Below, piece after piece: positions 1 to 64,000 of a DNA stretch of 64,000 nucleotides (positions within the stretch are counted from its first letter, which is position 1; each line of letters starts with the position of its first letter). Made by a program: the position numbers and the translations under genes. The notes beneath the pieces are model-generated. The model worked only from the letters and a program-made list of their open reading frames with translations. It ran no database searches and was not told where the DNA came from. Source of the stretch: Mariprofundus sp. (GTDB lineage Bacteria > Pseudomonadota > Zetaproteobacteria > Mariprofundales > Mariprofundaceae). The stretch spans positions 62,001 to 126,000 of the forward strand of contig JAJFLE010000037.1 in the NCBI GenBank assembly GCA_021772835.1, read 5' to 3'.

Positions 1-1
1 G

Positions 2-823
2 GGCCGCTGGTCGGATGAGGCCATTCTGGAAGAACACCAGTTCATCGAAGAACTGGCCTCGCTCGAAATCCCTGCCGTGCCTCCTTTGACACTGAAAGGA
101 AAGACATTACATCGTTACCTCGATCATCGCTTATCGCTGTTCCCGGTCAAAGCCGGTCGCGCACCCGATCTCGAAAACGATGATCACCTGAAACAGCTTG
201 GCAGATATATAGCCCGCATCCATGCACTGGGAGCAGTGTCTGATTTTAAGCACCGTCCTACACTTGATGTCGCCACATTCGGTGATGATTCCTACGAATA
301 TCTGATGGAGAACGACTTTATCCCCCGTGATCTGGAGTCCGCCTATGAAAGGCTGGCTGAAGATCTGCTCAACGTCATTGAAGATGCATTTGAACGTGTT
401 GATGCCAAACAGATACGTCTGCATGGCGACGGTCATCCGGGTAATATCCTCTGGGACAGCAATGCGGGAAAACACGGCATACCCTATATTGTCGATTTTG
501 ATGATGCCCGCATGGGGCCCGCTATTCAGGATCTGTGGATGTTTCTCTCCGGTGATCGCAACCAGATGAGTGCATCGCTGGACACACTGCTGACCGCTTA
601 TAGCCAGTTCCATGATTTCGATGCTCGCGAACTGGCTCTGATCGAACCCTTAAGAACCCTGCGCATGATGCACTATGCCGCATGGCTGGCAAAACGCTGG
701 CATGATCCCGCATTTAAAGCTGCATTTCCCTGGTTCAACACGCAGCACTACTGGGAGCAGCACATCCTTTCACTGAAAGAACAGGTATCAGCCCTTCAGG
801 AACACCCTCTGCTGTGGGCTTAA
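2..823 (+). CDS. srkA: Stress response kinase A (YihE/SrkA family), 5' truncated by window edge
   Basis: A cytosolic Ser/Thr protein kinase of the aminoglycoside-phosphotransferase fold, known in E. coli as SrkA/YihE, which counters envelope and oxidative stress. The reading frame is open from base 2, so the track's GTG at 77 is internal. The first visible residues contain WSDEAILEEHQF, which matches the family's N-lobe. The catalytic loop LRLHGDGHPGNILW and the metal-binding VDFDDARMGPAIQDLW follow at mid-protein, as in the family. The C-terminus (YWEQHILSLKEQ...LQEHPLL) is complete. Only about the first 55-60 residues appear to be missing. slyX follows after 45 bp on the same strand. Confidence 0.9.
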   Translation, partial: GRWSDEAILEEHQFIEELASLEIPAVPPLTLKGKTLHRYLDHRLSLFPVKAGRAPDLENDDHLKQLGRYIARIHALGAVSDFKHRPTLDVATFGDDSYEYLMENDFIPRDLESAYERLAEDLLNVIEDAFERVDAKQIRLHGDGHPGNILWDSNAGKHGIPYIVDFDDARMGPAIQDLWMFLSGDRNQMSASLDTLLTAYSQFHDFDARELALIEPLRTLRMMHYAAWLAKRWHDPAFKAAFPWFNTQHYWEQHILSLKEQVSALQEHPLLWA

Positions 824-868
824 CACAGAGTATTCGCTGAACAGGCTGTACTAAAGTAGACTTCACGC

Positions 869-1072
869 ATGGAAAATCGCCTCATTGAACTGGAAACCAA
901 GATCTCCTATCAGGATCACATCATTGATGAACTCAACGATGTGGTAACCCGCCAGCAACAGCAGATCGACCGCCTGGAAAAGGCGATGAAAAGCCTGAAC
1001 GAACACCTTAAGCAGGCAGGCAGCTCAGGGCTGGCCCGCCCTGATGAAGAAGTCCCGCCACCGCATTATTGA
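869..1072 (+). CDS. slyX: SlyX family protein
   Basis: A 67-residue protein that is almost entirely a short heptad-patterned helix (ENRLIELETKISYQDHIIDEL...RQQQQIDRLEKAMKSL), followed by a flexible tail ending in the family's PPPHY. This length, the coiled coil and the terminal PPHY are typical of SlyX, whose biochemical role is unknown. It lies 45 bp after srkA and could share its transcript. No clear Shine-Dalgarno precedes the ATG. The AT-rich TAAAGT 10 bases upstream could instead be a -10 element, but this is weak. Confidence 0.85.
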   Translation: MENRLIELETKISYQDHIIDELNDVVTRQQQQIDRLEKAMKSLNEHLKQAGSSGLARPDEEVPPPHY

Positions 1073-1134
1073 TACTCAGAATAATTCAACATTCCTGACT
1101 AAAGCTTGGCTTGCACTCTGATCCTCCTGAAAGA

Positions 1135-1170
1135 AACTGTCCGAACCGTCCATACCGCTTGAACTGTCCG
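1135..1170 (+). promoter_or_regulatory. Three AACYGTCC direct repeats upstream of the HTH-receiver gene
   Basis: AACTGTCCG (1135), AACCGTCC (1144) and AACTGTCCG (1162) lie in direct orientation at offsets of 9 and 18 bp. They end about 38 bp before the regulator's start codon. The regular spacing suggests an operator, perhaps for the adjacent HTH-receiver protein. This is inferred from spacing only. Confidence 0.35.
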
Positions 1171-1207
1171 CATTACTGCTCTACCTTAGCAGGGTGAGGT
1201 TGTGGAT

Positions 1208-1801
1208 ATGAGATATATGACTACCGGTGAAGCCGCCCGTTTATGTGGTGTTGGCATCAATACCGTTAAACGCTGGATTCAAAAGGGTGAACTAAAGAGG
1301 GTGATCACTCCGGGGGGACACTGGCGCATTCTCGAGCACGAATTCCAACAGTTTTTAAAGACTCACGACATGGAACCTCTGCAGCCCCGGCTCAAACCGC
1401 TGTATAAAGTATTGCTCATTGAAGATGATCAGGCCATGTGCTCGCTGATTGAGGGTGCCCTTGAACTGGCAGCTTTCGATATACAGTTTGATGTTGCCAA
1501 TGACGGTTACACCGGCCTGATGAAGTTGGGCGCCATGCAGCCGGATCTACTTATTCTTGACATTATGTTGCCCGAAATAAACGGGCTGGAGCTGATGCAG
1601 CGTATTCGCTCAAGTGATAGCTGCAGCAATCCACGCATACTAGTAATCACCGGTGCCGGTGACCGCCGGATAGTCAAACGTGCGCTGGAAAAAGCCGCAC
1701 CCGATGCACTTATTTTCAAACCATTCACAACCAAAATGTTGATCGATTGTATTGAGCAGCAGATGAATGCCGTCCCGTTGCACTCTCGATGCTCAATGTG
1801 A
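1208..1801 (+). CDS. Response regulator with N-terminal excisionase/MerR-type HTH and C-terminal receiver domain
   Basis: Residues 1-50 form a winged-helix DNA-binding module of the excisionase/MerR kind (MTTGEAARLCGVGINTVKRWI...TPGGHWRI). Residues about 66-190 form a CheY-like receiver with the acidic pair LLIEDDQ, phospho-acceptor D118 in LILDIMLPEINGLE, the conserved ITGAG threonine and the KPF lysine. Placing the HTH before the receiver reverses the usual output order. ATG 1208 is preferred over GTG 1202 because GAGG sits 8 bases upstream of it. The stop overlaps the next receiver gene by 13 bp, so both belong to the phosphorelay operon. It is the only DNA-binding protein of the cluster and the likely output. 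Confidence 0.85.
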   Translation: MRYMTTGEAARLCGVGINTVKRWIQKGELKRVITPGGHWRILEHEFQQFLKTHDMEPLQPRLKPLYKVLLIEDDQAMCSLIEGALELAAFDIQFDVANDGYTGLMKLGAMQPDLLILDIMLPEINGLELMQRIRSSDSCSNPRILVITGAGDRRIVKRALEKAAPDALIFKPFTTKMLIDCIEQQMNAVPLHSRCSM

Positions 1802-2187
1802 TGCAGGCAGCCTTCGACAAGACTGTCCTGATCATTGACGATGATGCAATTCTGGTCGAGCTGTTTGACGAGATTCTAAGCACTTCGTTCTCTACCAGGA
1901 CCGCCACCAATATCGTCGATGCCATAGCAATTCTGCAAAACATGCACATTAGTGCCGTCATCAGCGATTATCACCTCGGGACTCATGACGCTGATGTACT
2001 CATAAACTGGATCGCACAGAAAAAACCTGAGCTCATATCAAAGATTATTCTTTTGACCGGCGAAGCCGACGTAACATGCAATCATCAAGATGAAATCTCA
2101 TCTATTCTGTTCAAGCCTGTAGATTTCAACACACTAAAACTGACCGTCCATAGCCTGTTCGCTCAGCCGCAGGAGCTAAAGCCATGA
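1789..2187 (+). CDS. Stand-alone response regulator receiver protein
   Basis: A single receiver domain of 132 residues: acidic pocket VLIIDDDAIL, phospho-acceptor D60 in AVISDYHLG, threonine in ILLTGEAD and lysine in LFKPVDF. There is no output domain, so it probably shuttles phosphate or acts by protein contact. It overlaps the HTH-receiver gene by 13 bp and the following kinase by 4 bp (ATGA), which indicates translational coupling within one operon. Confidence 0.88.
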   Translation: MLNVMQAAFDKTVLIIDDDAILVELFDEILSTSFSTRTATNIVDAIAILQNMHISAVISDYHLGTHDADVLINWIAQKKPELISKIILLTGEADVTCNHQDEISSILFKPVDFNTLKLTVHSLFAQPQELKP

Positions 2188-3116
2188 AATACTGGAAAAA
2201 CAGGCTCGGAGTAAAGTTGGCCGTCACAATAACACTGATACTTATTCCTATGCTGCTGGCAAGTTTCCTCTGGTTTGAATACCGCGCTGAAACCATGGTT
2301 AAAAATGAGCAGGAGGTGCGCGGGGCTCAAGTCGCCGAATCACTTGTGGCAACCCTGAGCAGCATCATGTTATCCGGCAATGCCAATATCGCCCACTTTT
2401 GGCTCAAGCGTGTTGCTTCCGTGCCGGGCGTGGAGTCGGCAAAAATCTTTCGCACTGATGGCGTTGAGGCATTCCAGGACAGGGCAACACTGGATCAGGT
2501 CAACAGCTATATCGGCAAACAACAATTTGTTCGCGCGACTGTAGAGCAACCCGGAAAAATTTCGGCTGAACTGCTGGCACCTTTTAACATGGCCAGTAAA
2601 GGCAAAGCCAATATTCGCCACTCTAAAGACAACGAACACCTGAATTATATGTCCCCGATTCGTGCCGAAGGCGCTTGCATGGGTTGCCACGGTTACGACA
2701 GCAATCCGATCCGGGGTGTCCTGGTGCTCGGCCTTACCACCGGCTCATATCAGGTTACCGCTTCCGAAATCAAACGTGACATGATCAATGTCCTTATCCT
2801 TATTATCGCACTGTTCGGCCTCACCATCTGGCTGGTGGTACGCAGGAAGATTCTCATCCCGCTCGAAACAATCACAAAAGTTGCTGCAAATATCAGGCAG
2901 GGGGATCTCTCCAACAGCATTGAGCTGAACCGGGATGATGAGCTGGGATTGGTTGCCTCCACGTTTGATTTACTTGTGCATGATTTGAAGCAAAAAATAC
3001 TTCATGAGGCTGACCAGCGCAAATGCCAGGAAGCCATCACCGATGCCGTTATCTCTCTGGGCAGGGAAGCAGCCGGTGTTCCGCTGCTTAAACATATCGG
3101 TGAACTCAGTATGTAG
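2184..3116 (+). CDS. Upstream part of the kinase: TM - c-heme sensor (Tll0287-like) - TM - HAMP - start of GAF
   Basis: TM helix 1 spans about residues 9-30 and TM helix 2 about 201-219. Between them is a periplasmic domain carrying CMGCH at 165-169, a canonical covalent c-heme attachment motif, set in SPIRAEGACMGCHG as in Tll0287-like (DUF3365) sensors. HAMP (about 218-272) and the first helix of a GAF domain follow. Translated alone, this 310-residue product would be a heme-bearing membrane stub with no kinase. Heme attachment would need cytochrome c maturation; ccdA lies about 20 kb away in this window. Confidence 0.8.
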   Translation: MKYWKNRLGVKLAVTITLILIPMLLASFLWFEYRAETMVKNEQEVRGAQVAESLVATLSSIMLSGNANIAHFWLKRVASVPGVESAKIFRTDGVEAFQDRATLDQVNSYIGKQQFVRATVEQPGKISAELLAPFNMASKGKANIRHSKDNEHLNYMSPIRAEGACMGCHGYDSNPIRGVLVLGLTTGSYQVTASEIKRDMINVLILIIALFGLTIWLVVRRKILIPLETITKVAANIRQGDLSNSIELNRDDELGLVASTFDLLVHDLKQKILHEADQRKCQEAITDAVISLGREAAGVPLLKHIGELSM

Positions 3117-3332
3117 ATCACCGGCGCCCCTTATGCGGCGCTTTCCTATATCGAAAACGGCGAGAAAAAATTTATTTTCCAAGGTATTTCAGAAGAAAGT
3201 GAAGCAAACATTGCCCACTCCCCTGAAGGCAAAGGGCTGCTTGGTCTGATATGGGAAGAAGGTGAAACCGTCAGGGTAAACCGTATCGCAGATCACCCAA
3301 GATCCAGCGGGCTCCCGAGTGGACACCCACCC

Positions 3333-5693
3333 ATGGAAGCATTCCTCGGCACGCCCATACGCTTCGAAGAGCAGATAATGGGAATTATTTACCTCTCCAA
3401 AGACCCGGGCGAACCTCCGTTTACGATTGAAGATGAAAAGGCTCTGATCGTACTGGCTTCAGCCTGTGCTACCGCCCTGTCCAACACGCTGAATTTTGAA
3501 CGTGTCAAACAGGCCAACGCCGAGCTTGAAAGCAAAGTCGCCGAGCGCACGCATGAATTAAATCTAACCAACAGGCAGTTGAAAACGCGTGAAATTGAAC
3601 TGGAACTGATCAATGAAGAGCTGGTATCCGCCAACAGGGCAAAAGACCAGTTCCTTGCCAACACCAGTCATGAGCTGCGTACCCCGCTCAACGCCATTAT
3701 CGGCTTTTCCGAACTGCTTTCGGATGTGCGCGCGGGTGAACTGAGCGCCAAACAGCACCGCTATGTCGGACACGTCCACAACAGCGGCAAGCGACTGCTG
3801 ACGATTATCAATGACCTGCTTGATATCAGTAAAATTGAGGCCGGCATGATGGAAATTCATGAAACCTCATTCAATCCTGTCCAGTTCGGGCAGCAGGTCG
3901 CAGCAGAACTAACACCTCTGGCCAGAGCCAAAGACATAGAACTGAATCTCCTTACTCCGGCGGAGAAGAACCTGAACATTCAGGCGGATCGTGATAAACT
4001 GCATCAGGTTCTGGTGAACCTAATCGGCAACGCGATCAAGTTCACGCCGGATGGCGGCCATGTTGATGTGGAAATCGAACTGGAAGGAGATGTGCAGCAC
4101 GGAAGTGAATCAACACTCTCCTGCCACATTCAGGATAATGGCATCGGCATAGCGGCCGAAGATCAGGAAAAAATATTCCTGCCCTTTACGCAATCCAGCG
4201 GCGGACTGGATCGGGCACATGGCGGCACTGGCCTCGGCCTCTCGCTCGCCAAACGCATGGTCGAATTGCTTGGCGGCAGCATCACGCTGAAAAGCGAGCC
4301 CGCCACAGGCAGTACCTTTTCAATCACTCTGCCTGTTGTTGTAACCGAAGGCGACGTGGCTTTCGTGAACAACGCTGCAAACGCCCAGATGGTTTACCAG
4401 GGACAGTTCGAACATGCGCCGACCGAAGAGGTCATCCCGGACAGAGGCCCTCACCCCTTGATTATGATCGTTGATGAAAACAGACAGCGAGCAGCTAAAG
4501 CCGAGGAGATGTTCAGCTCTGAGGGATATCAGGTTATGCATTCGGACATCGCCAATGTGGAAGCTGCTGCATCCAGCACTTCCCCATTCCTGATCGTGTT
4601 AGGTATACTGGATAATACTGAATCCACCTATGACCGGATTCAACTCTTGAAACGCTCATCCACCACCAACAGAACACCCACCATTCTGATGAGCGGCGAT
4701 GCAGACACGCCCCGCTTCAGCACAGGCGGAACCATCAGTCAGATTGACAAAGGCATGCAGCGCAACGACCTGCTGGAAATGGTTTCTCATTACGGCAAGC
4801 ACATTGCACCTGTTCCATCGGCTCCATCTGTGCTGGTTGTCGATGACGATGCATCGGTGCGTGAATATCTGAAAGAAACGCTGGCCCCTGAGGGCTACCA
4901 CATCTTGCTGGCCAGCAACGGTGCGGAAGGTGTTCGCCTTGCCATTGAACGCGAACCCGACCTTATCATTCTCGACCTCATGATGCCCGGCATGACCGGC
5001 TTTGATGTGGTCGACAAATTAAGGGAGCACCCGAGTGCCTGCGATATCCCGGTGGTGATCTTTACCGCCAAAGACCTCACCCGTGAAGAGGCACTCATGC
5101 TCGGCCATGATGTCGAGCGTATCCTGATCAAGGGCCTGAGCAAGAAAGCCGATGTACTACATCAACTGCACAAGCTGGAGCTGCTCTATCCGCTGCAAGC
5201 CAAACTGGTCGATATCAAACTGGGCTGTTTCAATCAGCGTTATATGCAACGACGCCTCGACCATGAGATCGCCCGCTCGGTCAGGTACTCGCATAACTTT
5301 TCTCTCATCGCATGGGAAATGGACGGATACGACGGCTATTGTAAAGACCATGGTAAACGCTGGGGCCTTGCTGCGCTGAAAGCCACCGTATTGACAGTCC
5401 AGTCCATCATCCGCAGAGGCGATGTACTGGCCCGACTCGACGAGAGTAGTTTCGTCCTGCTCCTGCCCGGCATCTCGGTAGAAGAAGCCAGTCGTGTGGC
5501 CGAAAAAATTCGCCTGCGTATCAGCCATCAACGGCTGCCGTTGCCCGAAACTCAGGCTGGCAAGCTTACCGCCTCCATTGGCGGTATCGCATCAGGTGAA
5601 GGTCACGACACCAGTGAACTGATGGGCATACTGAAACAGAGGCTGGCTATTGCAATTGATGAAGGCGGCAACCGCACAGTCATGGAGGACTAA
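3333..5693 (+). CDS. Downstream part of the kinase: GAF - HisKA - HATPase - degenerate REC - REC - degenerate GGDEF
   Basis: The frame is actually open from 3117. ATG 3333 is merely the first ATG and has no ribosome site. From that ATG, HisKA has H113 in TSHELRTPLNAIIGF. HATPase shows N (LIGNAIKF), G1 (DNGIGI) and G2 (GGTGLGLSLAKR) boxes. The first receiver-like domain (HPLIMIVDENRQRA) has LIVLGILDN where the phospho-Asp should be, so it looks inactive. The second is canonical (VLVVDDDAS, LIILDLMMPGMTG). The last domain resembles GGDEF, but its active-site loop reads RLDESSFVLLLP instead of GGDEF, so cyclase activity is unlikely. Confidence 0.85.
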   Translation: MEAFLGTPIRFEEQIMGIIYLSKDPGEPPFTIEDEKALIVLASACATALSNTLNFERVKQANAELESKVAERTHELNLTNRQLKTREIELELINEELVSANRAKDQFLANTSHELRTPLNAIIGFSELLSDVRAGELSAKQHRYVGHVHNSGKRLLTIINDLLDISKIEAGMMEIHETSFNPVQFGQQVAAELTPLARAKDIELNLLTPAEKNLNIQADRDKLHQVLVNLIGNAIKFTPDGGHVDVEIELEGDVQHGSESTLSCHIQDNGIGIAAEDQEKIFLPFTQSSGGLDRAHGGTGLGLSLAKRMVELLGGSITLKSEPATGSTFSITLPVVVTEGDVAFVNNAANAQMVYQGQFEHAPTEEVIPDRGPHPLIMIVDENRQRAAKAEEMFSSEGYQVMHSDIANVEAAASSTSPFLIVLGILDNTESTYDRIQLLKRSSTTNRTPTILMSGDADTPRFSTGGTISQIDKGMQRNDLLEMVSHYGKHIAPVPSAPSVLVVDDDASVREYLKETLAPEGYHILLASNGAEGVRLAIEREPDLIILDLMMPGMTGFDVVDKLREHPSACDIPVVIFTAKDLTREEALMLGHDVERILIKGLSKKADVLHQLHKLELLYPLQAKLVDIKLGCFNQRYMQRRLDHEIARSVRYSHNFSLIAWEMDGYDGYCKDHGKRWGLAALKATVLTVQSIIRRGDVLARLDESSFVLLLPGISVEEASRVAEKIRLRISHQRLPLPETQAGKLTASIGGIASGEGHDTSELMGILKQRLAIAIDEGGNRTVMED

Positions 5694-6061
5694 TGAAGAG
5701 ACCTCATATTCTAATCGTAGACGATAATTTCCTGAACCTTGAACTGGCATGCGATGTGCTCGAACTCGAAGATTTTCATGTCACGCTGGTTGATAGTGGC
5801 GAGAAATCAATTGCCACAGCCCAGCAGGATCCGCCCGACCTGATTCTAATGGATCTACGCATGCCCGGCATGAGCGGCCTCGACGCTATGCGCGAATTGC
5901 GCAAATCACCTGTTACCCGTGATATTCCGGTGATTGTGTTAACCGCATCGGTGATGGCCGGGGAAGAAGACCGCCTGCTTGCCAAAGGCTTCGACGGTTT
6001 TATGCAAAAACCCATCTCACCGGCAAGCTTTGCTGATGAGGTAAGGGCTTATTTGAAGTAA
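5693..6061 (+). CDS. CheY/DivK-like single-domain response regulator
   Basis: A 122-residue receiver: ILIVDDNFLNLELA, phospho-acceptor D54 in LILMDLRMPGMSG, threonine in IVLTASVMAGEE, and lysine in FMQKPISP. This is the DivK-like flavour often paired with hybrid kinases. Its ATG overlaps the last base of the kinase stop (taATG), so it is co-translated with the kinase and is probably its diffusible phospho-acceptor. It ends the operon. A short hairpin, CGGCC-TTCC-GGCCG, follows without a T tract. Confidence 0.9.
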   Translation: MKRPHILIVDDNFLNLELACDVLELEDFHVTLVDSGEKSIATAQQDPPDLILMDLRMPGMSGLDAMRELRKSPVTRDIPVIVLTASVMAGEEDRLLAKGFDGFMQKPISPASFADEVRAYLK

Positions 6062-6170
6062 GCTACAGTGCAGCCTGAAAGGTCGGCCTTCCGGCCGGTG
6101 CTTCCGTTCTCTACAGGCAAAGGTATAGTTGCCCTATTCCGGGTCACGAGGCCCAGCACAGGTGCCTAAT

Positions 6171-7559
6171 ATGTCTGAAAAACCATGGGGCGGTCGTTTC
6201 GAATCCCCTACCGATAAATTTGTAGAAGCATTCAATGCCTCCACCGATGTGGACGCTCGCATGTATGCCGAAGATATCACCGGCTCAAAAGCCCATGCGG
6301 CCATGCTCTGCGCACAGGGCATACTCTCACAAGAAGATCATCATTCGATTTTACGCGGACTCGATGAAATCCTCGGTGAAATTGAAAGCGGCGAATTTGA
6401 ATTCACCATTGCGCTGGAAGATGTGCATATGAATATCGAATCCCGCCTGACCCAGAAAATCGGCGATGCTGGCAAACGCCTGCATACCGCGCGTTCACGA
6501 AATGATCAGGTCGCAACCGATACCCGCCTCTACCTGCGCAGCCGCACCGATACGATAATCAAACGTATCCGCCATCTGCAGTCTGTGCTGGTTTCTCTGG
6601 CTGAAACCCATGCCGATACTATTATGCCCGGATTCACCCATCTGCAGACCGCACAGCCGGTGACTCTAGGCCATCATCTGCTCGCTTACGTGGAGATGTT
6701 CGAGCGCGATGCAGGGCGTTTTGCCGATGCCCGAACCCGCATGAACCAGTGCCCTCTTGGCTCTGCAGCGCTTGCTGGCACAACATTCGACATCAACCGT
6801 TTTAGCACAGCCGAATCTCTTGGTTTTGATGCTCCGACTGGAAACTCGCTGGATTCTGTGTCTGATCGCGACTTTATCATGGAACTATTGGCCGCGGCGT
6901 CCATCTGCGCCGTGCACTTGTCGCGGTTTTCCGAAGAACTGATTCTGTGGATGAGCGCCCAGTTTCGTTTCATTGATCTGCCCGATGCTTTTTGCACAGG
7001 CTCTTCAATCATGCCGCAGAAAAAAAACCCGGACATGCCGGAACTGGTACGCGGAAAATCCGGCCGCATTATCGGTGGTCTGGTTGCCATTCTGGTTACC
7101 ATGAAAGGATTGCCACTGGCCTACAACAAAGACATGCAAGAAGATAAAACCGCCATATTTGATGCCTTTGACAACCTGGAAGGATGCCTGCGTGTATTCG
7201 GCGATATGCTGCCGGGCATGAAGGTGAACAGAGAGATCATGCACGCAGCGGCCTCATCCGGTTTTGCAACCGCAACCGATCTTGCCGATGCGCTGGTGCG
7301 TGCCGGTGTTCCATTCCGTGACGCGCATGAAATTGTCGGTAAATCTGTTGGCCACTGCATTAAGGCAGGCATCGAACTGCATACCATGGATGAGATGGCC
7401 TGCGCCAACATTGACGCACGTTTGAGCACGGATATGGTGCGCGCACTTTCTGTAGAAACCTGCGTGGCTGCACGCGATCATATTGGCGGCACCGCGCCCA
7501 ATCAGGTGCGCAAACAAGCTGCAGACTGGAAAAAGAACCTGGAGTCTCACCATGAGTAA
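6171..7559 (+). CDS. argH: Argininosuccinate lyase
   Basis: Catalyses the last step of arginine synthesis, argininosuccinate to arginine plus fumarate, in the cytosol. The protein opens with the typical [22 protein letters not shown] and carries the fumarase/lyase signature [12 protein letters not shown]. It is 462 residues from ATG 6171, the normal family length. The track's TTG at 6129 adds an unlikely leader. Its last 8 bp overlap the following lipoprotein gene, which begins the argH-lipoprotein-dapC-decarboxylase-dapD block. Confidence 0.97.
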
Positions 7560-7983
7560 TCGCAAACACTATGGATTCATTCTATTGATGGCTGCAGTTG
7601 TCCTGCTCAGCGGCTGTGGCCGCAAAGAAGCGCCCCAGCCAGCCAGTGGAGCAGCTGCCAAACCCTATATCAGTGAGCTGAGCCACCAGGTCGTAGGTAA
7701 TGTATTGGAGTTGAAGTTCACCCTGAAAGGAATCCCTGATGGCGTTGGCTACCAGATTGACCGCACAGACATGGATCCTTACTGCCAGTGCCCCGGCCTC
7801 TGGCGCCGCTTTGATGAGCATGAGCCGCAGGCAAGACTGGTCGATTTGAAATCCAGCAAACTGATTAATCTGAAAACAGACAAAAAAGATTTCCTGTTCA
7901 GAATCCGTGCATTTGACGCAAGGGGAAACCTTGGCCCATGGAGCAAGATGATTACTGCCCGTGGCATCGACCTCTCCAAGTAA
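7552..7983 (+). CDS. Putative lipoprotein between argH and dapC
   Basis: A 143-residue protein with a short basic N-terminus, a hydrophobic stretch and the lipobox [11 protein letters not shown], so it should be lipidated at Cys and membrane-anchored. The rest looks like a beta-rich fibronectin-type module ([21 protein letters not shown]...[15 protein letters not shown]). ATG 7552 is preferred because it places the signal peptide at the N-terminus; the longer track start would bury it. It sits where many proteobacteria carry the small lipoprotein LptM (YifL) after argH, but it is much longer, so I do not assign that name. Confidence 0.75.
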
Positions 7984-7999
7984 GGTGCAAAAAAAATCG

Positions 8000-9184
8000 A
8001 TGCAGCCGCGTCTGGACAGACTCGGCGCCTATCCATTCGAGCGGCTGAAAGCGCTGTTTTCTGGCTTTCAGCCTAATCCTGAACTTGCCCATATCGATGC
8101 AGGGGCAGGAGAGCCACGCCTGCCGCTTCCCGCCTTTGTTGCTCCTGCCCTGCAACAGCACCTGGCAGGTTTTTCCAAATACCCGTCCACTGTCGGGGGC
8201 ATGGAATTACGTTCCGCTATCGCAAGCTGGCTGAGCAGGCGTTATGGCCTGAGCAGCGTAAACCCTGCCACGCAGGTATTAAGTGCCAATGGAACGCGTG
8301 AAGCGTTGTTTGCCATCGCGCATGCGCTGGTGAATCCTGATGCTGAAAAACAAACCGGGCGCAAACCCTATGTGATGATGCCCAACCCGATGTATCAGAT
8401 CTATCTGGGGGCTGCTTATACTGCAGGGGCCGAGCCTTATCTTCTGGCATGCAACAGTGAAACCGGATTTGCCCCGAATCTGGACAGTGTCCCGGATGAG
8501 GTGTGGGCCGATACAGCCCTGGTTTACGTCTGTTCGCCATCCAATCCTACTGGCTGGATTGCCGATGAGGCCTATTATGCAGGGCTACTGGCACTTGCCG
8601 ATCTGCATGATTTTTATATTGTATCCGATGAATGTTACTCCGAAATTTATTGGGCGGACAAACCGTCAGGTCTGCTGCAGGTAGCAGAGAATCTGGGGCG
8701 GAAAGGCTTTTCCCGTTGCCTGGTCATGAATTCGCTGTCCAAACGTTCTGCACTTCCAGGTTTACGCTCCGGCCTGATTGCCGGTGATGCCGAGCTGATC
8801 AAACGTTTCACCAAGTTACGCAGTTATACAGGTCCTGCCACGCCGCTGCCTTTACAGCATGTTGCCGCTGCTGCGTGGTCGGATGAGACACATGTTGAGC
8901 AATATCTGGCTGTATACCGTCAGAGTTTGGAAGCATTTTTTGATATTTACGGTGGAGAGATTCCAGCTGGCTCCTTCTTTGTATGGCTGCCAGTAAGCAA
9001 CGATGAGGCATTTGCGCTGGCTGCATATCAACAGCAGAGCGTGACGATTCTGCCCGGTTCCTATCTGGGCAGTGAAGATGCAAACGGCATCAACCCCGGC
9101 TCAGGCTACATACGCGCAGCCCTGGTCGATGGCCCCGACGCTGCGGCAGAACTTGCCCGCCGCCTGAAACAAGTGAGAGTTTAA
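8000..9184 (+). CDS. dapC: Succinyldiaminopimelate transaminase (class I/II aminotransferase)
   Basis: A PLP-dependent fold-type I aminotransferase that, in the succinylase branch of lysine synthesis, converts N-succinyl-2-amino-6-ketopimelate to succinyl-LL-DAP. The start MQPRLDRLGAYPFERLKALF is typical of DapC. Later motifs are YPSTVGGMELRSAI, the substrate/PLP region PNPMYQIY, SPSNPTGW, and the Schiff-base lysine in NSLSKRSALPGLRSG. ATG 8000 was chosen over the track start; it follows TAAGGTG. With dapD 1.3 kb downstream in the same block, the lysine assignment is strong. Confidence 0.9.
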   Translation: MQPRLDRLGAYPFERLKALFSGFQPNPELAHIDAGAGEPRLPLPAFVAPALQQHLAGFSKYPSTVGGMELRSAIASWLSRRYGLSSVNPATQVLSANGTREALFAIAHALVNPDAEKQTGRKPYVMMPNPMYQIYLGAAYTAGAEPYLLACNSETGFAPNLDSVPDEVWADTALVYVCSPSNPTGWIADEAYYAGLLALADLHDFYIVSDECYSEIYWADKPSGLLQVAENLGRKGFSRCLVMNSLSKRSALPGLRSGLIAGDAELIKRFTKLRSYTGPATPLPLQHVAAAAWSDETHVEQYLAVYRQSLEAFFDIYGGEIPAGSFFVWLPVSNDEAFALAAYQQQSVTILPGSYLGSEDANGINPGSGYIRAALVDGPDAAAELARRLKQVRV

Positions 9185-9186
9185 TC

Positions 9187-10389
9187 ATGCAGATTTCTAA
9201 TAGTGTGGAAAGCAAACTTCGCGAACTTGCCAGCCATGGCAAGACGCTGAATTGTTATATTTACGACACCCGCGAAATGCGCAATAAAATCATCCACCTG
9301 ACAGACATCATGCCTGCAGGTGTAGAAGTTTTTTACGCCATGAAAGCCAACCCGCATGCAGCATTCCTTGCTGCAGCGCTGGAAGCTGATGCGAAAGGCA
9401 TTGAGATTGCGAGCCTGGGTGAAGCTGAAAAAGCTGTTGCTGCCGGATTCGACGCATCACGACTGATTTACACCGGCCCCGGCAAATCAGTCGAAGAGCT
9501 CACCTGGGCTGTAGAGCACAGCCTGCGCACCGTACACATTGAATCGTTGACCGAAGCCCACCGCCTGAATGGCATTGCTGCTGCTGCCGGTAAAACGCAG
9601 GATATTCTGCTGCGCATCAATGCCGACTTCGACATTCATGAGGCACAGACCACCTTTTCCGGCGGTTCAAAGAAATTTGGTGTCGATGAGGAGAAACTCA
9701 GCTCTGTTCTGCCCCAGATTCTGGCTCTCGGCGCATTGAATTTCCGAGGTTTGCATGTTTATGCCGCATCCGGCGTACTTAAGGTGTCCGATCTGCTGAA
9801 AAACTGCGAACTCGTATTCGGCATGGCCAAGCAGATTGAAGCTGATTTCGAGGGTGTGTTATGTGACACGATTGATTTTGGCGGTGGCTTCGGTGTTGAT
9901 TATCTCGAATCCGAGCACGATTTTGATCCACAGGCCTATGCCGATGGGCTGAAGGCGCTGATCGAACAGTACGGCTTTGCAGGCCGCACATTTTTCCTCG
10001 AACTGGGACGTTATCTGGCTGCCGACTCCGGCTGGTTCTGTACTGAAATTCTCGACATCAAGGACTCACGCGGCAAAAAGCAGGTCATTTGTGCCGGCGG
10101 CATCAACCATTTTCGCAGGCCCGCAGCGTTAGCAATCAATCATCCGCTGGCCATTGTCCGCCTGAACAGGGAAAAGATGTTTGATGGACAGGAAACCATC
10201 CGGGATGAGTCGGTCTATTTTGGCGGCCCTTTGTGCACAGGTGCCGATAAACTTGCCAACGATGTTTACGTCGAAGCCGCCGACATCGGCGATATCGCCA
10301 TTTTTTCTCTTGCCGGTGCTTACGGACTAACCATGTCAAATATCGAGTTCCTCAGCCATGAGCGACCGGAAGAAATTGTCTTAAGCTGA
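9187..10389 (+). CDS. Type III PLP-dependent decarboxylase (Orn/DAP/Arg decarboxylase 2 family)
   Basis: An alanine-racemase-fold decarboxylase of 400 residues. The PLP lysine is in FYAMKANPHAA, the phosphate-binding glycines in DFGGGFGVDY, the ELGR motif follows, then GPLCTGAD and AGAYGLTMSN near the C-terminus. Its place between dapC and dapD would suggest diaminopimelate decarboxylase (LysA). However, the usual HxGS appears as GLHVYAASG, CESGD as CTGAD, and the NxRxRPAE tail is replaced by SHERPEE. These features look more like the BtrK/exosortase-associated subgroup. The substrate is therefore uncertain. It starts 2 bp after the dapC stop. Confidence 0.75.
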   Translation: MQISNSVESKLRELASHGKTLNCYIYDTREMRNKIIHLTDIMPAGVEVFYAMKANPHAAFLAAALEADAKGIEIASLGEAEKAVAAGFDASRLIYTGPGKSVEELTWAVEHSLRTVHIESLTEAHRLNGIAAAAGKTQDILLRINADFDIHEAQTTFSGGSKKFGVDEEKLSSVLPQILALGALNFRGLHVYAASGVLKVSDLLKNCELVFGMAKQIEADFEGVLCDTIDFGGGFGVDYLESEHDFDPQAYADGLKALIEQYGFAGRTFFLELGRYLAADSGWFCTEILDIKDSRGKKQVICAGGINHFRRPAALAINHPLAIVRLNREKMFDGQETIRDESVYFGGPLCTGADKLANDVYVEAADIGDIAIFSLAGAYGLTMSNIEFLSHERPEEIVLS

Positions 10390-10476
10390 ACAGTCGAGCC
10401 TCTTTCATGCTGGATTGCAGCGGCTGAAAGGATAGACTCGTTATATCTAATTCATAGAAGCACAGGGAGTTTATGC

Positions 10477-11301
10477 GTGAATCATTTACAACAAGTTATT
10501 GAAAACGCGTGGGACAGCAAAAATGAGTGGGACATGCGCTCAGCCACGGCTGAAACCCGCGATGCAGTTGAACATACCATTCAGCTGCTCGATGACGGTG
10601 GTGTACGAGTTGCCGAGAAAGATGCGAGTGGCAACTGGATTACACAGGAGTGGCTGAAGAAAGGTGTACTGCTGTACTTCAAGCTGCATGACAATCAGGT
10701 AATCAGTGGTGGTGGTACCAATTACTACGACAAGGTGCCTCAGAAGTTTGCCGGTTGGGGCGAAGATATGTTCCGCAAAGGCGGCATGCGTGTTGTTCCT
10801 CCTGCAAGCGTACGCAAAGGCGCTTATATCGCGCCGAAAACCGTTCTGATGCCATCCTATGTCAACATCGGTGCATACGTTGATGAAGGCACCATGGTAG
10901 ACACCTGGGCCACTGTTGGTTCGTGTGCCCAGATCGGTAAAAACGTACACCTCTCCGGCGGCGTAGGCATTGGCGGAGTGCTGGAACCTTTGCAGGCCAC
11001 ACCTACCATTATCGAAGATAATTGCTTTATCGGTGCGCGCTCAGAAGTCGTGGAAGGCTGCATCATCCGTGAAGGCTCCGTACTCTCCATGGGCGTATAC
11101 ATTGGCAAATCAACTCGCATTTATGATCGCGAAACCGGTGAAGTTTATTACGGCGAAGTGCCTCCATATTCCGTAGTCGTTTCAGGTTCAATGCCTGGCA
11201 AATCCGGTGGCCCGAACCTGTACTGCGCAGTGATTGTGAAAAAAGTGGATGAGCAGACCCGCTCCAAGACCGGCATTACCGAACTACTGCGCGAAACCTG
11301 A
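10477..11301 (+). CDS. dapD: 2,3,4,5-tetrahydropyridine-2,6-dicarboxylate N-succinyltransferase
   Basis: Commits tetrahydrodipicolinate to the succinylase pathway of lysine/peptidoglycan precursor synthesis. The protein is 274 residues, with an N-terminal helical domain and a left-handed beta-helix of hexapeptide repeats ([43 protein letters not shown] in the core), matching DapD from many proteobacteria. Translation seems to begin at GTG 10477, 8 bases after GGGAG. A 9-codon ORF (ATG 10473) overlaps the start in another frame. It is separated from the upstream decarboxylase by 87 bp and may have its own promoter. Confidence 0.96.
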
Positions 11302-11316
11302 TCTCAGGAGAAGGAT

Positions 11317-11763
11317 GTGCCATTAAGCAAACTGGAAAGCAGCATTGAGATCAACCTGCCTATTGCCGAAGTTATTGCCTTTGTTGATGACAACAGCAAC
11401 GACCCTATATGGCAGACATCGGTACTGCAGTCCGAAAAAAAGAGTGAAGGCCAACCGGCAGTGGGTACGATTTACCATGTGAAAGAAAAGTTTCTCGGAC
11501 GTGTCATTGAACAGAACTGGGAAGTGACTGAGCGCAATGAAGACGGCAGCTACTGGAAAGCCAGAAGCGTGACAGGCCCCTTTCCAATGTCCACCTCGAT
11601 GCGCTTTGATGCAACAGATCGCGGGACGTCTGTGACCCGAACACTGAGCATTGATGTCGGGCGCTTTTTCAAGGTTGCCTCACCTGTGGTTGGCCACATC
11701 GCTAAACGTGAACTGGATATGGATTTCGCCAACCTCAAGGAACTGTTAGAGGCCGGCGCGTAA
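11317..11763 (+). CDS. SRPBCC (START/polyketide-cyclase-like) family protein
   Basis: A 148-residue helix-grip-fold protein: an N-terminal beta strand plus a helix that includes LPIAEVIAFVDDNSNDPIW, a central antiparallel sheet (GTIYHVKEKFLGRVIEQNWEVTE...GPFPMSTSMRFDATDRGTSVTRTLSID), and a C-terminal helix (HIAKRELDMDFANLKELLEA). Members bind hydrophobic ligands, but the ligand here cannot be told. It begins with GTG after AGGAGAAGG, only 15 bp downstream of dapD. It ends the operon just before a strong terminator. Confidence 0.75.
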   Translation: MPLSKLESSIEINLPIAEVIAFVDDNSNDPIWQTSVLQSEKKSEGQPAVGTIYHVKEKFLGRVIEQNWEVTERNEDGSYWKARSVTGPFPMSTSMRFDATDRGTSVTRTLSIDVGRFFKVASPVVGHIAKRELDMDFANLKELLEAGA

Positions 11764-11783
11764 AGCCTCCCCCCCATCAGATA

Positions 11784-11814
11784 AAATGCTCCGGAAATTC
11801 CGGAGCATTTTTTT
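11784..11814 (+). terminator. Rho-independent terminator after the dap operon
   Basis: A near-perfect stem AAATGCTCCGGAA / TTCCGGAGCATTT with a minimal loop, followed by a run of seven T. It ends the argH-dapD-SRPBCC block. Confidence 0.92.
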
Positions 11815-11917
11815 GCCAGTCATTATTGCATTAAAACATTTTCATTTTCGATCCACCCAACTGTTAAGATTAACAGGTCATATTGCGCCATCTTTTAATT
11901 CACAGATGGGAAAATAT

Positions 11918-12976
11918 ATGCGACATATCATGCTACTGACACTAGGTTTACTGCTTGCTGCGCCTGCAGCAAACGCAGCAGATATGCTGGAATGGCTGAA
12001 TTCATCCACGACTTCAAGCAAACATGCAAAAACCCCGGCTGATACAGCTGTACTGCTCACGCTCGAGAACAAACAGAGTGAGATGTACCCCATGCCATCC
12101 CCCAATGGCAAATATCTGTTAACGATATCCCAGCTAGGCAAACAGTCGTGGGTTTCACGTCGCTTTAGTGAAAACGGAGACCCGGCTAATCGGGTATCCA
12201 ATGATGAACGGGCGCTGGATTCCATAGGCTGGAAAAATGATGATCAGGTGTATTACCTGTCAGACCGTGCCGGCGGTTTAGGACTGTGGGAAAAAATATC
12301 TGATGGTGAAGGCATGCAGCGCCGAATGCAGGCATTGCACGGAACAATCACCCAACCGATTGTGCTGGCCGATGAGTCTATCATTGCAGTACGCCTGAAG
12401 CCGCTGAACTATAAAAAGGCTAAGAAAAAAGCAGCCAAACGTGATAGTTTCAACAACTGGCAATATGAAGGCTTCTCATCCGAGATCGTCCGCTTCAACA
12501 AGGATGGTTCTGAGCAAGTTCTCTCCGATGGCATCAATCCATCCCTCTCACCCGATGGAAAAAGCATCGTCTTTTCTTTGCAGGCTGGCCGCAGCATTCA
12601 CCTGTTCCGCATCAATACCGACGGCTCAGATCTGATTCAGATTACCGACGCAAGAAGTGTGGATGTACAACCCTCATGGAGTGCGGATGGAAAACGGATT
12701 CTGTTCACCTCGAACCGTGCTAAAGCCGATCTGAAATACCAGAGTAAATCGCAGTGGGATATCTGGTCAATTGGTTCTGATGGCCGGGCACTCACTCAAA
12801 TCACGTTTGATGCCGCCCGCGATGGCGCTGCCCGTATGGGTGAAAACGGCCATATCTATTTCCATTCTGATCGTGCCGTCAGCAATCAGATGAGCAAACA
12901 GCATCAAGTTAAAGCCACAAAGTCTCACGACTTCCATATCTGGACTATCAACTGGAAAACGCCGACTCAACAATAA
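11918..12976 (+). CDS. Periplasmic TolB-like beta-propeller protein (WD40-like PD40 repeats)
   Basis: ATG 11918 gives a clean signal peptide (MRHIMLLTLGLLLAAPAANA/AD). The mature protein carries TolB-type repeats such as SPDGKSIVFSLQAGRSIHLFRINTDGSD and SWSADGKRILFTSNR, which form a beta propeller. Unlike TolB it lacks the N-terminal TolB domain and is not next to tol-pal genes, so a distinct periplasmic propeller is more likely. The function is unknown. It is flanked by two terminators and is probably monocistronic. Confidence 0.75.
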   Translation: MRHIMLLTLGLLLAAPAANAADMLEWLNSSTTSSKHAKTPADTAVLLTLENKQSEMYPMPSPNGKYLLTISQLGKQSWVSRRFSENGDPANRVSNDERALDSIGWKNDDQVYYLSDRAGGLGLWEKISDGEGMQRRMQALHGTITQPIVLADESIIAVRLKPLNYKKAKKKAAKRDSFNNWQYEGFSSEIVRFNKDGSEQVLSDGINPSLSPDGKSIVFSLQAGRSIHLFRINTDGSDLIQITDARSVDVQPSWSADGKRILFTSNRAKADLKYQSKSQWDIWSIGSDGRALTQITFDAARDGAARMGENGHIYFHSDRAVSNQMSKQHQVKATKSHDFHIWTINWKTPTQQ

Positions 12977-12997
12977 CAAGTTTTCAGCTTCCTCTCA

Positions 12998-13026
12998 AAA
13001 GGCCTCTTAACCGGGGCCTTTTTTTT
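12998..13026 (+). terminator. Rho-independent terminator after the propeller gene
   Basis: AAGGCC-tcttaaccgg-GGCCTT stem followed by eight T. Confidence 0.88.
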
Positions 13027-13202
13027 CGAAATGACAGCATTTTGTAACGCTCTCAACCGATCATATTCCAATTTCATGGAGAGATTGAACAACAAGTTCA
13101 ACTACATATTTTGGCACACCAACAATCATACTTTGACTGATTCACCCGGTTTCTATATTTTAAACTCTTTGCTTGCCCCAACGGATCAATAGAGGTGTGG
13201 AT

Positions 13203-13325
13203 ATGAAATTCAGAAAGCTGGCATGCTTGAAAAAAAATCATGGCAACGGTGCTGCTGGAATCGTGCTCGCAATCGTGGTCGGGCAATGCTTTTCGTTGTT
13301 TTTTGTAATACGACGCTGTATTTAG
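13203..13325 (+). CDS. Candidate 40-aa single-pass membrane protein
   Basis: This ORF is too short for the track. ATG 13203 has GAGGTG 5 bases upstream. The product has a basic N-terminus (MKFRKLACLKKNHGN), one hydrophobic helix (AAGIVLAIVVGQCFSLFFVI) and a basic tail RRCI, fitting a small inner-membrane protein with a cytosolic N-terminus. It lies in the sparse stretch 13.03-13.6 kb. Only the ribosome site and the hydrophobicity pattern support it. Confidence 0.4.
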   Translation: MKFRKLACLKKNHGNGAAGIVLAIVVGQCFSLFFVIRRCI

Positions 13326-13452
13326 CCCTGCCTTTAGCCTGAATATCATGTCGCATAAGCCGGTACACGATTATCTTCACCTTTGCAGAAACTGGCTTCT
13401 CAGAATGAATTTAAAAAATGTATTTCTCGAACAGCTCAAGAAAGGCAATGCA

Positions 13453-13524
13453 ATGAATCGCTTATTATTTATTGAAATTGTGGTTCTGGTAATTATATAT
13501 GGCGTGATCTCATCCCTGCTTTAA
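13453..13524 (+). CDS. Candidate 23-aa hydrophobic mini-protein
   Basis: ATG 13453 is preceded by AAGAAAGG at a 7-base spacing and encodes MNRLLFIEIVVLVIIYGVIS plus SLL, essentially one transmembrane helix. The frame is open back to ATG 13348 (58 codons), but that longer start has no ribosome site. It resembles the accessory mini-subunits of membrane complexes in size only. No family is recognised. Confidence 0.3.
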   Translation: MNRLLFIEIVVLVIIYGVISSLL

Positions 13525-13549
13525 TCGCGAGCGGTTCAGCGATGAGATC
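13506..13549. repeat. Inverted repeat GATCTCATC / GATGAGATC
   Basis: A perfect 9-bp inverted repeat (13506-13514 and 13541-13549) encloses a shorter ATCGC/GCGAT pair. There is no T tract on either side. It overlaps the end of the mini-ORF. The rest of 13030-13600 shows no convincing gene beyond the two small ORFs. Confidence 0.5.
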
Positions 13550-13600
13550 CAATGAAACGAATGAAGGATAAAATACAGAATGCCTGCTCGGTGCTGGTCT

Positions 13601-13864
13601 TTAAGCAAGGCCGGACTCTTTTGCTCGCTGGAGTGCTCGTTTATAAGCCAATGCGAGCATCTTTTTGCTGAATTGGGTCTTTGGCGGCTTGATACCATAC
13701 TGCTCTATGATCAAATCCAGCACTGTAGGATCGGGGTCACCATCGACCAGCTCGCTCAACGCGGCTTTGGCAAATCGCTTTCGTCGGGTCAACTCAAAGA
13801 TACGAACAGCTCTGGCCAGATAAATATGATGATCAGTGTGCAACGGTGGCACACCCGTTTTCAA
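13601..13864 (-). CDS. Small basic helical protein of unknown function
   Basis: Up to 87 residues, with TTG at 13864 or a slightly later GTG as the start. The sequence (LARAVRIFELTRRKRF, VDGDPDPTVLDLIIEQYGI, FSKKMLALAYKRALQRAKESG) is rich in Lys/Arg and regular amphipathic helices, and its codon use looks like that of its neighbours. It lies 36 bp after the exonuclease on the same strand and could be its operon partner. No family is recognised. The overlapping plus-strand 101-aa ORF is judged a shadow. Confidence 0.5.
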   Translation of the reverse strand: MKTGVPPLHTDHHIYLARAVRIFELTRRKRFAKAALSELVDGDPDPTVLDLIIEQYGIKPPKTQFSKKMLALAYKRALQRAKESGLA

Positions 13865-13900
13865 ATTCCGATAAATTTAACCTGATTAAAATCATTGCGA

Positions 13901-14713
13901 TCAATACTCTGCCTGATCCCAGGCCTGTAAATACTCGGCGAGATGCGGATGTGTTTCGGATTCTGATTCAAGGTAGTTGCGTATTCCGAAGATGGCACGT
14001 GCATAGGCACCTTCAGTGAATGCACCTGAAAAAAGCTGATGGCGTAGAAAAATAAGCATGGTGGTGAGCACATCGGTTTCGCAGTAGTTACGGATCGCCT
14101 CGATCTGACCACCCTCGAACATCTCACGCACATTATCACCTGCTGTTTCCAGCTTACCGGGAATGCTGAAAGCAGCGGCCACCTCATCCATTGAACACCG
14201 GGCCGAAGCACCGAAATCGGAGAGTATTTCCAGCAAATCACAATGGTAATCGCGGGAATAGCGGGATTCGTAGTTGTTCCACTTATCCCCCTCTTTGAAC
14301 CAGCGCGGACAGGACAGGTTATGGGCCATAGCCCGATACTTCAGTACCGGTACATCGAAACCACGGCCATTAAAACTGACCAGTTGCGGCGCACGTTTCT
14401 CAATCAGCTGGAAAAAACCTTCCAGTATCTCCTGTTCGGAACTCTTTATATCTCCGCCGGTAGCAAGTCTGCGCATCACCAGCTCAGAGCCCTCTTCGCC
14501 CGGCTCTCGAATCAGGTGACCATAGGAAATCGCCACCACCTGATGAAACGGCTGGCGCGGAAAGTCATTACGCCCGTCAGTTTTCTCCAGGAAATAGTCG
14601 GACAGTGCATCACGCGCTTCAACGTCGGTAAGATCAGGCAGCCGCAACACGCGCCTTGCCGCATTTGCATCCACCACGGTTTCGATATCGAAGACAATTA
14701 CATCACGCTGCAT
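13901..14713 (-). CDS. 3'-5' exonuclease, PolB-exonuclease-like (DNA_pol_B_exo2 family)
   Basis: A DEDD-superfamily nuclease of 270 residues. Motif I is VIVFDIETV near the N-terminus, motif II is LVSFNGRGFDVPVLKYRA in the middle, and motif III is represented by YCETDVLTT. This layout matches the predicted 3'-5' exonucleases related to the proofreading domain of DNA polymerase B. It has no polymerase domain. It is probably a stand-alone repair or RNA/DNA trimming nuclease; the substrate is unknown. It lies downstream of murJ on the same strand, 154 bp away. Confidence 0.85.
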   Translation of the reverse strand: MQRDVIVFDIETVVDANAARRVLRLPDLTDVEARDALSDYFLEKTDGRNDFPRQPFHQVVAISYGHLIREPGEEGSELVMRRLATGGDIKSSEQEILEGFFQLIEKRAPQLVSFNGRGFDVPVLKYRAMAHNLSCPRWFKEGDKWNNYESRYSRDYHCDLLEILSDFGASARCSMDEVAAAFSIPGKLETAGDNVREMFEGGQIEAIRNYCETDVLTTMLIFLRHQLFSGAFTEGAYARAIFGIRNYLESESETHPHLAEYLQAWDQAEY

Positions 14714-14832
14714 CGTTTCTCCTGTTTGAAATAATCTGATCCACTGGCTCCTGCCAAGGATCAGAACGATTAGGCAAAAGTGTGATGTTACCTAATCTTA
14801 CAAAAAAATGGCTTCCGCCGTTTATTTTGACA

Positions 14833-14872
14833 GGCCATCCGTGGCCCGAAAGGAAGCACGGATGAAATCAGC
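14833..14872 (-). repeat. REP-like element at the 3' end of murJ
   Basis: Read on the minus strand it contains GCTGATTT and, further on, GGGCCACGGATGGCC. The latter differs by one base from GGGCCAAGGATGGCC in the 74-bp tandem repeat at 39.2 kb, which also carries GCTGATTT. An internal stem CATCCGTG/CACGGATG is present. It overlaps the last murJ codons and may serve as a 3' stem-loop. Confidence 0.55.
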
Positions 14873-16454
14873 GCTTCCTTAAAAAACGCAACAACAGTTC
14901 CCGCTCTCCCAATATTAAAGCAGAAACGAAAAAAACTGCGACAGCGCCGGTGACTGCAACTGCAACCCAGGCAAACTGCATCGCACCGTTGGCAGGGAAA
15001 ACCCATAGCATCTCTAATCCAGCAAGACTGAGTACCATGAGCACGCTGGCTGCCAACGCACTGACCAGTCGCCATACGCTTCTAAAAGAAAGCAGCGAGC
15101 CGTATGTTTTGCTCAGTCTCATATACAGCAAAGCAACGTTTACAAATGCCGCCAGAGACGTGGCCAGTGCCAGTCCAACATAAGCCCAGAACTGCATAAA
15201 AATAACCGCGAGCACAATATTCACCGCCACACTGATGGCAGCATAACGCATCGGTGCTTTCGCATCTTTGCCCGCATAACAGGCACTGGCCAGTAGCTTC
15301 GCCCAGCAAAAGGCAATCAGACCAACCGCGTAGGCCTGCAACGTCTGTGCAGTTGCAACACTGTCAGCATGCGAAAACAGACCGCGTTCAAACAGGGTCA
15401 CAACAATCGGTTCGGCCAGATAAAAAGCTCCCACCACGGCAGGTAGTGTGATCCAGGTCAGCCAGACCAAGCCTGAGCGCAAATCCTCTCCGGCTGAAAC
15501 CTGATCACCTCGGGAAAGGTGGCCTGAAAGCGTAGGTAACAATGCCGTACTCATGGCGATACCAAACAGCGCCAGAGGCAACTGCACAATGCGATCGGAG
15601 TAATAGAGATAAGAAACGGCACCCGTATCGAGCAGCGTAGATAAAATCGTGCCGACGAGAATATTGATCTGCACCGCTCCGATAGCGAGCACGGCAGGGA
15701 CAAACAGGGTGAATGTCTCTCTAATGGCAGGCTGCCTGAAATCAAAACTCAGCCGCGGCACCCAACCAATACGTTTCAAGGCAGGGAACTGAATGGCCAG
15801 CTGCAAAAAACCGCCGAGCACAACACCGATTGCCAATGCCATGGCCGGGTTTTCAAATGAGGGGGCCAGCACCAGGGCAGCAAAAATAATCGCCACATTG
15901 AGCAGCGCAGGGCTGGCTGCAGGCACGGCGAATCGTTTATAGGTATTGAGTACGGCCCAGGAAATTGCTGCCAGCGAAATCAGGGCAAGATAAGGAAACA
16001 TCCAGCGAGCCAGTGTGAGCGACATGTTCCAGCGATCCGGTTCATCAGCGAACCCGGGCGCAAACAGATATAAAAGCCATGGCATGAGTGCGATGCCCAG
16101 CATGGTGAATCCGGTTACCGCAATCAATAACATTGTAGCCAGTGCATTGAGGAAATGGTGTGCCTCTGCTTCACTCTTCTCTCGTTCATCCGAAAGCACC
16201 GGCACCAGCGCTACTGTGAGTGTACCCTCGGCAAACATGCGGCGGAAAAAGTTGGGCAGTTTAAAGGCCACAAAAAAGGCATCCGCAAGCGGGCCGGCAC
16301 CCAGTACACGCGCCAGAAAAATATCACGTACAAAACCAAGAATACGCGAAATCATTGTCCAGCCGCCCACTTTGGACGCTGCACGCAACATTGCAGACGA
16401 AGAAGATGTCTGTGTTTCTAACACCTGATTTGACTTGTGCCCATTGCTTGCCAT
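14868..16454 (-). CDS. murJ: Lipid II flippase MurJ
   Basis: A polytopic inner-membrane protein of 528 residues with about 14 hydrophobic helices. It is the MurJ/MviN flippase of the MOP exporter superfamily, which moves lipid II across the membrane for peptidoglycan synthesis. N-terminal signatures are SRILGFVRDIFLARVLGAG and DAFFVAFKLPNFFRRMFAEG. Later come LPTLSGHLSRGD and the central Arg-rich loops. It is transcribed divergently from rpsU, as in some other proteobacteria, and the two share a 130-bp intergenic region. Confidence 0.96.
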   Translation of the reverse strand: MASNGHKSNQVLETQTSSSSAMLRAASKVGGWTMISRILGFVRDIFLARVLGAGPLADAFFVAFKLPNFFRRMFAEGTLTVALVPVLSDEREKSEAEAHHFLNALATMLLIAVTGFTMLGIALMPWLLYLFAPGFADEPDRWNMSLTLARWMFPYLALISLAAISWAVLNTYKRFAVPAASPALLNVAIIFAALVLAPSFENPAMALAIGVVLGGFLQLAIQFPALKRIGWVPRLSFDFRQPAIRETFTLFVPAVLAIGAVQINILVGTILSTLLDTGAVSYLYYSDRIVQLPLALFGIAMSTALLPTLSGHLSRGDQVSAGEDLRSGLVWLTWITLPAVVGAFYLAEPIVVTLFERGLFSHADSVATAQTLQAYAVGLIAFCWAKLLASACYAGKDAKAPMRYAAISVAVNIVLAVIFMQFWAYVGLALATSLAAFVNVALLYMRLSKTYGSLLSFRSVWRLVSALAASVLMVLSLAGLEMLWVFPANGAMQFAWVAVAVTGAVAVFFVSALILGERELLLRFLRKR

Positions 16455-16522
16455 AATCCGCCGCCCTTTTTATGCCCTTTCGGGCTGGTTGCGAGCCTAA
16501 CGTCGCAATGTAAGAAGGGCGA

Positions 16523-16555
16523 GCCTGACGGCGTAAGTCTAAGGCCATTTTTTTT
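16523..16555 (+). promoter_or_regulatory. rpsU: Possible transcription attenuator in the rpsU leader
   Basis: A stem formed by GCCTGAC and GTC-ta-AGGC is followed by eight T and ends about 30 bases before the rpsU start. An upstream TTGCGA/TCGCAA hairpin could compete with it. The arrangement looks like a terminator placed before the gene, so premature termination could regulate the rpsU-dnaG-rpoD transcript. Inference from structure only. Confidence 0.4.
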
Positions 16556-16565
16556 GGGCGATCCC

Positions 16566-16576
16566 AAGGAGGTGAT
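16566..16576 (+). promoter_or_regulatory. rpsU: Extended Shine-Dalgarno of rpsU
   Basis: AAGGAGGTGAT is a full-length complement of the canonical 16S 3' end (AUCACCUCCUU) and lies 8 bases before ATG 16585. It is much stronger than other ribosome sites in the window. Confidence 0.85.
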
Positions 16577-16584
16577 TTTTTTAC

Positions 16585-16800
16585 ATGCCAGGAATTAAAG
16601 TTAATTCTGATGAGCCGTTTGAAATTGCGCTGAAGCGCTTTCGCAAACAGGTAGAAAAAGGTGGTGTTGTTTCCGAATGCCGTCGCCGTGAAGCTTATGA
16701 AAAGCCTTCTATCGCCAAGAAACGTAAAGAAGCTGCTGCACGCAAGCGCCTAATGAAGCGCCTTCGTCGTGTACGTATGCGTGAGAACCGCGACTTTTAA
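16585..16800 (+). CDS. rpsU: 30S ribosomal protein S21
   Basis: A 71-residue very basic protein ([37 protein letters not shown], then a Lys/Arg-rich tail) of the small-subunit platform near the anti-Shine-Dalgarno. The length and sequence match proteobacterial bS21. It heads the classical macromolecular-synthesis cluster with dnaG and rpoD. A terminator separates it from yqeY, which would let S21 be made in excess over primase and sigma factor. Confidence 0.98.
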
Positions 16801-16824
16801 GTTCGCCCTCGCGTAGTAAAAGAT

Positions 16825-16856
16825 AAAATGCCGGGCCTTTGGGTCCGGCATTTTTT
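16825..16856 (+). terminator. Terminator between rpsU and yqeY
   Basis: AAATGCCGGGCC-tttg-GGTCCGGCATTT (one G-U pair) followed by TTTT. It probably attenuates read-through into yqeY-dnaG-rpoD. Confidence 0.9.
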
Positions 16857-16891
16857 ATTTATGAGTTTAAGAACAAGCCTTGGAGAATCCT

Positions 16892-17329
16892 ATGCAGCAA
16901 CAGTTAACCGATGATATGAAAGCCGCCATGAAAGCGGGCAACAAACTAAAACTCTCCTCGATTCGCATGCTGCGTGCTGCAATCAAAGACAAGGAGATTG
17001 AAGTCGGGCATACACTGGATGAGGCAGAAGTGCTGGCAATAATCGGTAAGATTCTCAAACAGCGCCTGGATGCCGCCAACCAGTATGCTCAAGCCGGTCG
17101 CGAAGATTTAAGAGAAAAAGAACTGGCCGAAGCGGCCATTTTCCAGGCTTATATGCCCGAACCACTCTCCGATGATGAGCTGGCTGGACTCATTGATCAG
17201 GCCATTGCCGATACAGGTGCTACAAGCATGCGTGATATGGGCAAGGTCATGGCCATTGTTAAAGCCAAAGCAGAGGGTCGTGCCGATATGGGCAAACTCT
17301 CCGGAATCGTTAAATCCCGTCTGGGTTAG
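16892..17329 (+). CDS. GatB/YqeY domain-containing protein
   Basis: A protein of about 145 residues of the YqeY family, which is related to the tRNA-binding tail of GatB. It shows the typical helices KAAMKAGNKLKLSSIRMLRAAIKDKEIE and LREKELAEAAIFQAYMPEPLSDDELAGLIDQAI, and a C-terminal MGKVMAIVKAKAEGRADMGKLSGIVKSRL. ATG 16892 is preferred over the track TTG because TGGAGA lies just upstream. The gene commonly lies between rpsU and dnaG. It may affect tRNA or amidotransferase function, but this is not established. Confidence 0.92.
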   Translation: MQQQLTDDMKAAMKAGNKLKLSSIRMLRAAIKDKEIEVGHTLDEAEVLAIIGKILKQRLDAANQYAQAGREDLREKELAEAAIFQAYMPEPLSDDELAGLIDQAIADTGATSMRDMGKVMAIVKAKAEGRADMGKLSGIVKSRLG

Positions 17330-17368
17330 GGCTTGCATATCACTGAGTTAGACACTACAAGGTAAGCT

Positions 17369-19102
17369 ATGGCCAACTTTTCCCCATCATTCCTCGATGA
17401 GGTACTTTCGCGCACCGATCTGGTGGAGATTATCGCGCGCCATGTCGAACTGAAAAAGTCCGGTTCAAACATGATGGGTTTGTGCCCTTTCCATAATGAA
17501 AAATCGCCCTCTTTCTCGGTCTCAGCCGACAAACAGCTCTATTACTGTTTCGGCTGCGGCAAAGGTGGCGGTCCATTCCAGTTCCTTATCGAACACGACG
17601 GTTACTCTTTTCCTGAAGCCGTGGAATACCTGGCCGAAAAAGTCGGCATGGAAGTGCCTCAAGATGCTCAGCGTCAAACCGGTGATGAGGCACGCGAGAA
17701 AAAGGCTTATGAAATGCTGGTCCGTGCTTCAGAAGCCATGAGTCGTGCATTGACCGCTCCAACCGGCAGCAAAGCAGCTGAATACCTAAAACAACGCGAC
17801 CTGCCAGCGTCTATAATCCGCGATTACGGCATTGGTTATGTACCTGACGGTTACGGTTTCATGAACAAGGTGTTTGGCTCAGATGCCCGCACCAATGCCC
17901 AGCTGGAAGCCATAGGCCTGCTGTTTAAAGGAGATCACGGTTACGGTGACCGCTTTCGTGACCGTCTGATGTTCACCATCCGCGACCGCCGTGGTCGCGT
18001 CGTGGGTTTTGGTGGTCGCGTATTGGGGACTGGTGAGCCGAAATATCTGAATTCACCTGAAACCAACTGGTTCCACAAATCAGATTTGCTGTACGGATTC
18101 TCCGAACACCGTGATTGTATTCGCAAGAGCAAACAACTGGTGGTGGTTGAAGGGTACATGGATGTATTGGCACTGGCGACCCACGATCTGAAGTTCGGTC
18201 TGGCGCCACTGGGTACCGCCATCGGTGAGCGCCAGATTCGTGAGATTTTTCGCCTTTGTGATTCACCGGTGTTTTCTTTTGACGGTGATCGCGCTGGCCG
18301 CCAGGCCGCCTGGCGCGCACTGGAAAGAATGATGCCCCTGCTCAAAGCAGAACTGACACCGCGTTTCCTTTATCTGCCAGAGGGTGAAGACCCCGATTCG
18401 TTGCTCAAAACCGAGGGTGGCCAGGCATTTCAGTCTCGTCTGGCTGATGAGAGCAAACCTGTTCTGGAAACCTGGCTGCTGGGGCTAAAAAATCTGGCTG
18501 GTCAGGGTGCTGACGGACGCGCACGCATGGCCAAAAAAGCGGATGCCATGCTTGCTACGATGACGGATTCATATCTGCGTCAGGCCTGGCAACAGGAAGT
18601 GGAGAAGGCAACCGGCATCTCTCTGCAGCAGCAGCGACGTCACGTTACAGCTACGCCATCACCGGCAGCAAACAGCGAAATCGCCGAGCTGAATAAAATC
18701 GAAGATCGCTTCATTTCAGGCCTGATGCAAAAAACTGAGCGGTTTCGCCACCTCCCCGATTGCGCTAAAAACTTTTTTATTGGCAATGACGGGGTGAAAT
18801 CGTTATATTTGCGCGCTTTTTCGATAATTGCGGATGCCAAAGATAATAATACCGACATCGCGAGACAATTGACGCGGGAATTTCCCGATAGTCAAACCAT
18901 GATTTCTCGCTGGGTGAATCAGGCAACCGTTCAGGATATTGAATACGAAAGTCTATTGTTGGATATGGAATCCAATGATATTCGTTGGCATTTAAAGCGT
19001 GGGCCGGGCCTGAGTGAAACCGTGCGGCTGCAAAAACGCATGAGTGAATTAAAAAGCCAACAACGCAAACTGACTGAACTGTTGAACGAAACGGGAGCTT
19101 AA
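17369..19102 (+). CDS. dnaG: DNA primase
   Basis: Synthesises RNA primers at the replication fork. The zinc-binding domain has C39, H42, C60 and C63 ([25 protein letters not shown]). The RNA-polymerase core and TOPRIM domain follow, with [14 protein letters not shown] and the acidic SFDGDRAGR. The C-terminal helicase-binding region is present but divergent. At 577 residues it has normal length. AAGGTAAGCT precedes ATG 17369. rpoD begins 4 bp after its stop. Confidence 0.97.
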
Positions 19103-19106
19103 CCGC

Positions 19107-21086
<1,980 letters not shown>

Positions 21087-21106
21087 GGGTTTCACAACAA
21101 ACAATC

Positions 21107-21135
21107 AAAAGGGGCTCATTCGAGCCCCTTTTTTT
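21107..21135 (+). terminator. rpoD: Terminator after rpoD
   Basis: AAAAGGGGCTC-attc-GAGCCCCTTTT followed by TTT. Confidence 0.93.
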
Positions 21136-21194
21136 GAACCTGCAAACCACCTTCTTTTAACTGAATCCAGTCTCACAATCATGTCACAACGCAA

Positions 21195-21239
21195 CCAGTT
21201 CGAGTCCCTGCCTGGCTCCCCAAGCAGGACTCGAACTGG
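21195..21239. repeat. Long near-perfect inverted repeat between rpoD and the YmdB-type gene
   Basis: CCAGTTCGAGTCCCTGC (21195-21211) pairs with GCAGGACTCGAACTGG (21224-21239) with one bulged base, giving a 16-bp stem and a 12-base loop. The sequence recalls a tRNA T-arm (GTTCGAGTCC), but no tRNA cloverleaf can be formed. It lies between convergent genes. Confidence 0.6.
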
Positions 21240-21298
21240 CTGGAGTAATGAATAACCGTTTTGGCCAACCGCTGACTCGCAGATAGCTATAGGTGAAG

Positions 21299-22093
21299 TT
21301 ATGCAGGAGGGATATGGATGCGTTCGATGGAGGTGGCCATGCGTGTGGCTGGATCAATGCTCACCATGGTGGCAAAGATGGAACCGCCCCGCTCGACCGC
21401 TTCAAAGCGCTGAGGCAGGCGCCGCACCATACGATAGAGTGCACCCTCTACCTTCATACCGATTATCGACTGATAAGAACCGGTCATACCAACATCAGAC
21501 TGATAAGCCGTGCCCGATGCATGGATGATTTCATCACAGGTTGGAACATGCGTATGCGTGCCATAAACAAATGAAGCACGACCATCCATATGCCAGCCCA
21601 TGCCCATTTTTTCACTCGTGGCCTCAGCATGCATATCGACAAGAATCGCACTGACATCATCGGGGATCTCTTGCATGGCACGGTCTACGGCAGCAAACGG
21701 GCAATCCCATGGCCCCATAAAGGTCTGACCGATCAGATTAATAACAGCAATTTTATGACCCGTCGCCGTTTCCTGCACCGTCCAGCCGCGACCCGGTGCG
21801 AATTCGGTAAAGTTCATCGGCCGCACATAGCGGTCATCTTCATCAATAAGTTCCAGGAATTCGCGTTGATCCCAGCAATGGTTGCCGTTGGTCATCACAT
21901 CCACACCAAGCGCGAACATCTCATTGGCCACCCTTTCGTTGAGGCCGAAGCCATGCGCAAGGTTTTCACCATTGGCGACAACAAAATCGATGCGATGTTT
22001 ATCGATCAGCGAAGGCAGGTGTTCGCTCAAGGCTCTGCGCCCTGCTTTACCAATAATATCGCCAATCACCAGCACATTCAGCGCTTCGGACAT
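21299..22093 (-). CDS. YmdB-type metallophosphoesterase (TIGR00282 family)
   Basis: A calcineurin-like phosphoesterase of 264 residues. Metal-ligand motifs are NVLVIGDIIGKAGRRA, VVANGENLAHGFGL, VDVMTNGNHCWDQRE, VDMHAEATSEK and YGTHTHVPTCDE. This set identifies the YmdB group, whose Bacillus member has 2',3'-cyclic-nucleotide phosphodiesterase activity. A physiological role here cannot be read from sequence. Its start overlaps the end of the 5-FCL gene by 16 bp, so the two are co-translated. Confidence 0.92.
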   Translation of the reverse strand: MSEALNVLVIGDIIGKAGRRALSEHLPSLIDKHRIDFVVANGENLAHGFGLNERVANEMFALGVDVMTNGNHCWDQREFLELIDEDDRYVRPMNFTEFAPGRGWTVQETATGHKIAVINLIGQTFMGPWDCPFAAVDRAMQEIPDDVSAILVDMHAEATSEKMGMGWHMDGRASFVYGTHTHVPTCDEIIHASGTAYQSDVGMTGSYQSIIGMKVEGALYRMVRRLPQRFEAVERGGSIFATMVSIDPATRMATSIERIHIPPA

Positions 22094-22647
22094 TGAATCA
22101 CCTCTTTTTCAGTAATAATATAATCCATCGGCATATCATGCCTTTCAACAGGTACTCTTGTGACTTCCTGACATGAGAAAGCAAGGCCAATCACCTGCTG
22201 AATATGTAGCCGCTGCTGAGCCAGCCAGAAATCAAAACAGCCTTTGCCCATGCCAAGACGGTTACCCAAACGATCAAAAGCCGTCAAAGGACATAACAGC
22301 GTGGTATTCCCCTGTGTCTCATCCCACAGGGCACCGTTCTCCGGCTCAAGAATACCGAACAGGCCGGTTTGCCATTGCGTGGCTTCAGACAATTCATGCC
22401 ACTCCATATGTTCATGGTGGCGTGTAACCGGCGCAAAAAGACGAAAATCATCCAGCTTCAAAAGGCCATCGGTTGCCACCTCTGATGGCAAGGAACGATA
22501 GATTAGCAGGTTCTGTGATGTTTCGCTCTGGAGTGAAAGATAATCGAACAGCGACGAGATAATAGATTGAGAAAATAACTCGCGCTGCTCAGAACTTAAA
22601 GACTTACGCTGCTCAATTGCAGCGGTACGAATTTGCACCTTATCCAT
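22078..22647 (-). CDS. 5-formyltetrahydrofolate cyclo-ligase
   Basis: Converts 5-formyl-THF to 5,10-methenyl-THF with ATP. The family signature GNRLGMGKGCFDFWLAQ and the upstream LLCPLTAFDRLGNR are clear, as is the N-terminal IRTAAIEQRKSLSSEQR. The protein is 189 residues. It lies immediately downstream of the 6S RNA gene, the arrangement known from E. coli (ssrS-ygfA), where the enzyme is made from the processed 6S transcript. Confidence 0.94.
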   Translation of the reverse strand: MDKVQIRTAAIEQRKSLSSEQRELFSQSIISSLFDYLSLQSETSQNLLIYRSLPSEVATDGLLKLDDFRLFAPVTRHHEHMEWHELSEATQWQTGLFGILEPENGALWDETQGNTTLLCPLTAFDRLGNRLGMGKGCFDFWLAQQRLHIQQVIGLAFSCQEVTRVPVERHDMPMDYIITEKEVIQCPKR

Positions 22648-22688
22648 GAGATAACCTTATGTTTGTAGTGGAGCACCTGGAGAAAAGG

Positions 22689-22864
22689 GCACCCCCGCGT
22701 TGGCGTAAAGGCAAAAAGTCGTCGAACCCTCTAACAAGAGGTGGGCGCCGCACCTCGGCTTCAGGTATCTCCCTAAGGAGACGCTCACAGCCAAAGTAGG
22801 TAAGCTCCCATTCGACAAGTATCGGCTCAGGCAACATGATGCCGTTCGATCAACGCAGGGGCGC
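22689..22864 (-). ncRNA. ssrS: 6S RNA (RNA polymerase sigma-70 holoenzyme regulator)
   Basis: 6S RNA mimics an open promoter and sequesters the sigma-70 holoenzyme. The minus strand between zapA and the 5-FCL gene contains CCTGAGCCGATACTTG, nearly identical to the conserved 5' CCUGAGCCGAUAUUUC of 6S RNA. The ends form a 14-bp closing stem, GCGCCCCTGCGTTG with CAACGCGGGGGTGC, including two G-U pairs. That gives about 176 nt, the usual size. The 5' arm lies inside the last codons and stop of zapA. The 65-codon track ORF here is a shadow of the RNA. Exact ends are estimated. Confidence 0.9.
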
Positions 22865-23143
22865 TTTTGCTAAACCTTCTGCTTGTAACACTACACCGTC
22901 CAATGCCGAGATCAAGCCTTCGACCCCGTCCACTTTAGACTGATTACTCTTCAACAATTCGCCAGCAAGGTTCAGAGAAACCAGCATCAACAGGCGATCT
23001 GAAGCAACCGTAGTACCCATCTGCCGCAGCTCTTCAACATGTTCCTGCACAAGCGCCGCTGCGGCCAGAACACCATCCGGGTTTTCATCGGTGAGAATGG
23101 TAAATGTACGGCCCATCAGTGTAATTTCGACAGGACTACTCAT
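22850..23143 (-). CDS. zapA: Cell division protein ZapA
   Basis: Binds FtsZ and promotes protofilament bundling at the division site. The 97-residue protein starts with VEITLMGRTFTILTDENPDGVLAAAALVQEHVEELRQ and continues with DRLLMLVSLNLAGELLKSNQ and a C-terminal coiled helix, as in ZapA. Its start overlaps the ZapB-like gene by 4 bp. Its last codons (A-P-L-R-stop) double as the 5' stem of the 6S RNA. Confidence 0.93.
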   Translation of the reverse strand: MSSPVEITLMGRTFTILTDENPDGVLAAAALVQEHVEELRQMGTTVASDRLLMLVSLNLAGELLKSNQSKVDGVEGLISALDGVVLQAEGLAKAPLR

Positions 23144-23433
23144 GATGTCTCACCCTGCTGAGATATAAGCTCATCCAGCTTTTCCATCGCATGCTCGACA
23201 CGCGCCCGGGCTTCCAGCTTATTATTCTGCAAACCCTCAAGCTCGCCTTCCAGCTTCTGAACCTGGTCGCGCCGTTTGCGCAATTCACTTTCTGCGATAC
23301 GCACAACTTCCCGCATACGGTGATTATCAGCGACAATCTTTTCCATATTACGGCGAATATCAGATAGATGTTCTGTCAGCTGTTCGATACGTGATTCGAG
23401 CGCCTGTTGTGGGGATTCCTGCATAACGCTCAC
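23140..23433 (-). CDS. ZapB-like short coiled-coil cell division protein
   Basis: A 97-residue protein that is one continuous heptad-rich coiled coil (ALESRIEQLTEHLSDIRRNMEKIVADNHRMREVVRIAESELRKRRDQVQKLEGELEGL). It overlaps zapA by 4 bp on the same strand. Short coiled-coil partners upstream of zapA are widespread in proteobacteria and thought to act with ZapA as divisome organisers, so a ZapB-like role is likely by context. Sequence similarity alone cannot separate it from other coiled coils. Confidence 0.75.
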   Translation of the reverse strand: MSVMQESPQQALESRIEQLTEHLSDIRRNMEKIVADNHRMREVVRIAESELRKRRDQVQKLEGELEGLQNNKLEARARVEHAMEKLDELISQQGETS

Positions 23434-23512
23434 ATTGAATCACCTGAGCCTATCAGGGTCAATAGATTTCAGGACATCACTAGTACATCAACCATCTCAT
23501 ATTGTCGGTGTA

Positions 23513-24265
23513 CTAGTTCAGTGAACCTTCAATATCGACCAGGGCCGGGAACCAATCAATCACCCAGCCTGAGATAATACTGAAGCTACCAAGAAAAATC
23601 ATGCTACCAACAATGATGAGCAGAATACCGGAAAGCTTCTCCACGACATCGAAATGATGTTTAAAGCGCTGAGACCAGCGCAGGAATGAATCAGTAGCAA
23701 GCGCTGCCAGTAAAAACGGGATCGCCAGCCCGAGTGAATAAACGGCAAGCAGAGCGATCCCGTGCATCATCTCCGCCTGTGCTCCGGCCACAGCCAGAAT
23801 AGCGCCTAAAATCGGGCCGATACATGGAGTCCAGCCAAAAGCAAATGCTGAACCCAACACCAGTGCACCCACGCCATGTTTAGCGTTGACGCCGCCGGCA
23901 TCAAAACGCGCCTCCATCATCAGCAGTGGAATACGAATAATGCCTGCATAGTGAAGCCCAAAAATGACAATAACAATTCCTGCAAACTTGGCCAAAATCG
24001 CCATATTGGAAAGCATCCACTGGCCCAGCAGAGATGCCGATGCGCCCAATGCAATAAACACGAGACTGAATCCGACAATGAACCAAAGCGACTGAATCAG
24101 GGCATGCCTGCGGCCGGAGCCTGCTTGTTTATCATGCTGGCGCAGTTCGTTAACCGATACTCCGGAGATATAGGAAAGGTAGGCAGGTACCAGCGGCAAA
24201 ACACAGGGCGACAAAAAGGATAACAGCCCGGCAAGCAACGCACCTGCAAATGTAACTTCAATCAT
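23513..24265 (-). CDS. ccdA: Cytochrome c biogenesis protein CcdA (DsbD transmembrane family)
   Basis: A six-helix inner-membrane thiol-disulfide transporter that carries reductant to periplasmic apocytochromes. The first redox cysteine is in LLSFLSPCVLPLVPAYLSYISG and the second in FGWTPCIGPILGAIL, both typical of CcdA. ATG 24265 is chosen because GGAG lies 6-7 bases upstream; the track start 24277 is less well placed. The protein would support c-type heme proteins, including the heme sensor kinase at 2.2 kb. Confidence 0.92.
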   Translation of the reverse strand: MIEVTFAGALLAGLLSFLSPCVLPLVPAYLSYISGVSVNELRQHDKQAGSGRRHALIQSLWFIVGFSLVFIALGASASLLGQWMLSNMAILAKFAGIVIVIFGLHYAGIIRIPLLMMEARFDAGGVNAKHGVGALVLGSAFAFGWTPCIGPILGAILAVAGAQAEMMHGIALLAVYSLGLAIPFLLAALATDSFLRWSQRFKHHFDVVEKLSGILLIIVGSMIFLGSFSIISGWVIDWFPALVDIEGSLN

Positions 24266-24325
24266 TCCACTCTCCATTTAGGTGTTTCGTATCAGTCAAA
24301 TCAGTCGCAACTTCCGGTATAAGCA

Positions 24326-24637
24326 TTACAACGCACCAGCCAGCCAGTCTGCATACTCATCAGTAGCATCACAAACAACCCAAATAATCTCAGGTGTTTC
24401 ATACGGATGGTGACCGGTCAACCAGCTTACAACTGCATCGCGCATCTCAGGTCGGGTTTTGATATTGAGATAAAACTCCTGTGCCTGATCCACCTTACCC
24501 TGCCATCGGTAAACAGACAGGCCAGGACCAGAAACCTGCACACAGGCTGCAATGCTTGCTTCAACAAGCCCTACAGCAAGACTGTTGGCCTGGGCCTCTG
24601 AGGCCACACTGGTCTTAATGACGCAGATTTTTTGCAT
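24326..24637 (-). CDS. cutA: Divalent cation tolerance protein CutA
   Basis: A trimeric PII-like small protein of 103 residues. The start MQKICVIKTSVASEAQANSLAVGLVEASIAACVQV and the later GPGLSVYRWQGKVDQAQEFYLNIKT and HPYETPEIIWV are characteristic. The track start adds 13 unlikely residues. CutA is linked to copper/divalent-cation tolerance, but its mechanism is not settled. It lies upstream of ccdA on the same strand, matching the frequent cutA-dsbD/ccdA pairing. Confidence 0.93.
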   Translation of the reverse strand: MQKICVIKTSVASEAQANSLAVGLVEASIAACVQVSGPGLSVYRWQGKVDQAQEFYLNIKTRPEMRDAVVSWLTGHHPYETPEIIWVVCDATDEYADWLAGAL

Positions 24638-24745
24638 GCGACATGATAACCTGTTCCAGCACAATCGGAAGCACACAGTAAATCCACAGCAAAGTATGTT
24701 GTCGGGAGAGCGTCAGCCTGCTAGAAATGACTCAAAGGAGCAGCC

Positions 24746-26701
24746 ATGTCAACGTCAGAAACCATCATGAGTGTCCTGGAAGAGAATCGTAGTTTTGATC
24801 CGCCACAAGGGCATCAAGGCCACATTGCATCTCTGGATGAATATTTCTCTATAAGGGAACAGTTTGATAAAGATTTTGATGGGACCTGGAAGGCTCTGGC
24901 TCGTCAGCATTTAAGCTGGCGCGAGCCATTCACACGTGTGCTTGATCGCAGCAAAGCACCGTTCTTCCGCTGGTTTGACGGCGGCAAACTTAACCTTTCC
25001 GAAAACTGCCTCGACCGCCATGTCGAAGCTGGTTTAGGTGATCGCACGGCCATCATCTGGGAGGCAGAGGCAGGAGAAGTACGGCGCATCTCCTACAGAG
25101 AACTGTTGGGCCAAGTCTGCAAAGCCGCTAATGTGATGAAAGAGATCGGCGTTAAAGCGGGTGACCGTGTAGTCATCTACATGCCGATGATTCCTGAAGC
25201 CGCCATTGCCATGCTGGCCTGCACCCGTATCGGTGCCGTGCACTCGGTGGTGTTCGGAGCATTCTCGCCACAAGCACTGCGCGACCGTATCCAGGATGCA
25301 AAAGCAAAACTGGTCATCACCGCTGATGGTGGCGGCCGTCGCGGTGGCATTCATGCGATGAAACCAAGTGTGGATGAAGCCCTGTCCGATCGATGCCGCA
25401 GCGTGCAGCATGTACTTGTCGTTCGTCATGCTGGCAATACGATCGACTGGCATGCAGGTCGCGACATCAACTGGCATGAAGCCCTGAAAGTCCAACCTGA
25501 TATATGTGAGCCGCTGGCACTGGATTCAGAACACCCTCTGTTTATTCTTTACACATCAGGTTCAACCGGCAAACCCAAGGGTATTCTGCACTCAACGGCC
25601 GGTTATCTGTTATGGGCAAAGCTGACCATGCACTGGTCCTTCGATTTCAGAGAGGCTTCTGATGTCTTCTGGTGCACCGCCGATGTCGGCTGGATTACCG
25701 GCCATACCTACTCGGTATACGGGCCATTGGCCTGTGGCGGCACCACGGTGATGTATGAAGGTGTGCCGACCTACCCTGATCCGGGACGTCTGTGGAAAAT
25801 ATGCGCCGATCATGGTGTTACGATCTTTTATACCGCACCGACCGCCATCCGCGCATTAAACAAGGCCGGTGATAAATGGCCGAACAGCCATGATCTTTCC
25901 AGCCTGCGCGTACTTGGCACCGTAGGCGAACCGATTAATCCTGAAGCGTGGATGTGGTATCATCAAGTGATCGGCAAGGGCCGATGCCCCATTGTAGATA
26001 CCTGGTGGCAGACCGAAACAGGCGGCCACATGATCGCACCACTGCCATTTGCCACATCGACCAAACCGGGCTCAGCCACGCTCCCGCTACCCGGCATTGA
26101 TGTCGCAGTCGTTGACGAACACGGCAACCCGGTCACCGAAGGTGGCGGCCTGCTGGTTATTCGCCAGCCCTGGCCATCCATGCTGCGCGGCGTATGGGGT
26201 GATGATCAGCGTTATATCGATACCTACTGGAAAAAGTTTGATGGCCGCTACTACTTTGCCGGTGACGGAGCCCGCAAGGATGAAGACGGTTATATCTGGA
26301 TCATGGGCCGCGTCGATGATGTGCTCAATGTCTCCGGGCACCGCCTTGGCACCATGGAGATCGAATCAGCCCTGGTGTCGCACGATTCGGTTGCCGAAGC
26401 TGCAGTTGTAGGTCGCCCGGACGATATTAAGGGTGAGGCTATCTATGCTTTTGTTGTGCTCAAATGCCAACCTGGCGATGAACTCGCGGCAGAACTACGG
26501 GCACATGTTGGCATTGAGATCGGGGCGCTGGCAAAACCGGATAACATCCATTTTGCCGACAGCCTGCCGAAAACCCGCTCTGGCAAAATCATGCGCCGAC
26601 TACTGCGTGACATCGCAGCAGGACGTGAAATCACCTCAGATATTTCCACGCTGGAAGATCCGGGTGTGGTTCAGAAGCTGCAACAAAGCAGAAGCGTTTA
26701 A
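24746..26701 (+). CDS. acs: Acetyl-CoA synthetase
   Basis: AMP-forming acetate:CoA ligase of 651 residues. ATP-binding motif [15 protein letters not shown], acetyl-specific W in [13 protein letters not shown], hinge region [20 protein letters not shown] and the regulatory acetylation lysine in [11 protein letters not shown] are all present. AAGGAG sits 6 bases before the ATG. It activates acetate for assimilation or recycles overflow acetate. The following large protein begins about 50 bp downstream in the same orientation. Confidence 0.97.
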
Positions 26702-26755
26702 GGCACCCAACATGAGGACAGCCTGAAAAAAGGCCCTCGCCTGTTTCGCCATCCG

Positions 26756-29563
26756 GTGGGAATTTTTCCTCCGGGAGCGCGCTGGTATCTGGCTACAATT
26801 GCAGTCATTTCACTTATCTGTGTTGCCATGCACCTGTCCATTCAGATCAAGGCTCAGGAACAAGCCGAAAACGTGATTCATCAATGGGGTGAAGAGGCGG
26901 GCATCAAGATCGGCAATGTCCGTTATCACCTGCTAAGAAATGGTTTGATTCTGCAACAGGTTCGCCTTGAACGTGAACATGATTCTCTGGCCATTAAACA
27001 TCTGTTTATCAGGGCCAACCCCAAGCTGCTTACCGGCAGCAATCCGAAGATTGGACGCGTTGAAATCACAGGCTTTGATGCAGTGCTATGGAATTCGGAT
27101 AGCAAGGCTCCCTGGCAGGATGATCAAAGACTGATGCGCATCTGGAAAGCCGCGCAATCACTTACTATTTCCAATGCTTCACTCACCCTGCACCTCAAAG
27201 ATGAACTCCATCCGCCGATCAAATTAGACACTATCTTTATGCAGCAGCAAGTGCAGAAAACGACACGCAAGATTTCTGTCACGGCTCAGCTAGCTGGCGC
27301 TCCCATACAATGGCAGTGGCTCTCTTATGATACTCCCAGCGAGCAGGCTGACTGGGTCAGTAAAGGTGAGCTGCAGTGGCAGAATGTTAACACCAGTCTG
27401 GTTACCCATGCGCTGGGACTGGTACAAACTGAAGGACTGTTATCAGGCCAAAGCAGTTGGATCATAGGCAACGATGGCAGCACTGCTATTCAGGGCGAAG
27501 CGGACTTGCAGGACGAAGCTGAAACATCGACTTCGCATCAGATTAACTGGTCTGGCAATCAATCCGGTCATCTGAACGGAGAAGGATGGAACCTGAATGT
27601 GGCAGCCAAAGCATGGCCTGTGCAGGCATGGGCTGAAAGCCTGCCGGTTTTTGCTGGCAAAAAGCTTTCACATGGCCTGCTAGATGCACAGCTTCAGTGG
27701 CGTCAAAAGGATGGTGATTGGAGCCTGTCCACTGCACAGGCAAGACTGAGTAAGGTGAGTTATGCGGATTCGCATCAGGCTGGAAACAAACGGCATGCAT
27801 GGACATCGGAAGAAATTCATCTGAAGGATTTGAGACTGAATTTCAGCAAACAAAAAATATATACGACCAGCATCTCAACAGATCATTCCTCTATGATTTT
27901 TCAGCTAAACCAGAATTCAGCCACGAACTCACAGGGTACAGGCGGGCATCACAACAAAAGGTATTGGGATATTAGCGCAGATAAGATCGACATACATGAC
28001 ATGACCATTGGTCTGGTGACGGAACATGGAACACTACTTCTGCCTGATCTCAAAGGTCGCTGCAGCTGGAATCTGGATAACAAGCTCAACTTCCATTTGC
28101 GTTCAATGAAACAGAACGGGGCAACGGACGGCGATAAGGGGCAGGACAGTTCAGAGCCTGAAGAGTGGCGATTGAAAGGTCAGGCGCAATATACGCACGG
28201 CAGAGTCAGAAAATCACAGTTCAGGCTCCTTGGGAGCAATGTTGATCTTGCTCAGCTGCGACCCATCATGCCCCTGCAAGGAGCCAATGAAGCATCATTG
28301 AGCCTTGCAGGCAAAAGCGAATTAGACATGAATGTTACGGTAAGCAAAGGCCTGTGGCGCGCGCATGGCAAAGCTTCAGTAAGCAATGCACAGCTCAACT
28401 ATGCAGGAGACACATGGGAAGCGGATCAGGTTAAGTCCAGGTTCGGTCCTGTTGGCATGGGCCTCGATCGTCAGCAGGTGGCAATGCTCAATGCCGATGG
28501 CTGGCGCTACACCACGGCATTGCAACCTCTTGGCCCCTACGCCCCAAGAGCTGAACACTCAAGCCATTCCAGAGCAACTCCAGACAGCTGGTGGAAAAAA
28601 GACATGCGCAAATCCAACTGGCACATTGCTCAGCTGAAGTGGGACAATGGCACGATCAGCATCGGCAACAGTGATGTAAACTGGGCTGAGGGTCTGAATA
28701 TTCAGATTAACGAACTCAAGCCGGAACACTGGGCCAGTGTTACTGCGAATGGCTGGCTGGGGCAGGGTTACGCTTCATTAGATGGCGACTGGTATGCGCT
28801 TGCCGATAGTCAGCGATTCAAAGGTAAGGCATCGCTGGACAATGGCCTGCCATTTTTCCTGCATAACTGGATGCTTGCATCAGGCATGCCACAGCTGGTT
28901 CGCGGGCGCCTGTCTGCAGCACTAAGCATCAAAGATGGCAAAGAGAACAACAGCTATGAGAGTCATGTAAAACTGAAACTGACCCGTGCTATCGCAGAAA
29001 CAGCAGTTTCCCCCAATGATCCGATGGTTGAACGAACTGGTTATAGTACTCCGGGACTACTGGAGCGCTTAAGGGACAGTAACCACGCAATCACACTGGA
29101 ATTTGAAAATCAGGGCGACTGGGACAAACAACCACTGAATATGAACCGACTGGGTTTATCTCTGCAACAAGCCCTGCACCTGGCTGCTATAGGCAAAGCG
29201 AGCAATAAACACAGAAGCGCAGGGAATTCGAATGACCCGACACCCACCATCGGGACTCGCATTCGCTTGCGTTCCGGGGGGCATCTGTCACTGAACGAGC
29301 GTATCCGGCTACGCAATACACTGCGCATGGTATCGAAGAAACCGGGCTGGACGATAGGCTTACAGCCGAAGTGGACTGGCGAAAGAGTAGATGCAGAAAC
29401 GATCAAACGCATCCGACATACCCAGAAATTGATCGAGCGCTTTCTCACACATAATAAGTTCCCTGCCTCCAGAATTTATCCGACCTGGCCCACAGCCAAA
29501 GACCATGCCAATGAAATCGGTGCGATCTGGGTGACACTGACTCCGCCTGCGCAGAAATTATAA
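26756..29563 (+). CDS. Large membrane-anchored AsmA/DUF748-like protein
   Basis: A protein of at least 935 residues. One N-terminal transmembrane helix (WYLATIAVISLICVAMHLSI) is followed by a long, probably periplasmic, beta-rich chain with an AsmA-like start (GIKIGNVRYHLLRNGLILQQVRLE). Scattered Trp/Gly repeats and a C-terminal segment with RIRLRSGGHLSLNERIRLRNTL and TLTPPAQKL follow. AsmA-family proteins sit between the membranes and are tied to lipid transport; membership here is inferred. GTG 26756 has no good ribosome site. A CTG at 26723 after GAGGA would add 11 residues (starting with MKKGPRLFRHP). Confidence 0.7.
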   Translation: MGIFPPGARWYLATIAVISLICVAMHLSIQIKAQEQAENVIHQWGEEAGIKIGNVRYHLLRNGLILQQVRLEREHDSLAIKHLFIRANPKLLTGSNPKIGRVEITGFDAVLWNSDSKAPWQDDQRLMRIWKAAQSLTISNASLTLHLKDELHPPIKLDTIFMQQQVQKTTRKISVTAQLAGAPIQWQWLSYDTPSEQADWVSKGELQWQNVNTSLVTHALGLVQTEGLLSGQSSWIIGNDGSTAIQGEADLQDEAETSTSHQINWSGNQSGHLNGEGWNLNVAAKAWPVQAWAESLPVFAGKKLSHGLLDAQLQWRQKDGDWSLSTAQARLSKVSYADSHQAGNKRHAWTSEEIHLKDLRLNFSKQKIYTTSISTDHSSMIFQLNQNSATNSQGTGGHHNKRYWDISADKIDIHDMTIGLVTEHGTLLLPDLKGRCSWNLDNKLNFHLRSMKQNGATDGDKGQDSSEPEEWRLKGQAQYTHGRVRKSQFRLLGSNVDLAQLRPIMPLQGANEASLSLAGKSELDMNVTVSKGLWRAHGKASVSNAQLNYAGDTWEADQVKSRFGPVGMGLDRQQVAMLNADGWRYTTALQPLGPYAPRAEHSSHSRATPDSWWKKDMRKSNWHIAQLKWDNGTISIGNSDVNWAEGLNIQINELKPEHWASVTANGWLGQGYASLDGDWYALADSQRFKGKASLDNGLPFFLHNWMLASGMPQLVRGRLSAALSIKDGKENNSYESHVKLKLTRAIAETAVSPNDPMVERTGYSTPGLLERLRDSNHAITLEFENQGDWDKQPLNMNRLGLSLQQALHLAAIGKASNKHRSAGNSNDPTPTIGTRIRLRSGGHLSLNERIRLRNTLRMVSKKPGWTIGLQPKWTGERVDAETIKRIRHTQKLIERFLTHNKFPASRIYPTWPTAKDHANEIGAIWVTLTPPAQKL

Positions 29564-29591
29564 AGGGAAACAGCGTTTTTGCCTTTGCCTG

Positions 29592-29621
29592 CTGAAAAAC
29601 CACATGGACGTAGTTTTTCAG
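29592..29621. terminator. Stem-loop between convergent genes
   Basis: A perfect 9-bp CTGAAAAAC / GTTTTTCAG inverted repeat lies in the 65-bp gap between the AsmA-like gene and the TerB-like gene. Its T-rich arms could act as a bidirectional terminator. Confidence 0.5.
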
Positions 29622-29628
29622 AGTCTCC

Positions 29629-30075
29629 TTAGAATTGCAGCTCTGCAGACAGCTTCGCCTGAATAAACTGGCTGTGATGAATACCTAATAGATCGGCCAT
29701 GCGGCGAATGATCTGCTCTTCGTACGGATCAACGATGCCATCAGCCATCGCCACTGCCCACAACTCGGTCAGTATCTCGATGCGTTCAGTCGTTGAAAAA
29801 CCTTTGACCACGATGGAGGTAAACTGGTGCAGATCCAGCGCCTTCTCTACTTCGGCAGATGCCTGTTCGATCAGAGCATGGATCTCTGCAACTGAAAGAG
29901 CAAAGCGCTTTTCAAGTGCGACCATCATGCGACTGCGCTCCGCCTCATCAAGTCGACCATCCATACGCATCACTTCAACCATCAATGCTGCGACTGCCAG
30001 AGAAACATCATGTGCCCGCTTCTCTTTTGGGCTTGCTGCGGCTGCTTTCCACATCTGCTGGAGCTTCTTGATCAT
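29629..30075 (-). CDS. TerB-like (tellurite-resistance/DjlA N-terminal fold) protein
   Basis: A 148-residue all-helical protein with two acidic EF-like loops typical of TerB domains (MVEVMRMDGRLDEAERSRM and VAMADGIVDPYEEQIIRRMADLLGI). TerB domains often bind metal ions or mediate envelope/stress complexes. No ter operon is nearby, so tellurite resistance should not be assumed. The start is preceded by GAGGTGAG, which lies inside the overlapping upstream small ORF. Confidence 0.82.
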   Translation of the reverse strand: MIKKLQQMWKAAAASPKEKRAHDVSLAVAALMVEVMRMDGRLDEAERSRMMVALEKRFALSVAEIHALIEQASAEVEKALDLHQFTSIVVKGFSTTERIEILTELWAVAMADGIVDPYEEQIIRRMADLLGIHHSQFIQAKLSAELQF

Positions 30076-30187
30076 GTCTCACCTCGTTCTCAGACTCGGC
30101 AAGCATAAAGCTGTCATAGCTCTTGGCAACGACAGGTAACCCGATAGGCCTGACCCGATAGGGATTATTGTCAGGATGGCAATTCAT
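30008..30187 (-). CDS. Small ORF overlapping the TerB-like gene
   Basis: 59 residues from ATG 30187, which has AAGGAG 6 bases upstream. The product is soluble and polar (NCHPDNNPYRVRPIGLPVVAKSYDSFMLAESENEVRHDQEAP). It overlaps the start of the TerB-like gene by 68 bp in another frame. The good ribosome site argues for translation, perhaps as a coupling leader. No family is recognised. Confidence 0.4.
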   Translation of the reverse strand: MNCHPDNNPYRVRPIGLPVVAKSYDSFMLAESENEVRHDQEAPADVESSRSKPKREAGT

Positions 30188-30214
30188 CAGCATCTCCTTA
30201 GGTTTGCCCATATC

Positions 30215-30391
30215 ATGCTCATTATCTTTTTGTTGTTTTCGATCCCCATAGGTTTATTTGCCAGCTGGTTCGGCTGGAAGGCATATCAGGTAGGCAGAAA
30301 AAAGGTTGTCTTTGCTATGGCCTGGGTCGCCTTTCTCTGTTTCGGTTTTGCCTTCCTGTTCGGTGGCTGGGCATACATCGCTACAAGCTAA
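30215..30391 (+). CDS. Small two-helix membrane protein
   Basis: 58 residues from ATG 30215. Two hydrophobic helices (MLIIFLLFSIPIGLFASWFGW and VVFAMAWVAFLCFGFAFLFGGWAYI) flank a short basic loop KAYQVGRKK, predicting an inner-membrane hairpin with a cytosolic loop. It is divergent from the TerB-like pair. The ribosome site is weak (TTAGG). The function is unknown. Confidence 0.45.
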   Translation: MLIIFLLFSIPIGLFASWFGWKAYQVGRKKVVFAMAWVAFLCFGFAFLFGGWAYIATS

Positions 30392-30424
30392 TACCCACTG
30401 AGTACAAAGAGGATTGCTCTGAGC

Positions 30425-30430
30425 TATACT
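30425..30430 (+). promoter_or_regulatory. Possible -10 element (TATACT) six bases before the deacetylase-like start
   Basis: TATACT is followed by six bases and then ATG 30437. No Shine-Dalgarno lies between them, so initiation at this -10 would give an essentially leaderless mRNA. No convincing -35 is visible. Confidence 0.35.
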
Positions 30431-30436
30431 GACAAC

Positions 30437-31393
30437 ATGTCTGACTCAGCATCACCCGTGCAGGTATACATAGGCGAAAACCTTGCCCGTTACGGTTTTG
30501 GTGAAGGCCACCCCTTCGGCCCTGACCGCATGGATGTCTTCTGGCAAGAGTCAGTCCGGCAAGGATTGAATAAACAGGTATCGATTGGTGCTCCAGTCAT
30601 GGCAAATCGCGAAACCATTGAACGCTTTCATACACCAGAATATGTCGAACGGGTAATCCGCCAGTCGGCGACAGGTGAAGGTTACCTCGACTACGGCGAC
30701 ACTCCTGCTTTCAAAGGAGTATTTGAAGCTGCCGCCACAGTTGTCGGCACGGTACTGGCCGCAGCCGAAGAGACCATCAACCGCAGCCACCCGCGTTGTT
30801 TCGTACCGATTGCCGGCCTGCATCACGCCCGACGCAATATGGCTGCAGGCTTCTGTGTATTCAACGATGCCGGTGTACTGATCGAAACACTGCGCAGTAA
30901 GTACGGCATCCGGCGCATCGCATATGTTGATATTGACGCACATCATGGTGACGGCGTGTTTTACGCTTTCGAAGATGATCCCGAGCTATGTGTTGTCGAC
31001 ATTCATGAGGATGGTGCTCACCTCTATCCGGGCACAGGTTTCGCCCATGAAACGGGAACCGAGGATGCTGTAGGAACCAAGCTGAATCTACCTATGCGCC
31101 CCGGTGCAAACGATGATGATTTCATGAACGTCTGGCCCGAAGCCGAAGCCTTTATCCGGGCGTTTAAACCGGAATTCATCATCTTCCAGTGCGGAGCAGA
31201 TTCCATTGCAGGTGACCCAATCACTCACCTGCAGTTCTCACCAAAAACTCACGCCCATGCTGCAACTTCGCTATGCTGCATTGCCGATGAATTCAGCCAA
31301 GGCCGTATCATTGCGCTTGGTGGAGGTGGTTATAACCGAGCCAACCTTGCTGCTGGATGGAATTCTGTCTTAATAGTAATGTGTGATCGTTAA
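30437..31393 (+). CDS. Histone deacetylase family (AcuC/AphA-like) amidohydrolase
   Basis: A 318-residue zinc-dependent deacetylase-fold protein. The active-site segments are GLHHARRNMAAGFCVFND (His pair), YVDIDAHHGDGVFYAF (metal-binding D-x-H), DIHEDGAHLYPGTG and CGADSIAGDP. The final GGGGYNRANLAAGW carries the family's glycine-rich end. Bacterial members include acetoin-utilisation proteins and acetylpolyamine or protein deacetylases, so the substrate is open. A role in removing acetylation from Acs is only suggested by acs lying about 4 kb upstream. The last 10 residues (NSVLIVMCDR) look atypical. Confidence 0.88.
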   Translation: MSDSASPVQVYIGENLARYGFGEGHPFGPDRMDVFWQESVRQGLNKQVSIGAPVMANRETIERFHTPEYVERVIRQSATGEGYLDYGDTPAFKGVFEAAATVVGTVLAAAEETINRSHPRCFVPIAGLHHARRNMAAGFCVFNDAGVLIETLRSKYGIRRIAYVDIDAHHGDGVFYAFEDDPELCVVDIHEDGAHLYPGTGFAHETGTEDAVGTKLNLPMRPGANDDDFMNVWPEAEAFIRAFKPEFIIFQCGADSIAGDPITHLQFSPKTHAHAATSLCCIADEFSQGRIIALGGGGYNRANLAAGWNSVLIVMCDR

Positions 31394-31417
31394 TAGGGAG
31401 GATGACTTATTCCACTG

Positions 31418-31981
31418 TCAGCCATTTTCTCTATCGATAGTAAGTTGCGCCAAGTGCCTTTCTAATACTTGAAGTTTCAAACCATGACTAAACTTGGTCA
31501 AGTCAATTTTTAGCATCCAGTACAATGAAGTGGCCATAACCACAAATTGATCCTGTGGAGTAGCGTCTTTCCAGTTTATGCTCTTACCTTGCCCCCACGA
31601 GAGCGCTGACTCACTGCATATGCTTAGCATTTCAGACTTCCGGTTAGCTGAAAAGGAATCGTAAAGATTATTCATGCTATCCTTGTCGAGAGATTGATTT
31701 AGTTTGTGAGCAAATCTGTTTCGAAGTTTTCCTATTTGTAAAAGTGGTTTCTTAAGATCTTCAGTCAAACCAGTAGCTAGCGCAAGATGAACTGCGCCAA
31801 AATAGTCAAGCTCCATTGGCTTTATATGAGCAGGATGTTTCACTGATATTTCTATGAATTTTCTCACCACACTTTCAACATTTATATGAACTCGCACAAC
31901 CTTACCGATGTCATCTTCCGAAAGAAGCGCATCCCTTAAAGTCTTCGAAGTTTTTTGAGATTCAGAATCATTCACAACCAC
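31418..31981 (-). CDS. HEPN/MltR-like protein of unknown function
   Basis: A 187-residue helical protein whose centre, FGAVHLALATGLTEDLKKPLLQIGKLRNRFAHKL, resembles the MltR/HEPN pattern, with RNRFAH forming an R-x4-H motif as in HEPN RNases and their relatives. It is clearly more A+T-rich than its neighbours, which suggests acquisition. It sits beside a toxin-antitoxin pair and a ggt fragment in the accessory patch. RNase activity is not demonstrated by sequence alone. Confidence 0.6.
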   Translation of the reverse strand: MVVNDSESQKTSKTLRDALLSEDDIGKVVRVHINVESVVRKFIEISVKHPAHIKPMELDYFGAVHLALATGLTEDLKKPLLQIGKLRNRFAHKLNQSLDKDSMNNLYDSFSANRKSEMLSICSESALSWGQGKSINWKDATPQDQFVVMATSLYWMLKIDLTKFSHGLKLQVLERHLAQLTIDRENG

Positions 31982-32085
31982 ACCCTCCTATATGCATAAT
32001 ACTATCCATCAGGAGACGCTTTGTTTTACGCACTCTCCCCCTCCAATCCCCCCTATCGTAGTTTAGCAAGCAACCAGACTTCTGC

Positions 32086-32449
32086 TTAATCAGACGATTT
32101 CAGTGATTCAGCTTTGCCTTCGCCGCGAACATCGGCAATGCCGATGAGGCCACCGGTGTTTCTATCAAGAACTATCGCATACATGTTGCCGTACTGGCGA
32201 CTCATCGGCTTGAGTATGTGACCACGCCTCTGGAGTTCGGAGGCCACCTCAGGCGTGAAGGCTCCTGTTTCATGCTGCACCATGTCGAGCAGGAACTGGT
32301 GGTGATAGCGAGGGGCATTGACCCAGTCGGCAGGTGCCGACTCATCTAGCATAAAACCAACCGAGGCCAGCAGGATCATTGAAATGATGCGCGAACCGCC
32401 GGGGGTGCCGACGATGAATGTGCGATTCGGGCCTATGACAAATGTCGGT
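32086..32449 (-). pseudogene. Duplicated C-terminal fragment of gamma-glutamyltransferase
   Basis: Encodes PTFVIGPNRTFIVGTPGGSR and continues to a ggt-like C-terminus (about 120 residues), parallel to the end of the intact ggt 1.03 kb away. The central ~100 bp are almost identical to the ggt copy, while the distal part is clearly diverged (for example HHQFLLDMVQHETG against HHQFLPDVVQHEQG). It lacks the catalytic threonine and the N-terminal domain, so it is not a functional transferase. The track ORF start (32496) lies in unrelated sequence. Confidence 0.88.
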
Positions 32450-32549
32450 CGTTCCGGTGACGTAATACATATCTCCACCTCGATATGCACCCTCAATCTA
32501 TTTAATTATGCCCTTAAAGTTGCATCCCCCCAGATGGAAATCTACAGAT

Positions 32550-32846
32550 TTATCCATCTTCTCGCTGTTTCCAGTAGTCGGGTTCGCGATGCAGGTTCAT
32601 CACGGCAAGGATGTAGATGGAATCAGGCTCGATGGTATAAAGAATGCCGAAAGGAAATCGCCGGGTCAGGCATCGTCTGATGTCATCTTGCAAAACAGGC
32701 CACGCCTTTGGATAAGCGATGATGCGTTCAATGGCCGAATGAACTTCGATTGCAAAGTCATATCCCAGCCCTTTGTTGCAATCTTCATAGTAATCTATGG
32801 CCGCATATAACTCTTTTTCTGCGTCCCTATGGAACCGAAAGCTCAT
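32550..32846 (-). CDS. RelE/ParE family toxin
   Basis: A 98-residue type II toxin of the RelE/ParE fold: FRFHRDAEKELYAAIDYYED at the start, then ERIIAYPKAWPVL and the C-terminal RRFPFGILYTIEPDSIYILAVMNLHREPDYWKQR. It could be an mRNA interferase or gyrase poison; residues do not settle which. It overlaps the antitoxin by 4 bp. Its 3' side abuts the ggt fragment. Confidence 0.9.
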   Translation of the reverse strand: MSFRFHRDAEKELYAAIDYYEDCNKGLGYDFAIEVHSAIERIIAYPKAWPVLQDDIRRCLTRRFPFGILYTIEPDSIYILAVMNLHREPDYWKQREDG

Positions 32847-33067
32847 GATGCGTAGCGGTTTTGAATCTCTCTGAATATATCTTCACCTGATACTGTTTCT
32901 ACAGACCCGGAACGAATTTCCACAAGGCGCTGTTTGGCAACATCGAGCCATTGTCGGTCAATATCCGCTTCAGGCGGATTCAGGCTTTGTAGAATAGAGT
33001 CAATCACTGCGCCTCTTTCTTCAACCGGGAGTGAAATCGCTTCAGTAATAAGTTTCTCAGTATTCAT
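32843..33067 (-). CDS. Addiction-module antitoxin (RelB-like, TIGR02574 type)
   Basis: 74 residues from ATG 33067, which follows AGGAGG. The pattern MNTEKLITEAISLPVEERGAVIDSILQSLNPPEADIDRQWLDVAKQRLVEIRSG...FREIQNRY is typical of the putative addiction-module components paired with ParE/RelE toxins. The track start at 33106 is too early. It begins 55 bp after the ggt stop and overlaps the toxin gene (ATGA). Confidence 0.9.
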   Translation of the reverse strand: MNTEKLITEAISLPVEERGAVIDSILQSLNPPEADIDRQWLDVAKQRLVEIRSGSVETVSGEDIFREIQNRYAS

Positions 33068-33121
33068 CCTGCATGCCTCCTGCCTGATTAAAATGCTGCA
33101 AATCAATATATGGAGAGAGTG

Positions 33122-33483
33122 CTACCTTGTTTTCAGTGCGTCAACTTTTCCTTCGCCGCGAGCATCGGCAAGACCGGTGAGGTTACCGCTTTTTCTATCA
33201 AGGATTATTGCGTGCATATTGCCGTACTGCCGATTCACCGGTTTGAGAATGTGTCCTCTTTTTTGGAGTTCGGCAGTCACCTCAGGCGTAAAGGCACCCT
33301 GCTCGTGTTGAACAACATCGGGCAGGAACTGGTGGTGATAGCGAGGGGCATTGACCCAATCTGCAGGTGCCGACTCATCTAGCATAAAACCAACCGAGGC
33401 CAGCAGGACCATTGAAATGATGCGCGAACCACCGGGAGTGCCGACGATGAATGTGCGGTTCGGACCAATCACGAAAGTTGGCG
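33122..33483 (-). repeat. Direct repeat of the ggt 3' end flanking the toxin-antitoxin pair
   Basis: This segment and 32086-32449 are direct repeats offset by 1033 bp (measured at CAGGAACTGGTGG). About 100 central bases are nearly identical. Toward the gene's 3' end the two copies differ at many positions. Together they bracket the TA genes. Confidence 0.85.
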
Positions 33484-34744
33484 TCATCGAACTGAGCATA
33501 CGTTTGCCCGGTGCGACTGCGTTGGCCGCGCCTTGCACCAGCCCATATGCATTGGGTTTACCGGGGCGCGTGGCGAAATCATCCATCTCATCGTTGAGCA
33601 GAATGCCGGTGGATGGGGAAACGTAACCGGAGCCGAAACCGTAATTGATCGACAAGGTCGCCGAAACCATATTGCCCTCGGCATCAATGACCGAGAAATG
33701 GGTGGTATCGGTGCCTGCGCCTATGGCATCAATACTGTTTCCCAGTTCGGAACTCGGTGTTGCCCTCTGGATATCAACATCTGCGCGCAGAGCTTTCAAC
33801 CTGTCCGCTTTGAGCAGGTCGGGAATCTCTACAAAATCGCTATCACCCATATGTGCGTTACGATCACGGTATGCCCGCTTCATAGTCTCAATGAGCAGAT
33901 GCACCCGGTCAGTTCGATCCAGAGCCTTAAGATCATCATTCTTCAGCTGCCCGAACACATGGGCCAGTGTCATGCCGCCGGATGACGGCAGTGGTGCTGA
34001 GATCACACGGTAGTTCTGGTAGTTAAACATCACAGGTTCACGTTCAATCACCCGGTAAGATGCCAGATCGGCTTCACGGATCAGGCCACCATCACGTTTC
34101 ATGTCAGCAACCAGACGGCCTGCGGTCTCACCGCGATAGAAATCTTCAGCTCCGCCTTTGGCAAAACGGGTCAATGTATCAGCCAGCGCTGCTTGCTTGA
34201 TGACTGCTCCAGACAAAAATGTATGCCGAGCCGTGTCATTAAATACGTTGCCGCGCCACTTGAGCATACCCTGCAAACGGGGGGACACTTCAAAACCATT
34301 TTTTGCCAAATCAATAGCAGGCTGCGTCACGATGAAACGGTTCAGTTTTCCGTAACGTGTAACCAGATGATCCACGCCTGCTGCCAACCCCGGCACACCC
34401 GCCGACTGTGGCCCATCAATGCTGGACTGTGCTTCATACACCTCACCGTTACCTGCCAGTTTCGGGGAAGTCTCACGCGCATCGAGCATCACATAACGGT
34501 CTTCTTTGGCGATATAGAGCAGGAAGAAACCACCGCCACCAATACCGGATGAGCCGGGCTCGGCCACGCCCAAAGCCAATGCCGTAGCAGCTGCTGCATC
34601 AAAGGCATTACCACCCTGCTTCAGCATCGCAACACCAGCTTCGGCAGCACTGTTCTGTGCTGCCACCACCATGCCCGACTCGGGACTGGCTGCCTGAGCG
34701 GCCAACGGCAGCAGCAGAAAGATTAATAAGAGGTGTCTGATCAT
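33122..34744 (-). CDS. ggt: Gamma-glutamyltransferase
   Basis: A periplasmic Ntn-hydrolase that cleaves glutathione and transfers the gamma-glutamyl group. Signal peptide MIRHLLLIFLLLPLAAQA. Large-subunit motif ALALGVAEPGSSGIGGGGFF. The autoprocessing/nucleophile threonine is in GTDTTHFSVIDAEGNMV at the small-subunit start. PLPSSGG and GTPGGSRII line the site. At 540 residues the length is normal. Its ATG overlaps the mutY stop by 4 bp. Its last ~120 codons are duplicated beyond the TA module, and the allele in the intact gene may be the incoming one. Confidence 0.95.
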   Translation of the reverse strand: MIRHLLLIFLLLPLAAQAASPESGMVVAAQNSAAEAGVAMLKQGGNAFDAAAATALALGVAEPGSSGIGGGGFFLLYIAKEDRYVMLDARETSPKLAGNGEVYEAQSSIDGPQSAGVPGLAAGVDHLVTRYGKLNRFIVTQPAIDLAKNGFEVSPRLQGMLKWRGNVFNDTARHTFLSGAVIKQAALADTLTRFAKGGAEDFYRGETAGRLVADMKRDGGLIREADLASYRVIEREPVMFNYQNYRVISAPLPSSGGMTLAHVFGQLKNDDLKALDRTDRVHLLIETMKRAYRDRNAHMGDSDFVEIPDLLKADRLKALRADVDIQRATPSSELGNSIDAIGAGTDTTHFSVIDAEGNMVSATLSINYGFGSGYVSPSTGILLNDEMDDFATRPGKPNAYGLVQGAANAVAPGKRMLSSMTPTFVIGPNRTFIVGTPGGSRIISMVLLASVGFMLDESAPADWVNAPRYHHQFLPDVVQHEQGAFTPEVTAELQKRGHILKPVNRQYGNMHAIILDRKSGNLTGLADARGEGKVDALKTR

Positions 34745-35760
34745 GTCACTTTCTCCAATAAACGGTGAATGCCGGTAGGCAAGGCGTAACCTTCAATAGA
34801 GGGCACCCATCTGCCATCACCCAGAGGTTCGACTTCAGATTGGTATGGATAGAGATGCAAGCGCCGGTGGCTTAGTTGATGAATGTGTGTCGGCGCTTCT
34901 TCAGGCCTATCATCCAGCTCGGTGATGGGTGGCGTCCACAAGCCGCCCCAGATACCTGAATCGGGACGCTGAATTAGCCATATCCCCTTCTGCGGACAGG
35001 TAAACAGATGAATGCGCCAATGGACGTCGAGAACCGGCACTGCCTTGCGAACCTCTTTCGAAGTATCGACCTGAAATGCTGAATCACAACAGACATTCAC
35101 CGGACAATCATCACAATGCGCTGACTTTGCCGAGCAGGTGGTGGCACCCAGCTCCATCATGAGCTGATTCCATGTGGCGGGATCACCCGAATCGTCGATG
35201 ACCTGTTGTGCAAGCAACCACAGCTCTTTATCTGTGGCTTCGGGTTTTGCAAACCAGCGTTTAAGCACCCGTTTTACGTTGCCATCCAACACGGGTGTTG
35301 AAGTGCCGAAACAGAATGAAGAGATCGCGCCTGCGGTAGAGCGACCTATGCCGGGCAACTTCATCATATCATCAAATCGGTGTGGAAACCGGCCGCCAAA
35401 GTCAGCGATCATCATTTGAGCTGCCCGATGGATAAAACGGGCGCGGCGGTAATAACCCAGCCCCTCCCATGCTTTGAGCACATCATCCGTAGATGCTGAC
35501 GCCAATGCTTCAATTGTCGGGAAGGTATCGAACCATTCCAGATAACGGTGCAACACGGTTTTCACCTGTGTCTGCTGCAGCATGATTTCGGAAATCCAGA
35601 TTCGATATGGATCGGTTGTTTCCCGCCACGGCAGCTTGCGTGCATGCAAACTATACCAGGCAAACAGTAGCGCCGGAGCTGGCCGCGGGAGGGCAGGTTG
35701 CAGCAGTTCGCGGAGACCTGGCTCCTCGCTGCCTGCTCTGCTACATAGGCCGGAAGACAA
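34741..35760 (-). CDS. mutY: A/G-specific adenine glycosylase
   Basis: A base-excision repair enzyme that removes A opposite 8-oxoG. The N-terminal catalytic domain has PWRETTDPYRIWISEIMLQQTQV (catalytic Glu) and LPGIGRSTAGAI with VLDGNVKRVL (catalytic Asp). The Fe-S cluster ligands CSAKSAHCDDCPVNVCC fit the C-x6-C-x2-C-x5-C spacing. A C-terminal NUDIX-like domain follows (RPDSGIWGGLWTPP). TTG 35760 is chosen because GAGG lies 6 bases upstream; TTG 35772 is the alternative. It overlaps the tonB-like gene and ggt. Confidence 0.93.
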   Translation of the reverse strand: MSSGLCSRAGSEEPGLRELLQPALPRPAPALLFAWYSLHARKLPWRETTDPYRIWISEIMLQQTQVKTVLHRYLEWFDTFPTIEALASASTDDVLKAWEGLGYYRRARFIHRAAQMMIADFGGRFPHRFDDMMKLPGIGRSTAGAISSFCFGTSTPVLDGNVKRVLKRWFAKPEATDKELWLLAQQVIDDSGDPATWNQLMMELGATTCSAKSAHCDDCPVNVCCDSAFQVDTSKEVRKAVPVLDVHWRIHLFTCPQKGIWLIQRPDSGIWGGLWTPPITELDDRPEEAPTHIHQLSHRRLHLYPYQSEVEPLGDGRWVPSIEGYALPTGIHRLLEKVT

Positions 35761-36649
35761 AACGATCCTCAACTACCTCAAAGGTCAAATAAAAACTGAC
35801 CCGATCCAGCCCCCAGGACGATGGCAACACCTTGAACGGGGCTGCGGCATGAATCGCCTCAATAGCACTGTTATTGATCTGTGCTATCGGGCTGGGGCGC
35901 AGAATTTCAACACCAGCCAGATCTCCGCTACTATCAATCGTCAGCTTGATTAATGAACGGCGTGCATCCTCGGCAAACTCCTCATAATTGGCCTGCCCCG
36001 GACGCCACTGCTCTTCTAGCGCTCTCACCAATGCCTGTGCATAGGGCGCATACTTTGCCTGACGTGTATTAATCGGAATATCAGCTTCGCGGGTGAGCTT
36101 CTGCTTCATGCGTTTCTCACGCTGGAAATCGCGGGAAAGCTGCGACAATGCCATCGCCGATGGCATCAGGTTAGCCAGCGGCACCTGCGTCGCTTGCTTA
36201 GCAGGTTCTTCACTCTTGCTCTGTTTCTCGCGTTTATTGCTCAGACTGCTATCTGCAGTGGTTCCACGTTTGGCCAGCAAACGTGTGAGTTGCTGCTGAT
36301 TAGGGATTGGTGGCGTTTTCGGCTGCTGTGGCGCAACCGGTTTTGGTTTATGCTGCTGCTGACTTGGCATCGGCGCTCTGGCCTGACGTGTCATACGGTC
36401 CTGTGCACTGCTGCTGCCACCGCTGGCACTGCGATTGGACATGGTTTTAGCATCTTCGGGTGCCTTTTTAGACGGCGTTTTTTCTTCATCAAGTAGCACC
36501 ACATCCATGATCTGTGGTGTATGCTTTTTCGGCAAAGGCTTCTCATCGTCAACAAAACCAATGAATACCATCAGTAACACATGGGCAACGATAGATGCGA
36601 TAAGGGATGCGCCTACACGGCGCTGCTCTGTATTGATTTTATATTTCAT
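35741..36649 (-). CDS. TonB-like energy transducer / cell envelope protein
   Basis: A 302-residue protein with the TonB/TolA plan: N-terminal anchor VGASLIASIVAHVLLMVFIGFVDD, a long Pro/Gln/Lys-rich spacer (QQQHKPKPVAPQQPKTPPIPNQQQ) spanning the periplasm, and a C-terminal TonB domain (AYAQALVRALEEQWRP, LTIDSSGDLAGVEILRPS, FKVLPSSWGLDRVSFYLTFEV). No exbB/exbD genes are adjacent. It may energise an outer-membrane receptor or act as a TolA-like factor. Its ends overlap mutY and the Gx transporter gene. Confidence 0.85.
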   Translation of the reverse strand: MKYKINTEQRRVGASLIASIVAHVLLMVFIGFVDDEKPLPKKHTPQIMDVVLLDEEKTPSKKAPEDAKTMSNRSASGGSSSAQDRMTRQARAPMPSQQQHKPKPVAPQQPKTPPIPNQQQLTRLLAKRGTTADSSLSNKREKQSKSEEPAKQATQVPLANLMPSAMALSQLSRDFQREKRMKQKLTREADIPINTRQAKYAPYAQALVRALEEQWRPGQANYEEFAEDARRSLIKLTIDSSGDLAGVEILRPSPIAQINNSAIEAIHAAAPFKVLPSSWGLDRVSFYLTFEVVEDRFVFRPM

Positions 36650-37169
36650 GTGTCAGCCGGGCTGAAATATACCTTGCCAGTGCACCATTAATCCAGCCGG
36701 TTATGCAGGAGAGCAGCAATAATGGCGGCAGGGCGTAATAAAGTGCACTCTGCTGGATAAACAACGATTCCACCGTAACAAACTGGGCCAGCATGTGGGC
36801 AAGTGCCCCCAACAGGCTGATGCCAATCAGACTAATGCCCGGAATATAACGCCAGGCGACAATCATCATCACTGCAGCGGCCAGGCCTCCGGCCATGGAG
36901 ATGACAAAAGTCGGCGTAAACAGTGTGCCGATAAAAAAGCTGCCGATCAGCACACGCCCGATGGCCAGAGCAATAGCTGCTCGAGGCCCCATCATGACCA
37001 GCACCAGCAGCGTCACCAGGTTGGCTAGGCCCGGCTTGAACCATGGACCAAGACTTGGTAGCGCTGCCTCAAACAGGTGTAATCCGATAGCCAGCAGCAG
37101 CAGCGCCAGCCATTGGGCCTTTCCTTCAAGCTCGGACAACGGCGGTCGTGGAATCATGATTTCAGGCAT
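36639..37169 (-). CDS. Gx transporter family membrane protein
   Basis: A 176-residue integral membrane protein with about five helices and the segment GPWFKPGLANLVTLLVLVMMGPRAAIALAIGRVLIGSFFIGTL, which is characteristic of the Gx transporter group (sometimes annotated as heptaprenyl diphosphate synthase component I). The family is often linked to quinone or electron-transport accessory genes. It pairs here with a NusG-II protein, a combination common beside Rnf/ApbE-type functions, although neither is present in this window. Confidence 0.85.
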   Translation of the reverse strand: MPEIMIPRPPLSELEGKAQWLALLLLAIGLHLFEAALPSLGPWFKPGLANLVTLLVLVMMGPRAAIALAIGRVLIGSFFIGTLFTPTFVISMAGGLAAAVMMIVAWRYIPGISLIGISLLGALAHMLAQFVTVESLFIQQSALYYALPPLLLLSCITGWINGALARYISARLTHEI

Positions 37170-37604
37170 TTATTCAACAATGGCATCAAATTCGGATGCC
37201 GATTGACCTCGAATACTGATCAGAATGCGATTGGGCACACAGGCAATAATGTCACCGGCATGCCTGTGTGCACCGGAGTGTACACAGTGCTGCGTGGTGC
37301 ATGGAGACGAAACGATGCGAACCCCATCCTGATCCAGGACCACCTCAGTCGCCCCCAGCTCACCCTCAATCTGAAAGCCTTGCTCAGCCTCACCTTTCTG
37401 CGGCAAAGGGTAAGTCGCAAGCAGAACTTGCCCATGATAGATCTCAGCCACGGCAGGCCCTGCCGAAATCTGCGATTGAATCACAAACCAGGAAGCAGTG
37501 ATTGCCACCAGTGCTGCAAGCAACAGCAAGCGGTCTGCTCTGCTGCCTTTAAGCAGCATCAACATACTTTGGCGAGAATTAAATTCACTCGTTATAGTTG
37601 CCAT
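37170..37604 (-). CDS. NusG domain II-containing membrane-anchored protein
   Basis: 144 residues from ATG 37604: one N-terminal transmembrane helix (RADRLLLLAALVAITASWFVIQ) and an extracytoplasmic beta domain of the NusG_II type (GELGATEVVLDQDGVRIVSSPCTTQHCVHSGAHRHAGDIIACVPNRILISIRG). Two cysteines in SPCTTQHC are typical of this family. It abuts the Gx transporter gene with no gap. The track start extends across the divergent SDR promoter and is rejected. Confidence 0.85.
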   Translation of the reverse strand: MATITSEFNSRQSMLMLLKGSRADRLLLLAALVAITASWFVIQSQISAGPAVAEIYHGQVLLATYPLPQKGEAEQGFQIEGELGATEVVLDQDGVRIVSSPCTTQHCVHSGAHRHAGDIIACVPNRILISIRGQSASEFDAIVE

Positions 37605-37653
37605 ATGCGCCGATAGTAACAGCAGCAACGGCCTGCAAGCTACGGGAGGTTTT

Positions 37654-38322
37654 ATGAATGTACTGATCACGGGGGCAAATCGAGGCATTGGTCTGGGTTT
37701 CGTAAAACACCACCTTGAACATGGCCATGATGTCTGGGCCTGTTATCGCACCACTGCGGACAGCCTCTCTGCGCTTGGCTGTGAGAAGCTGCACCTGCTG
37801 CAGTGGGATGTGGGACTGGATGATGACCCTGAAGGAGAACTACCCGCATCGATCGATCTGCTGATCAACAATGCAGGCATTTACGGCCCGGGTAAGGATG
37901 GCCAGTCACTGCACAAGGTGACGTCTGAAGCGATGTTGAATGTATTCAATATCGACTGTATCGGCCCCTTGCGCGTTGTTCAAAAGCTGGCAGATCGTGT
38001 AATTAATGCCAAAGGAGTGATTGCAAACATCAGCTCCAAAATGGGTTCTTCCGATGACAACTCCAGCGGTGGCACTTATGCCTACCGTGCAGCCAAGGCC
38101 GGTCTGGTCATCGTATCCAGATCGATGGCGATGGATCTGGCACCCTATGGGGTACACGTCATCACCCTGCATCCCGGATGGGTCGCCACCGACATGACCG
38201 GCAATAACGGACTGATTGATATCGATACATCTGTAACAGGCATGAGTTCGGTAATCAACAGAGCTCGGAATTTTCACCAAGGGCAATTTGTCGCATTTGA
38301 TGGCAAGATTGTTCCATACTAA
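37654..38322 (+). CDS. Short-chain dehydrogenase/reductase (SDR family)
   Basis: A 222-residue Rossmann oxidoreductase: cofactor loop ITGANRGIGLGFVKHHLE, structural INNAGIYGPG, catalytic SSKMGS with the Y-x3-K in GTYAYRAAKAGLV, and PGWVATDM. It resembles the small C-factor-like SDRs. ATG 37654 follows GGGAGG by 4 bases; the track start is too early. The substrate is unknown. It is divergent from the NusG-II gene. Confidence 0.88.
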   Translation: MNVLITGANRGIGLGFVKHHLEHGHDVWACYRTTADSLSALGCEKLHLLQWDVGLDDDPEGELPASIDLLINNAGIYGPGKDGQSLHKVTSEAMLNVFNIDCIGPLRVVQKLADRVINAKGVIANISSKMGSSDDNSSGGTYAYRAAKAGLVIVSRSMAMDLAPYGVHVITLHPGWVATDMTGNNGLIDIDTSVTGMSSVINRARNFHQGQFVAFDGKIVPY

Positions 38323-38335
38323 TCTGTACCGCTTA

Positions 38336-38350
38336 AGGAAATGCTGATTT
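38336..38350 (+). repeat. Partial REP-like sequence after the SDR gene
   Basis: GGAAATGCTGATTT resembles GGAAGCGCTGATTT at the murJ 3' end and shares GCTGATTT with the 74-bp repeats 0.9 kb downstream. It is the most degenerate copy noticed. Confidence 0.35.
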
Positions 38351-38373
38351 GGCTGCCCGTCCGTGGATAGCAC

Positions 38374-38403
38374 GGAAACGCTGAATAAATTAGCGTTTCC
38401 TTA
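38374..38403 (+). terminator. Stem-loop terminator between SDR and mscS
   Basis: A perfect GGAAACGCT / AGCGTTTCC stem with a 9-base AT-rich loop, followed by a short TTAAATT tail. Confidence 0.6.
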
Positions 38404-38419
38404 AATTGAGGGAGGTCAC

Positions 38420-39241
38420 ATGCTTGAATCACTGAATATCCAGGAACTCACCGACGTATACGTCATACCGTGGGCTATCAATGTCGCGATGGCGCTGGCC
38501 ATTTTCATTATCGGCCGTTGGGTCGCGGGCATATTGCTCGATGTCGTTGATAAAATGCTTAACAAGGCAGGTATGGATCCTATGCTGGTCGGCTTTGTCC
38601 ACTCTATCCTCAATGCGCTGCTGCTGCTGTTCATCATCATCGCATCACTGGACCAGCTAGGTGTCAACACCACCTCCTTCATCGCCCTGATCGGTGCCGC
38701 AGGTCTGGCTATCGGTCTGGCTCTGCAGGGATCACTGCAAAACTTCGCCGCAGGTGTGCTGCTGATTATTTTCCGCCCATTCAAGGTTGGTCACTTTATT
38801 GAAGCCGGTGGTGCAAGCGGTGTTGTTGAAGAGATCGGTATATTCAGCACACGCATGAAAACGGGCGACAATCGTGAGATTGTCGTGCCCAATGGAGCCA
38901 TATACGGCGGCACCATCACCAATAACTCCGCCCGCGACACCCGCCGCATTGATATGGTTTTCGGCATCAGTTACGACGATGATCTTCGTAAAGCCAGGGA
39001 GGTCATGCAGTCCATCATTGATGCGGACGAGCGCATCCTGAAAAAACCTGAGGCGCTGATTGCTGTGGGGGAACTGGCAAACTCCAGTGTAAACTTCAAT
39101 GTTCGCCCCTGGGTCAATACCGCTGACTACTGGGCTGTAAAGTTCGATCTTACCGAAAAGATTAAACTCGCGTTTGATGATGCAGGCATCTCCATCCCCT
39201 ATCCACAGATGGATGTTCATCTCGACAAATCAGCAGGATAG
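38420..39241 (+). CDS. mscS: Small-conductance mechanosensitive channel MscS
   Basis: A 273-residue channel that vents solutes on hypo-osmotic shock. Three N-terminal transmembrane helices are visible. TM3 contains FIALIGAAGLAIGLALQGSLQNFAAGVLLI, the pore-lining Ala/Gly pattern. The beta domain has FKVGHFIEAGG and VPNGAIYGGTITNNSARDTRRID. GAGGGAGG lies just before the ATG. Its last five codons (DKSAG-stop) lie in the first copy of a 74-bp tandem repeat, so the extreme C-terminus is repeat-encoded. Confidence 0.95.
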   Translation: MLESLNIQELTDVYVIPWAINVAMALAIFIIGRWVAGILLDVVDKMLNKAGMDPMLVGFVHSILNALLLLFIIIASLDQLGVNTTSFIALIGAAGLAIGLALQGSLQNFAAGVLLIIFRPFKVGHFIEAGGASGVVEEIGIFSTRMKTGDNREIVVPNGAIYGGTITNNSARDTRRIDMVFGISYDDDLRKAREVMQSIIDADERILKKPEALIAVGELANSSVNFNVRPWVNTADYWAVKFDLTEKIKLAFDDAGISIPYPQMDVHLDKSAG

Positions 39242-39396
39242 CTGATTTGGACGAAGCTTCAGCTCGCCCGCAGGGGAGGGCCAAGGATGGCCCGAATCAC
39301 AAATCAGCAGGATAGCTGATTTGGACGAAGCTTCAGCTCGCCCGCAGGGGAGGGCCAAGGATGGCCCGAATCACAAATCAGCAGGATAGCTGATTT
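39227..39396 (+). repeat. 74-bp perfect tandem repeat (two full copies plus 22 bp) with REP-like stem-loops
   Basis: Copies start at 39227, 39301 and 39375. The two full units are identical. Each begins with the hairpin AAATCAGC-aggata-GCTGATTT and ends with GGGCC-aaggat-GGCCC. The first copy overlaps the mscS stop codon. Related fragments occur at 39473, 14833 and 45489. Confidence 0.95.
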
Positions 39397-39398
39397 CA

Positions 39399-39420
39399 TG
39401 GCGCACATCCGTGTGCGCCA
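39399..39420. repeat. Stem-loop TGGCGCACA / TGTGCGCCA
   Basis: A perfect 9-bp stem with a TCCG tetraloop immediately after the tandem repeat. Confidence 0.7.
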
Positions 39421-39444
39421 CCCTTTCAGGGCGCTTAGGCGTGT

Positions 39445-39466
39445 CATTGTACGATCCTGTACAATG
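39445..39466. repeat. Stem-loop CATTGTAC / GTACAATG
   Basis: A perfect 8-bp inverted repeat with a 6-base spacer. It could be an operator or a structural element. Confidence 0.6.
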
Positions 39467-39472
39467 GTGGAC

Positions 39473-39515
39473 AGCTTCAGCTCGCCCGCAGGGTGAGGGC
39501 CCAAGGATGGCCCGA
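39473..39515 (+). repeat. Partial copy of the 74-bp repeat
   Basis: AGCTTCAGCTCGCCCGCAGG, then GGGCCCAAGGATGGCCCGA, repeats the second half of the tandem unit with two single-base insertions. The stretch 39242-39700 holds only these repeats, stem-loops and a promoter; the minus-strand 98-aa ORF here is repeat-derived. Confidence 0.8.
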
Positions 39516-39686
39516 CGCATAATGAACCCAAAAGGCGTATTATCGTAAAGTTAATACCCTTTTTTACTGTTCTCAGACTGTATGCAACCAGCCGAACCAT
39601 ATCCTCCTCCTTAAGCCTGAATCATTGATTATAACCTGCGACCTATCCCTCACCCTGCTTAAATTCATGCAATTTTTTTTTACCGG

Positions 39687-39692
39687 TATAAT
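39687..39692 (+). promoter_or_regulatory. Consensus -10 element directly before the PAS kinase start
   Basis: TATAAT lies 8 bases before ATG 39701, with an A/T-rich region upstream but no good -35. Initiation at the normal distance would place the 5' end at or next to the ATG. No Shine-Dalgarno is visible, suggesting a leaderless mRNA. Confidence 0.5.
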
Positions 39693-39700
39693 CTACTTGT

Positions 39701-41035
39701 ATGCATCGTGAAACTCTGACACCACGACTAATCCTGACTCTCATTGTGAGGATGACGGTAATCGTATTGTCTGCCGAAATTCTGGTGATGCTGCTTTTTA
39801 ATCAAATTCATATCGAAGTGTACCTTTCAGAGCTGCAGGTAGCAGTGGCCGACAGTCTGCTTCTGTTACTTATATCAGCCTACCCTGCTCTGACATTGGT
39901 TATCAGGCCCATTTTTCAAGCCGCCCAGGCCTCTTCCAAACATACCGAAATCCTGGCCGCCGCTCTGGAACATGCAGGTGAAAGTGTGATTATAACCGAC
40001 GCCAATTGCGTCATAGTACATGTCAATAAAGCCTATGAGGAGACCACCGGCTACTCCTTTGAACAGGCCGTTGGCAACAATCCCCGCATGCTGCAGTCCG
40101 GCATGCAGGACGATGCCTTTTATGAACAGATGTGGGCCTCCCTTAACAGCACTGGTGCATGGAAAGGTGAACTATGGAACAGACGTCAGGACGGCACTTT
40201 ATTCCCTGAAATCCTGAACATTCGTTGCATTCGGGACAATGATGACAATGTGCAATATTATATTGGCACATTCTCGGACATCACAGAGCGCATTGAACTG
40301 GAAAAAGTAGCCCGCCAAAGTCAGAAGGTGGAGGCCCTCGGTACACTGGTTGGCGGCGTCGCGCATAATTTCAACAATATTCTTTCCGGCATACTTGGTA
40401 AAATCTACCTGGCAAAAAAAAGAAGCACATCAGATGAAGTTATTCGGCATCTCGACGATATTTATGAGCTTGGGCTGGAAGGATCCAGCCTGATCAAGCA
40501 GCTGCTCTCTTTTTCACATGACAGAGCGCATGACAATCAAAAGCTTCCCATAGTCACACTGCTTAAAGAAATACTGAAAACCATCCAGCCGGGCAGTGCA
40601 AAAAACATTCAGCTGCAAACCAGTTTCCCGCAACGTGAGCTGTTTGTCTTTGGCGATGCCGGACAGCTACAACAGGTTTTTGTTAATCTGATCGGCAATG
40701 CCTGCGATGCAGTAAAAAATAGCCCCGAAAAAAATATCCGCATCAGCCTGAAAGAACAGCTATGTGCAACTTGCCCACAGAAAAAATACTGTCACGCCAG
40801 TGGCGGTCACTGGGCCAAACTCATAGTCGAAGATGATGGCTGCGGCATTAAAGAGACAGATATGGAACATATTTTCGATCCATTTTTTTCCACCAAGGAT
40901 GAAGGTACGGGACTCGGACTATCCATGGTCAAGGGTGCGATCACAGCACATGGCGGCATCATCCACGCTGAAAGTAAACCCGGCAAAGGCACCAAGGTGA
41001 TGATCTGTCTGCCTCTGGTATCAAATGAGCCATAG
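39701..41035 (+). CDS. Membrane PAS-domain sensor histidine kinase
   Basis: A 444-residue protein. Two transmembrane helices (about 9-32 and 46-68) are joined by a short loop. A PAS domain follows (about 80-200: ALEHAGESVIITDANCVIVHVNKAYEETTGYS, then a PAC tail). HisKA has ALGTLVGGVAHNFNNILSGI with the phospho-His in AHNFNN, and HATPase has NLIGNACDA, VEDDGCGI and DEGTGLGLSMVKGA. A cysteine cluster LCATCPQKKYCHASGGH lies in the ATPase loop. It has no receiver domain and no adjacent regulator, so its partner is unknown. Confidence 0.88.
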   Translation: MHRETLTPRLILTLIVRMTVIVLSAEILVMLLFNQIHIEVYLSELQVAVADSLLLLLISAYPALTLVIRPIFQAAQASSKHTEILAAALEHAGESVIITDANCVIVHVNKAYEETTGYSFEQAVGNNPRMLQSGMQDDAFYEQMWASLNSTGAWKGELWNRRQDGTLFPEILNIRCIRDNDDNVQYYIGTFSDITERIELEKVARQSQKVEALGTLVGGVAHNFNNILSGILGKIYLAKKRSTSDEVIRHLDDIYELGLEGSSLIKQLLSFSHDRAHDNQKLPIVTLLKEILKTIQPGSAKNIQLQTSFPQRELFVFGDAGQLQQVFVNLIGNACDAVKNSPEKNIRISLKEQLCATCPQKKYCHASGGHWAKLIVEDDGCGIKETDMEHIFDPFFSTKDEGTGLGLSMVKGAITAHGGIIHAESKPGKGTKVMICLPLVSNEP

Positions 41036-41054
41036 GGAGAGCTGTTTTATTGCG

Positions 41055-42173
41055 CTACTTATGTTCAGCACGCACGGCGAATGAGAGTGCTTCGCCGGGT
41101 TCATCACCGAGACAGGTCACCGCATGCCATACACAGCTGTCGATGTCCTTTTGTGGCATGAGTAATACATCACCGGCATGCAGCACATAGGCATAACCTC
41201 TGACTACCAGATACTCCGTAAATGCTGGCAGGCGATCCATCACCGCTTCCAATAGTTCATGATCGTACGCTTCCAGATAATCCGACATGACCTGACGGTT
41301 AGTCGCCAGCTGCATCAACGCCTGCATATCCGCCTCAGAATTCATAACACTTTTGATGGCATCAGCTTGAGTCTCGTCCGTGATAAAAGCCTTTAACTCA
41401 TCCATCAAAGCCGGTTTGGCCAATGCCAGCCAGAAGGTGGAACCGCTCATTTGGGCAAACACCACGCCGTCATGGCCCCGCTCCACATCGTGATGCATCT
41501 GAGCACCACCATTTGGGGCATTGAAATAAACTATGCGCTCCACATAAGCGGGATCACTGCCCAGCAACTGCCGCATCAAGTTATTAATCTTGTCGTTTTT
41601 GGTAATCGCTGCCGATTCGGGAAACAGCGCATCGCACAGACCCCCGGCCCATGACTGGCGATTAGGATCGATCGCCACATCTTCATAACCTTCCATACCA
41701 AAAGAAAAACGGAACCTCAGTGAGGCATCATCAGCATGATATGAGAGCCACGATGCCTTGCACCACAAATCTTCAGCCACCACTTCACCATCCACTTCGG
41801 CATCGAAATAGAGTTTTTCGATACCCTGATCGTCATGCTCTTCAATCAGTGATGCAACAAACGGAAAATGTTCAGCCAGTTGCTCAGTGTAGGGAGCTTG
41901 CTCTATCTGCGCTGCCACGTCCTCCGTCTGCAGAGTTTTCTCCATCAAACGATGCGCTTGCTCAATATGTGGCTGAAATGGTTTCATTTCCAGCAACCCG
42001 GGCAACATCACAGCCTTATCCTGCTGCCAGCGACTCACGATGGTTTCGGCATCGGGCATATGTGGCCGCTTCTGCTCGCCCACCCAACCCAGCTGGAAGC
42101 CGCGCCGATTCAGTGGGCTGAGTTGATCTACAAGCTCTGCGGGTGCATTTTTGAGATCGGCGTAATAATACAA
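41055..42173 (-). CDS. Cupin/JmjC-like hypothetical protein
   Basis: A 372-residue protein of unknown function. The central stretch VYFNAPNGGAQMHHDVERGHDGVVFAQMSGSTFWLAL and the late VLLMPQKDIDSCVWHAVTCLGDEPGEALSFAVR suggest a double-stranded beta helix with an H-x-D...H metal triad, as in cupin-8/JmjC-type Fe(II)/2-oxoglutarate oxygenases. This is inference from motif spacing. A long helical stretch between the halves (ETQADAIKSVMNSEADMQALMQLA) is unusual. It lies 14 bp downstream of pckA on the same strand. Confidence 0.6.
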   Translation of the reverse strand: MYYYADLKNAPAELVDQLSPLNRRGFQLGWVGEQKRPHMPDAETIVSRWQQDKAVMLPGLLEMKPFQPHIEQAHRLMEKTLQTEDVAAQIEQAPYTEQLAEHFPFVASLIEEHDDQGIEKLYFDAEVDGEVVAEDLWCKASWLSYHADDASLRFRFSFGMEGYEDVAIDPNRQSWAGGLCDALFPESAAITKNDKINNLMRQLLGSDPAYVERIVYFNAPNGGAQMHHDVERGHDGVVFAQMSGSTFWLALAKPALMDELKAFITDETQADAIKSVMNSEADMQALMQLATNRQVMSDYLEAYDHELLEAVMDRLPAFTEYLVVRGYAYVLHAGDVLLMPQKDIDSCVWHAVTCLGDEPGEALSFAVRAEHK

Positions 42174-42187
42174 ATCTATATCCCCTG

Positions 42188-43771
42188 TTAAACCGGTCCG
42201 GCCTGCAGCACCTGTGGTGGCACTTTTGTTTCAAACTGTTCGAATGCAGACCTGAACAGCTCAGCCAGTTCTTTGGCTGTATCAACGTAGGCCTTTTGAT
42301 CATCCCATGTGGCAATCGGATCCAGCGTTTCGGGCATCATCAGGCCGAAAATCGGGTGCCGCTGGAATTTAATGTTATCCAGCTGACCGTTCAAAGCTGC
42401 CGACAACAGCGTGCGCGTCAGATCAATATCCATACGTTCACCCACACCGTAAGGGCCTCCGCTCCAGCCGGTATTAAGCAGCCAGCAGCGCACATTGCCA
42501 TCGCGGATTTTATCCCCAAGCAATTTCGCGTAAACGGATGGGTGACGCGCCATAAACGGAGCCCCGAAACATGGGCTGAAAGTAGCCTGTGGTTCGGTAA
42601 TACCCGCTTCAGTACCGGCTATTTTGGCTGTATAACCAAGCAGGAAATAATACATCGCCTGCTCAGGCGTCAATTTGGATATCGCTGGCAAAACACCAAA
42701 CGCATCTGCGGTAAGCATGATAATATTGGCCGGTTGGTCGGCCACACCGGGATAGATGGCATTCGGAATAGCCTGAATCGGATAAGCCGCACGGGTATTT
42801 TCGCTCAGGCTGGTATCATCAAAATCGATTCGGCGTGTCTGCATATCCATGGCCACATTCTCGAGTATAGATCCGAAAGACTCAGTCGCATTGTAAATCA
42901 GAGGCTCTTTCTCCCGCGAAAGATGGTCCACCTTGGCATAACAGCCACCCTCGAAGTTAAACACATTTTGTTTACTCCAACCCAGCTCATCATCACCAAT
43001 CAGTCTGCGATCAGGATCGCATGACAATGTGGTTTTTCCTGTGCCTGAAAGACCGAAGAAAATGGCCGTATCACCGTCGACACCGACATTTGCTGATGCA
43101 TGCATGGGCAGCACATCCTGATCGGGCAACAGATGGTTCATAATGGTGAAAATTGACTTTTTAATCTCGCCCGCATAAGCCGTGCCGCCAATAAGCGCAA
43201 TACGACGGCTCAGGTGCAGGATAATAAAAGCCTCGGAATTGGTGCCATCCTGGCTCGGCATGGCATGAAAATGCGGTACGTGCAGAACAGTGAATTCCGG
43301 TTCATCCGCTTCTACCTCTCGTCCGACATCAACAGGGCGTACAAACATCGTGCGTGCAAACAGTGCGTGCCAGGCATCCTGTGAAATGACCCTGATCCGC
43401 TTTTCAAAACGCGAGTCGGCCCCCACCAGACAATCTTCTACATAAAGCTGCTGCCCTTCCAAATAACGCTGCACACGTGCATACAGGGCATCGAAAGTCT
43501 CTTCTGAAATAGCGCGATTGAAATCGCCCCACCACACACGATCATGAGAAGAGACATCATCGACAATAAATTTATCTGTTGCTGCACGGCCAGTGCTATC
43601 TCCCGTACGTACGACCAGTGCACCGAGATGCCCCAGATAACCTTCACGGTTTCGGATCACATGCTCATACAGGCGTGGCGTAGGCAGATTCCAGAACACA
43701 TCTTCAAGATTCTTCAAACCCAGGTGATTCATGGAAAGCTCTTCGCTGATCTGCTTTTTATTATGTGGCAT
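42188..43771 (-). CDS. pckA: Phosphoenolpyruvate carboxykinase (ATP)
   Basis: Converts oxaloacetate to PEP for gluconeogenesis. The ATP-dependent class is recognised by P-loop FFGLSGTGKTTLSCDPDRRLIGDDELGWS, the upstream GGTAYAGEIKKSIFTIMNHLLP and the nucleotide-binding NTGWSGGPYGVGERM. The length of 527 residues is typical. GAGGGATAT precedes the ATG. With acs elsewhere in the window, it gives a route from acetate to sugar phosphates. Confidence 0.97.
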   Translation of the reverse strand: MPHNKKQISEELSMNHLGLKNLEDVFWNLPTPRLYEHVIRNREGYLGHLGALVVRTGDSTGRAATDKFIVDDVSSHDRVWWGDFNRAISEETFDALYARVQRYLEGQQLYVEDCLVGADSRFEKRIRVISQDAWHALFARTMFVRPVDVGREVEADEPEFTVLHVPHFHAMPSQDGTNSEAFIILHLSRRIALIGGTAYAGEIKKSIFTIMNHLLPDQDVLPMHASANVGVDGDTAIFFGLSGTGKTTLSCDPDRRLIGDDELGWSKQNVFNFEGGCYAKVDHLSREKEPLIYNATESFGSILENVAMDMQTRRIDFDDTSLSENTRAAYPIQAIPNAIYPGVADQPANIIMLTADAFGVLPAISKLTPEQAMYYFLLGYTAKIAGTEAGITEPQATFSPCFGAPFMARHPSVYAKLLGDKIRDGNVRCWLLNTGWSGGPYGVGERMDIDLTRTLLSAALNGQLDNIKFQRHPIFGLMMPETLDPIATWDDQKAYVDTAKELAELFRSAFEQFETKVPPQVLQAGPV

Positions 43772-43821
43772 ATATCCCTCGATCTGTTCTTTGCAAATAT
43801 CCGTGCAATATAAAGTAGAAT

Positions 43822-44736
43822 TTATCCCTTCAGCTTCAGTGACTGGAATACCTCATCGGCATGGAAAGAGGATCGCACCAGCGGGCCCGATGCCACCATG
43901 CCAAAACCTTTTTTCTCAGCCAGGTATTTCAACTCATCAAACTCTTCCGGAGTCCAGTATTTCATCACCGGATGATGTTTGGCACTCGGCCTCAGATATT
44001 GGCCAATGGTGAGGATATCGATATTTGCTTCGCGCATATCATCAAGCACCTGCAAAACTTCATCCCGTTCCTCTCCCAAACCAAGCATAATGCCCGATTT
44101 GGTAACTACGTTTGCATCAACTTCTTTTGCCCGCTGCAACAGTCGTAAACTCGTATAATAACGTGCACCCGGCCGCACGGAACGATACAGGCGCGGAACC
44201 GTTTCCAGATTATGATTAAAAATGTCCGGTTTTGCCTGCATGATCGTTTCCAGACAACTGGCAGGTTTACGCTGGAAGTCAGGCGTGAGTATCTCGATGG
44301 TCACATCCGGCTGCCGTTTCTTAAGCTCTGTGATCACCGCAGCATAGTGGCCTGCACCACCATCTTTCAGATCATCACGATCCACCGATGTGATCACCAC
44401 ATGCTTCAGACCAATTTTGGCTACCGCAGTAGCAAGATTTACCGGTTCATGCAAATCAACCGGGTCAGGCCTGCCGGTCTCAACATCACAGAATGCACAG
44501 GTACGTGTGCATACACGGCCAAGGATCATGAACGTTGCAGAGCCCTGCTTCCAGCAGTCGCCAATATTCGGGCAGGATGCTTCTTCACAGACCGTATTCA
44601 GATTTAATTCGCGCATCATCTCGACCATCGATTTGTATTCAGGCGACATCGGCGCGCGTACTTTCAGCCATTTGGGTTTACCAATCATGGGCTCACCCTG
44701 ACCTTCAACGTGGATAGGAATCACTTTTCTACTCAT
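43822..44736 (-). CDS. lipA: Lipoyl synthase
   Basis: A radical-SAM enzyme that inserts two sulfurs into octanoyl groups of lipoyl domains. The auxiliary [4Fe-4S] ligands are in [12 protein letters not shown], and the radical-SAM CxxxCxxC is [12 protein letters not shown]. The C-terminal [10 protein letters not shown] provides the conserved RSS serine. The length of 304 residues is typical. lipB is not in the window. Confidence 0.97.
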
Positions 44737-44830
44737 GTGCCCATGCTAACGCTTTGGCACAGCACGTAAATCCACTGGTTTTTATGGATAAATCTGTCAT
44801 TTGTAAAAATTCTTGGCAGTCTTGCCATCG

Positions 44831-44861
44831 AGGAAAGCTCTGTTTGTTTTTCAGCTTTCCT
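44831..44861 (+). promoter_or_regulatory. Leader hairpin 1 of the RRM gene
   Basis: A perfect AGGAAAGCT / AGCTTTCCT stem with a 13-base loop, followed by GAATTTT. It could terminate or attenuate transcription ahead of the RRM gene. Confidence 0.5.
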
Positions 44862-44869
44862 GAATTTTA

Positions 44870-44889
44870 GCCTGCCGGGTACAGCAGGC
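44870..44889 (+). promoter_or_regulatory. Leader hairpin 2 adjacent to the RRM gene ribosome site
   Basis: GCCTGC-cgggtaca-GCAGGC ends 2 bases before the GGAG Shine-Dalgarno, close enough to influence initiation. Confidence 0.45.
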
Positions 44890-44900
44890 ATGGAGTGTTC

Positions 44901-45359
44901 ATGAGCTTTTCCTGTTTCATAAAACTATTTCTAGCAGCAACCGTCATTTCCATTCTCGGTAATTTCGCTGTTCAACTGTTGGACCTGACATCCATTCCGG
45001 GTCCCTCGCTATTTGCCAGCGGTTTAATCATCGGCACTATCTTTGGTGGCCTGCTGGTCGCCTTTTATCCAACATCTGAAAGTGTGAGCAGCAGTAAGGC
45101 TGGCGGCACCAGCAATATCTATGTTGGCAACCTGCCATTTAATGCAGGCCACGATGAAATCAAAAACCTGTTTTCACCCTTTGGTGAAGTGATTGATATC
45201 CGCATGGTCAAAGATCGCCGCAGCAAACGTTTTAAAGGTTATGCCTTTGTAGAAATGCACAGCATCCATGCAAATGCTGCAATCAACCACCTCAACGATA
45301 CCGATTATGCCGGACGCACCTTGCGCGTGAATGAAGCTAAACAGAAAGACGAAGTCTGA
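44901..45359 (+). CDS. Membrane-anchored RNA recognition motif (RRM) protein
   Basis: 152 residues from ATG 44901 (GGAG 5 bases upstream). Two N-terminal hydrophobic helices (FIKLFLAATVISILGNFAVQLL and LFASGLIIGTIFGGLLVAFYP) precede a complete RRM: RNP2 IYVGNLPF, then EIKNLFSPFGEVIDIRMVKD, and RNP1 RFKGYAFVEM. Bacterial RRM proteins are usually soluble, so this would tether RNA binding to the inner membrane. It is a single gene between a structured leader and a strong terminator. Target RNAs are unknown. Confidence 0.88.
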   Translation: MSFSCFIKLFLAATVISILGNFAVQLLDLTSIPGPSLFASGLIIGTIFGGLLVAFYPTSESVSSSKAGGTSNIYVGNLPFNAGHDEIKNLFSPFGEVIDIRMVKDRRSKRFKGYAFVEMHSIHANAAINHLNDTDYAGRTLRVNEAKQKDEV

Positions 45360-45380
45360 TAAATATCAAAAAAACCAACA

Positions 45381-45412
45381 AAAAAGCGCAGTTTTCACTG
45401 CGCTTTTTTTTT
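45381..45412 (+). terminator. Terminator after the RRM gene
   Basis: AAAAAGCGCAGT-tttc-ACTGCGCTTTTT followed by more T. Confidence 0.92.
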
Positions 45413-45457
45413 GTGCTTCATCGCGGATTAGCGGGAAATAGCATTTGAATAGAAGGT

Positions 45458-45481
45458 TATTGATCCCCCGCTAGCAGCCTG
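45458..45481 (+). repeat. Dispersed 24-bp repeat, copy 1
   Basis: TATTGATCCCCCGCTAGCAG plus CCTG matches 57678-57701 at 21 of 24 positions. Both copies are intergenic. The function is unknown. Confidence 0.6.
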
Positions 45482-45488
45482 CCGAGAC

Positions 45489-45503
45489 AAATCAGCTATC
45501 CTG
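45489..45503 (-). repeat. REP-like fragment AAATCAGCTATCCTG
   Basis: The exact 15-nt reverse complement of CAGGATAGCTGATTT in the 39.2-kb tandem repeat. Confidence 0.65.
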
Positions 45504-45529
45504 CCACTTTGTGGGCGGCAAGAAAGGAC

Positions 45530-45545
45530 AGTGAATACATTCACT
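45530..45545. repeat. Palindrome AGTGAAT-AC-ATTCACT
   Basis: A 7-bp perfect dyad with a 2-bp centre, operator-like but located between two convergent genes. The 240-bp stretch 45413-45653 otherwise holds only repeats. Confidence 0.5.
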
Positions 45546-45653
45546 TACAAGATCTATACTTGTCGTCAAATCAGTACCCATGTCGATCAATCCCGCAATT
45601 GCGCGATGAACCTTTTTTATTTACCCGATTTTAGTTTTACTGAAACGCCCTGA

Positions 45654-46715
45654 TCAAACTTCCCGGCGACTGCGCACTGCTGTTGCCAGAGTGTTCAGCA
45701 AGGCTTCGGTATCTTCCCATCCAAGGCAGGCATCGGTGATGCTGATGCCGAATGCAGGCTGCTCACCCGCCACAACATTCTGGCGACCTTCATGCAGATG
45801 CGATTCAATCATCACACCCGTGATGCAGCGATTGCCCGCAGCAATCTGGCCAGCCAGATCTTCACCCACATCAATCTGGCGTTTGAACTGTTTGCTGCTG
45901 TTAGCATGGCTGCAATCCACCATCAGGCTGCAGGAGAGCTTTGCACTCTGCAGCTCTTCCACGGCACCGGCGACACTGGCTGCATCGTAATTAGGTTCTT
46001 TTCCACCACGTAAAATGATATGACAGTCATCATTACCGGAAGTTGAGAAAATAGCGGATTTACCCTCTTTGGTCAGAGAGATGAAGACATGTGGATGTTT
46101 GGCTGCATGGATCGCATCAATAGCGATCTGGAAGCCGCCATAGGTGCCGTTCTTGAAACCCACGGGGCACGACAGTCCACTGGCCAGTTCGCGGTGTCCC
46201 TGCGATTCAGTAGTTCGTGCACCGATGGCACCCCAACTGACCAAATCAGCCACATATTGCGGCGTAATCAGGTCGAGGAACTCAGTACCAGCAGGCACGC
46301 CCATTTCGTTTACATCCAGCAGTAATTTGCGTGCAAGGCGAATGCCTTTGTTGATCTCGAATGTGCCGTCCAGATTCGGATCATTGATCAAACCCTTCCA
46401 GCCTACAGTGGTGCGCGGCTTCTCGAAATACACGCGCATGACAATCAGCAGCTCTTTACCCAGCTCTTTTCGCATGCGTTGGATATGTTTGGCATATTCA
46501 AGCGCAGCATCCGGATTATGAATAGAACACGGGCCAACAATCACCAGCAGACGATCATCTTCACCATGCAGAATATCGTGGATAGCAACGCGAGTATCAT
46601 GCGTAGTGCGCGCGGCAGTTTCGCTAATGGCATATTCTGCATGCACCTGTTCGGGCGCGGCTATTTCACTCATGCCACTGATACGAAGATCGTCAGTATT
46701 ATATTTCATCGCCAT
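45654..46715 (-). CDS. 3-deoxy-7-phosphoheptulonate synthase (DAHP synthase, class I)
   Basis: The first enzyme of the shikimate pathway, joining PEP and erythrose-4-phosphate. 353 residues with LLVIVGPCSIHNPDAALEYA, YFEKPRTTVGWKGLINDPNLDGTF, GARTTESQGHRELASGLS and DCSHANSSKQ, all typical of AroF/AroG/AroH. The N-terminal extension is where feedback inhibition by aromatic amino acids acts; which isozyme cannot be told. GAGG precedes the ATG. No other aro gene is adjacent. Confidence 0.95.
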   Translation of the reverse strand: MAMKYNTDDLRISGMSEIAAPEQVHAEYAISETAARTTHDTRVAIHDILHGEDDRLLVIVGPCSIHNPDAALEYAKHIQRMRKELGKELLIVMRVYFEKPRTTVGWKGLINDPNLDGTFEINKGIRLARKLLLDVNEMGVPAGTEFLDLITPQYVADLVSWGAIGARTTESQGHRELASGLSCPVGFKNGTYGGFQIAIDAIHAAKHPHVFISLTKEGKSAIFSTSGNDDCHIILRGGKEPNYDAASVAGAVEELQSAKLSCSLMVDCSHANSSKQFKRQIDVGEDLAGQIAAGNRCITGVMIESHLHEGRQNVVAGEQPAFGISITDACLGWEDTEALLNTLATAVRSRREV

Positions 46716-46887
46716 GATCTATGCCTCAACAAAACTGTGATTGCGCAAGCTGCCGCGTGCGCGCGGCGCAGTATCGCAGAAAATAAGCAAAACTGTTAGC
46801 CCCTGAGCTCTCTATCTCTATGACAAGCACAGACATTCGCCTGCATCAGCTATTGAGAATAAACATCAATAGGTGGATATTTGCATC

Positions 46888-47484
46888 ATGTTCGATCACA
46901 AGGCAATCATAACTGGCGAGCTTGAGGCAGGAGAAACAGTGCTGTGGAGCGCCCAGCCCAGACAGGGAATCATTCTGTGCTCCTCCGACGCTTTGATGAT
47001 TCCATTCAGTCTTCTATGGGGTGGTTTTGCACTATCCTGGGAATATGAGGTGATCAGCAGTGATGCTCCATGGCTGATGGCTTTTTTAGGATTACCTTTT
47101 GTCGTTATCGGCCTGTATTTGATTGCTGGCCGTTTTTATTATGATGCCATGCTGCGTAAAAAAACCTTTTACGGCATCACTGAACGACGCATTATCATGT
47201 TATCGGGTATTTGGAAAAAGCAGGCGCTGTATATTTCGATTATCGACATTGAGTCTGTCACTGCAGTTAAAAACAGTAATGGTTCCGGAGAAATCATACT
47301 GGGTCCGGCAGATGATCAAGCGGCTGAAGCGATCAACAGTGCCTTTCAGAACCAGGTGCCAATCCCCGGCCAGGAAGCAACATCACCACGTCTGAATAAC
47401 TTGGTGAACGTAGACACACCGTATGCAATCATCCAAAAGCTACGCAGGCAGTTGGGATCGACAGGATCTAGCCCGGCAGATTAA
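46888..47484 (+). CDS. PH-domain (bPH2-like) membrane protein
   Basis: 198 residues from ATG 46888, which has AGGTGG upstream. After a cytosolic start (ITGELEAGETVLWSAQPRQG) come two hydrophobic helices (LMIPFSLLWGGFALSWEYEV and APWLMAFLGLPFVVIGLYLIAG). A bacterial pleckstrin-homology-like domain follows (KKTFYGITERRIIMLSGIWKKQALYISIIDIESV). Such proteins are common but mostly uncharacterised. It is convergent with trhP, and the two ORFs overlap by 17 bp at their 3' ends. Confidence 0.8.
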   Translation: MFDHKAIITGELEAGETVLWSAQPRQGIILCSSDALMIPFSLLWGGFALSWEYEVISSDAPWLMAFLGLPFVVIGLYLIAGRFYYDAMLRKKTFYGITERRIIMLSGIWKKQALYISIIDIESVTAVKNSNGSGEIILGPADDQAAEAINSAFQNQVPIPGQEATSPRLNNLVNVDTPYAIIQKLRRQLGSTGSSPAD

Positions 47485-48823
47485 CCGCCAGCAGCGCGAG
47501 TTCGGCTGGTTTTACCGGTACTGGGATTTTTACCTGATGGCCACTGCCCGGAGCCACGTCCATGGGCGTGCCGTAACGCGCATCGTTGATGGATTGAACC
47601 GTAAAGGTGTGATTGCCGTCCGGATTGATCAACTCAATGGAATCACCCACCGAGAATTTGTTTTTCACAATCACTTCGGCCAAACCGCTCTGCTCATCGT
47701 ATCCCACCACTTCGCCAACAAAACGCTGAGTCAGCCATTGTGAGTTGCCGGTTTCATAACTCTGGGTGCTTGATGAACGTTTGCGTGTATAGAAGCCATC
47801 GGTATAACCGCGACTGGCCAGACCATCGAGCTGGAACAGCAGCGACTCATCAAAAGCACGTCCTGCCAAAGCATCATCAATGGCCTGACGATAAACCTGT
47901 GCTGTACGCGCCACATAGTAGTGCGATTTGGTACGGCCTTCGATTTTCAGGGAATCAATACCAATGTTCACCAGGCGCTCAACATGTTCCACGGCACGCA
48001 GATCTTTCGAGTTCATGATGTAGGTGCCGTGTTCATCTTCAAATATGGGAATCTGCTCATCCGGGCGATTGGGCTCGGTCAGCGTATACACCTGATCGGC
48101 CAGTGGATGGCGCTCAACACTTCCCGTATCGGCAAACGGCTGGGCATTCATACCATCAAGTACCTGTATGGGGATAATGTCGCCGGATATATCTTCAACA
48201 GCTTTTTCCATGCCATATTCCCAGCGGCAGGCATTGGTACAGCTACCCTGATTGGCGTCACGATGATTAAAATATCCCGAAAGCAGGCAACGCCCGGAAT
48301 AGGCCATGCACAACGCACCATGCACAAACACTTCAAGCTCGATATCCGGACACCTCTGGCGAATTTCTTCAACCTCGTCCAGTGAGATTTCACGGGAGAG
48401 AATAATGCGTTTCACGCCCACCGACTGCCAGAATTTTACTGCGGCCCAATTCATTGTGTTGGCCTGCACGGAGAGGTGTACAGGCATCTCCGGCCACGTT
48501 TCGCGCACCATCATGATAAGGCCGGGATCGGCCATGATCAGCGCATCGGGTTTCATGTCGATAACCGGCTGCATATGCTCCAGATAACGTTTGAGTTTAT
48601 TGTTGTGCGGCAGCAAATTACTGGCAACAAAGAACTGTTTACCCAAAGCATGCGCTTCATCAATACCTGTTTTGAGATTTTCCAGCTGAAAATCGTTGTT
48701 GCGCACACGCAGTGAATATCGCGGCTGGCCGGCATATACGGCATCCGCACCAAAAGCGAAGGCATAACGCATATTGTGAATGGTTCCGGCCGGAGACAGC
48801 AGTTCAATGGGTCGTTTATTCAT
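47468..48823 (-). CDS. trhP: U32-family peptidase-like tRNA hydroxylation protein TrhP (YegQ)
   Basis: Members named TrhP/YegQ are needed for prephenate-dependent hydroxylation of wobble uridine-34 in some tRNAs. The U32 signature EVFVHGALCMAYSGRCLLSGYFNHRDANQGSCTNACRW is complete with its iron-binding-type cysteines. The start MNKRPIELLSPAGTIHNMRYAFAFGADAVYAG is typical. ATG 48823 follows AAGGATTAATC; the track start is too early. Its 451 residues fit the YegQ type. Confidence 0.9.
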   Translation of the reverse strand: MNKRPIELLSPAGTIHNMRYAFAFGADAVYAGQPRYSLRVRNNDFQLENLKTGIDEAHALGKQFFVASNLLPHNNKLKRYLEHMQPVIDMKPDALIMADPGLIMMVRETWPEMPVHLSVQANTMNWAAVKFWQSVGVKRIILSREISLDEVEEIRQRCPDIELEVFVHGALCMAYSGRCLLSGYFNHRDANQGSCTNACRWEYGMEKAVEDISGDIIPIQVLDGMNAQPFADTGSVERHPLADQVYTLTEPNRPDEQIPIFEDEHGTYIMNSKDLRAVEHVERLVNIGIDSLKIEGRTKSHYYVARTAQVYRQAIDDALAGRAFDESLLFQLDGLASRGYTDGFYTRKRSSSTQSYETGNSQWLTQRFVGEVVGYDEQSGLAEVIVKNKFSVGDSIELINPDGNHTFTVQSINDARYGTPMDVAPGSGHQVKIPVPVKPAELALLAVNLPG

Positions 48824-48877
48824 GATTAATCCTTTTATTCTTTTGGCTGAGCGACGAATCAGCCAAAAATGGTGCAC

Positions 48878-49162
48878 TTAGAACTTGAATTCACCCTCAA
48901 CATTCTCCAATGACCCGGCTGATTCGAGCACATAAACAGTGATGCCTCGCTGCTTCAGGTAATCCTGATAGGCCAGCGCATGGGCATCATATTGTCCCTG
49001 CTTGGACCCCACTGAAAAGCTCAACATGTCAGGTGGTGCCGGATCGACAAACGGATAGGCCGCAGCAAAACCCAGCATTGCCAACAGCAGGGCGGGCAAG
49101 AATGTTTTAAGTTTATCACCGATCTTAGGCTGGAACTCTATGCATGCACTGAAAAAAAGCAT
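48878..49162 (-). pseudogene. Truncated N-terminal fragment of a TAXI/TRAP-type solute-binding protein
   Basis: A signal-anchor-like helix (LPALLLAMLGFAAAYPFVDPAPP) is followed by MLSFSVGSKQGQYDAHALAYQDYLKQRGITVYVLESAGSLENVEG, which resembles the first ligand-binding segment of TAXI/NMT1-like binding proteins (usually 300 or more residues). The ORF stops at 94 residues and trhP begins about 55 bp later, so most of the gene is missing. The family assignment is tentative. It may be a remnant or a repurposed short protein. Confidence 0.5.
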
Positions 49163-49201
49163 CCATAGGCTTTCTTAGCGACATCTATACCGGGATCATG
49201 C

Positions 49202-49705
49202 TTAGGCGGAGAGCGATTCCCGTTTTTTTGGGTAATCGAAGTCGAATAACAGAGCTTGATTATCAATATGTTGCCACTGCTCAACAGAGACCTGCAAGGC
49301 CGCAACGCCGGAGGTGGGAATATTGTTAATATAGGTCTTGGCCAGACGATTGGTCAGCTCGGTAATGCCCGGATTGTGGGCCACCACTACCAGAGTCTGA
49401 ACATGATCAGGCGTCTGACGAATCAACTTCAACATCTCGGCTGCACTGGCAAGGTAAAGCTCATCCTTGAACTGAACTTCTTCACTGGGAAAGCCAAGTT
49501 CAGGTGCAATCAGACTGGCTGTAGCACGGGCTCTTATAGCTGGGCTGACCAGAATGGCATCAGGGACAATATCTTTGGCAGCAAGCCTGCGTCCCATCTC
49601 CGGCGCATCCAGCAAACCGCGTTCATCTAACGAGCGATCAAAATCTCTGGCACCAAGGTCATCCCAACTGGATTTTGCATGGCGAATTAAAATTAACTGT
49701 TTCAT
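49202..49705 (-). CDS. sixA: SixA-type histidine phosphatase
   Basis: A 167-residue phosphoglycerate-mutase-fold phosphatase. It starts with the catalytic MKQLILIRHAKSSWDD (RHG-like motif RHA) and ends with VVVAHNPGITELTNRLA providing the second active-site His. SixA removes phosphate from His of phosphotransfer (HPt/ArcB-like) domains, which is notable given the phosphorelay cluster in this window, although that link is speculative. The track start adds 31 residues of upstream sequence. Confidence 0.88.
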   Translation of the reverse strand: MKQLILIRHAKSSWDDLGARDFDRSLDERGLLDAPEMGRRLAAKDIVPDAILVSPAIRARATASLIAPELGFPSEEVQFKDELYLASAAEMLKLIRQTPDHVQTLVVVAHNPGITELTNRLAKTYINNIPTSGVAALQVSVEQWQHIDNQALLFDFDYPKKRESLSA

Positions 49706-49801
49706 GTACCTCGACCTCATCACTCTTGCATATGCAAGGCCGCATACTACTGCAATCAAAAAATAATGTTGTCCCCCAAATGGGGGACAAGCCAGCATTT
49801 T

Positions 49802-50419
49802 TCAGTATTCGAATTGTGTTAATTTACGCGCCGCAATCTCCGGATCAGGGGAATCGAGAACAGCCCCGATCACGGCACAACTGCAAACGTGTAAAAATTC
49901 ACGGTTTTCGCTGCTGATACCTCCAAGAGCAATCACTGGCAACGTAGTTTGGCTGACCAACTGATGGAAAGTTTCAATGCCTAAGTGCGGTGCCCCGGGG
50001 TGGCTTAGCGTCGGGAATACCGGTGATAAAAAAACATAATCGGCACCCGCATCTTCTGCTTTTTTCAGCTCATCCAAATTATGGCACGAAGCCGAAACGG
50101 TTTTGCTGGCATCGTTTAAGTAAAGCCTGATAGCTGGAATATTACGGATATCGCCAGCAGCCACGTGCACACCATCAGCATCGACTGCCATGGCAACATC
50201 TGCCTGCGTATGAATAATCAGCTTTGCACCGTTCTGACTTGTGAGCAGACGTAATCTGGATGCAAAAGACAGCAACCTGGCCGAGTCCATGTTTTTCTCT
50301 CGCACCAGCACGGCATCAACACCACCTTTTAAAGCGGCAGCCGCAGCTTCAAAGAGCGGCTCACCCGTCAACCGGGAGCTATCTGTAACTAAGGTAAGAA
50401 CCGGAGTTTTAACCGGCAT
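49802..50419 (-). CDS. thiE: Thiamine phosphate synthase / TenI-like
   Basis: A 205-residue TIM-barrel protein: LTLVTDSSRL, GGVDAVLVREKNMDSARLLSFA, KLIIHTQADVAMAVDADGVHV, VSASCHNLDELKKAEDAGADYVFLSPVFPT and LPVIALGGISSEN. ThiE joins the thiazole and pyrimidine moieties of thiamine. TenI paralogues share the fold and isomerise thiazole, and cannot be excluded. It begins 3 bp after the DUF2782 gene. No TPP riboswitch is seen. Confidence 0.82.
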   Translation of the reverse strand: MPVKTPVLTLVTDSSRLTGEPLFEAAAAALKGGVDAVLVREKNMDSARLLSFASRLRLLTSQNGAKLIIHTQADVAMAVDADGVHVAAGDIRNIPAIRLYLNDASKTVSASCHNLDELKKAEDAGADYVFLSPVFPTLSHPGAPHLGIETFHQLVSQTTLPVIALGGISSENREFLHVCSCAVIGAVLDSPDPEIAARKLTQFEY

Positions 50420-50422
50420 GAC

Positions 50423-50833
50423 TCAAAACTCTTGCAATACCCATGTTGGTGGTGAAATACGTTTACCACCACCGGGAAGGCGCTGCTCAAACACACCATC
50501 ACCATCTTTGTCATAAAGATAATAGGCAGGCAACCCACCGGCAGGCTGCACCTTGATTTTAAAGACGCGCCCTCTGATGGCATATTCGGTGATATCCGCT
50601 CCATCCTTGCGCTGATATGCACGTACATCTACAGCTGCATTTTTATCCGGGCTGCGTAACTCCTCACGCAGATCCGGAGCCGTTTCCTGCACGCTTTCAG
50701 CGCTGTGATCTACTGACTCTGCTGCGCTCTCCATCGTTACAGGAGGCGGCAAAACAGCAGCATCTTCAGCTATAGCTTGAAAAGCCAGCAGGTTCAGACA
50801 AATGACTGGTAAGACAAATCGCATCAAATTCAT
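50423..50833 (-). CDS. DUF2782-family periplasmic protein
   Basis: From ATG 50833: signal peptide NLMRFVLPVICLNLLAFQAIAED, then an acidic linker and the family core DVRAYQRKDGADITEYAIRGRVFKIKVQPAGGLPAYYLYDKDGDGVFE, ending GGGKRISPPTWVLQEF. DUF2782 proteins occur in many proteobacteria and have no known role. Several ATGs lie upstream, so the exact start is uncertain. Confidence 0.75.
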   Translation of the reverse strand: MNLMRFVLPVICLNLLAFQAIAEDAAVLPPPVTMESAAESVDHSAESVQETAPDLREELRSPDKNAAVDVRAYQRKDGADITEYAIRGRVFKIKVQPAGGLPAYYLYDKDGDGVFEQRLPGGGKRISPPTWVLQEF

Positions 50834-50902
50834 GCAACCAGTATAACGGGGCAATTTCATATCGACCATCATTTTCAACACCATCACTTCCGGAACCGTT
50901 GA

Positions 50903-51424
50903 TCAGACTTTGCTCCGCAGCAGGACAAGGCAAGCGCCACCGCCACTGCCCGGCTGCGGAATGGCTGCCAGAATACATCTGGCCATAGCCCCTTCACGCA
51001 GCCATTGGTAAACGGCATCTTTCAGAACCGCTCTACCCTGCGAATGCAGCCCCCTGCCATGAATAACCGTTATGGCACGGTGCTTATGAGTCACTGCCTG
51101 GAGAAACTCATGCTGCAAAAAATTCAGCGCTTCATCGCGGGTCATACCATGCAGATCCAGGGTTAATCCGGCAGCCGGGTCACCTGCAGCCAAGCGCTTT
51201 AAACGCCCCCGGGAAATCCCGTCGGCTTTTAATACCCAGGGGTCTTCAGTCGTTTGCAGCAAAATATTGAGTGATGCATACGTGTTGAGTGACGGTTTTG
51301 CACGGTTCACAGGCAATGCGACAGTTCTTTTGACGCTTTGTTTTTCAGACGGCTGTTTTTTCTGCTCATGTACGAGGGGCTGCACCTTGCTCATCGCTTC
51401 GGCAAACAGTTTATCCTCATCCAC
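50903..51424 (-). CDS. Smr domain-containing protein
   Basis: 173 residues. A variable N-terminal part is followed by a small MutS-related (Smr) domain: LTLDLHGMTRDEALNFLQHEFLQAV (the DLHG motif) and ITVIHGRGLHSQGRAVLKDAVYQWL (the HGRG-type motif). Smr domains are nucleases in several proteins. The closest layout is the YdaL/SmrA type. It is 3 bp downstream of gpsA. Confidence 0.9.
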   Translation of the reverse strand: MDEDKLFAEAMSKVQPLVHEQKKQPSEKQSVKRTVALPVNRAKPSLNTYASLNILLQTTEDPWVLKADGISRGRLKRLAAGDPAAGLTLDLHGMTRDEALNFLQHEFLQAVTHKHRAITVIHGRGLHSQGRAVLKDAVYQWLREGAMARCILAAIPQPGSGGGACLVLLRSKV

Positions 51425-51427
51425 GAC

Positions 51428-52420
51428 TTATTCCGCCTTCTCCGGCCGCTCCATCAGCTGCCTCAATCCCTCAGCAATGGTCAATTCTCCTGCCAGCACC
51501 AGGTGTATAGACTGCATCAAAGGTAATTCTATTTGCATGCGTGTCGCCATCTGATGCACAGCCTGAGCTGTACGCACACCCTCAACAACCTGACCGATCG
51601 ATTCTTTTGCTGCGGTAAAATCCTCACCTTGCGCAATGGCTTTGCCAAACTGTCGATTGCGAGACAAGGAGCCTGTACAGGTCAATACCAGATCTCCGAG
51701 ACCTGAGAGACCCATAAGCGTTTCAGTTCTGCCGCCACAGGCTTGAGTCAGGCGGGCAATTTCTGCAAGACCACGCGTGACAACAGCAGCGACCGAATTG
51801 TGACCCAGACCCAGTCCGTCGGCCATACCTGCTGCGATAGCAATAACATTTTTCAGCGCACCACCCATGGCCACGCCGATCACGTCATCACTAAGATAGA
51901 TACGGAAATTGGTATCATCAAAATACGAGGCGGCCTTTTCAGCCAGACTTATATTATACGCCGCCATGGTAATGGCCGTCGGCTGACCTTCTGCAACCTC
52001 TTTGGCAAAAGAAGGGCCTGAGAGCAGTGCAATGCGACTGTTATCAATATATTTGGCCAGCATCTCATCCGTACGCACCAGCGTTTCCGGGTGCAGTCCC
52101 TTGCAGGCTGCCACCACAGGGTATGAACCATCAGCCAGCAGCGGCAAATAATCATCCACGGCTATGCACGGCAGCGCATAAACACAGACATCGATATCCT
52201 GGATTGCCCTCTGCACATCAGAGCTCACTTCAATATTCCCCGGTAATGGGATGCCCGGCAGATAACGCTGATTTTCACCGGCCTCATTGATCGCAGCGAC
52301 CTGTACATCGTTGCTGGCTACCAGACGTACATTCCGGTGACCTGAGCGCGCCAGCACTAACGCCAGCGCAGTTCCCCAGGAACCGGCACCCAGAACGCAC
52401 ACTTGTTGTCTTTTAGTCAT
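51428..52420 (-). CDS. gpsA: Glycerol-3-phosphate dehydrogenase [NAD(P)+]
   Basis: Makes sn-glycerol-3-phosphate for phospholipid synthesis. The nucleotide motif is VLGAGSWGTALALVLARSGH. The catalytic and substrate region includes GPSFAKEVAEGQPTA, GGALKNVIAIAAGMADGLGLG and GLSGLGDLVLTCTG. ATG 52420 is preferred over the track GTG (52426) because GGGG lies 5-6 bases upstream. It overlaps the lnt stop by 8 bp, so both are co-translated. Confidence 0.96.
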   Translation of the reverse strand: MTKRQQVCVLGAGSWGTALALVLARSGHRNVRLVASNDVQVAAINEAGENQRYLPGIPLPGNIEVSSDVQRAIQDIDVCVYALPCIAVDDYLPLLADGSYPVVAACKGLHPETLVRTDEMLAKYIDNSRIALLSGPSFAKEVAEGQPTAITMAAYNISLAEKAASYFDDTNFRIYLSDDVIGVAMGGALKNVIAIAAGMADGLGLGHNSVAAVVTRGLAEIARLTQACGGRTETLMGLSGLGDLVLTCTGSLSRNRQFGKAIAQGEDFTAAKESIGQVVEGVRTAQAVHQMATRMQIELPLMQSIHLVLAGELTIAEGLRQLMERPEKAE

Positions 52421-53876
52421 ATGCACCCCTGCCTCTGATCAGTGGAATGATTAACAATAACAGTGTGCTCAGCAAAGGCCAGTCACCCCATTGAACATAA
52501 GCTGTACGCGAATCCGACAATTGAAACTCTCCCTTCAGGGCAGCTTTCGTCCACCATGGCAGGCTAGAAACCACTTTGCCGTCTGGTCCGATAATAGCAG
52601 TTACGCCGGTATTGGCAGCTCGCAATACAAAACGGCCGGTCTCAACTGCCCGCATGCGTGCCGCCTGAAAATGTTGCCAGGCAGCAGGTGTCGTGCCGTA
52701 CCACGCGTCGTTGGTGACATTCACCAGCACCTGAGCGCCCTGCTCCACGCGCTGACGTGCCTGCTCCGGAAACAGTGATTCATAACATATCAGAGCGCCG
52801 TATTGGATGCCGCGTGCTTCCACCACGCCGGAATCCTCAGCCGGTCTGAAATCGGCAATTTCAGGCACCAGCGCATGCAGGAAAGGAATCCACGATGGCA
52901 CATATTCTCCAAACGGTACCAGATGCTGTTTGCCAGCAAACTGGCGCTCCTGCTGCTGTGGATCATGTGCAAACAGCCCGTTGTTGGCTGTCGATTCGCC
53001 GGTTAGCTTCAACCCGCCAAACAGCAGTGGCGTTTTCCAGGCCGCAATCTCATCGCTCAACCAGACATCCCAACCTGAAGCGCGGGAAAGGAAAAATGGC
53101 ACAGCAGCCTCAGGCCAGATAATGATATCGCTCTTTTGCGCGACTTCGGCTGAAAGACCCGCATAACGAAACATCGTCTCATTCACAAATGCCGCATCCC
53201 ACTTCTGATCCTGCGGAATATTCCCCTGAATCAGTGCTGCCTGATACAGCTCGCCTTTGCCCGCTTCAGGCTGCGGCGCCAGTAGCACCAGCAGTGTCGC
53301 CAGGACAAGACCAAAACTGCCCCACTTTTTCTCCTTATGTGTGATAAGCAACAGCAGCGATGCTGCAATCAAAGCCGGTAGCAGCGCCATGCCATAGACA
53401 CCAAACCACGCTGCCCAACCGATTGCCGGTGTATCAAGCATCAGATTACCTAGCGCCGTCCAGGGAAGACCTGTAAAGATATGACCGCGCAGCCACTCAG
53501 TTGCCACTGCCGCCAATGGAAAGCTGATCAGTATCCAGTGTGTGTTGCCAGCCGTCCTTGTCGTAATCCAGGCCCACAGTGCCGGCAAGAGGGCCATCAC
53601 GGCTCCCACCAGTATCACACAAAATACAGCAGCCACCCATGGCAGATGTCCGAACGTGTTCAGGGTTGGAGCCAGCCACCAGGCACCTAAGCCAAACCAT
53701 CCGAATCCGAACGCATAACCGACACGAAACGAAGAACCCTGGCAGATCAACCATAGCCAACCACCCAGAGCCGGAATTGCCAGCCAGGCGTAATCGTAAG
53801 GAGAAAAAGTGAATGGCATGAGCGCACCGAGTGCGAGTGCCATGAAAACATGTAAATGATTAGTCGTGCGCTTCAC
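52413..53876 (-). CDS. lnt: Apolipoprotein N-acyltransferase
   Basis: An inner-membrane enzyme that adds the third acyl chain to lipoproteins. Multiple N-terminal helices are followed by a nitrilase-type domain with the catalytic Glu in DIIIWPEAAVPFF, Lys in LFGGLKL and Cys in GALICYESLFPEQA. The length of 487 residues is normal. It directly follows corC, the standard proteobacterial order, and would serve the lipoprotein encoded at 7.55 kb. Confidence 0.95.
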   Translation of the reverse strand: MKRTTNHLHVFMALALGALMPFTFSPYDYAWLAIPALGGWLWLICQGSSFRVGYAFGFGWFGLGAWWLAPTLNTFGHLPWVAAVFCVILVGAVMALLPALWAWITTRTAGNTHWILISFPLAAVATEWLRGHIFTGLPWTALGNLMLDTPAIGWAAWFGVYGMALLPALIAASLLLLITHKEKKWGSFGLVLATLLVLLAPQPEAGKGELYQAALIQGNIPQDQKWDAAFVNETMFRYAGLSAEVAQKSDIIIWPEAAVPFFLSRASGWDVWLSDEIAAWKTPLLFGGLKLTGESTANNGLFAHDPQQQERQFAGKQHLVPFGEYVPSWIPFLHALVPEIADFRPAEDSGVVEARGIQYGALICYESLFPEQARQRVEQGAQVLVNVTNDAWYGTTPAAWQHFQAARMRAVETGRFVLRAANTGVTAIIGPDGKVVSSLPWWTKAALKGEFQLSDSRTAYVQWGDWPLLSTLLLLIIPLIRGRGAYD

Positions 53877-54707
53877 TTATATATTCTTATGATTTTGCTG
53901 AAGTTGAACGCGCAGCTTACTGATGCGGCGAGGATCGGCTTCCAGCACGTGAATCTGAAGCCCATCGAGCCTCATGCTCTCTCCCTGCTTGGGAATACGT
54001 CCTAGTCGGGTCGTAACCCAGCCTGCCACAGTGTCATAGTCACCCTGTGGCAACCGCACACCCAGAGCCTCGCTCAGCTCTTCAATGTGCATACGAGCCT
54101 GAACCATATAATTACCATCGCTCATGGGATGAAACTCACCGTACTCCGCCTCACTGGCCTCATTGATTTCACCAACAATCTCTTTAAGCAGATCGGGCAG
54201 TGTTACCAGCCCGGCCGTGCCGCCATACTCATCCAGCACCATGGCTATATGACAGGAGGCCTCTTTCATCTCTGACAACAAACCGGAAACCTGCTCCAGC
54301 TCCAGCACACGCAGACAAGGACGCATCAGACTGGTCAAAGTTACCGCATCGCCATTGATGCGTGCTGCGATGACATCCTGCGCATGCACCACGCCAAGTA
54401 CGTGATCAATATCGCCATCAATCACCGGTAGACGACTGACACCATTTTCTATCAGGCTGCGCTCTACATCGGCCAATGGCGCATCCACAGTCACAGAATA
54501 AATCTGTGAACGCGGCACCATTACTTCGCGCACGCGGGTATCATGAAAAGCAATGATCTGCTCCAGCATGCTGCGCTGTTCATCCGACTGAACCGCCTCG
54601 GCCCTGCCCAGCACCGCGAGCAATTCCGATTCGTCTTTGCCCGGACGCATATGTTCAATCAGCGATTTGCGCCATACCCCCATCCATCTCTGGATCAGAT
54701 TTGTCAT
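53877..54707 (-). CDS. corC: CorC/HlyC-type CBS-domain transporter-associated protein
   Basis: 276 residues with two CBS domains (REVMVPRSQIYSVTVDAPLADVERSLIENGVSRLPVIDGD; VLELEQVSGLLSEMKEASCHIAMVLDEYGGTAGLVTLPDLLKEIVGEI) and a C-terminal CorC_HlyC domain. CorC-type proteins are linked to magnesium/cobalt efflux. It overlaps ybeY by 4 bp and abuts lnt, matching the ybeZ-ybeY-ybeX-lnt operon. Confidence 0.92.
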   Translation of the reverse strand: MTNLIQRWMGVWRKSLIEHMRPGKDESELLAVLGRAEAVQSDEQRSMLEQIIAFHDTRVREVMVPRSQIYSVTVDAPLADVERSLIENGVSRLPVIDGDIDHVLGVVHAQDVIAARINGDAVTLTSLMRPCLRVLELEQVSGLLSEMKEASCHIAMVLDEYGGTAGLVTLPDLLKEIVGEINEASEAEYGEFHPMSDGNYMVQARMHIEELSEALGVRLPQGDYDTVAGWVTTRLGRIPKQGESMRLDGLQIHVLEADPRRISKLRVQLQQNHKNI

Positions 54708-55189
54708 GTTATCTCCATATCTAAGGCATTCGCTGGGTAAGGGTTATGCAAGCCAATTCGTGCCATGGCCTGTTTCTCCAGAGCTTGCATCTCATCCGCG
54801 CCGTCATCGTTGATGTGATCGTAGCCAAGCAGATGCAGTGTTGCATGTATAATCAGATGCAGTTGATGCGCCGATTGTGGCAGGCCCAGACGTTTGGCTT
54901 CAAGCTCAATAAAGGGAACAGCAAGTGCAATGTCGCCCAGCGGCTGATCAACATCGAAAACGGGGCCGTCCTGCATCGGAAAACTAAGCACATCGGTCAC
55001 CGTGTCTTTGCCGCGCCAAAGATTATTGAGACTTTGCACCTCAGAATCCGGTGCAAAGCGTATGCATAGATCCGGTTTTATATCACCGGCAAAGCCTGCC
55101 ACCTTGCAGGCGGTCAAAATAGCCTGTTCAATGCCGTCAGGCGGGGTAAAACTACCCTCAAGTTCTTCATCCATAAGCACTTCAATCAC
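54704..55189 (-). CDS. ybeY: Endoribonuclease YbeY
   Basis: A metal-dependent RNase for 16S rRNA 3' maturation and ribosome quality control. The zinc ligands are in LIIHATLHLLGYDHINDD (H-x3-H-x5-H). TDVLSFPM and LGDIALA are also typical. It is 161 residues. It overlaps phoH and corC by 4 bp at either end. Confidence 0.95.
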   Translation of the reverse strand: MIEVLMDEELEGSFTPPDGIEQAILTACKVAGFAGDIKPDLCIRFAPDSEVQSLNNLWRGKDTVTDVLSFPMQDGPVFDVDQPLGDIALAVPFIELEAKRLGLPQSAHQLHLIIHATLHLLGYDHINDDGADEMQALEKQAMARIGLHNPYPANALDMEIT

Positions 55190-56142
55190 TGCTCTTTTTT
55201 CTCCATGCCTTCATAGGCATTCACAATAGTCTCGACAAGGCGGTGGCGCACTACATCCCGGCCGCTCAAACGGCAAATACCTATATCGCTGACGTGCTCG
55301 AGCACCTGCAAGGCATGCAACAAGCCGCTATGCTGATGACGCGGCAAATCCACCTGTGTCACATCACCGGTTACGACCATTTTGGAACCGAAACCGAGAC
55401 GGGTAAGGAACATTTTCATCTGCTCGCGCGTGGTATTCTGTGCCTCATCGAGGATGACAAAGGCATCGTTGAGTGTGCGACCGCGCATATAAGCAAGTGG
55501 TGCCACCTCGATCAGGTTCTGCTCCAGCATGGTATTCATCTTCTCCACACCAAGCATATCGGTCAATGCATCAAACAAGGGGCGCAAATACGGATCCACT
55601 TTCTGTTGCATGTCTCCGGGCAGAAAGCCAAGACGCTCTCCCGCCTCCACCGCCGGACGCGTAAGGATAATACGCGCCACCTGATTTCCGTTCATGGCGG
55701 CAACTGCCGCGGCAACCGCCAGATAAGTTTTACCCGAACCTGCAGGCCCCACAGCCAGCGTTAAGGTTTTGCTCATGATTGTGTTGAGATAGGCACGCTG
55801 GTTCGGTGTTTTTCCACCGATATGACGACGACCAGCAATAATGATGCCCTTGTCTACAGCCTGTTGCTGATCACGGTTATCTTCCACTGCTTCATCCTTT
55901 AATACACCTTCAATATCGACATTCGTCAGTTCGCCAGGACGACTGGAAAACAGCCTGATGAGTTTAAACATGGCCTCACAGGCACGTTTGGCCTGATCCC
56001 CTTCAATATCCCATGCGCCGGGCCGCCCGAGAAAATGAACCTGGTACTCCTGCTCTATCCTCTGCAGAATCCAGTTGCCCGCCCCACATATTGCCTGCAT
56101 CGATAAGGTATCAGCAGCATTCAGGTGCAAAGGGACTATCAT
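55186..56142 (-). CDS. ybeZ: PhoH-like ATPase (YbeZ)
   Basis: A 318-residue P-loop ATPase/helicase-like protein: Walker A VGPAGSGKTYLAVA, Walker B AFVILDEAQNTTREQMKMFLTRLGFGSKMVVTGDVTQVDLP. It partners YbeY in RNA metabolism. Its N-terminal extension before the core is normal for YbeZ. It begins 9 bp after the miaB stop and overlaps ybeY. Confidence 0.95.
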   Translation of the reverse strand: MIVPLHLNAADTLSMQAICGAGNWILQRIEQEYQVHFLGRPGAWDIEGDQAKRACEAMFKLIRLFSSRPGELTNVDIEGVLKDEAVEDNRDQQQAVDKGIIIAGRRHIGGKTPNQRAYLNTIMSKTLTLAVGPAGSGKTYLAVAAAVAAMNGNQVARIILTRPAVEAGERLGFLPGDMQQKVDPYLRPLFDALTDMLGVEKMNTMLEQNLIEVAPLAYMRGRTLNDAFVILDEAQNTTREQMKMFLTRLGFGSKMVVTGDVTQVDLPRHQHSGLLHALQVLEHVSDIGICRLSGRDVVRHRLVETIVNAYEGMEKKEQ

Positions 56143-56151
56143 GATAGTGAA

Positions 56152-57510
56152 TCAGTCGCCGGCAAGAATCAACTCACCACGCAATGACTGGCCGTAGGCC
56201 TCGGCAACAGAGACAGGCATCAGTTGTCCGATCTGACGCATTTGGCCTTTGAAATGAATAATCTTGAAATCAGCAGTACGGCCTTCCATGTCTCCGGGAT
56301 TGCGCCCGGCCTTCTCAACCAGAACTTCAAGTTTTTTGCCCAATTGTTTCTGCATCGAAGCACGCGATTGCTCACGTGTCAGTTCCAGCAAGCGTTGCAG
56401 GCGCGCATCTTTTACCTCTTCAGGCACAGAATCTCCCGACTTTGATGCAGGTGTTCCCGGACGCGGGCTGTATTTAAAGCAGTAGGCCGAGTCAAAAACC
56501 ACGCGTTTGACCAGATCCATGGTAGCCTCGAAATCTTCATCGCTTTCACCGGGATAACCTACAATGAAATCAGATGAGAGGGCTATATCGGGACAAAACT
56601 CGCGCAACTCGTCGATAATGCGGAAGTAGGTCTCACGGTCATGACCGCGATGCATCATTTTCAGCACGTGATCAGAACCACTCTGAACCGGCAGATGCAG
56701 ATACGGCATCAGTTGCGGAATTTCTGCAAAGGCCTGACACAGTTCAGTTGTCATCTCCATCGGATGCGAAGTGGAGAAACGCAAACGCTTTAAAGCGGGC
56801 AATTCCGCCACAGCATAGAGCAACATGGTGAAATCCCACTCTTCTTCATCAGAGCCTGTGCCACGATAGGCATTCACATTCTGTCCCAGCAAACTGATTT
56901 CTACCGTACCACCATCAAGCTGGTCTCGGCACTCATCAAGAATGTCTGCAACCGGACGCGAAATTTCTGCTCCGCGTGTATAGGGCACCACACAGAATGT
57001 GCAAAATTTATCGCAGCCCTCCATGATCGTCACACAACCGGCTACACCATGGCTCTCGGCTTTGGGCAGATGGTCGAATTTCTCAATTTCAGGCATATCA
57101 GTTTGACTCACGTGAACACGGTCACGTCGAATGGCTTTCACCATCTCAGGCAGGCGGTGATAACTCTGCGGCCCAAAGACAATATCCACATAAGGCGCTC
57201 GTTTCTGAATACGCTCACCTTCCTGCTGGCCTACACACCCGCCCACGCCGATAATCATATCCGGCCGCTTATCTTTCAGCTTCTTGTAGCGGCCAAGTTC
57301 GGAATAGACCTTGTCTTCAGCTTTTTCACGAATCGAGCAGGTGTTCATCAGAATAACATCGGCATCTTCGGGTGCTGCAACCAGACGCAGGCCATAGGCT
57401 TGCTTCATCATATCTGCCATACGGGCAGAATCGTATTCATTCATCTGGCAGCCGTATGTTTTAATAAACAGGGTATCCAGAGACTTTATGAGTTCATTGT
57501 TTTGTTTCAT
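56152..57510 (-). CDS. miaB: tRNA-2-methylthio-N6-isopentenyladenosine-37 methylthiotransferase
   Basis: A radical-SAM methylthiotransferase. The first cluster ligands are in FIKTYGCQMNEYDSARM, NTCSIREKAEDK and VGGCVGQQEG. The radical-SAM CxxxCxxC is GCDKFCTFCVVPYTRG, and the TRAM domain lies at the C-terminus (LMPVSVAEAYGQSLRGEL). ATG 57510 is used; GTG 57522, which has GAGGCGGG upstream, is a reasonable alternative. The gene heads the miaB-ybeZ-ybeY-corC-lnt operon. Confidence 0.95.
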   Translation of the reverse strand: MKQNNELIKSLDTLFIKTYGCQMNEYDSARMADMMKQAYGLRLVAAPEDADVILMNTCSIREKAEDKVYSELGRYKKLKDKRPDMIIGVGGCVGQQEGERIQKRAPYVDIVFGPQSYHRLPEMVKAIRRDRVHVSQTDMPEIEKFDHLPKAESHGVAGCVTIMEGCDKFCTFCVVPYTRGAEISRPVADILDECRDQLDGGTVEISLLGQNVNAYRGTGSDEEEWDFTMLLYAVAELPALKRLRFSTSHPMEMTTELCQAFAEIPQLMPYLHLPVQSGSDHVLKMMHRGHDRETYFRIIDELREFCPDIALSSDFIVGYPGESDEDFEATMDLVKRVVFDSAYCFKYSPRPGTPASKSGDSVPEEVKDARLQRLLELTREQSRASMQKQLGKKLEVLVEKAGRNPGDMEGRTADFKIIHFKGQMRQIGQLMPVSVAEAYGQSLRGELILAGD

Positions 57511-57677
57511 GGGACGACGCACGCTAAAGCCCGCCTCTGATTCAGGCAATCGCAAGCTGCACACAACCGTAACCGAACTGCGTAAGTGGCGCTGAATTTA
57601 CTGCCTGCCTGGTGGGCTTGTCGTGCACAATACTCGTTCTAGCACGGGTTAAATGTTACGAGTACAGCTTTTCAAAG

Positions 57678-57701
57678 TATTGATTCCCCGTTAGCAGGCT
57701 G
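57678..57701 (+). repeat. Dispersed 24-bp repeat, copy 2
   Basis: TATTGATTCCCCGTTAGCAG plus GCTG, similar to 45458-45481. It lies in the gap between miaB and the HDOD gene; nothing else is evident there. Confidence 0.6.
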
Positions 57702-57757
57702 GTTTTCGGGGCATTTTGATTCGAGCTGTCCATAGCCCTGTCTTCATACTCATTTGA

Positions 57758-58615
57758 TCAGCAGAAGATATCGCTTAACTCGTCAAAGCCGTCTTCCAGC
57801 TCGACTTCCACCGCTGCCAGTTGTGTTTCATTCAAAGCCAACCGTTGGATCGGCGGATATTGCAGCGCTTCCATGCCTTCCGGAACCTCATCAAACGGCA
57901 GTTCGATACCGGTGCTATGCAAGAGGAATTGTACAGCATCAATCAGATCAATGAGATTTTCGCGCGGGCGATCATCAGCCTCGACACCGTGGTGTGATGC
58001 CAGCGAGATAAAGGCATCTGGCATCAGCCAATCGGTCAACAGACGTCCACCCATTTCACGGTGCAGTTGCCGCAACAGCTGCTTTCTCTCCTCAGCATTA
58101 CATTTAACAATTTCATCAGGTACGGCACAAATGATCGCCGGTACGCCGACATCAAAAAGAAGACCGGCCAGAAACGCCTCCTCCGGATCAACACTGCCCA
58201 CCAGACGGGCCAGGTGCTGGGCTGCCACCGCAACCAGCAGTGAGTGTTTGCTACCTTCACGCAACAGGTCCTGCAGTTCCTTGTTTTTCACCGACAGATG
58301 CAGCTGCGTAGAAATGGCCGTGAGCAGTTGCAGTGTTTTGCGCCCACCCAGCCGCTGGATGGCCATGGAGAGGTTGCGAATTTCCGCGCCCCCACTTCGA
58401 AATCGCGCACTGTTAGCTATACGTAACACGGTTGTGGAGAGGGTGGAGTCCGAAGCGATAACCTTGGCAATATCGGCGGCACCCTTGCCCTCATCAGCGA
58501 CAATTTTTCTTACTTTAATCACCGCTTCCGGTAACACAGGCAGCTTGGCATCACCGTCCTGGAAACGCTGTCGAATAATTTTTGCCAGTTCATATGCTTC
58601 CATATCAGTGTTCAT
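57758..58615 (-). CDS. HDOD domain-containing signalling protein
   Basis: A 285-residue protein with an HDOD (HD-related output) domain: LPVLPEAVIKVRKIVADEG, IASDSTLSTTVLRIANSARFRSGGAEIRNLSMAIQRLGGRKTLQLL, then the HD-like VAVAAQHLARLVG and HHGVEADDRPRENLIDLIDAVQ. HDOD proteins take part in phosphorelay and second-messenger signalling and generally lack hydrolase activity. Its start overlaps the GspE-type ATPase stop by 11 bp, so the two may act together in surface-motility or secretion control. Confidence 0.9.
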   Translation of the reverse strand: MNTDMEAYELAKIIRQRFQDGDAKLPVLPEAVIKVRKIVADEGKGAADIAKVIASDSTLSTTVLRIANSARFRSGGAEIRNLSMAIQRLGGRKTLQLLTAISTQLHLSVKNKELQDLLREGSKHSLLVAVAAQHLARLVGSVDPEEAFLAGLLFDVGVPAIICAVPDEIVKCNAEERKQLLRQLHREMGGRLLTDWLMPDAFISLASHHGVEADDRPRENLIDLIDAVQFLLHSTGIELPFDEVPEGMEALQYPPIQRLALNETQLAAVEVELEDGFDELSDIFC

Positions 58616-60506
58616 GCCCCATCAGTCGGTAAATATCTTCCACACTACGCGTAGAGAGTGTGCGCGGTGCAATGCGATACACCTCTTCAGCAGTTGTCAG
58701 GCCTAGCAATACTTTGTACAACCCATCTTCCATCAGCGAGAGCAGATCGGTACTTTCGCAACTGATCTGCCGCACATCATGCGAGCTTTTATGTGCCAGG
58801 ATCGCCTCTCTCACATCCTCGTTGAGCACCAGTAACTCGTGCAGCGCGGTTCGTCCGTGATATCCGGTACCGTAACAGGTGCTGCAACCGGTGCCGCGAT
58901 AAAACGTGCGGCTGCGCAGGGTTTTATCGTCAATACCGATCAGGTTGGCAATACGCTTATTCGGCATATAGGCCTGCCTGCATTCCGGGCAGATCGTACG
59001 AATCAGGCGCTGTGCCAGAATACTCACCACGGTGGATGAAATCAGGAAGGTTTCGATACCCATATCGATCAAACGCAGCAGACCGCCTATCGAATCCTCG
59101 GTATGGAACGTAGTCAGCACCTTGTGACCGGTCAATGCAGCCTGCACAGCCACCTGGGCAGAAGCACGGTCGCGCACTTCGCCCATGACAATAATGTCGG
59201 GATCCTGACGCATCATCGCTTTCAGGGACTGATCGAAAGAGCGCCCGGCAGTTGCATCGATTGAGCACTGCATAATACCCGGCACGATATATTCAACGGG
59301 GTCTTCAACCGTAATAATTTTGGTTGTCGGACGATTCAGGTAATCGACTGCAGCATACAGTGTGGAGGTTTTACCAGAGCCGGTCGGCCCGGTAATCAGG
59401 ATGACGCCGGTAGGCACATCCAGCGCCTCATGTTTGAAACGATCCAGCACGCCGCGGCTCATACTGATCTGCTCGATATTTTTCAATCCTCCGGAACTGC
59501 GCAGGATACGCATCACCATATTCTCGCCGTAAACCGTGACATAAGTGGAGACCCGGTAGTCGCAGCCAACATTGCCAACCTCGCGCCTGAAACGACCATC
59601 CTGATGACGCCGGCTATCCGAAATATCCATCTCGGATAACACCTTCAGGCGCGCCATCACCCGTTGCGCCAGCTCGGAAGGAAGATCCATTTTGTGAATC
59701 AGTACACCATCAAGGCGAAAACGAATTCGGGTTGAATTCTCCATCGGTTCAATATGAATATCACTGGCATGATCACGAATAGCGCTGAGCAGAACACTGT
59801 CGACAACATCAGCCACCTGATCCTTTTGCTCAGCACCCTTGCCGCCAGCCGTCTCCAGCTTACTAAGTAGTGCGAGCACTGAACTTTCGGCTGCAATCGA
59901 TACCACTGCTTTTTTATGCATCTGCTTTTCAATTTCGGCAATTGCCGGATTGTTCAAGGGGCTGGCAGTTGCAATCGACACCTTGTTGCCACTGGCCTCA
60001 TACGGTACCGTCAAATGCATACGCATAAATTTGATGGCGAAGCGGCCAAGCACCGCTCGATCAGCCGTATCCAGATCGATATGGATCAGTGGCATGGCCA
60101 GTTGTTCGGAAAGCGCCTGAGCCAGTTGGCGGTCATCAATAAAACCAAGCTCACGAATCACCGTGCCAATGCGCTGACCAGGTGAAATCGCCATTTTTTG
60201 CTCAGCCTGCTGCAACTGTTGCAGGCTGATATGACCCAGTTCGCAGATCAGTTCACCGATGCGGAATTCTCTGCCATGTTTACGGATAATACGCCGATGT
60301 TCACTTTCGGTGAGCCTGCCCAGCTCGATGAGAATGGTGGAAAGCAGCTTGCTGCTGCCAAGCTTCTCCTGCACACGCATCGCTTTTTTGACATCTGCAA
60401 CGCCCATCACGCCATCCTCAATGAGGATAGCGGCAAAGTGCCCGCCCGGACGTTCGTCTAAGCCGGGAATTGAGATCTTTTCGTCTGAGTTTTGCATATC
60501 CGACAT
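58605..60506 (-). CDS. GspE/PilB-family type II secretion / type IV pilus assembly ATPase
   Basis: A 633-residue secretion ATPase. Two N-terminal GspEII/MshEN-like segments (about 25-100 and 100-180, including ISPGQRIGTVIRELGFIDDRQLAQALSEQ) precede the ATPase core. The core has Walker A LITGPTGSGKTSTLYAAVDYL, Asp box TIEDPVEY-like ITVEDPVEYIVPG, Walker B PDIIVMGEVRDRASAQVA and His box TTFHTEDSIGG. A zinc-binding CPECRQAY/CSTCYGTGY pair follows. No pilin, platform or secretin gene is nearby. It is fused operonically to the HDOD gene. Confidence 0.92.
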   Translation of the reverse strand: MSDMQNSDEKISIPGLDERPGGHFAAILIEDGVMGVADVKKAMRVQEKLGSSKLLSTILIELGRLTESEHRRIIRKHGREFRIGELICELGHISLQQLQQAEQKMAISPGQRIGTVIRELGFIDDRQLAQALSEQLAMPLIHIDLDTADRAVLGRFAIKFMRMHLTVPYEASGNKVSIATASPLNNPAIAEIEKQMHKKAVVSIAAESSVLALLSKLETAGGKGAEQKDQVADVVDSVLLSAIRDHASDIHIEPMENSTRIRFRLDGVLIHKMDLPSELAQRVMARLKVLSEMDISDSRRHQDGRFRREVGNVGCDYRVSTYVTVYGENMVMRILRSSGGLKNIEQISMSRGVLDRFKHEALDVPTGVILITGPTGSGKTSTLYAAVDYLNRPTTKIITVEDPVEYIVPGIMQCSIDATAGRSFDQSLKAMMRQDPDIIVMGEVRDRASAQVAVQAALTGHKVLTTFHTEDSIGGLLRLIDMGIETFLISSTVVSILAQRLIRTICPECRQAYMPNKRIANLIGIDDKTLRSRTFYRGTGCSTCYGTGYHGRTALHELLVLNEDVREAILAHKSSHDVRQISCESTDLLSLMEDGLYKVLLGLTTAEEVYRIAPRTLSTRSVEDIYRLMGHEH

Positions 60507-60578
60507 GGATCCTCCTGACGGCGTCGCTTAGCCATCAGCAGGTTCCATGCCAGATTATCAAGGTGAGGTATGATGAGT

Positions 60579-60633
60579 GAAGAGTCGGGGACAGCTGACA
60601 GAAGGGATGATTTATTCCCATTCATGACTCTTC
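60579..60633. repeat. Inverted repeat GAAGAGTC / GACTCTTC downstream of smc
   Basis: An 8-bp inverted repeat with a nested GGGA-TCCC hairpin in the 133-bp gap between smc and the GspE-type gene. There is no T tract. It may form a stem-loop in the smc 3' region or the gspE leader. Confidence 0.4.
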
Positions 60634-60639
60634 TCTTGT

Positions 60640-63600
60640 TTATTGGGGAACGTCGCCCATATCTACGGCAACTATCTTTGATACACCGGGTTCTGGCATC
60701 GACACACCGATCAGTCGGTCTGCCTGTTGCATGGTGATCTTGTTATGTGAAATAGAGAGAAACTGCACCCGGTCTGCCAATTCTCGCACCATCTCACCGA
60801 AGCGGCCGACATTGGCATCATCGAGTGGTGCATCCACCTCATCAAGCACACAAAACGGTGCCGGTTTGATCTGAAAAATGGAGAATACCAAAGCTACGGC
60901 AGTCAGTGCCTTCTCTCCGCCTGAAAGCAGGGTGACATCCTGCAGACGCTTGCCCGGCGGCTGTGCTATCACTTCAACTCCGGCGGTGAGAACATCCTCG
61001 GAATCCAGCCTGAGCTCGGCACGCCCACCGCCAAACAGCTGCGGGAACGTTTTCTGAAAAATGGCGTTGGTCTGATCAAACACTTCGCGGAAGCGCTGCT
61101 TGGTCGTGCGGTCTATGCGCGCGATGGTATCACCAAGTGTTGTCAGACTGGTCTCCAGGTCGGTCGCCTGCTCAGCAAGAAACAGTTCCCGCTCGCTGGC
61201 CTGCTCAAACTCTTCAATGGCCAGCAGGTTGACCGGGCCAAAGCGAGAAAGCCTGTCCTCAAGCTCTGTAACACGAGACATCATGATCTCGACATCACCG
61301 ATATCTTGCATCACAGCAATACGCCCCAGCAACTCATCGGCAGCAACCTGGCAACGATGCATAATCTCACTGGCCATATCCTGTAATCGTGTAGCATGCT
61401 GAGCTTCAATCAATTCAACCGACTGTCGTTTTGCAGATGTTTGCTGCACAAGCTGGCGACCCTGCCGCTCGGTGCGTTCCGCCTCATGCTGTGCCTGTTG
61501 CAGGTCATGTCCTTTCTGACGCACTTCATTCATAGACCTGTGCATGGATTCCACATGTTCAGCTGCCTTGCCCAGATCCTGATCCAGGTGACTCAGGTGA
61601 CTGGCACGCTCCAGTTCCTCTTCTGCCTTGTGCAGGCGTTCGGAATCCGCTGCAATCTGTTGACTCAAACGCAGATCTTCCTGCTTCAGACGACCGGATT
61701 CGCGCAACAGGTTGTCTTTGGCCTGAGCAAACAATGCCAGTGACTGATCTGCCTGCGCCACCGCTGTTCTGGCCTGATTCAACGACTGTGATGCGCGGCT
61801 CACGTGAATATCCTGCTCAGCCAATCGTTGTTGAGCAGACGCCAGTTCTGCCTGATCTACACCGCCAGCCTGCTCCAGCTGGTTTTTCCAATGGCCTTTT
61901 TCTTCCCCTGCTTCCTGCACATCAGTGATCATGCGCTGCCTGCGTTCGAACAAAGACTCAGCCTCGGTTTGCAGACGTGTCACGGTAGACTTGGCGGCAT
62001 GCCATTCACTCTCCGTACGTGTAACCGCCAGATGTGCCTGCTGCCAAGCCTTCTGCTGAGACTCCAACTGTGTTTCTGTCTGCCTGAACCCGGCAGTCAC
62101 CTCATTGAGTTGAGTCTGGGCTTTAACCAGTCTGGATTCGCTTTCGCGTAACTTTCTCTGTGTTGCCAGACGTCTTGCTGTGCGGTTACCTGACGGTGGC
62201 ACAAGCCAACCGCTTGGCTCAAAGCGCCAGCCATCACGGCTGACAGCACAGCCAGTCATAGCAAAACCCTGCGTGATTTCATCTACGAGTGAAATCGGTG
62301 CAAACAGGTCATACAGCGGATGATCCGGCTTCAGAGCAACGGCCTCGGCCAACGATTGCCCACTGGCAGATTCAGAGTCCGGTGCTCCTGTGAAAATAGC
62401 CACCGGTGCATCCTTCATGCGCGACAACGTATCTTTCCAGGCGGGAAGATCCGGATTTGCCGAAATACGGACATCGGCAGAACGGCCACGCAGTGCTGCC
62501 GCCACCGCAGCCTCCAGCCCTTCCGGAACATTCAGCGATTCATCAATCCATACTGCGCCGTGGGCCCTGAGACCATCACGCAAGTCATCCGGCACATCCT
62601 GATTTTTGAGACGGCCGCGCAACTCCTGAACAGAGCCTTTGAGCTCGCGCACTGTCGCTTCCGTTTCAGACAGAACCCCGGCACTGATTTCACGCTCGTT
62701 TCTACAAACATCCAGTTTTTCCTGCGCTAGTGTCAGTTCCAGCTCTGACTGCCTGTAAATCTGCTCACTGTGAGCCAGAGCCTGTTCCGCCTGCATAGAC
62801 GCACTGCTATTGGATTCATGCTCTTGCTCACAATCATGCAGTAACCGGGCAAGCTTCAGCTCTCGCTCATTCAGGCGTGCAAGCGCTGCTTGCGACTTTT
62901 CCTTCTGCTGCCGGGCCTGATCTCCACTATGACGCAGCCGCTCAAATTCCGACAACAGCGTGTCGCGTTTAAGCCCCTGCTGTTGATGAAACAGCTGAGC
63001 CGATTCAAGTGAACGTGTTGTTTCCGATCGCAGCTGCTGCAGCTCAGAGTCATCCTGCTCTGCCAGACGCTGCTCAAGCTTGGTAAATTCGCTACCTATG
63101 CGTTGCTGATGCAATTGAGCATCTTCGATGCGACTTTGCAGCGCTGCTTTTCTCTCTGTCAGCAGACGTCGCTCACCAGCCAAGCGTTCTGCCTGCTGCT
63201 GCAACTCAGCGCGCCCTCGCTCTGCTTCACGCAACTGATCCTGCACGGCCTGCGCATCTTCTTCATGGCTGATAGCTTGTTCCCGTGCCAGAACAACGAC
63301 CCGCTCCGCTGCCGTCAATTGCCCGAACGCTTCAGTCTCTGCACGCCTGGCTTCAGCAAGTTTCAGCTCGACTTCACGAAAGTTCTGCTGCAGCGATTGA
63401 TAGCGCAAGCCCAGACTAACTGACTGCAAGTGGGTGAATTCATCCTGCATCTTCTTGAATCGCTCTGCGCGGCTGGCCTGCTGCTTCAAGCTACGGCACT
63501 GGCTGCGCACCTCCTCCAACAGATCAAGCACACGATCCAGATTCAGCCGGGTATCTTTCATACGTCGCTCAGCTTCACGACGGCGGGAACGGTATTTCAT

Positions 63601-64000
63601 AACACCTGCCGCCTCTTCGAAGATCACCCGGCGCTCTTCCGGTTTTGCAGTCACCATGCGAGCAATCGAACCCTGTTCGACAATGGCATAAGCACGCGTG
63701 GAAATACCGGTATCAAGAAACAGATCCACCACATCTTTGAGACGAACCATTTTTCCATTGATAAAGGCATCCGACCCGCCGTCGCGCACCAGGCGGCGGC
63801 GAACCCTGATCTCTTCGAGCTCATGGTAAGGGCTGGCAAGCGATCCCCGCTCAACAGCAAAGGTCAGTTCAACATCACAGACTGCCACAGGTGCCCTGGT
63901 GTCTGAGCCCTGAAAAATCAGATCATCCATGACGCCACCACGCAGATGTTTGGCTGAGTGTTCACCCAGCACCCAGCGCAGCGCATCAATAATATTGGAC
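60640..64000 (-). CDS. smc: Chromosome segregation protein SMC, 5' truncated by window edge
   Basis: An ABC-type ATPase of the condensin family. At the window edge the frame reads SNIIDALRWVLGEHSAKHLRGG, directly after the Walker A lysine, so about 30-40 N-terminal residues lie outside. Long coiled coils flank a hinge (about residues 480-620 of the visible part). The signature motif TLLSGGEKALTAVALVFSIF and Walker B PFCVLDEVDAPLDDANV are at the C-terminus. The track GTG at 63972 is internal. No scpA/scpB genes are in the window. Confidence 0.96.
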   Translation of the reverse strand, partial: SNIIDALRWVLGEHSAKHLRGGVMDDLIFQGSDTRAPVAVCDVELTFAVERGSLASPYHELEEIRVRRRLVRDGGSDAFINGKMVRLKDVVDLFLDTGISTRAYAIVEQGSIARMVTAKPEERRVIFEEAAGVMKYRSRRREAERRMKDTRLNLDRVLDLLEEVRSQCRSLKQQASRAERFKKMQDEFTHLQSVSLGLRYQSLQQNFREVELKLAEARRAETEAFGQLTAAERVVVLAREQAISHEEDAQAVQDQLREAERGRAELQQQAERLAGERRLLTERKAALQSRIEDAQLHQQRIGSEFTKLEQRLAEQDDSELQQLRSETTRSLESAQLFHQQQGLKRDTLLSEFERLRHSGDQARQQKEKSQAALARLNERELKLARLLHDCEQEHESNSSASMQAEQALAHSEQIYRQSELELTLAQEKLDVCRNEREISAGVLSETEATVRELKGSVQELRGRLKNQDVPDDLRDGLRAHGAVWIDESLNVPEGLEAAVAAALRGRSADVRISANPDLPAWKDTLSRMKDAPVAIFTGAPDSESASGQSLAEAVALKPDHPLYDLFAPISLVDEITQGFAMTGCAVSRDGWRFEPSGWLVPPSGNRTARRLATQRKLRESESRLVKAQTQLNEVTAGFRQTETQLESQQKAWQQAHLAVTRTESEWHAAKSTVTRLQTEAESLFERRQRMITDVQEAGEEKGHWKNQLEQAGGVDQAELASAQQRLAEQDIHVSRASQSLNQARTAVAQADQSLALFAQAKDNLLRESGRLKQEDLRLSQQIAADSERLHKAEEELERASHLSHLDQDLGKAAEHVESMHRSMNEVRQKGHDLQQAQHEAERTERQGRQLVQQTSAKRQSVELIEAQHATRLQDMASEIMHRCQVAADELLGRIAVMQDIGDVEIMMSRVTELEDRLSRFGPVNLLAIEEFEQASERELFLAEQATDLETSLTTLGDTIARIDRTTKQRFREVFDQTNAIFQKTFPQLFGGGRAELRLDSEDVLTAGVEVIAQPPGKRLQDVTLLSGGEKALTAVALVFSIFQIKPAPFCVLDEVDAPLDDANVGRFGEMVRELADRVQFLSISHNKITMQQADRLIGVSMPEPGVSKIVAVDMGDVPQ

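Follow-up and report, generated by a model that had tools for sequence, protein, structure and literature searches.

A hybrid histidine kinase frame in a 64-kb stretch of Mariprofundus DNA (the window, analysed over its whole length) is broken by one in-frame amber codon, raising the question of whether the stop is a recent nonsense mutation, a sequence error or a codon that is read through to make two products. A first-pass annotation of this DNA offered all three, and the features concerned are as follows.

1202..1801, + strand: HTH_17/MerR-receiver response regulator, upstream in the cluster (Pfam; kept in the relatives' loci L002, L085 and L164)
1789..2187, + strand: single-domain receiver overlapping the kinase start (Pfam; kept in relatives)
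2184..3113, + strand: N-terminal part of the kinase, 310 aa, with two predicted membrane helices, a periplasmic Tll0287-like/sCache_heme domain, HAMP and the start of GAF (Pfam, AlphaFold)
3114..3116, + strand: amber codon, kinase codon 311 (CAG in the nearest sister)
3117..5690, + strand: C-terminal part, 858 aa, with the GAF remainder, HisKA, HATPase_c, a receiver-like stretch, an intact receiver and a degenerate GGDEF (Pfam; co-linear with intact homologues)
3333..3335, + strand: nearest in-frame ATG 3′ of the stop, at residue 384 within GAF (ribosome-binding site -3.0 kcal/mol, against -6.6 kcal/mol at the true start)
5691..5693, + strand: TAA terminator of the kinase frame (codon and final residues, MED, match those of the sister)
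5693..6061, + strand: single-domain receiver immediately 3′ of the kinase (Pfam; kept in L002, L085 and L086)

Translation of 2184-5696 gave a kinase frame of 1169 codons (2184-5690, + strand) with TAG 3114-3116 as its sole interruption, the following 216 bases (3117-3332) being open as far as the ATG at 3333. When the 64-kb window was scanned for codon usage in six frames, with candidate stops defined by 60 open codons on either side, TAG 3114 ranked first of 58 candidates, indicating coding sequence on both flanks. The next-ranked stops inspected (26699, 11299, 60183, 51428, 48878 and 7254) were gene junctions or shadow frames, and TAG 3114 was the only intragenic stop that the scan and this inspection of the next-ranked candidates found in the window. 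The sister gene (L002:3914-7423, 1169 aa) aligns over its full length and is gap-free at the TAG site. Since the flanks are coding and the sister aligns end to end, the frame broken by TAG 3114 is a genuine interrupted gene in the assembly and not a pair of ORFs adjacent by chance. The stop falls 11 residues into the GAF domain, which spans residues 300-432 in the intact sister. The first-pass annotation had described a single amber codon inside the GAF domain of a 1169-codon kinase, with the same frame before and after it and the intervening 216 bases open, and each of these points was borne out.

Elsewhere in the window, a 94-aa ORF at 48878-49162 (- strand) stops shortly before a U32 peptidase gene; it had no Pfam match and by eye looks like the beginning of a solute-binding protein, possibly a gene remnant. 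The sole Rfam match in the window was a 6S RNA (RF00013, 65.1 bits) at 22688-22864 (- strand).

Pfam and fold searches gave the architecture c-heme-Cache/HAMP/GAF/HisKA/HATPase/REC/degenerate-GGDEF, that of a hybrid kinase predicted to be a membrane protein, and the intact sister carries all Pfam domains of both window parts in a single chain. In the window kinase HAMP occupies residues 219-269 (Pfam E=1.3e-8), while the Tll0287-like match (PF11845) lies just below the cut-off of 24.1 (E=2e-4, score 22.2), that of the sister (25.8) lying above it. A CXXCH motif is present at residues 165-169, its residues invariant in 12 homologues, and the AlphaFold model of the N-terminal part, of moderate confidence (pLDDT 77, pTM 0.50), matched 3b47 and 3b42, which are c-heme sensor domains from GSU0582 and GSU0935. 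With CXXCH in a modelled Cache fold, the N-terminal part is assigned to the sCache_heme (Tll0287-like) sensors, heme attachment being predicted. The original label of the kinase as heme-sensing needs correction: Pfam and the fold search point to a c-type-heme Cache sensor that uses heme, and nothing indicates that heme itself is sensed. The c-heme Cache family has been described as sCache_heme, and its HAMP-linked member lacking the axial cysteine binds NO (PMC12889525). The window sensor domain likewise lacks an axial cysteine, having no cysteine besides the CXXCH pair, and by analogy with that member a role in gas (NO) sensing is likely. In its invariant CXXCH, 3b47/3b42 fold, membrane helices, HAMP and HisKA/HATPase fusion the window kinase resembles the sCache_heme/Tll0287-like (PF11845) histidine kinases (PMC12889525), but it differs from them in the addition of GAF, receivers and a degenerate GGDEF and in the interruption of the copy. 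RLDES stands where the GGDEF motif would be, and in neither the window nor the sister does the first receiver-like stretch have a Pfam match, such that both modules are probably degenerate.

The cluster order of MerR/HTH-receiver, receiver, kinase and receiver is kept in relatives. Kinase homologues without the membrane c-heme sensor, starting just before GAF, are found in G015 (L086/L166), G021 (L085/L165) and G090 (L180), with those of G015 and G021 occupying the same regulator cluster. Given this shared location, the c-heme sensor is, on these comparisons, a module gained or lost among the kinase homologues. The apparently shorter homologues of G033 and G069 extend up to, or close to, the ends of their contigs and are left out of this sensor-less group.

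The kinase was present in 15 of the 74 family genomes (E<=1e-150) in a comparison set holding one genome per species, the relatives thus being sister species, and an internal stop occurred in the window copy and in none of the 14 others. A TAA within the G038 match was taken to be a shorter C-terminus, with the frame reaching to about 10 residues from the usual end. The nearest relative (L002/G017, a Zetaproteobacteria bin) has an intact kinase of 1169 aa, identity being 83% downstream of the stop and 72% upstream. At the stop column this sister has CAG and the other homologues encode E, Q, K, A, D or N; the in-frame stop is missing from all aligned orthologues, with a sense codon in every relative. 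The comparison of orthologues proposed at the outset therefore finds TAG to be unique to the window genome among those compared, and on the alignment the lesion is a single C-to-T transition (CAG to TAG) at a variable, tolerant column. With 61 single-transition changes to a stop available in the kinase frame, one nonsense mutation is unsurprising. The patchy presence of the gene suggests that the kinase is dispensable in the family.

Downstream of the stop there are no indels and no further stops relative to the sister, and pairwise dN/dS between window and sister is 0.13. When polarised by G030, the window lineage shows 31 replacements after the stop and the sister lineage 37; the downstream frame is under purifying selection with no replacement excess over the sister branch. 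Neither relaxed selection nor secondary lesions were detected after the stop, in keeping with the initial impression that everything else looks intact. If the stop inactivates the gene, the neutral phase is confined to about the last 6% of the branch (95% bound), a rough figure that assumes neutrality after the stop and rests on one outgroup (G030). These comparisons exclude an old pseudogene but not a young one, in which decay would not yet be expected. With no decay downstream, the alignment leaves three readings of the lesion: a very recent origin, an artefact, or a stop that does not inactivate the gene. The clear decay in sister strains that had been named as the mark of a plain pseudogene was not seen, the sister species being intact. 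In the HAMP-and-linker region that leads up to the stop (2841-3113) there are 15 lineage-specific replacements against 3 in the sister, an excess (p about 0.008) in one of several regions tested that is not shared by the downstream part.

The explanation that fits best, and which we consider probable, is that a hybrid kinase intact in all other respects has very recently acquired a nonsense mutation, which is either fixed in the lineage or present in a strain variant that the assembly captured. The recent nonsense mutation first put forward is supported by the CAG of the sister, the single transition, the restriction of the stop to the window genome and the lack of further decay. CAG would have changed to TAG by one transition, fixed or segregating, and ribosomes would normally terminate there to leave a 310-aa membrane c-heme/HAMP stub without a kinase. 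The phosphorelay into the neighbouring receivers would then be off, save for trace natural read-through, and the loss of the kinase would be tolerated, the gene being apparently dispensable in a family where only 15 of 74 genomes carry it. As a counterpoint, the C-terminal part, intact over 858 codons, would equally fit a sequence error or use of the frame by read-through.

Ranking next is a base error in the consensus or assembly, or a minority-strain base from a mixed population in which the main allele is intact, although this seems rather unlikely. The gene is without decay anywhere else, the assembly is fragmented into 87 contigs and the site is one transition from the sister codon, all of which would suit such an error, but the 64 kb yielded a single intragenic stop and no stop lies inside any of 59 HATPase_c domain matches genome-wide, so that the assembly does not look error-rich. 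Consensus base-substitution errors are also probably rarer than real nonsense alleles. Functional read-through, in which TAG is decoded at useful levels to give the stub and the full-length kinase in a set ratio, draws on the intact downstream frame and its purifying selection, and an inserted glutamine would restore the residue of the sister. In E. coli reporters some premature stops leak, up to percent levels and less at TAG than at TGA, with leakage favoured by G after the stop and opposed by T and glutamine often inserted (PMC11126739). Trace leakage at TAG 3114 is by analogy plausible. Against read-through at useful levels, family searches found the RF1 gene (prfA) present (519 bits, no stop inside) and no CUA anticodon among 40 tRNA hits, in a genome 92.7% complete in 87 contigs in which several expected isoacceptors were unseen; a suppressor tRNA could lie in the missing part. 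The weak fortieth hit, not called by ARAGORN, looks by eye like a tRNA-Val-like remnant with a GAC anticodon. This remnant (G000:C75:2908-2973, L160) lies close to a contig end and might mark an integration site. RNA folding over the first 80-100 nt past the stop is unremarkable (z = 0.41 and -1.21), and no stimulatory 3′ context was seen, the base after TAG being A and not the G favoured in the reporters (PMC11126739). The stop is conserved in no relative, so the pairing of a conserved stop with a conserved downstream frame expected of programmed read-through was not found. The suggestion of programmed or suppressed read-through has thus gained no positive support; programmed read-through is unsupported and functional read-through appears very improbable.

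A stop maintained as a switch, whereby conditional read-through or separate initiation would let the stub modulate a reduced pool of kinase, either full-length or soluble, is given a slimmer chance again. A functional split, in which the 310-aa stub would serve as a membrane heme protein of its own and a soluble kinase would be made from ATG 3333 or by re-initiation, has precedents in the natural sensor-less soluble homologues of G015, G021 and G090 and in the stand-alone sCache_heme proteins, which are common (PMC12889525). However, these natural soluble homologues begin upstream of GAF and retain all of it, whereas a start at ATG 3333 would cut the domain, and that ATG has a weak ribosome-binding site and lies 216 bases beyond the stop, making a split very unlikely. 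Genome-wide reassignment of TAG in the lineage would explain an open frame continuing past one TAG and merits almost no credence, being already contradicted by the intact RF1 gene and by TAG-terminated genes. Neither loss of RF1 nor avoidance of TAG as a terminator was seen, with several long window ORFs and a cluster gene of the sister ending in TAG, and the 40 tRNA hits held no CUA anticodon by which TAG might be decoded.

The young nonsense allele would place the window lesion among the ordinary bacterial nonsense pseudogenes and strain-level alleles, which it resembles in its single premature stop one transition from the sister codon and in a gene missing from many relatives and intact in close ones. 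It differs from ordinary nonsense pseudogenes in lacking secondary decay, which puts it at their very youngest end. A literature search for a comparable case in Zetaproteobacteria returned nothing. So-called pseudo-pseudogenes (Feng et al. 2022, as cited in PMC11078800), interrupted genes that reportedly may still yield low amounts of protein, are alike in the interruption; for the window copy such a yield would be hypothetical. Were read-through real, the gene would be an uncommon case of a chromosomal sensor kinase with two products, but this is not the reading that the evidence favours. Comparison with a sister allows a single in-frame stop in a conserved kinase to be dated, and here intact relatives, a one-transition change and the lack of decay would together indicate a lesion of roughly within-species age. 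The occurrence of a zetaproteobacterial kinase with and without its c-heme membrane sensor in one type of cluster may be of modest use in work on modular sensing.
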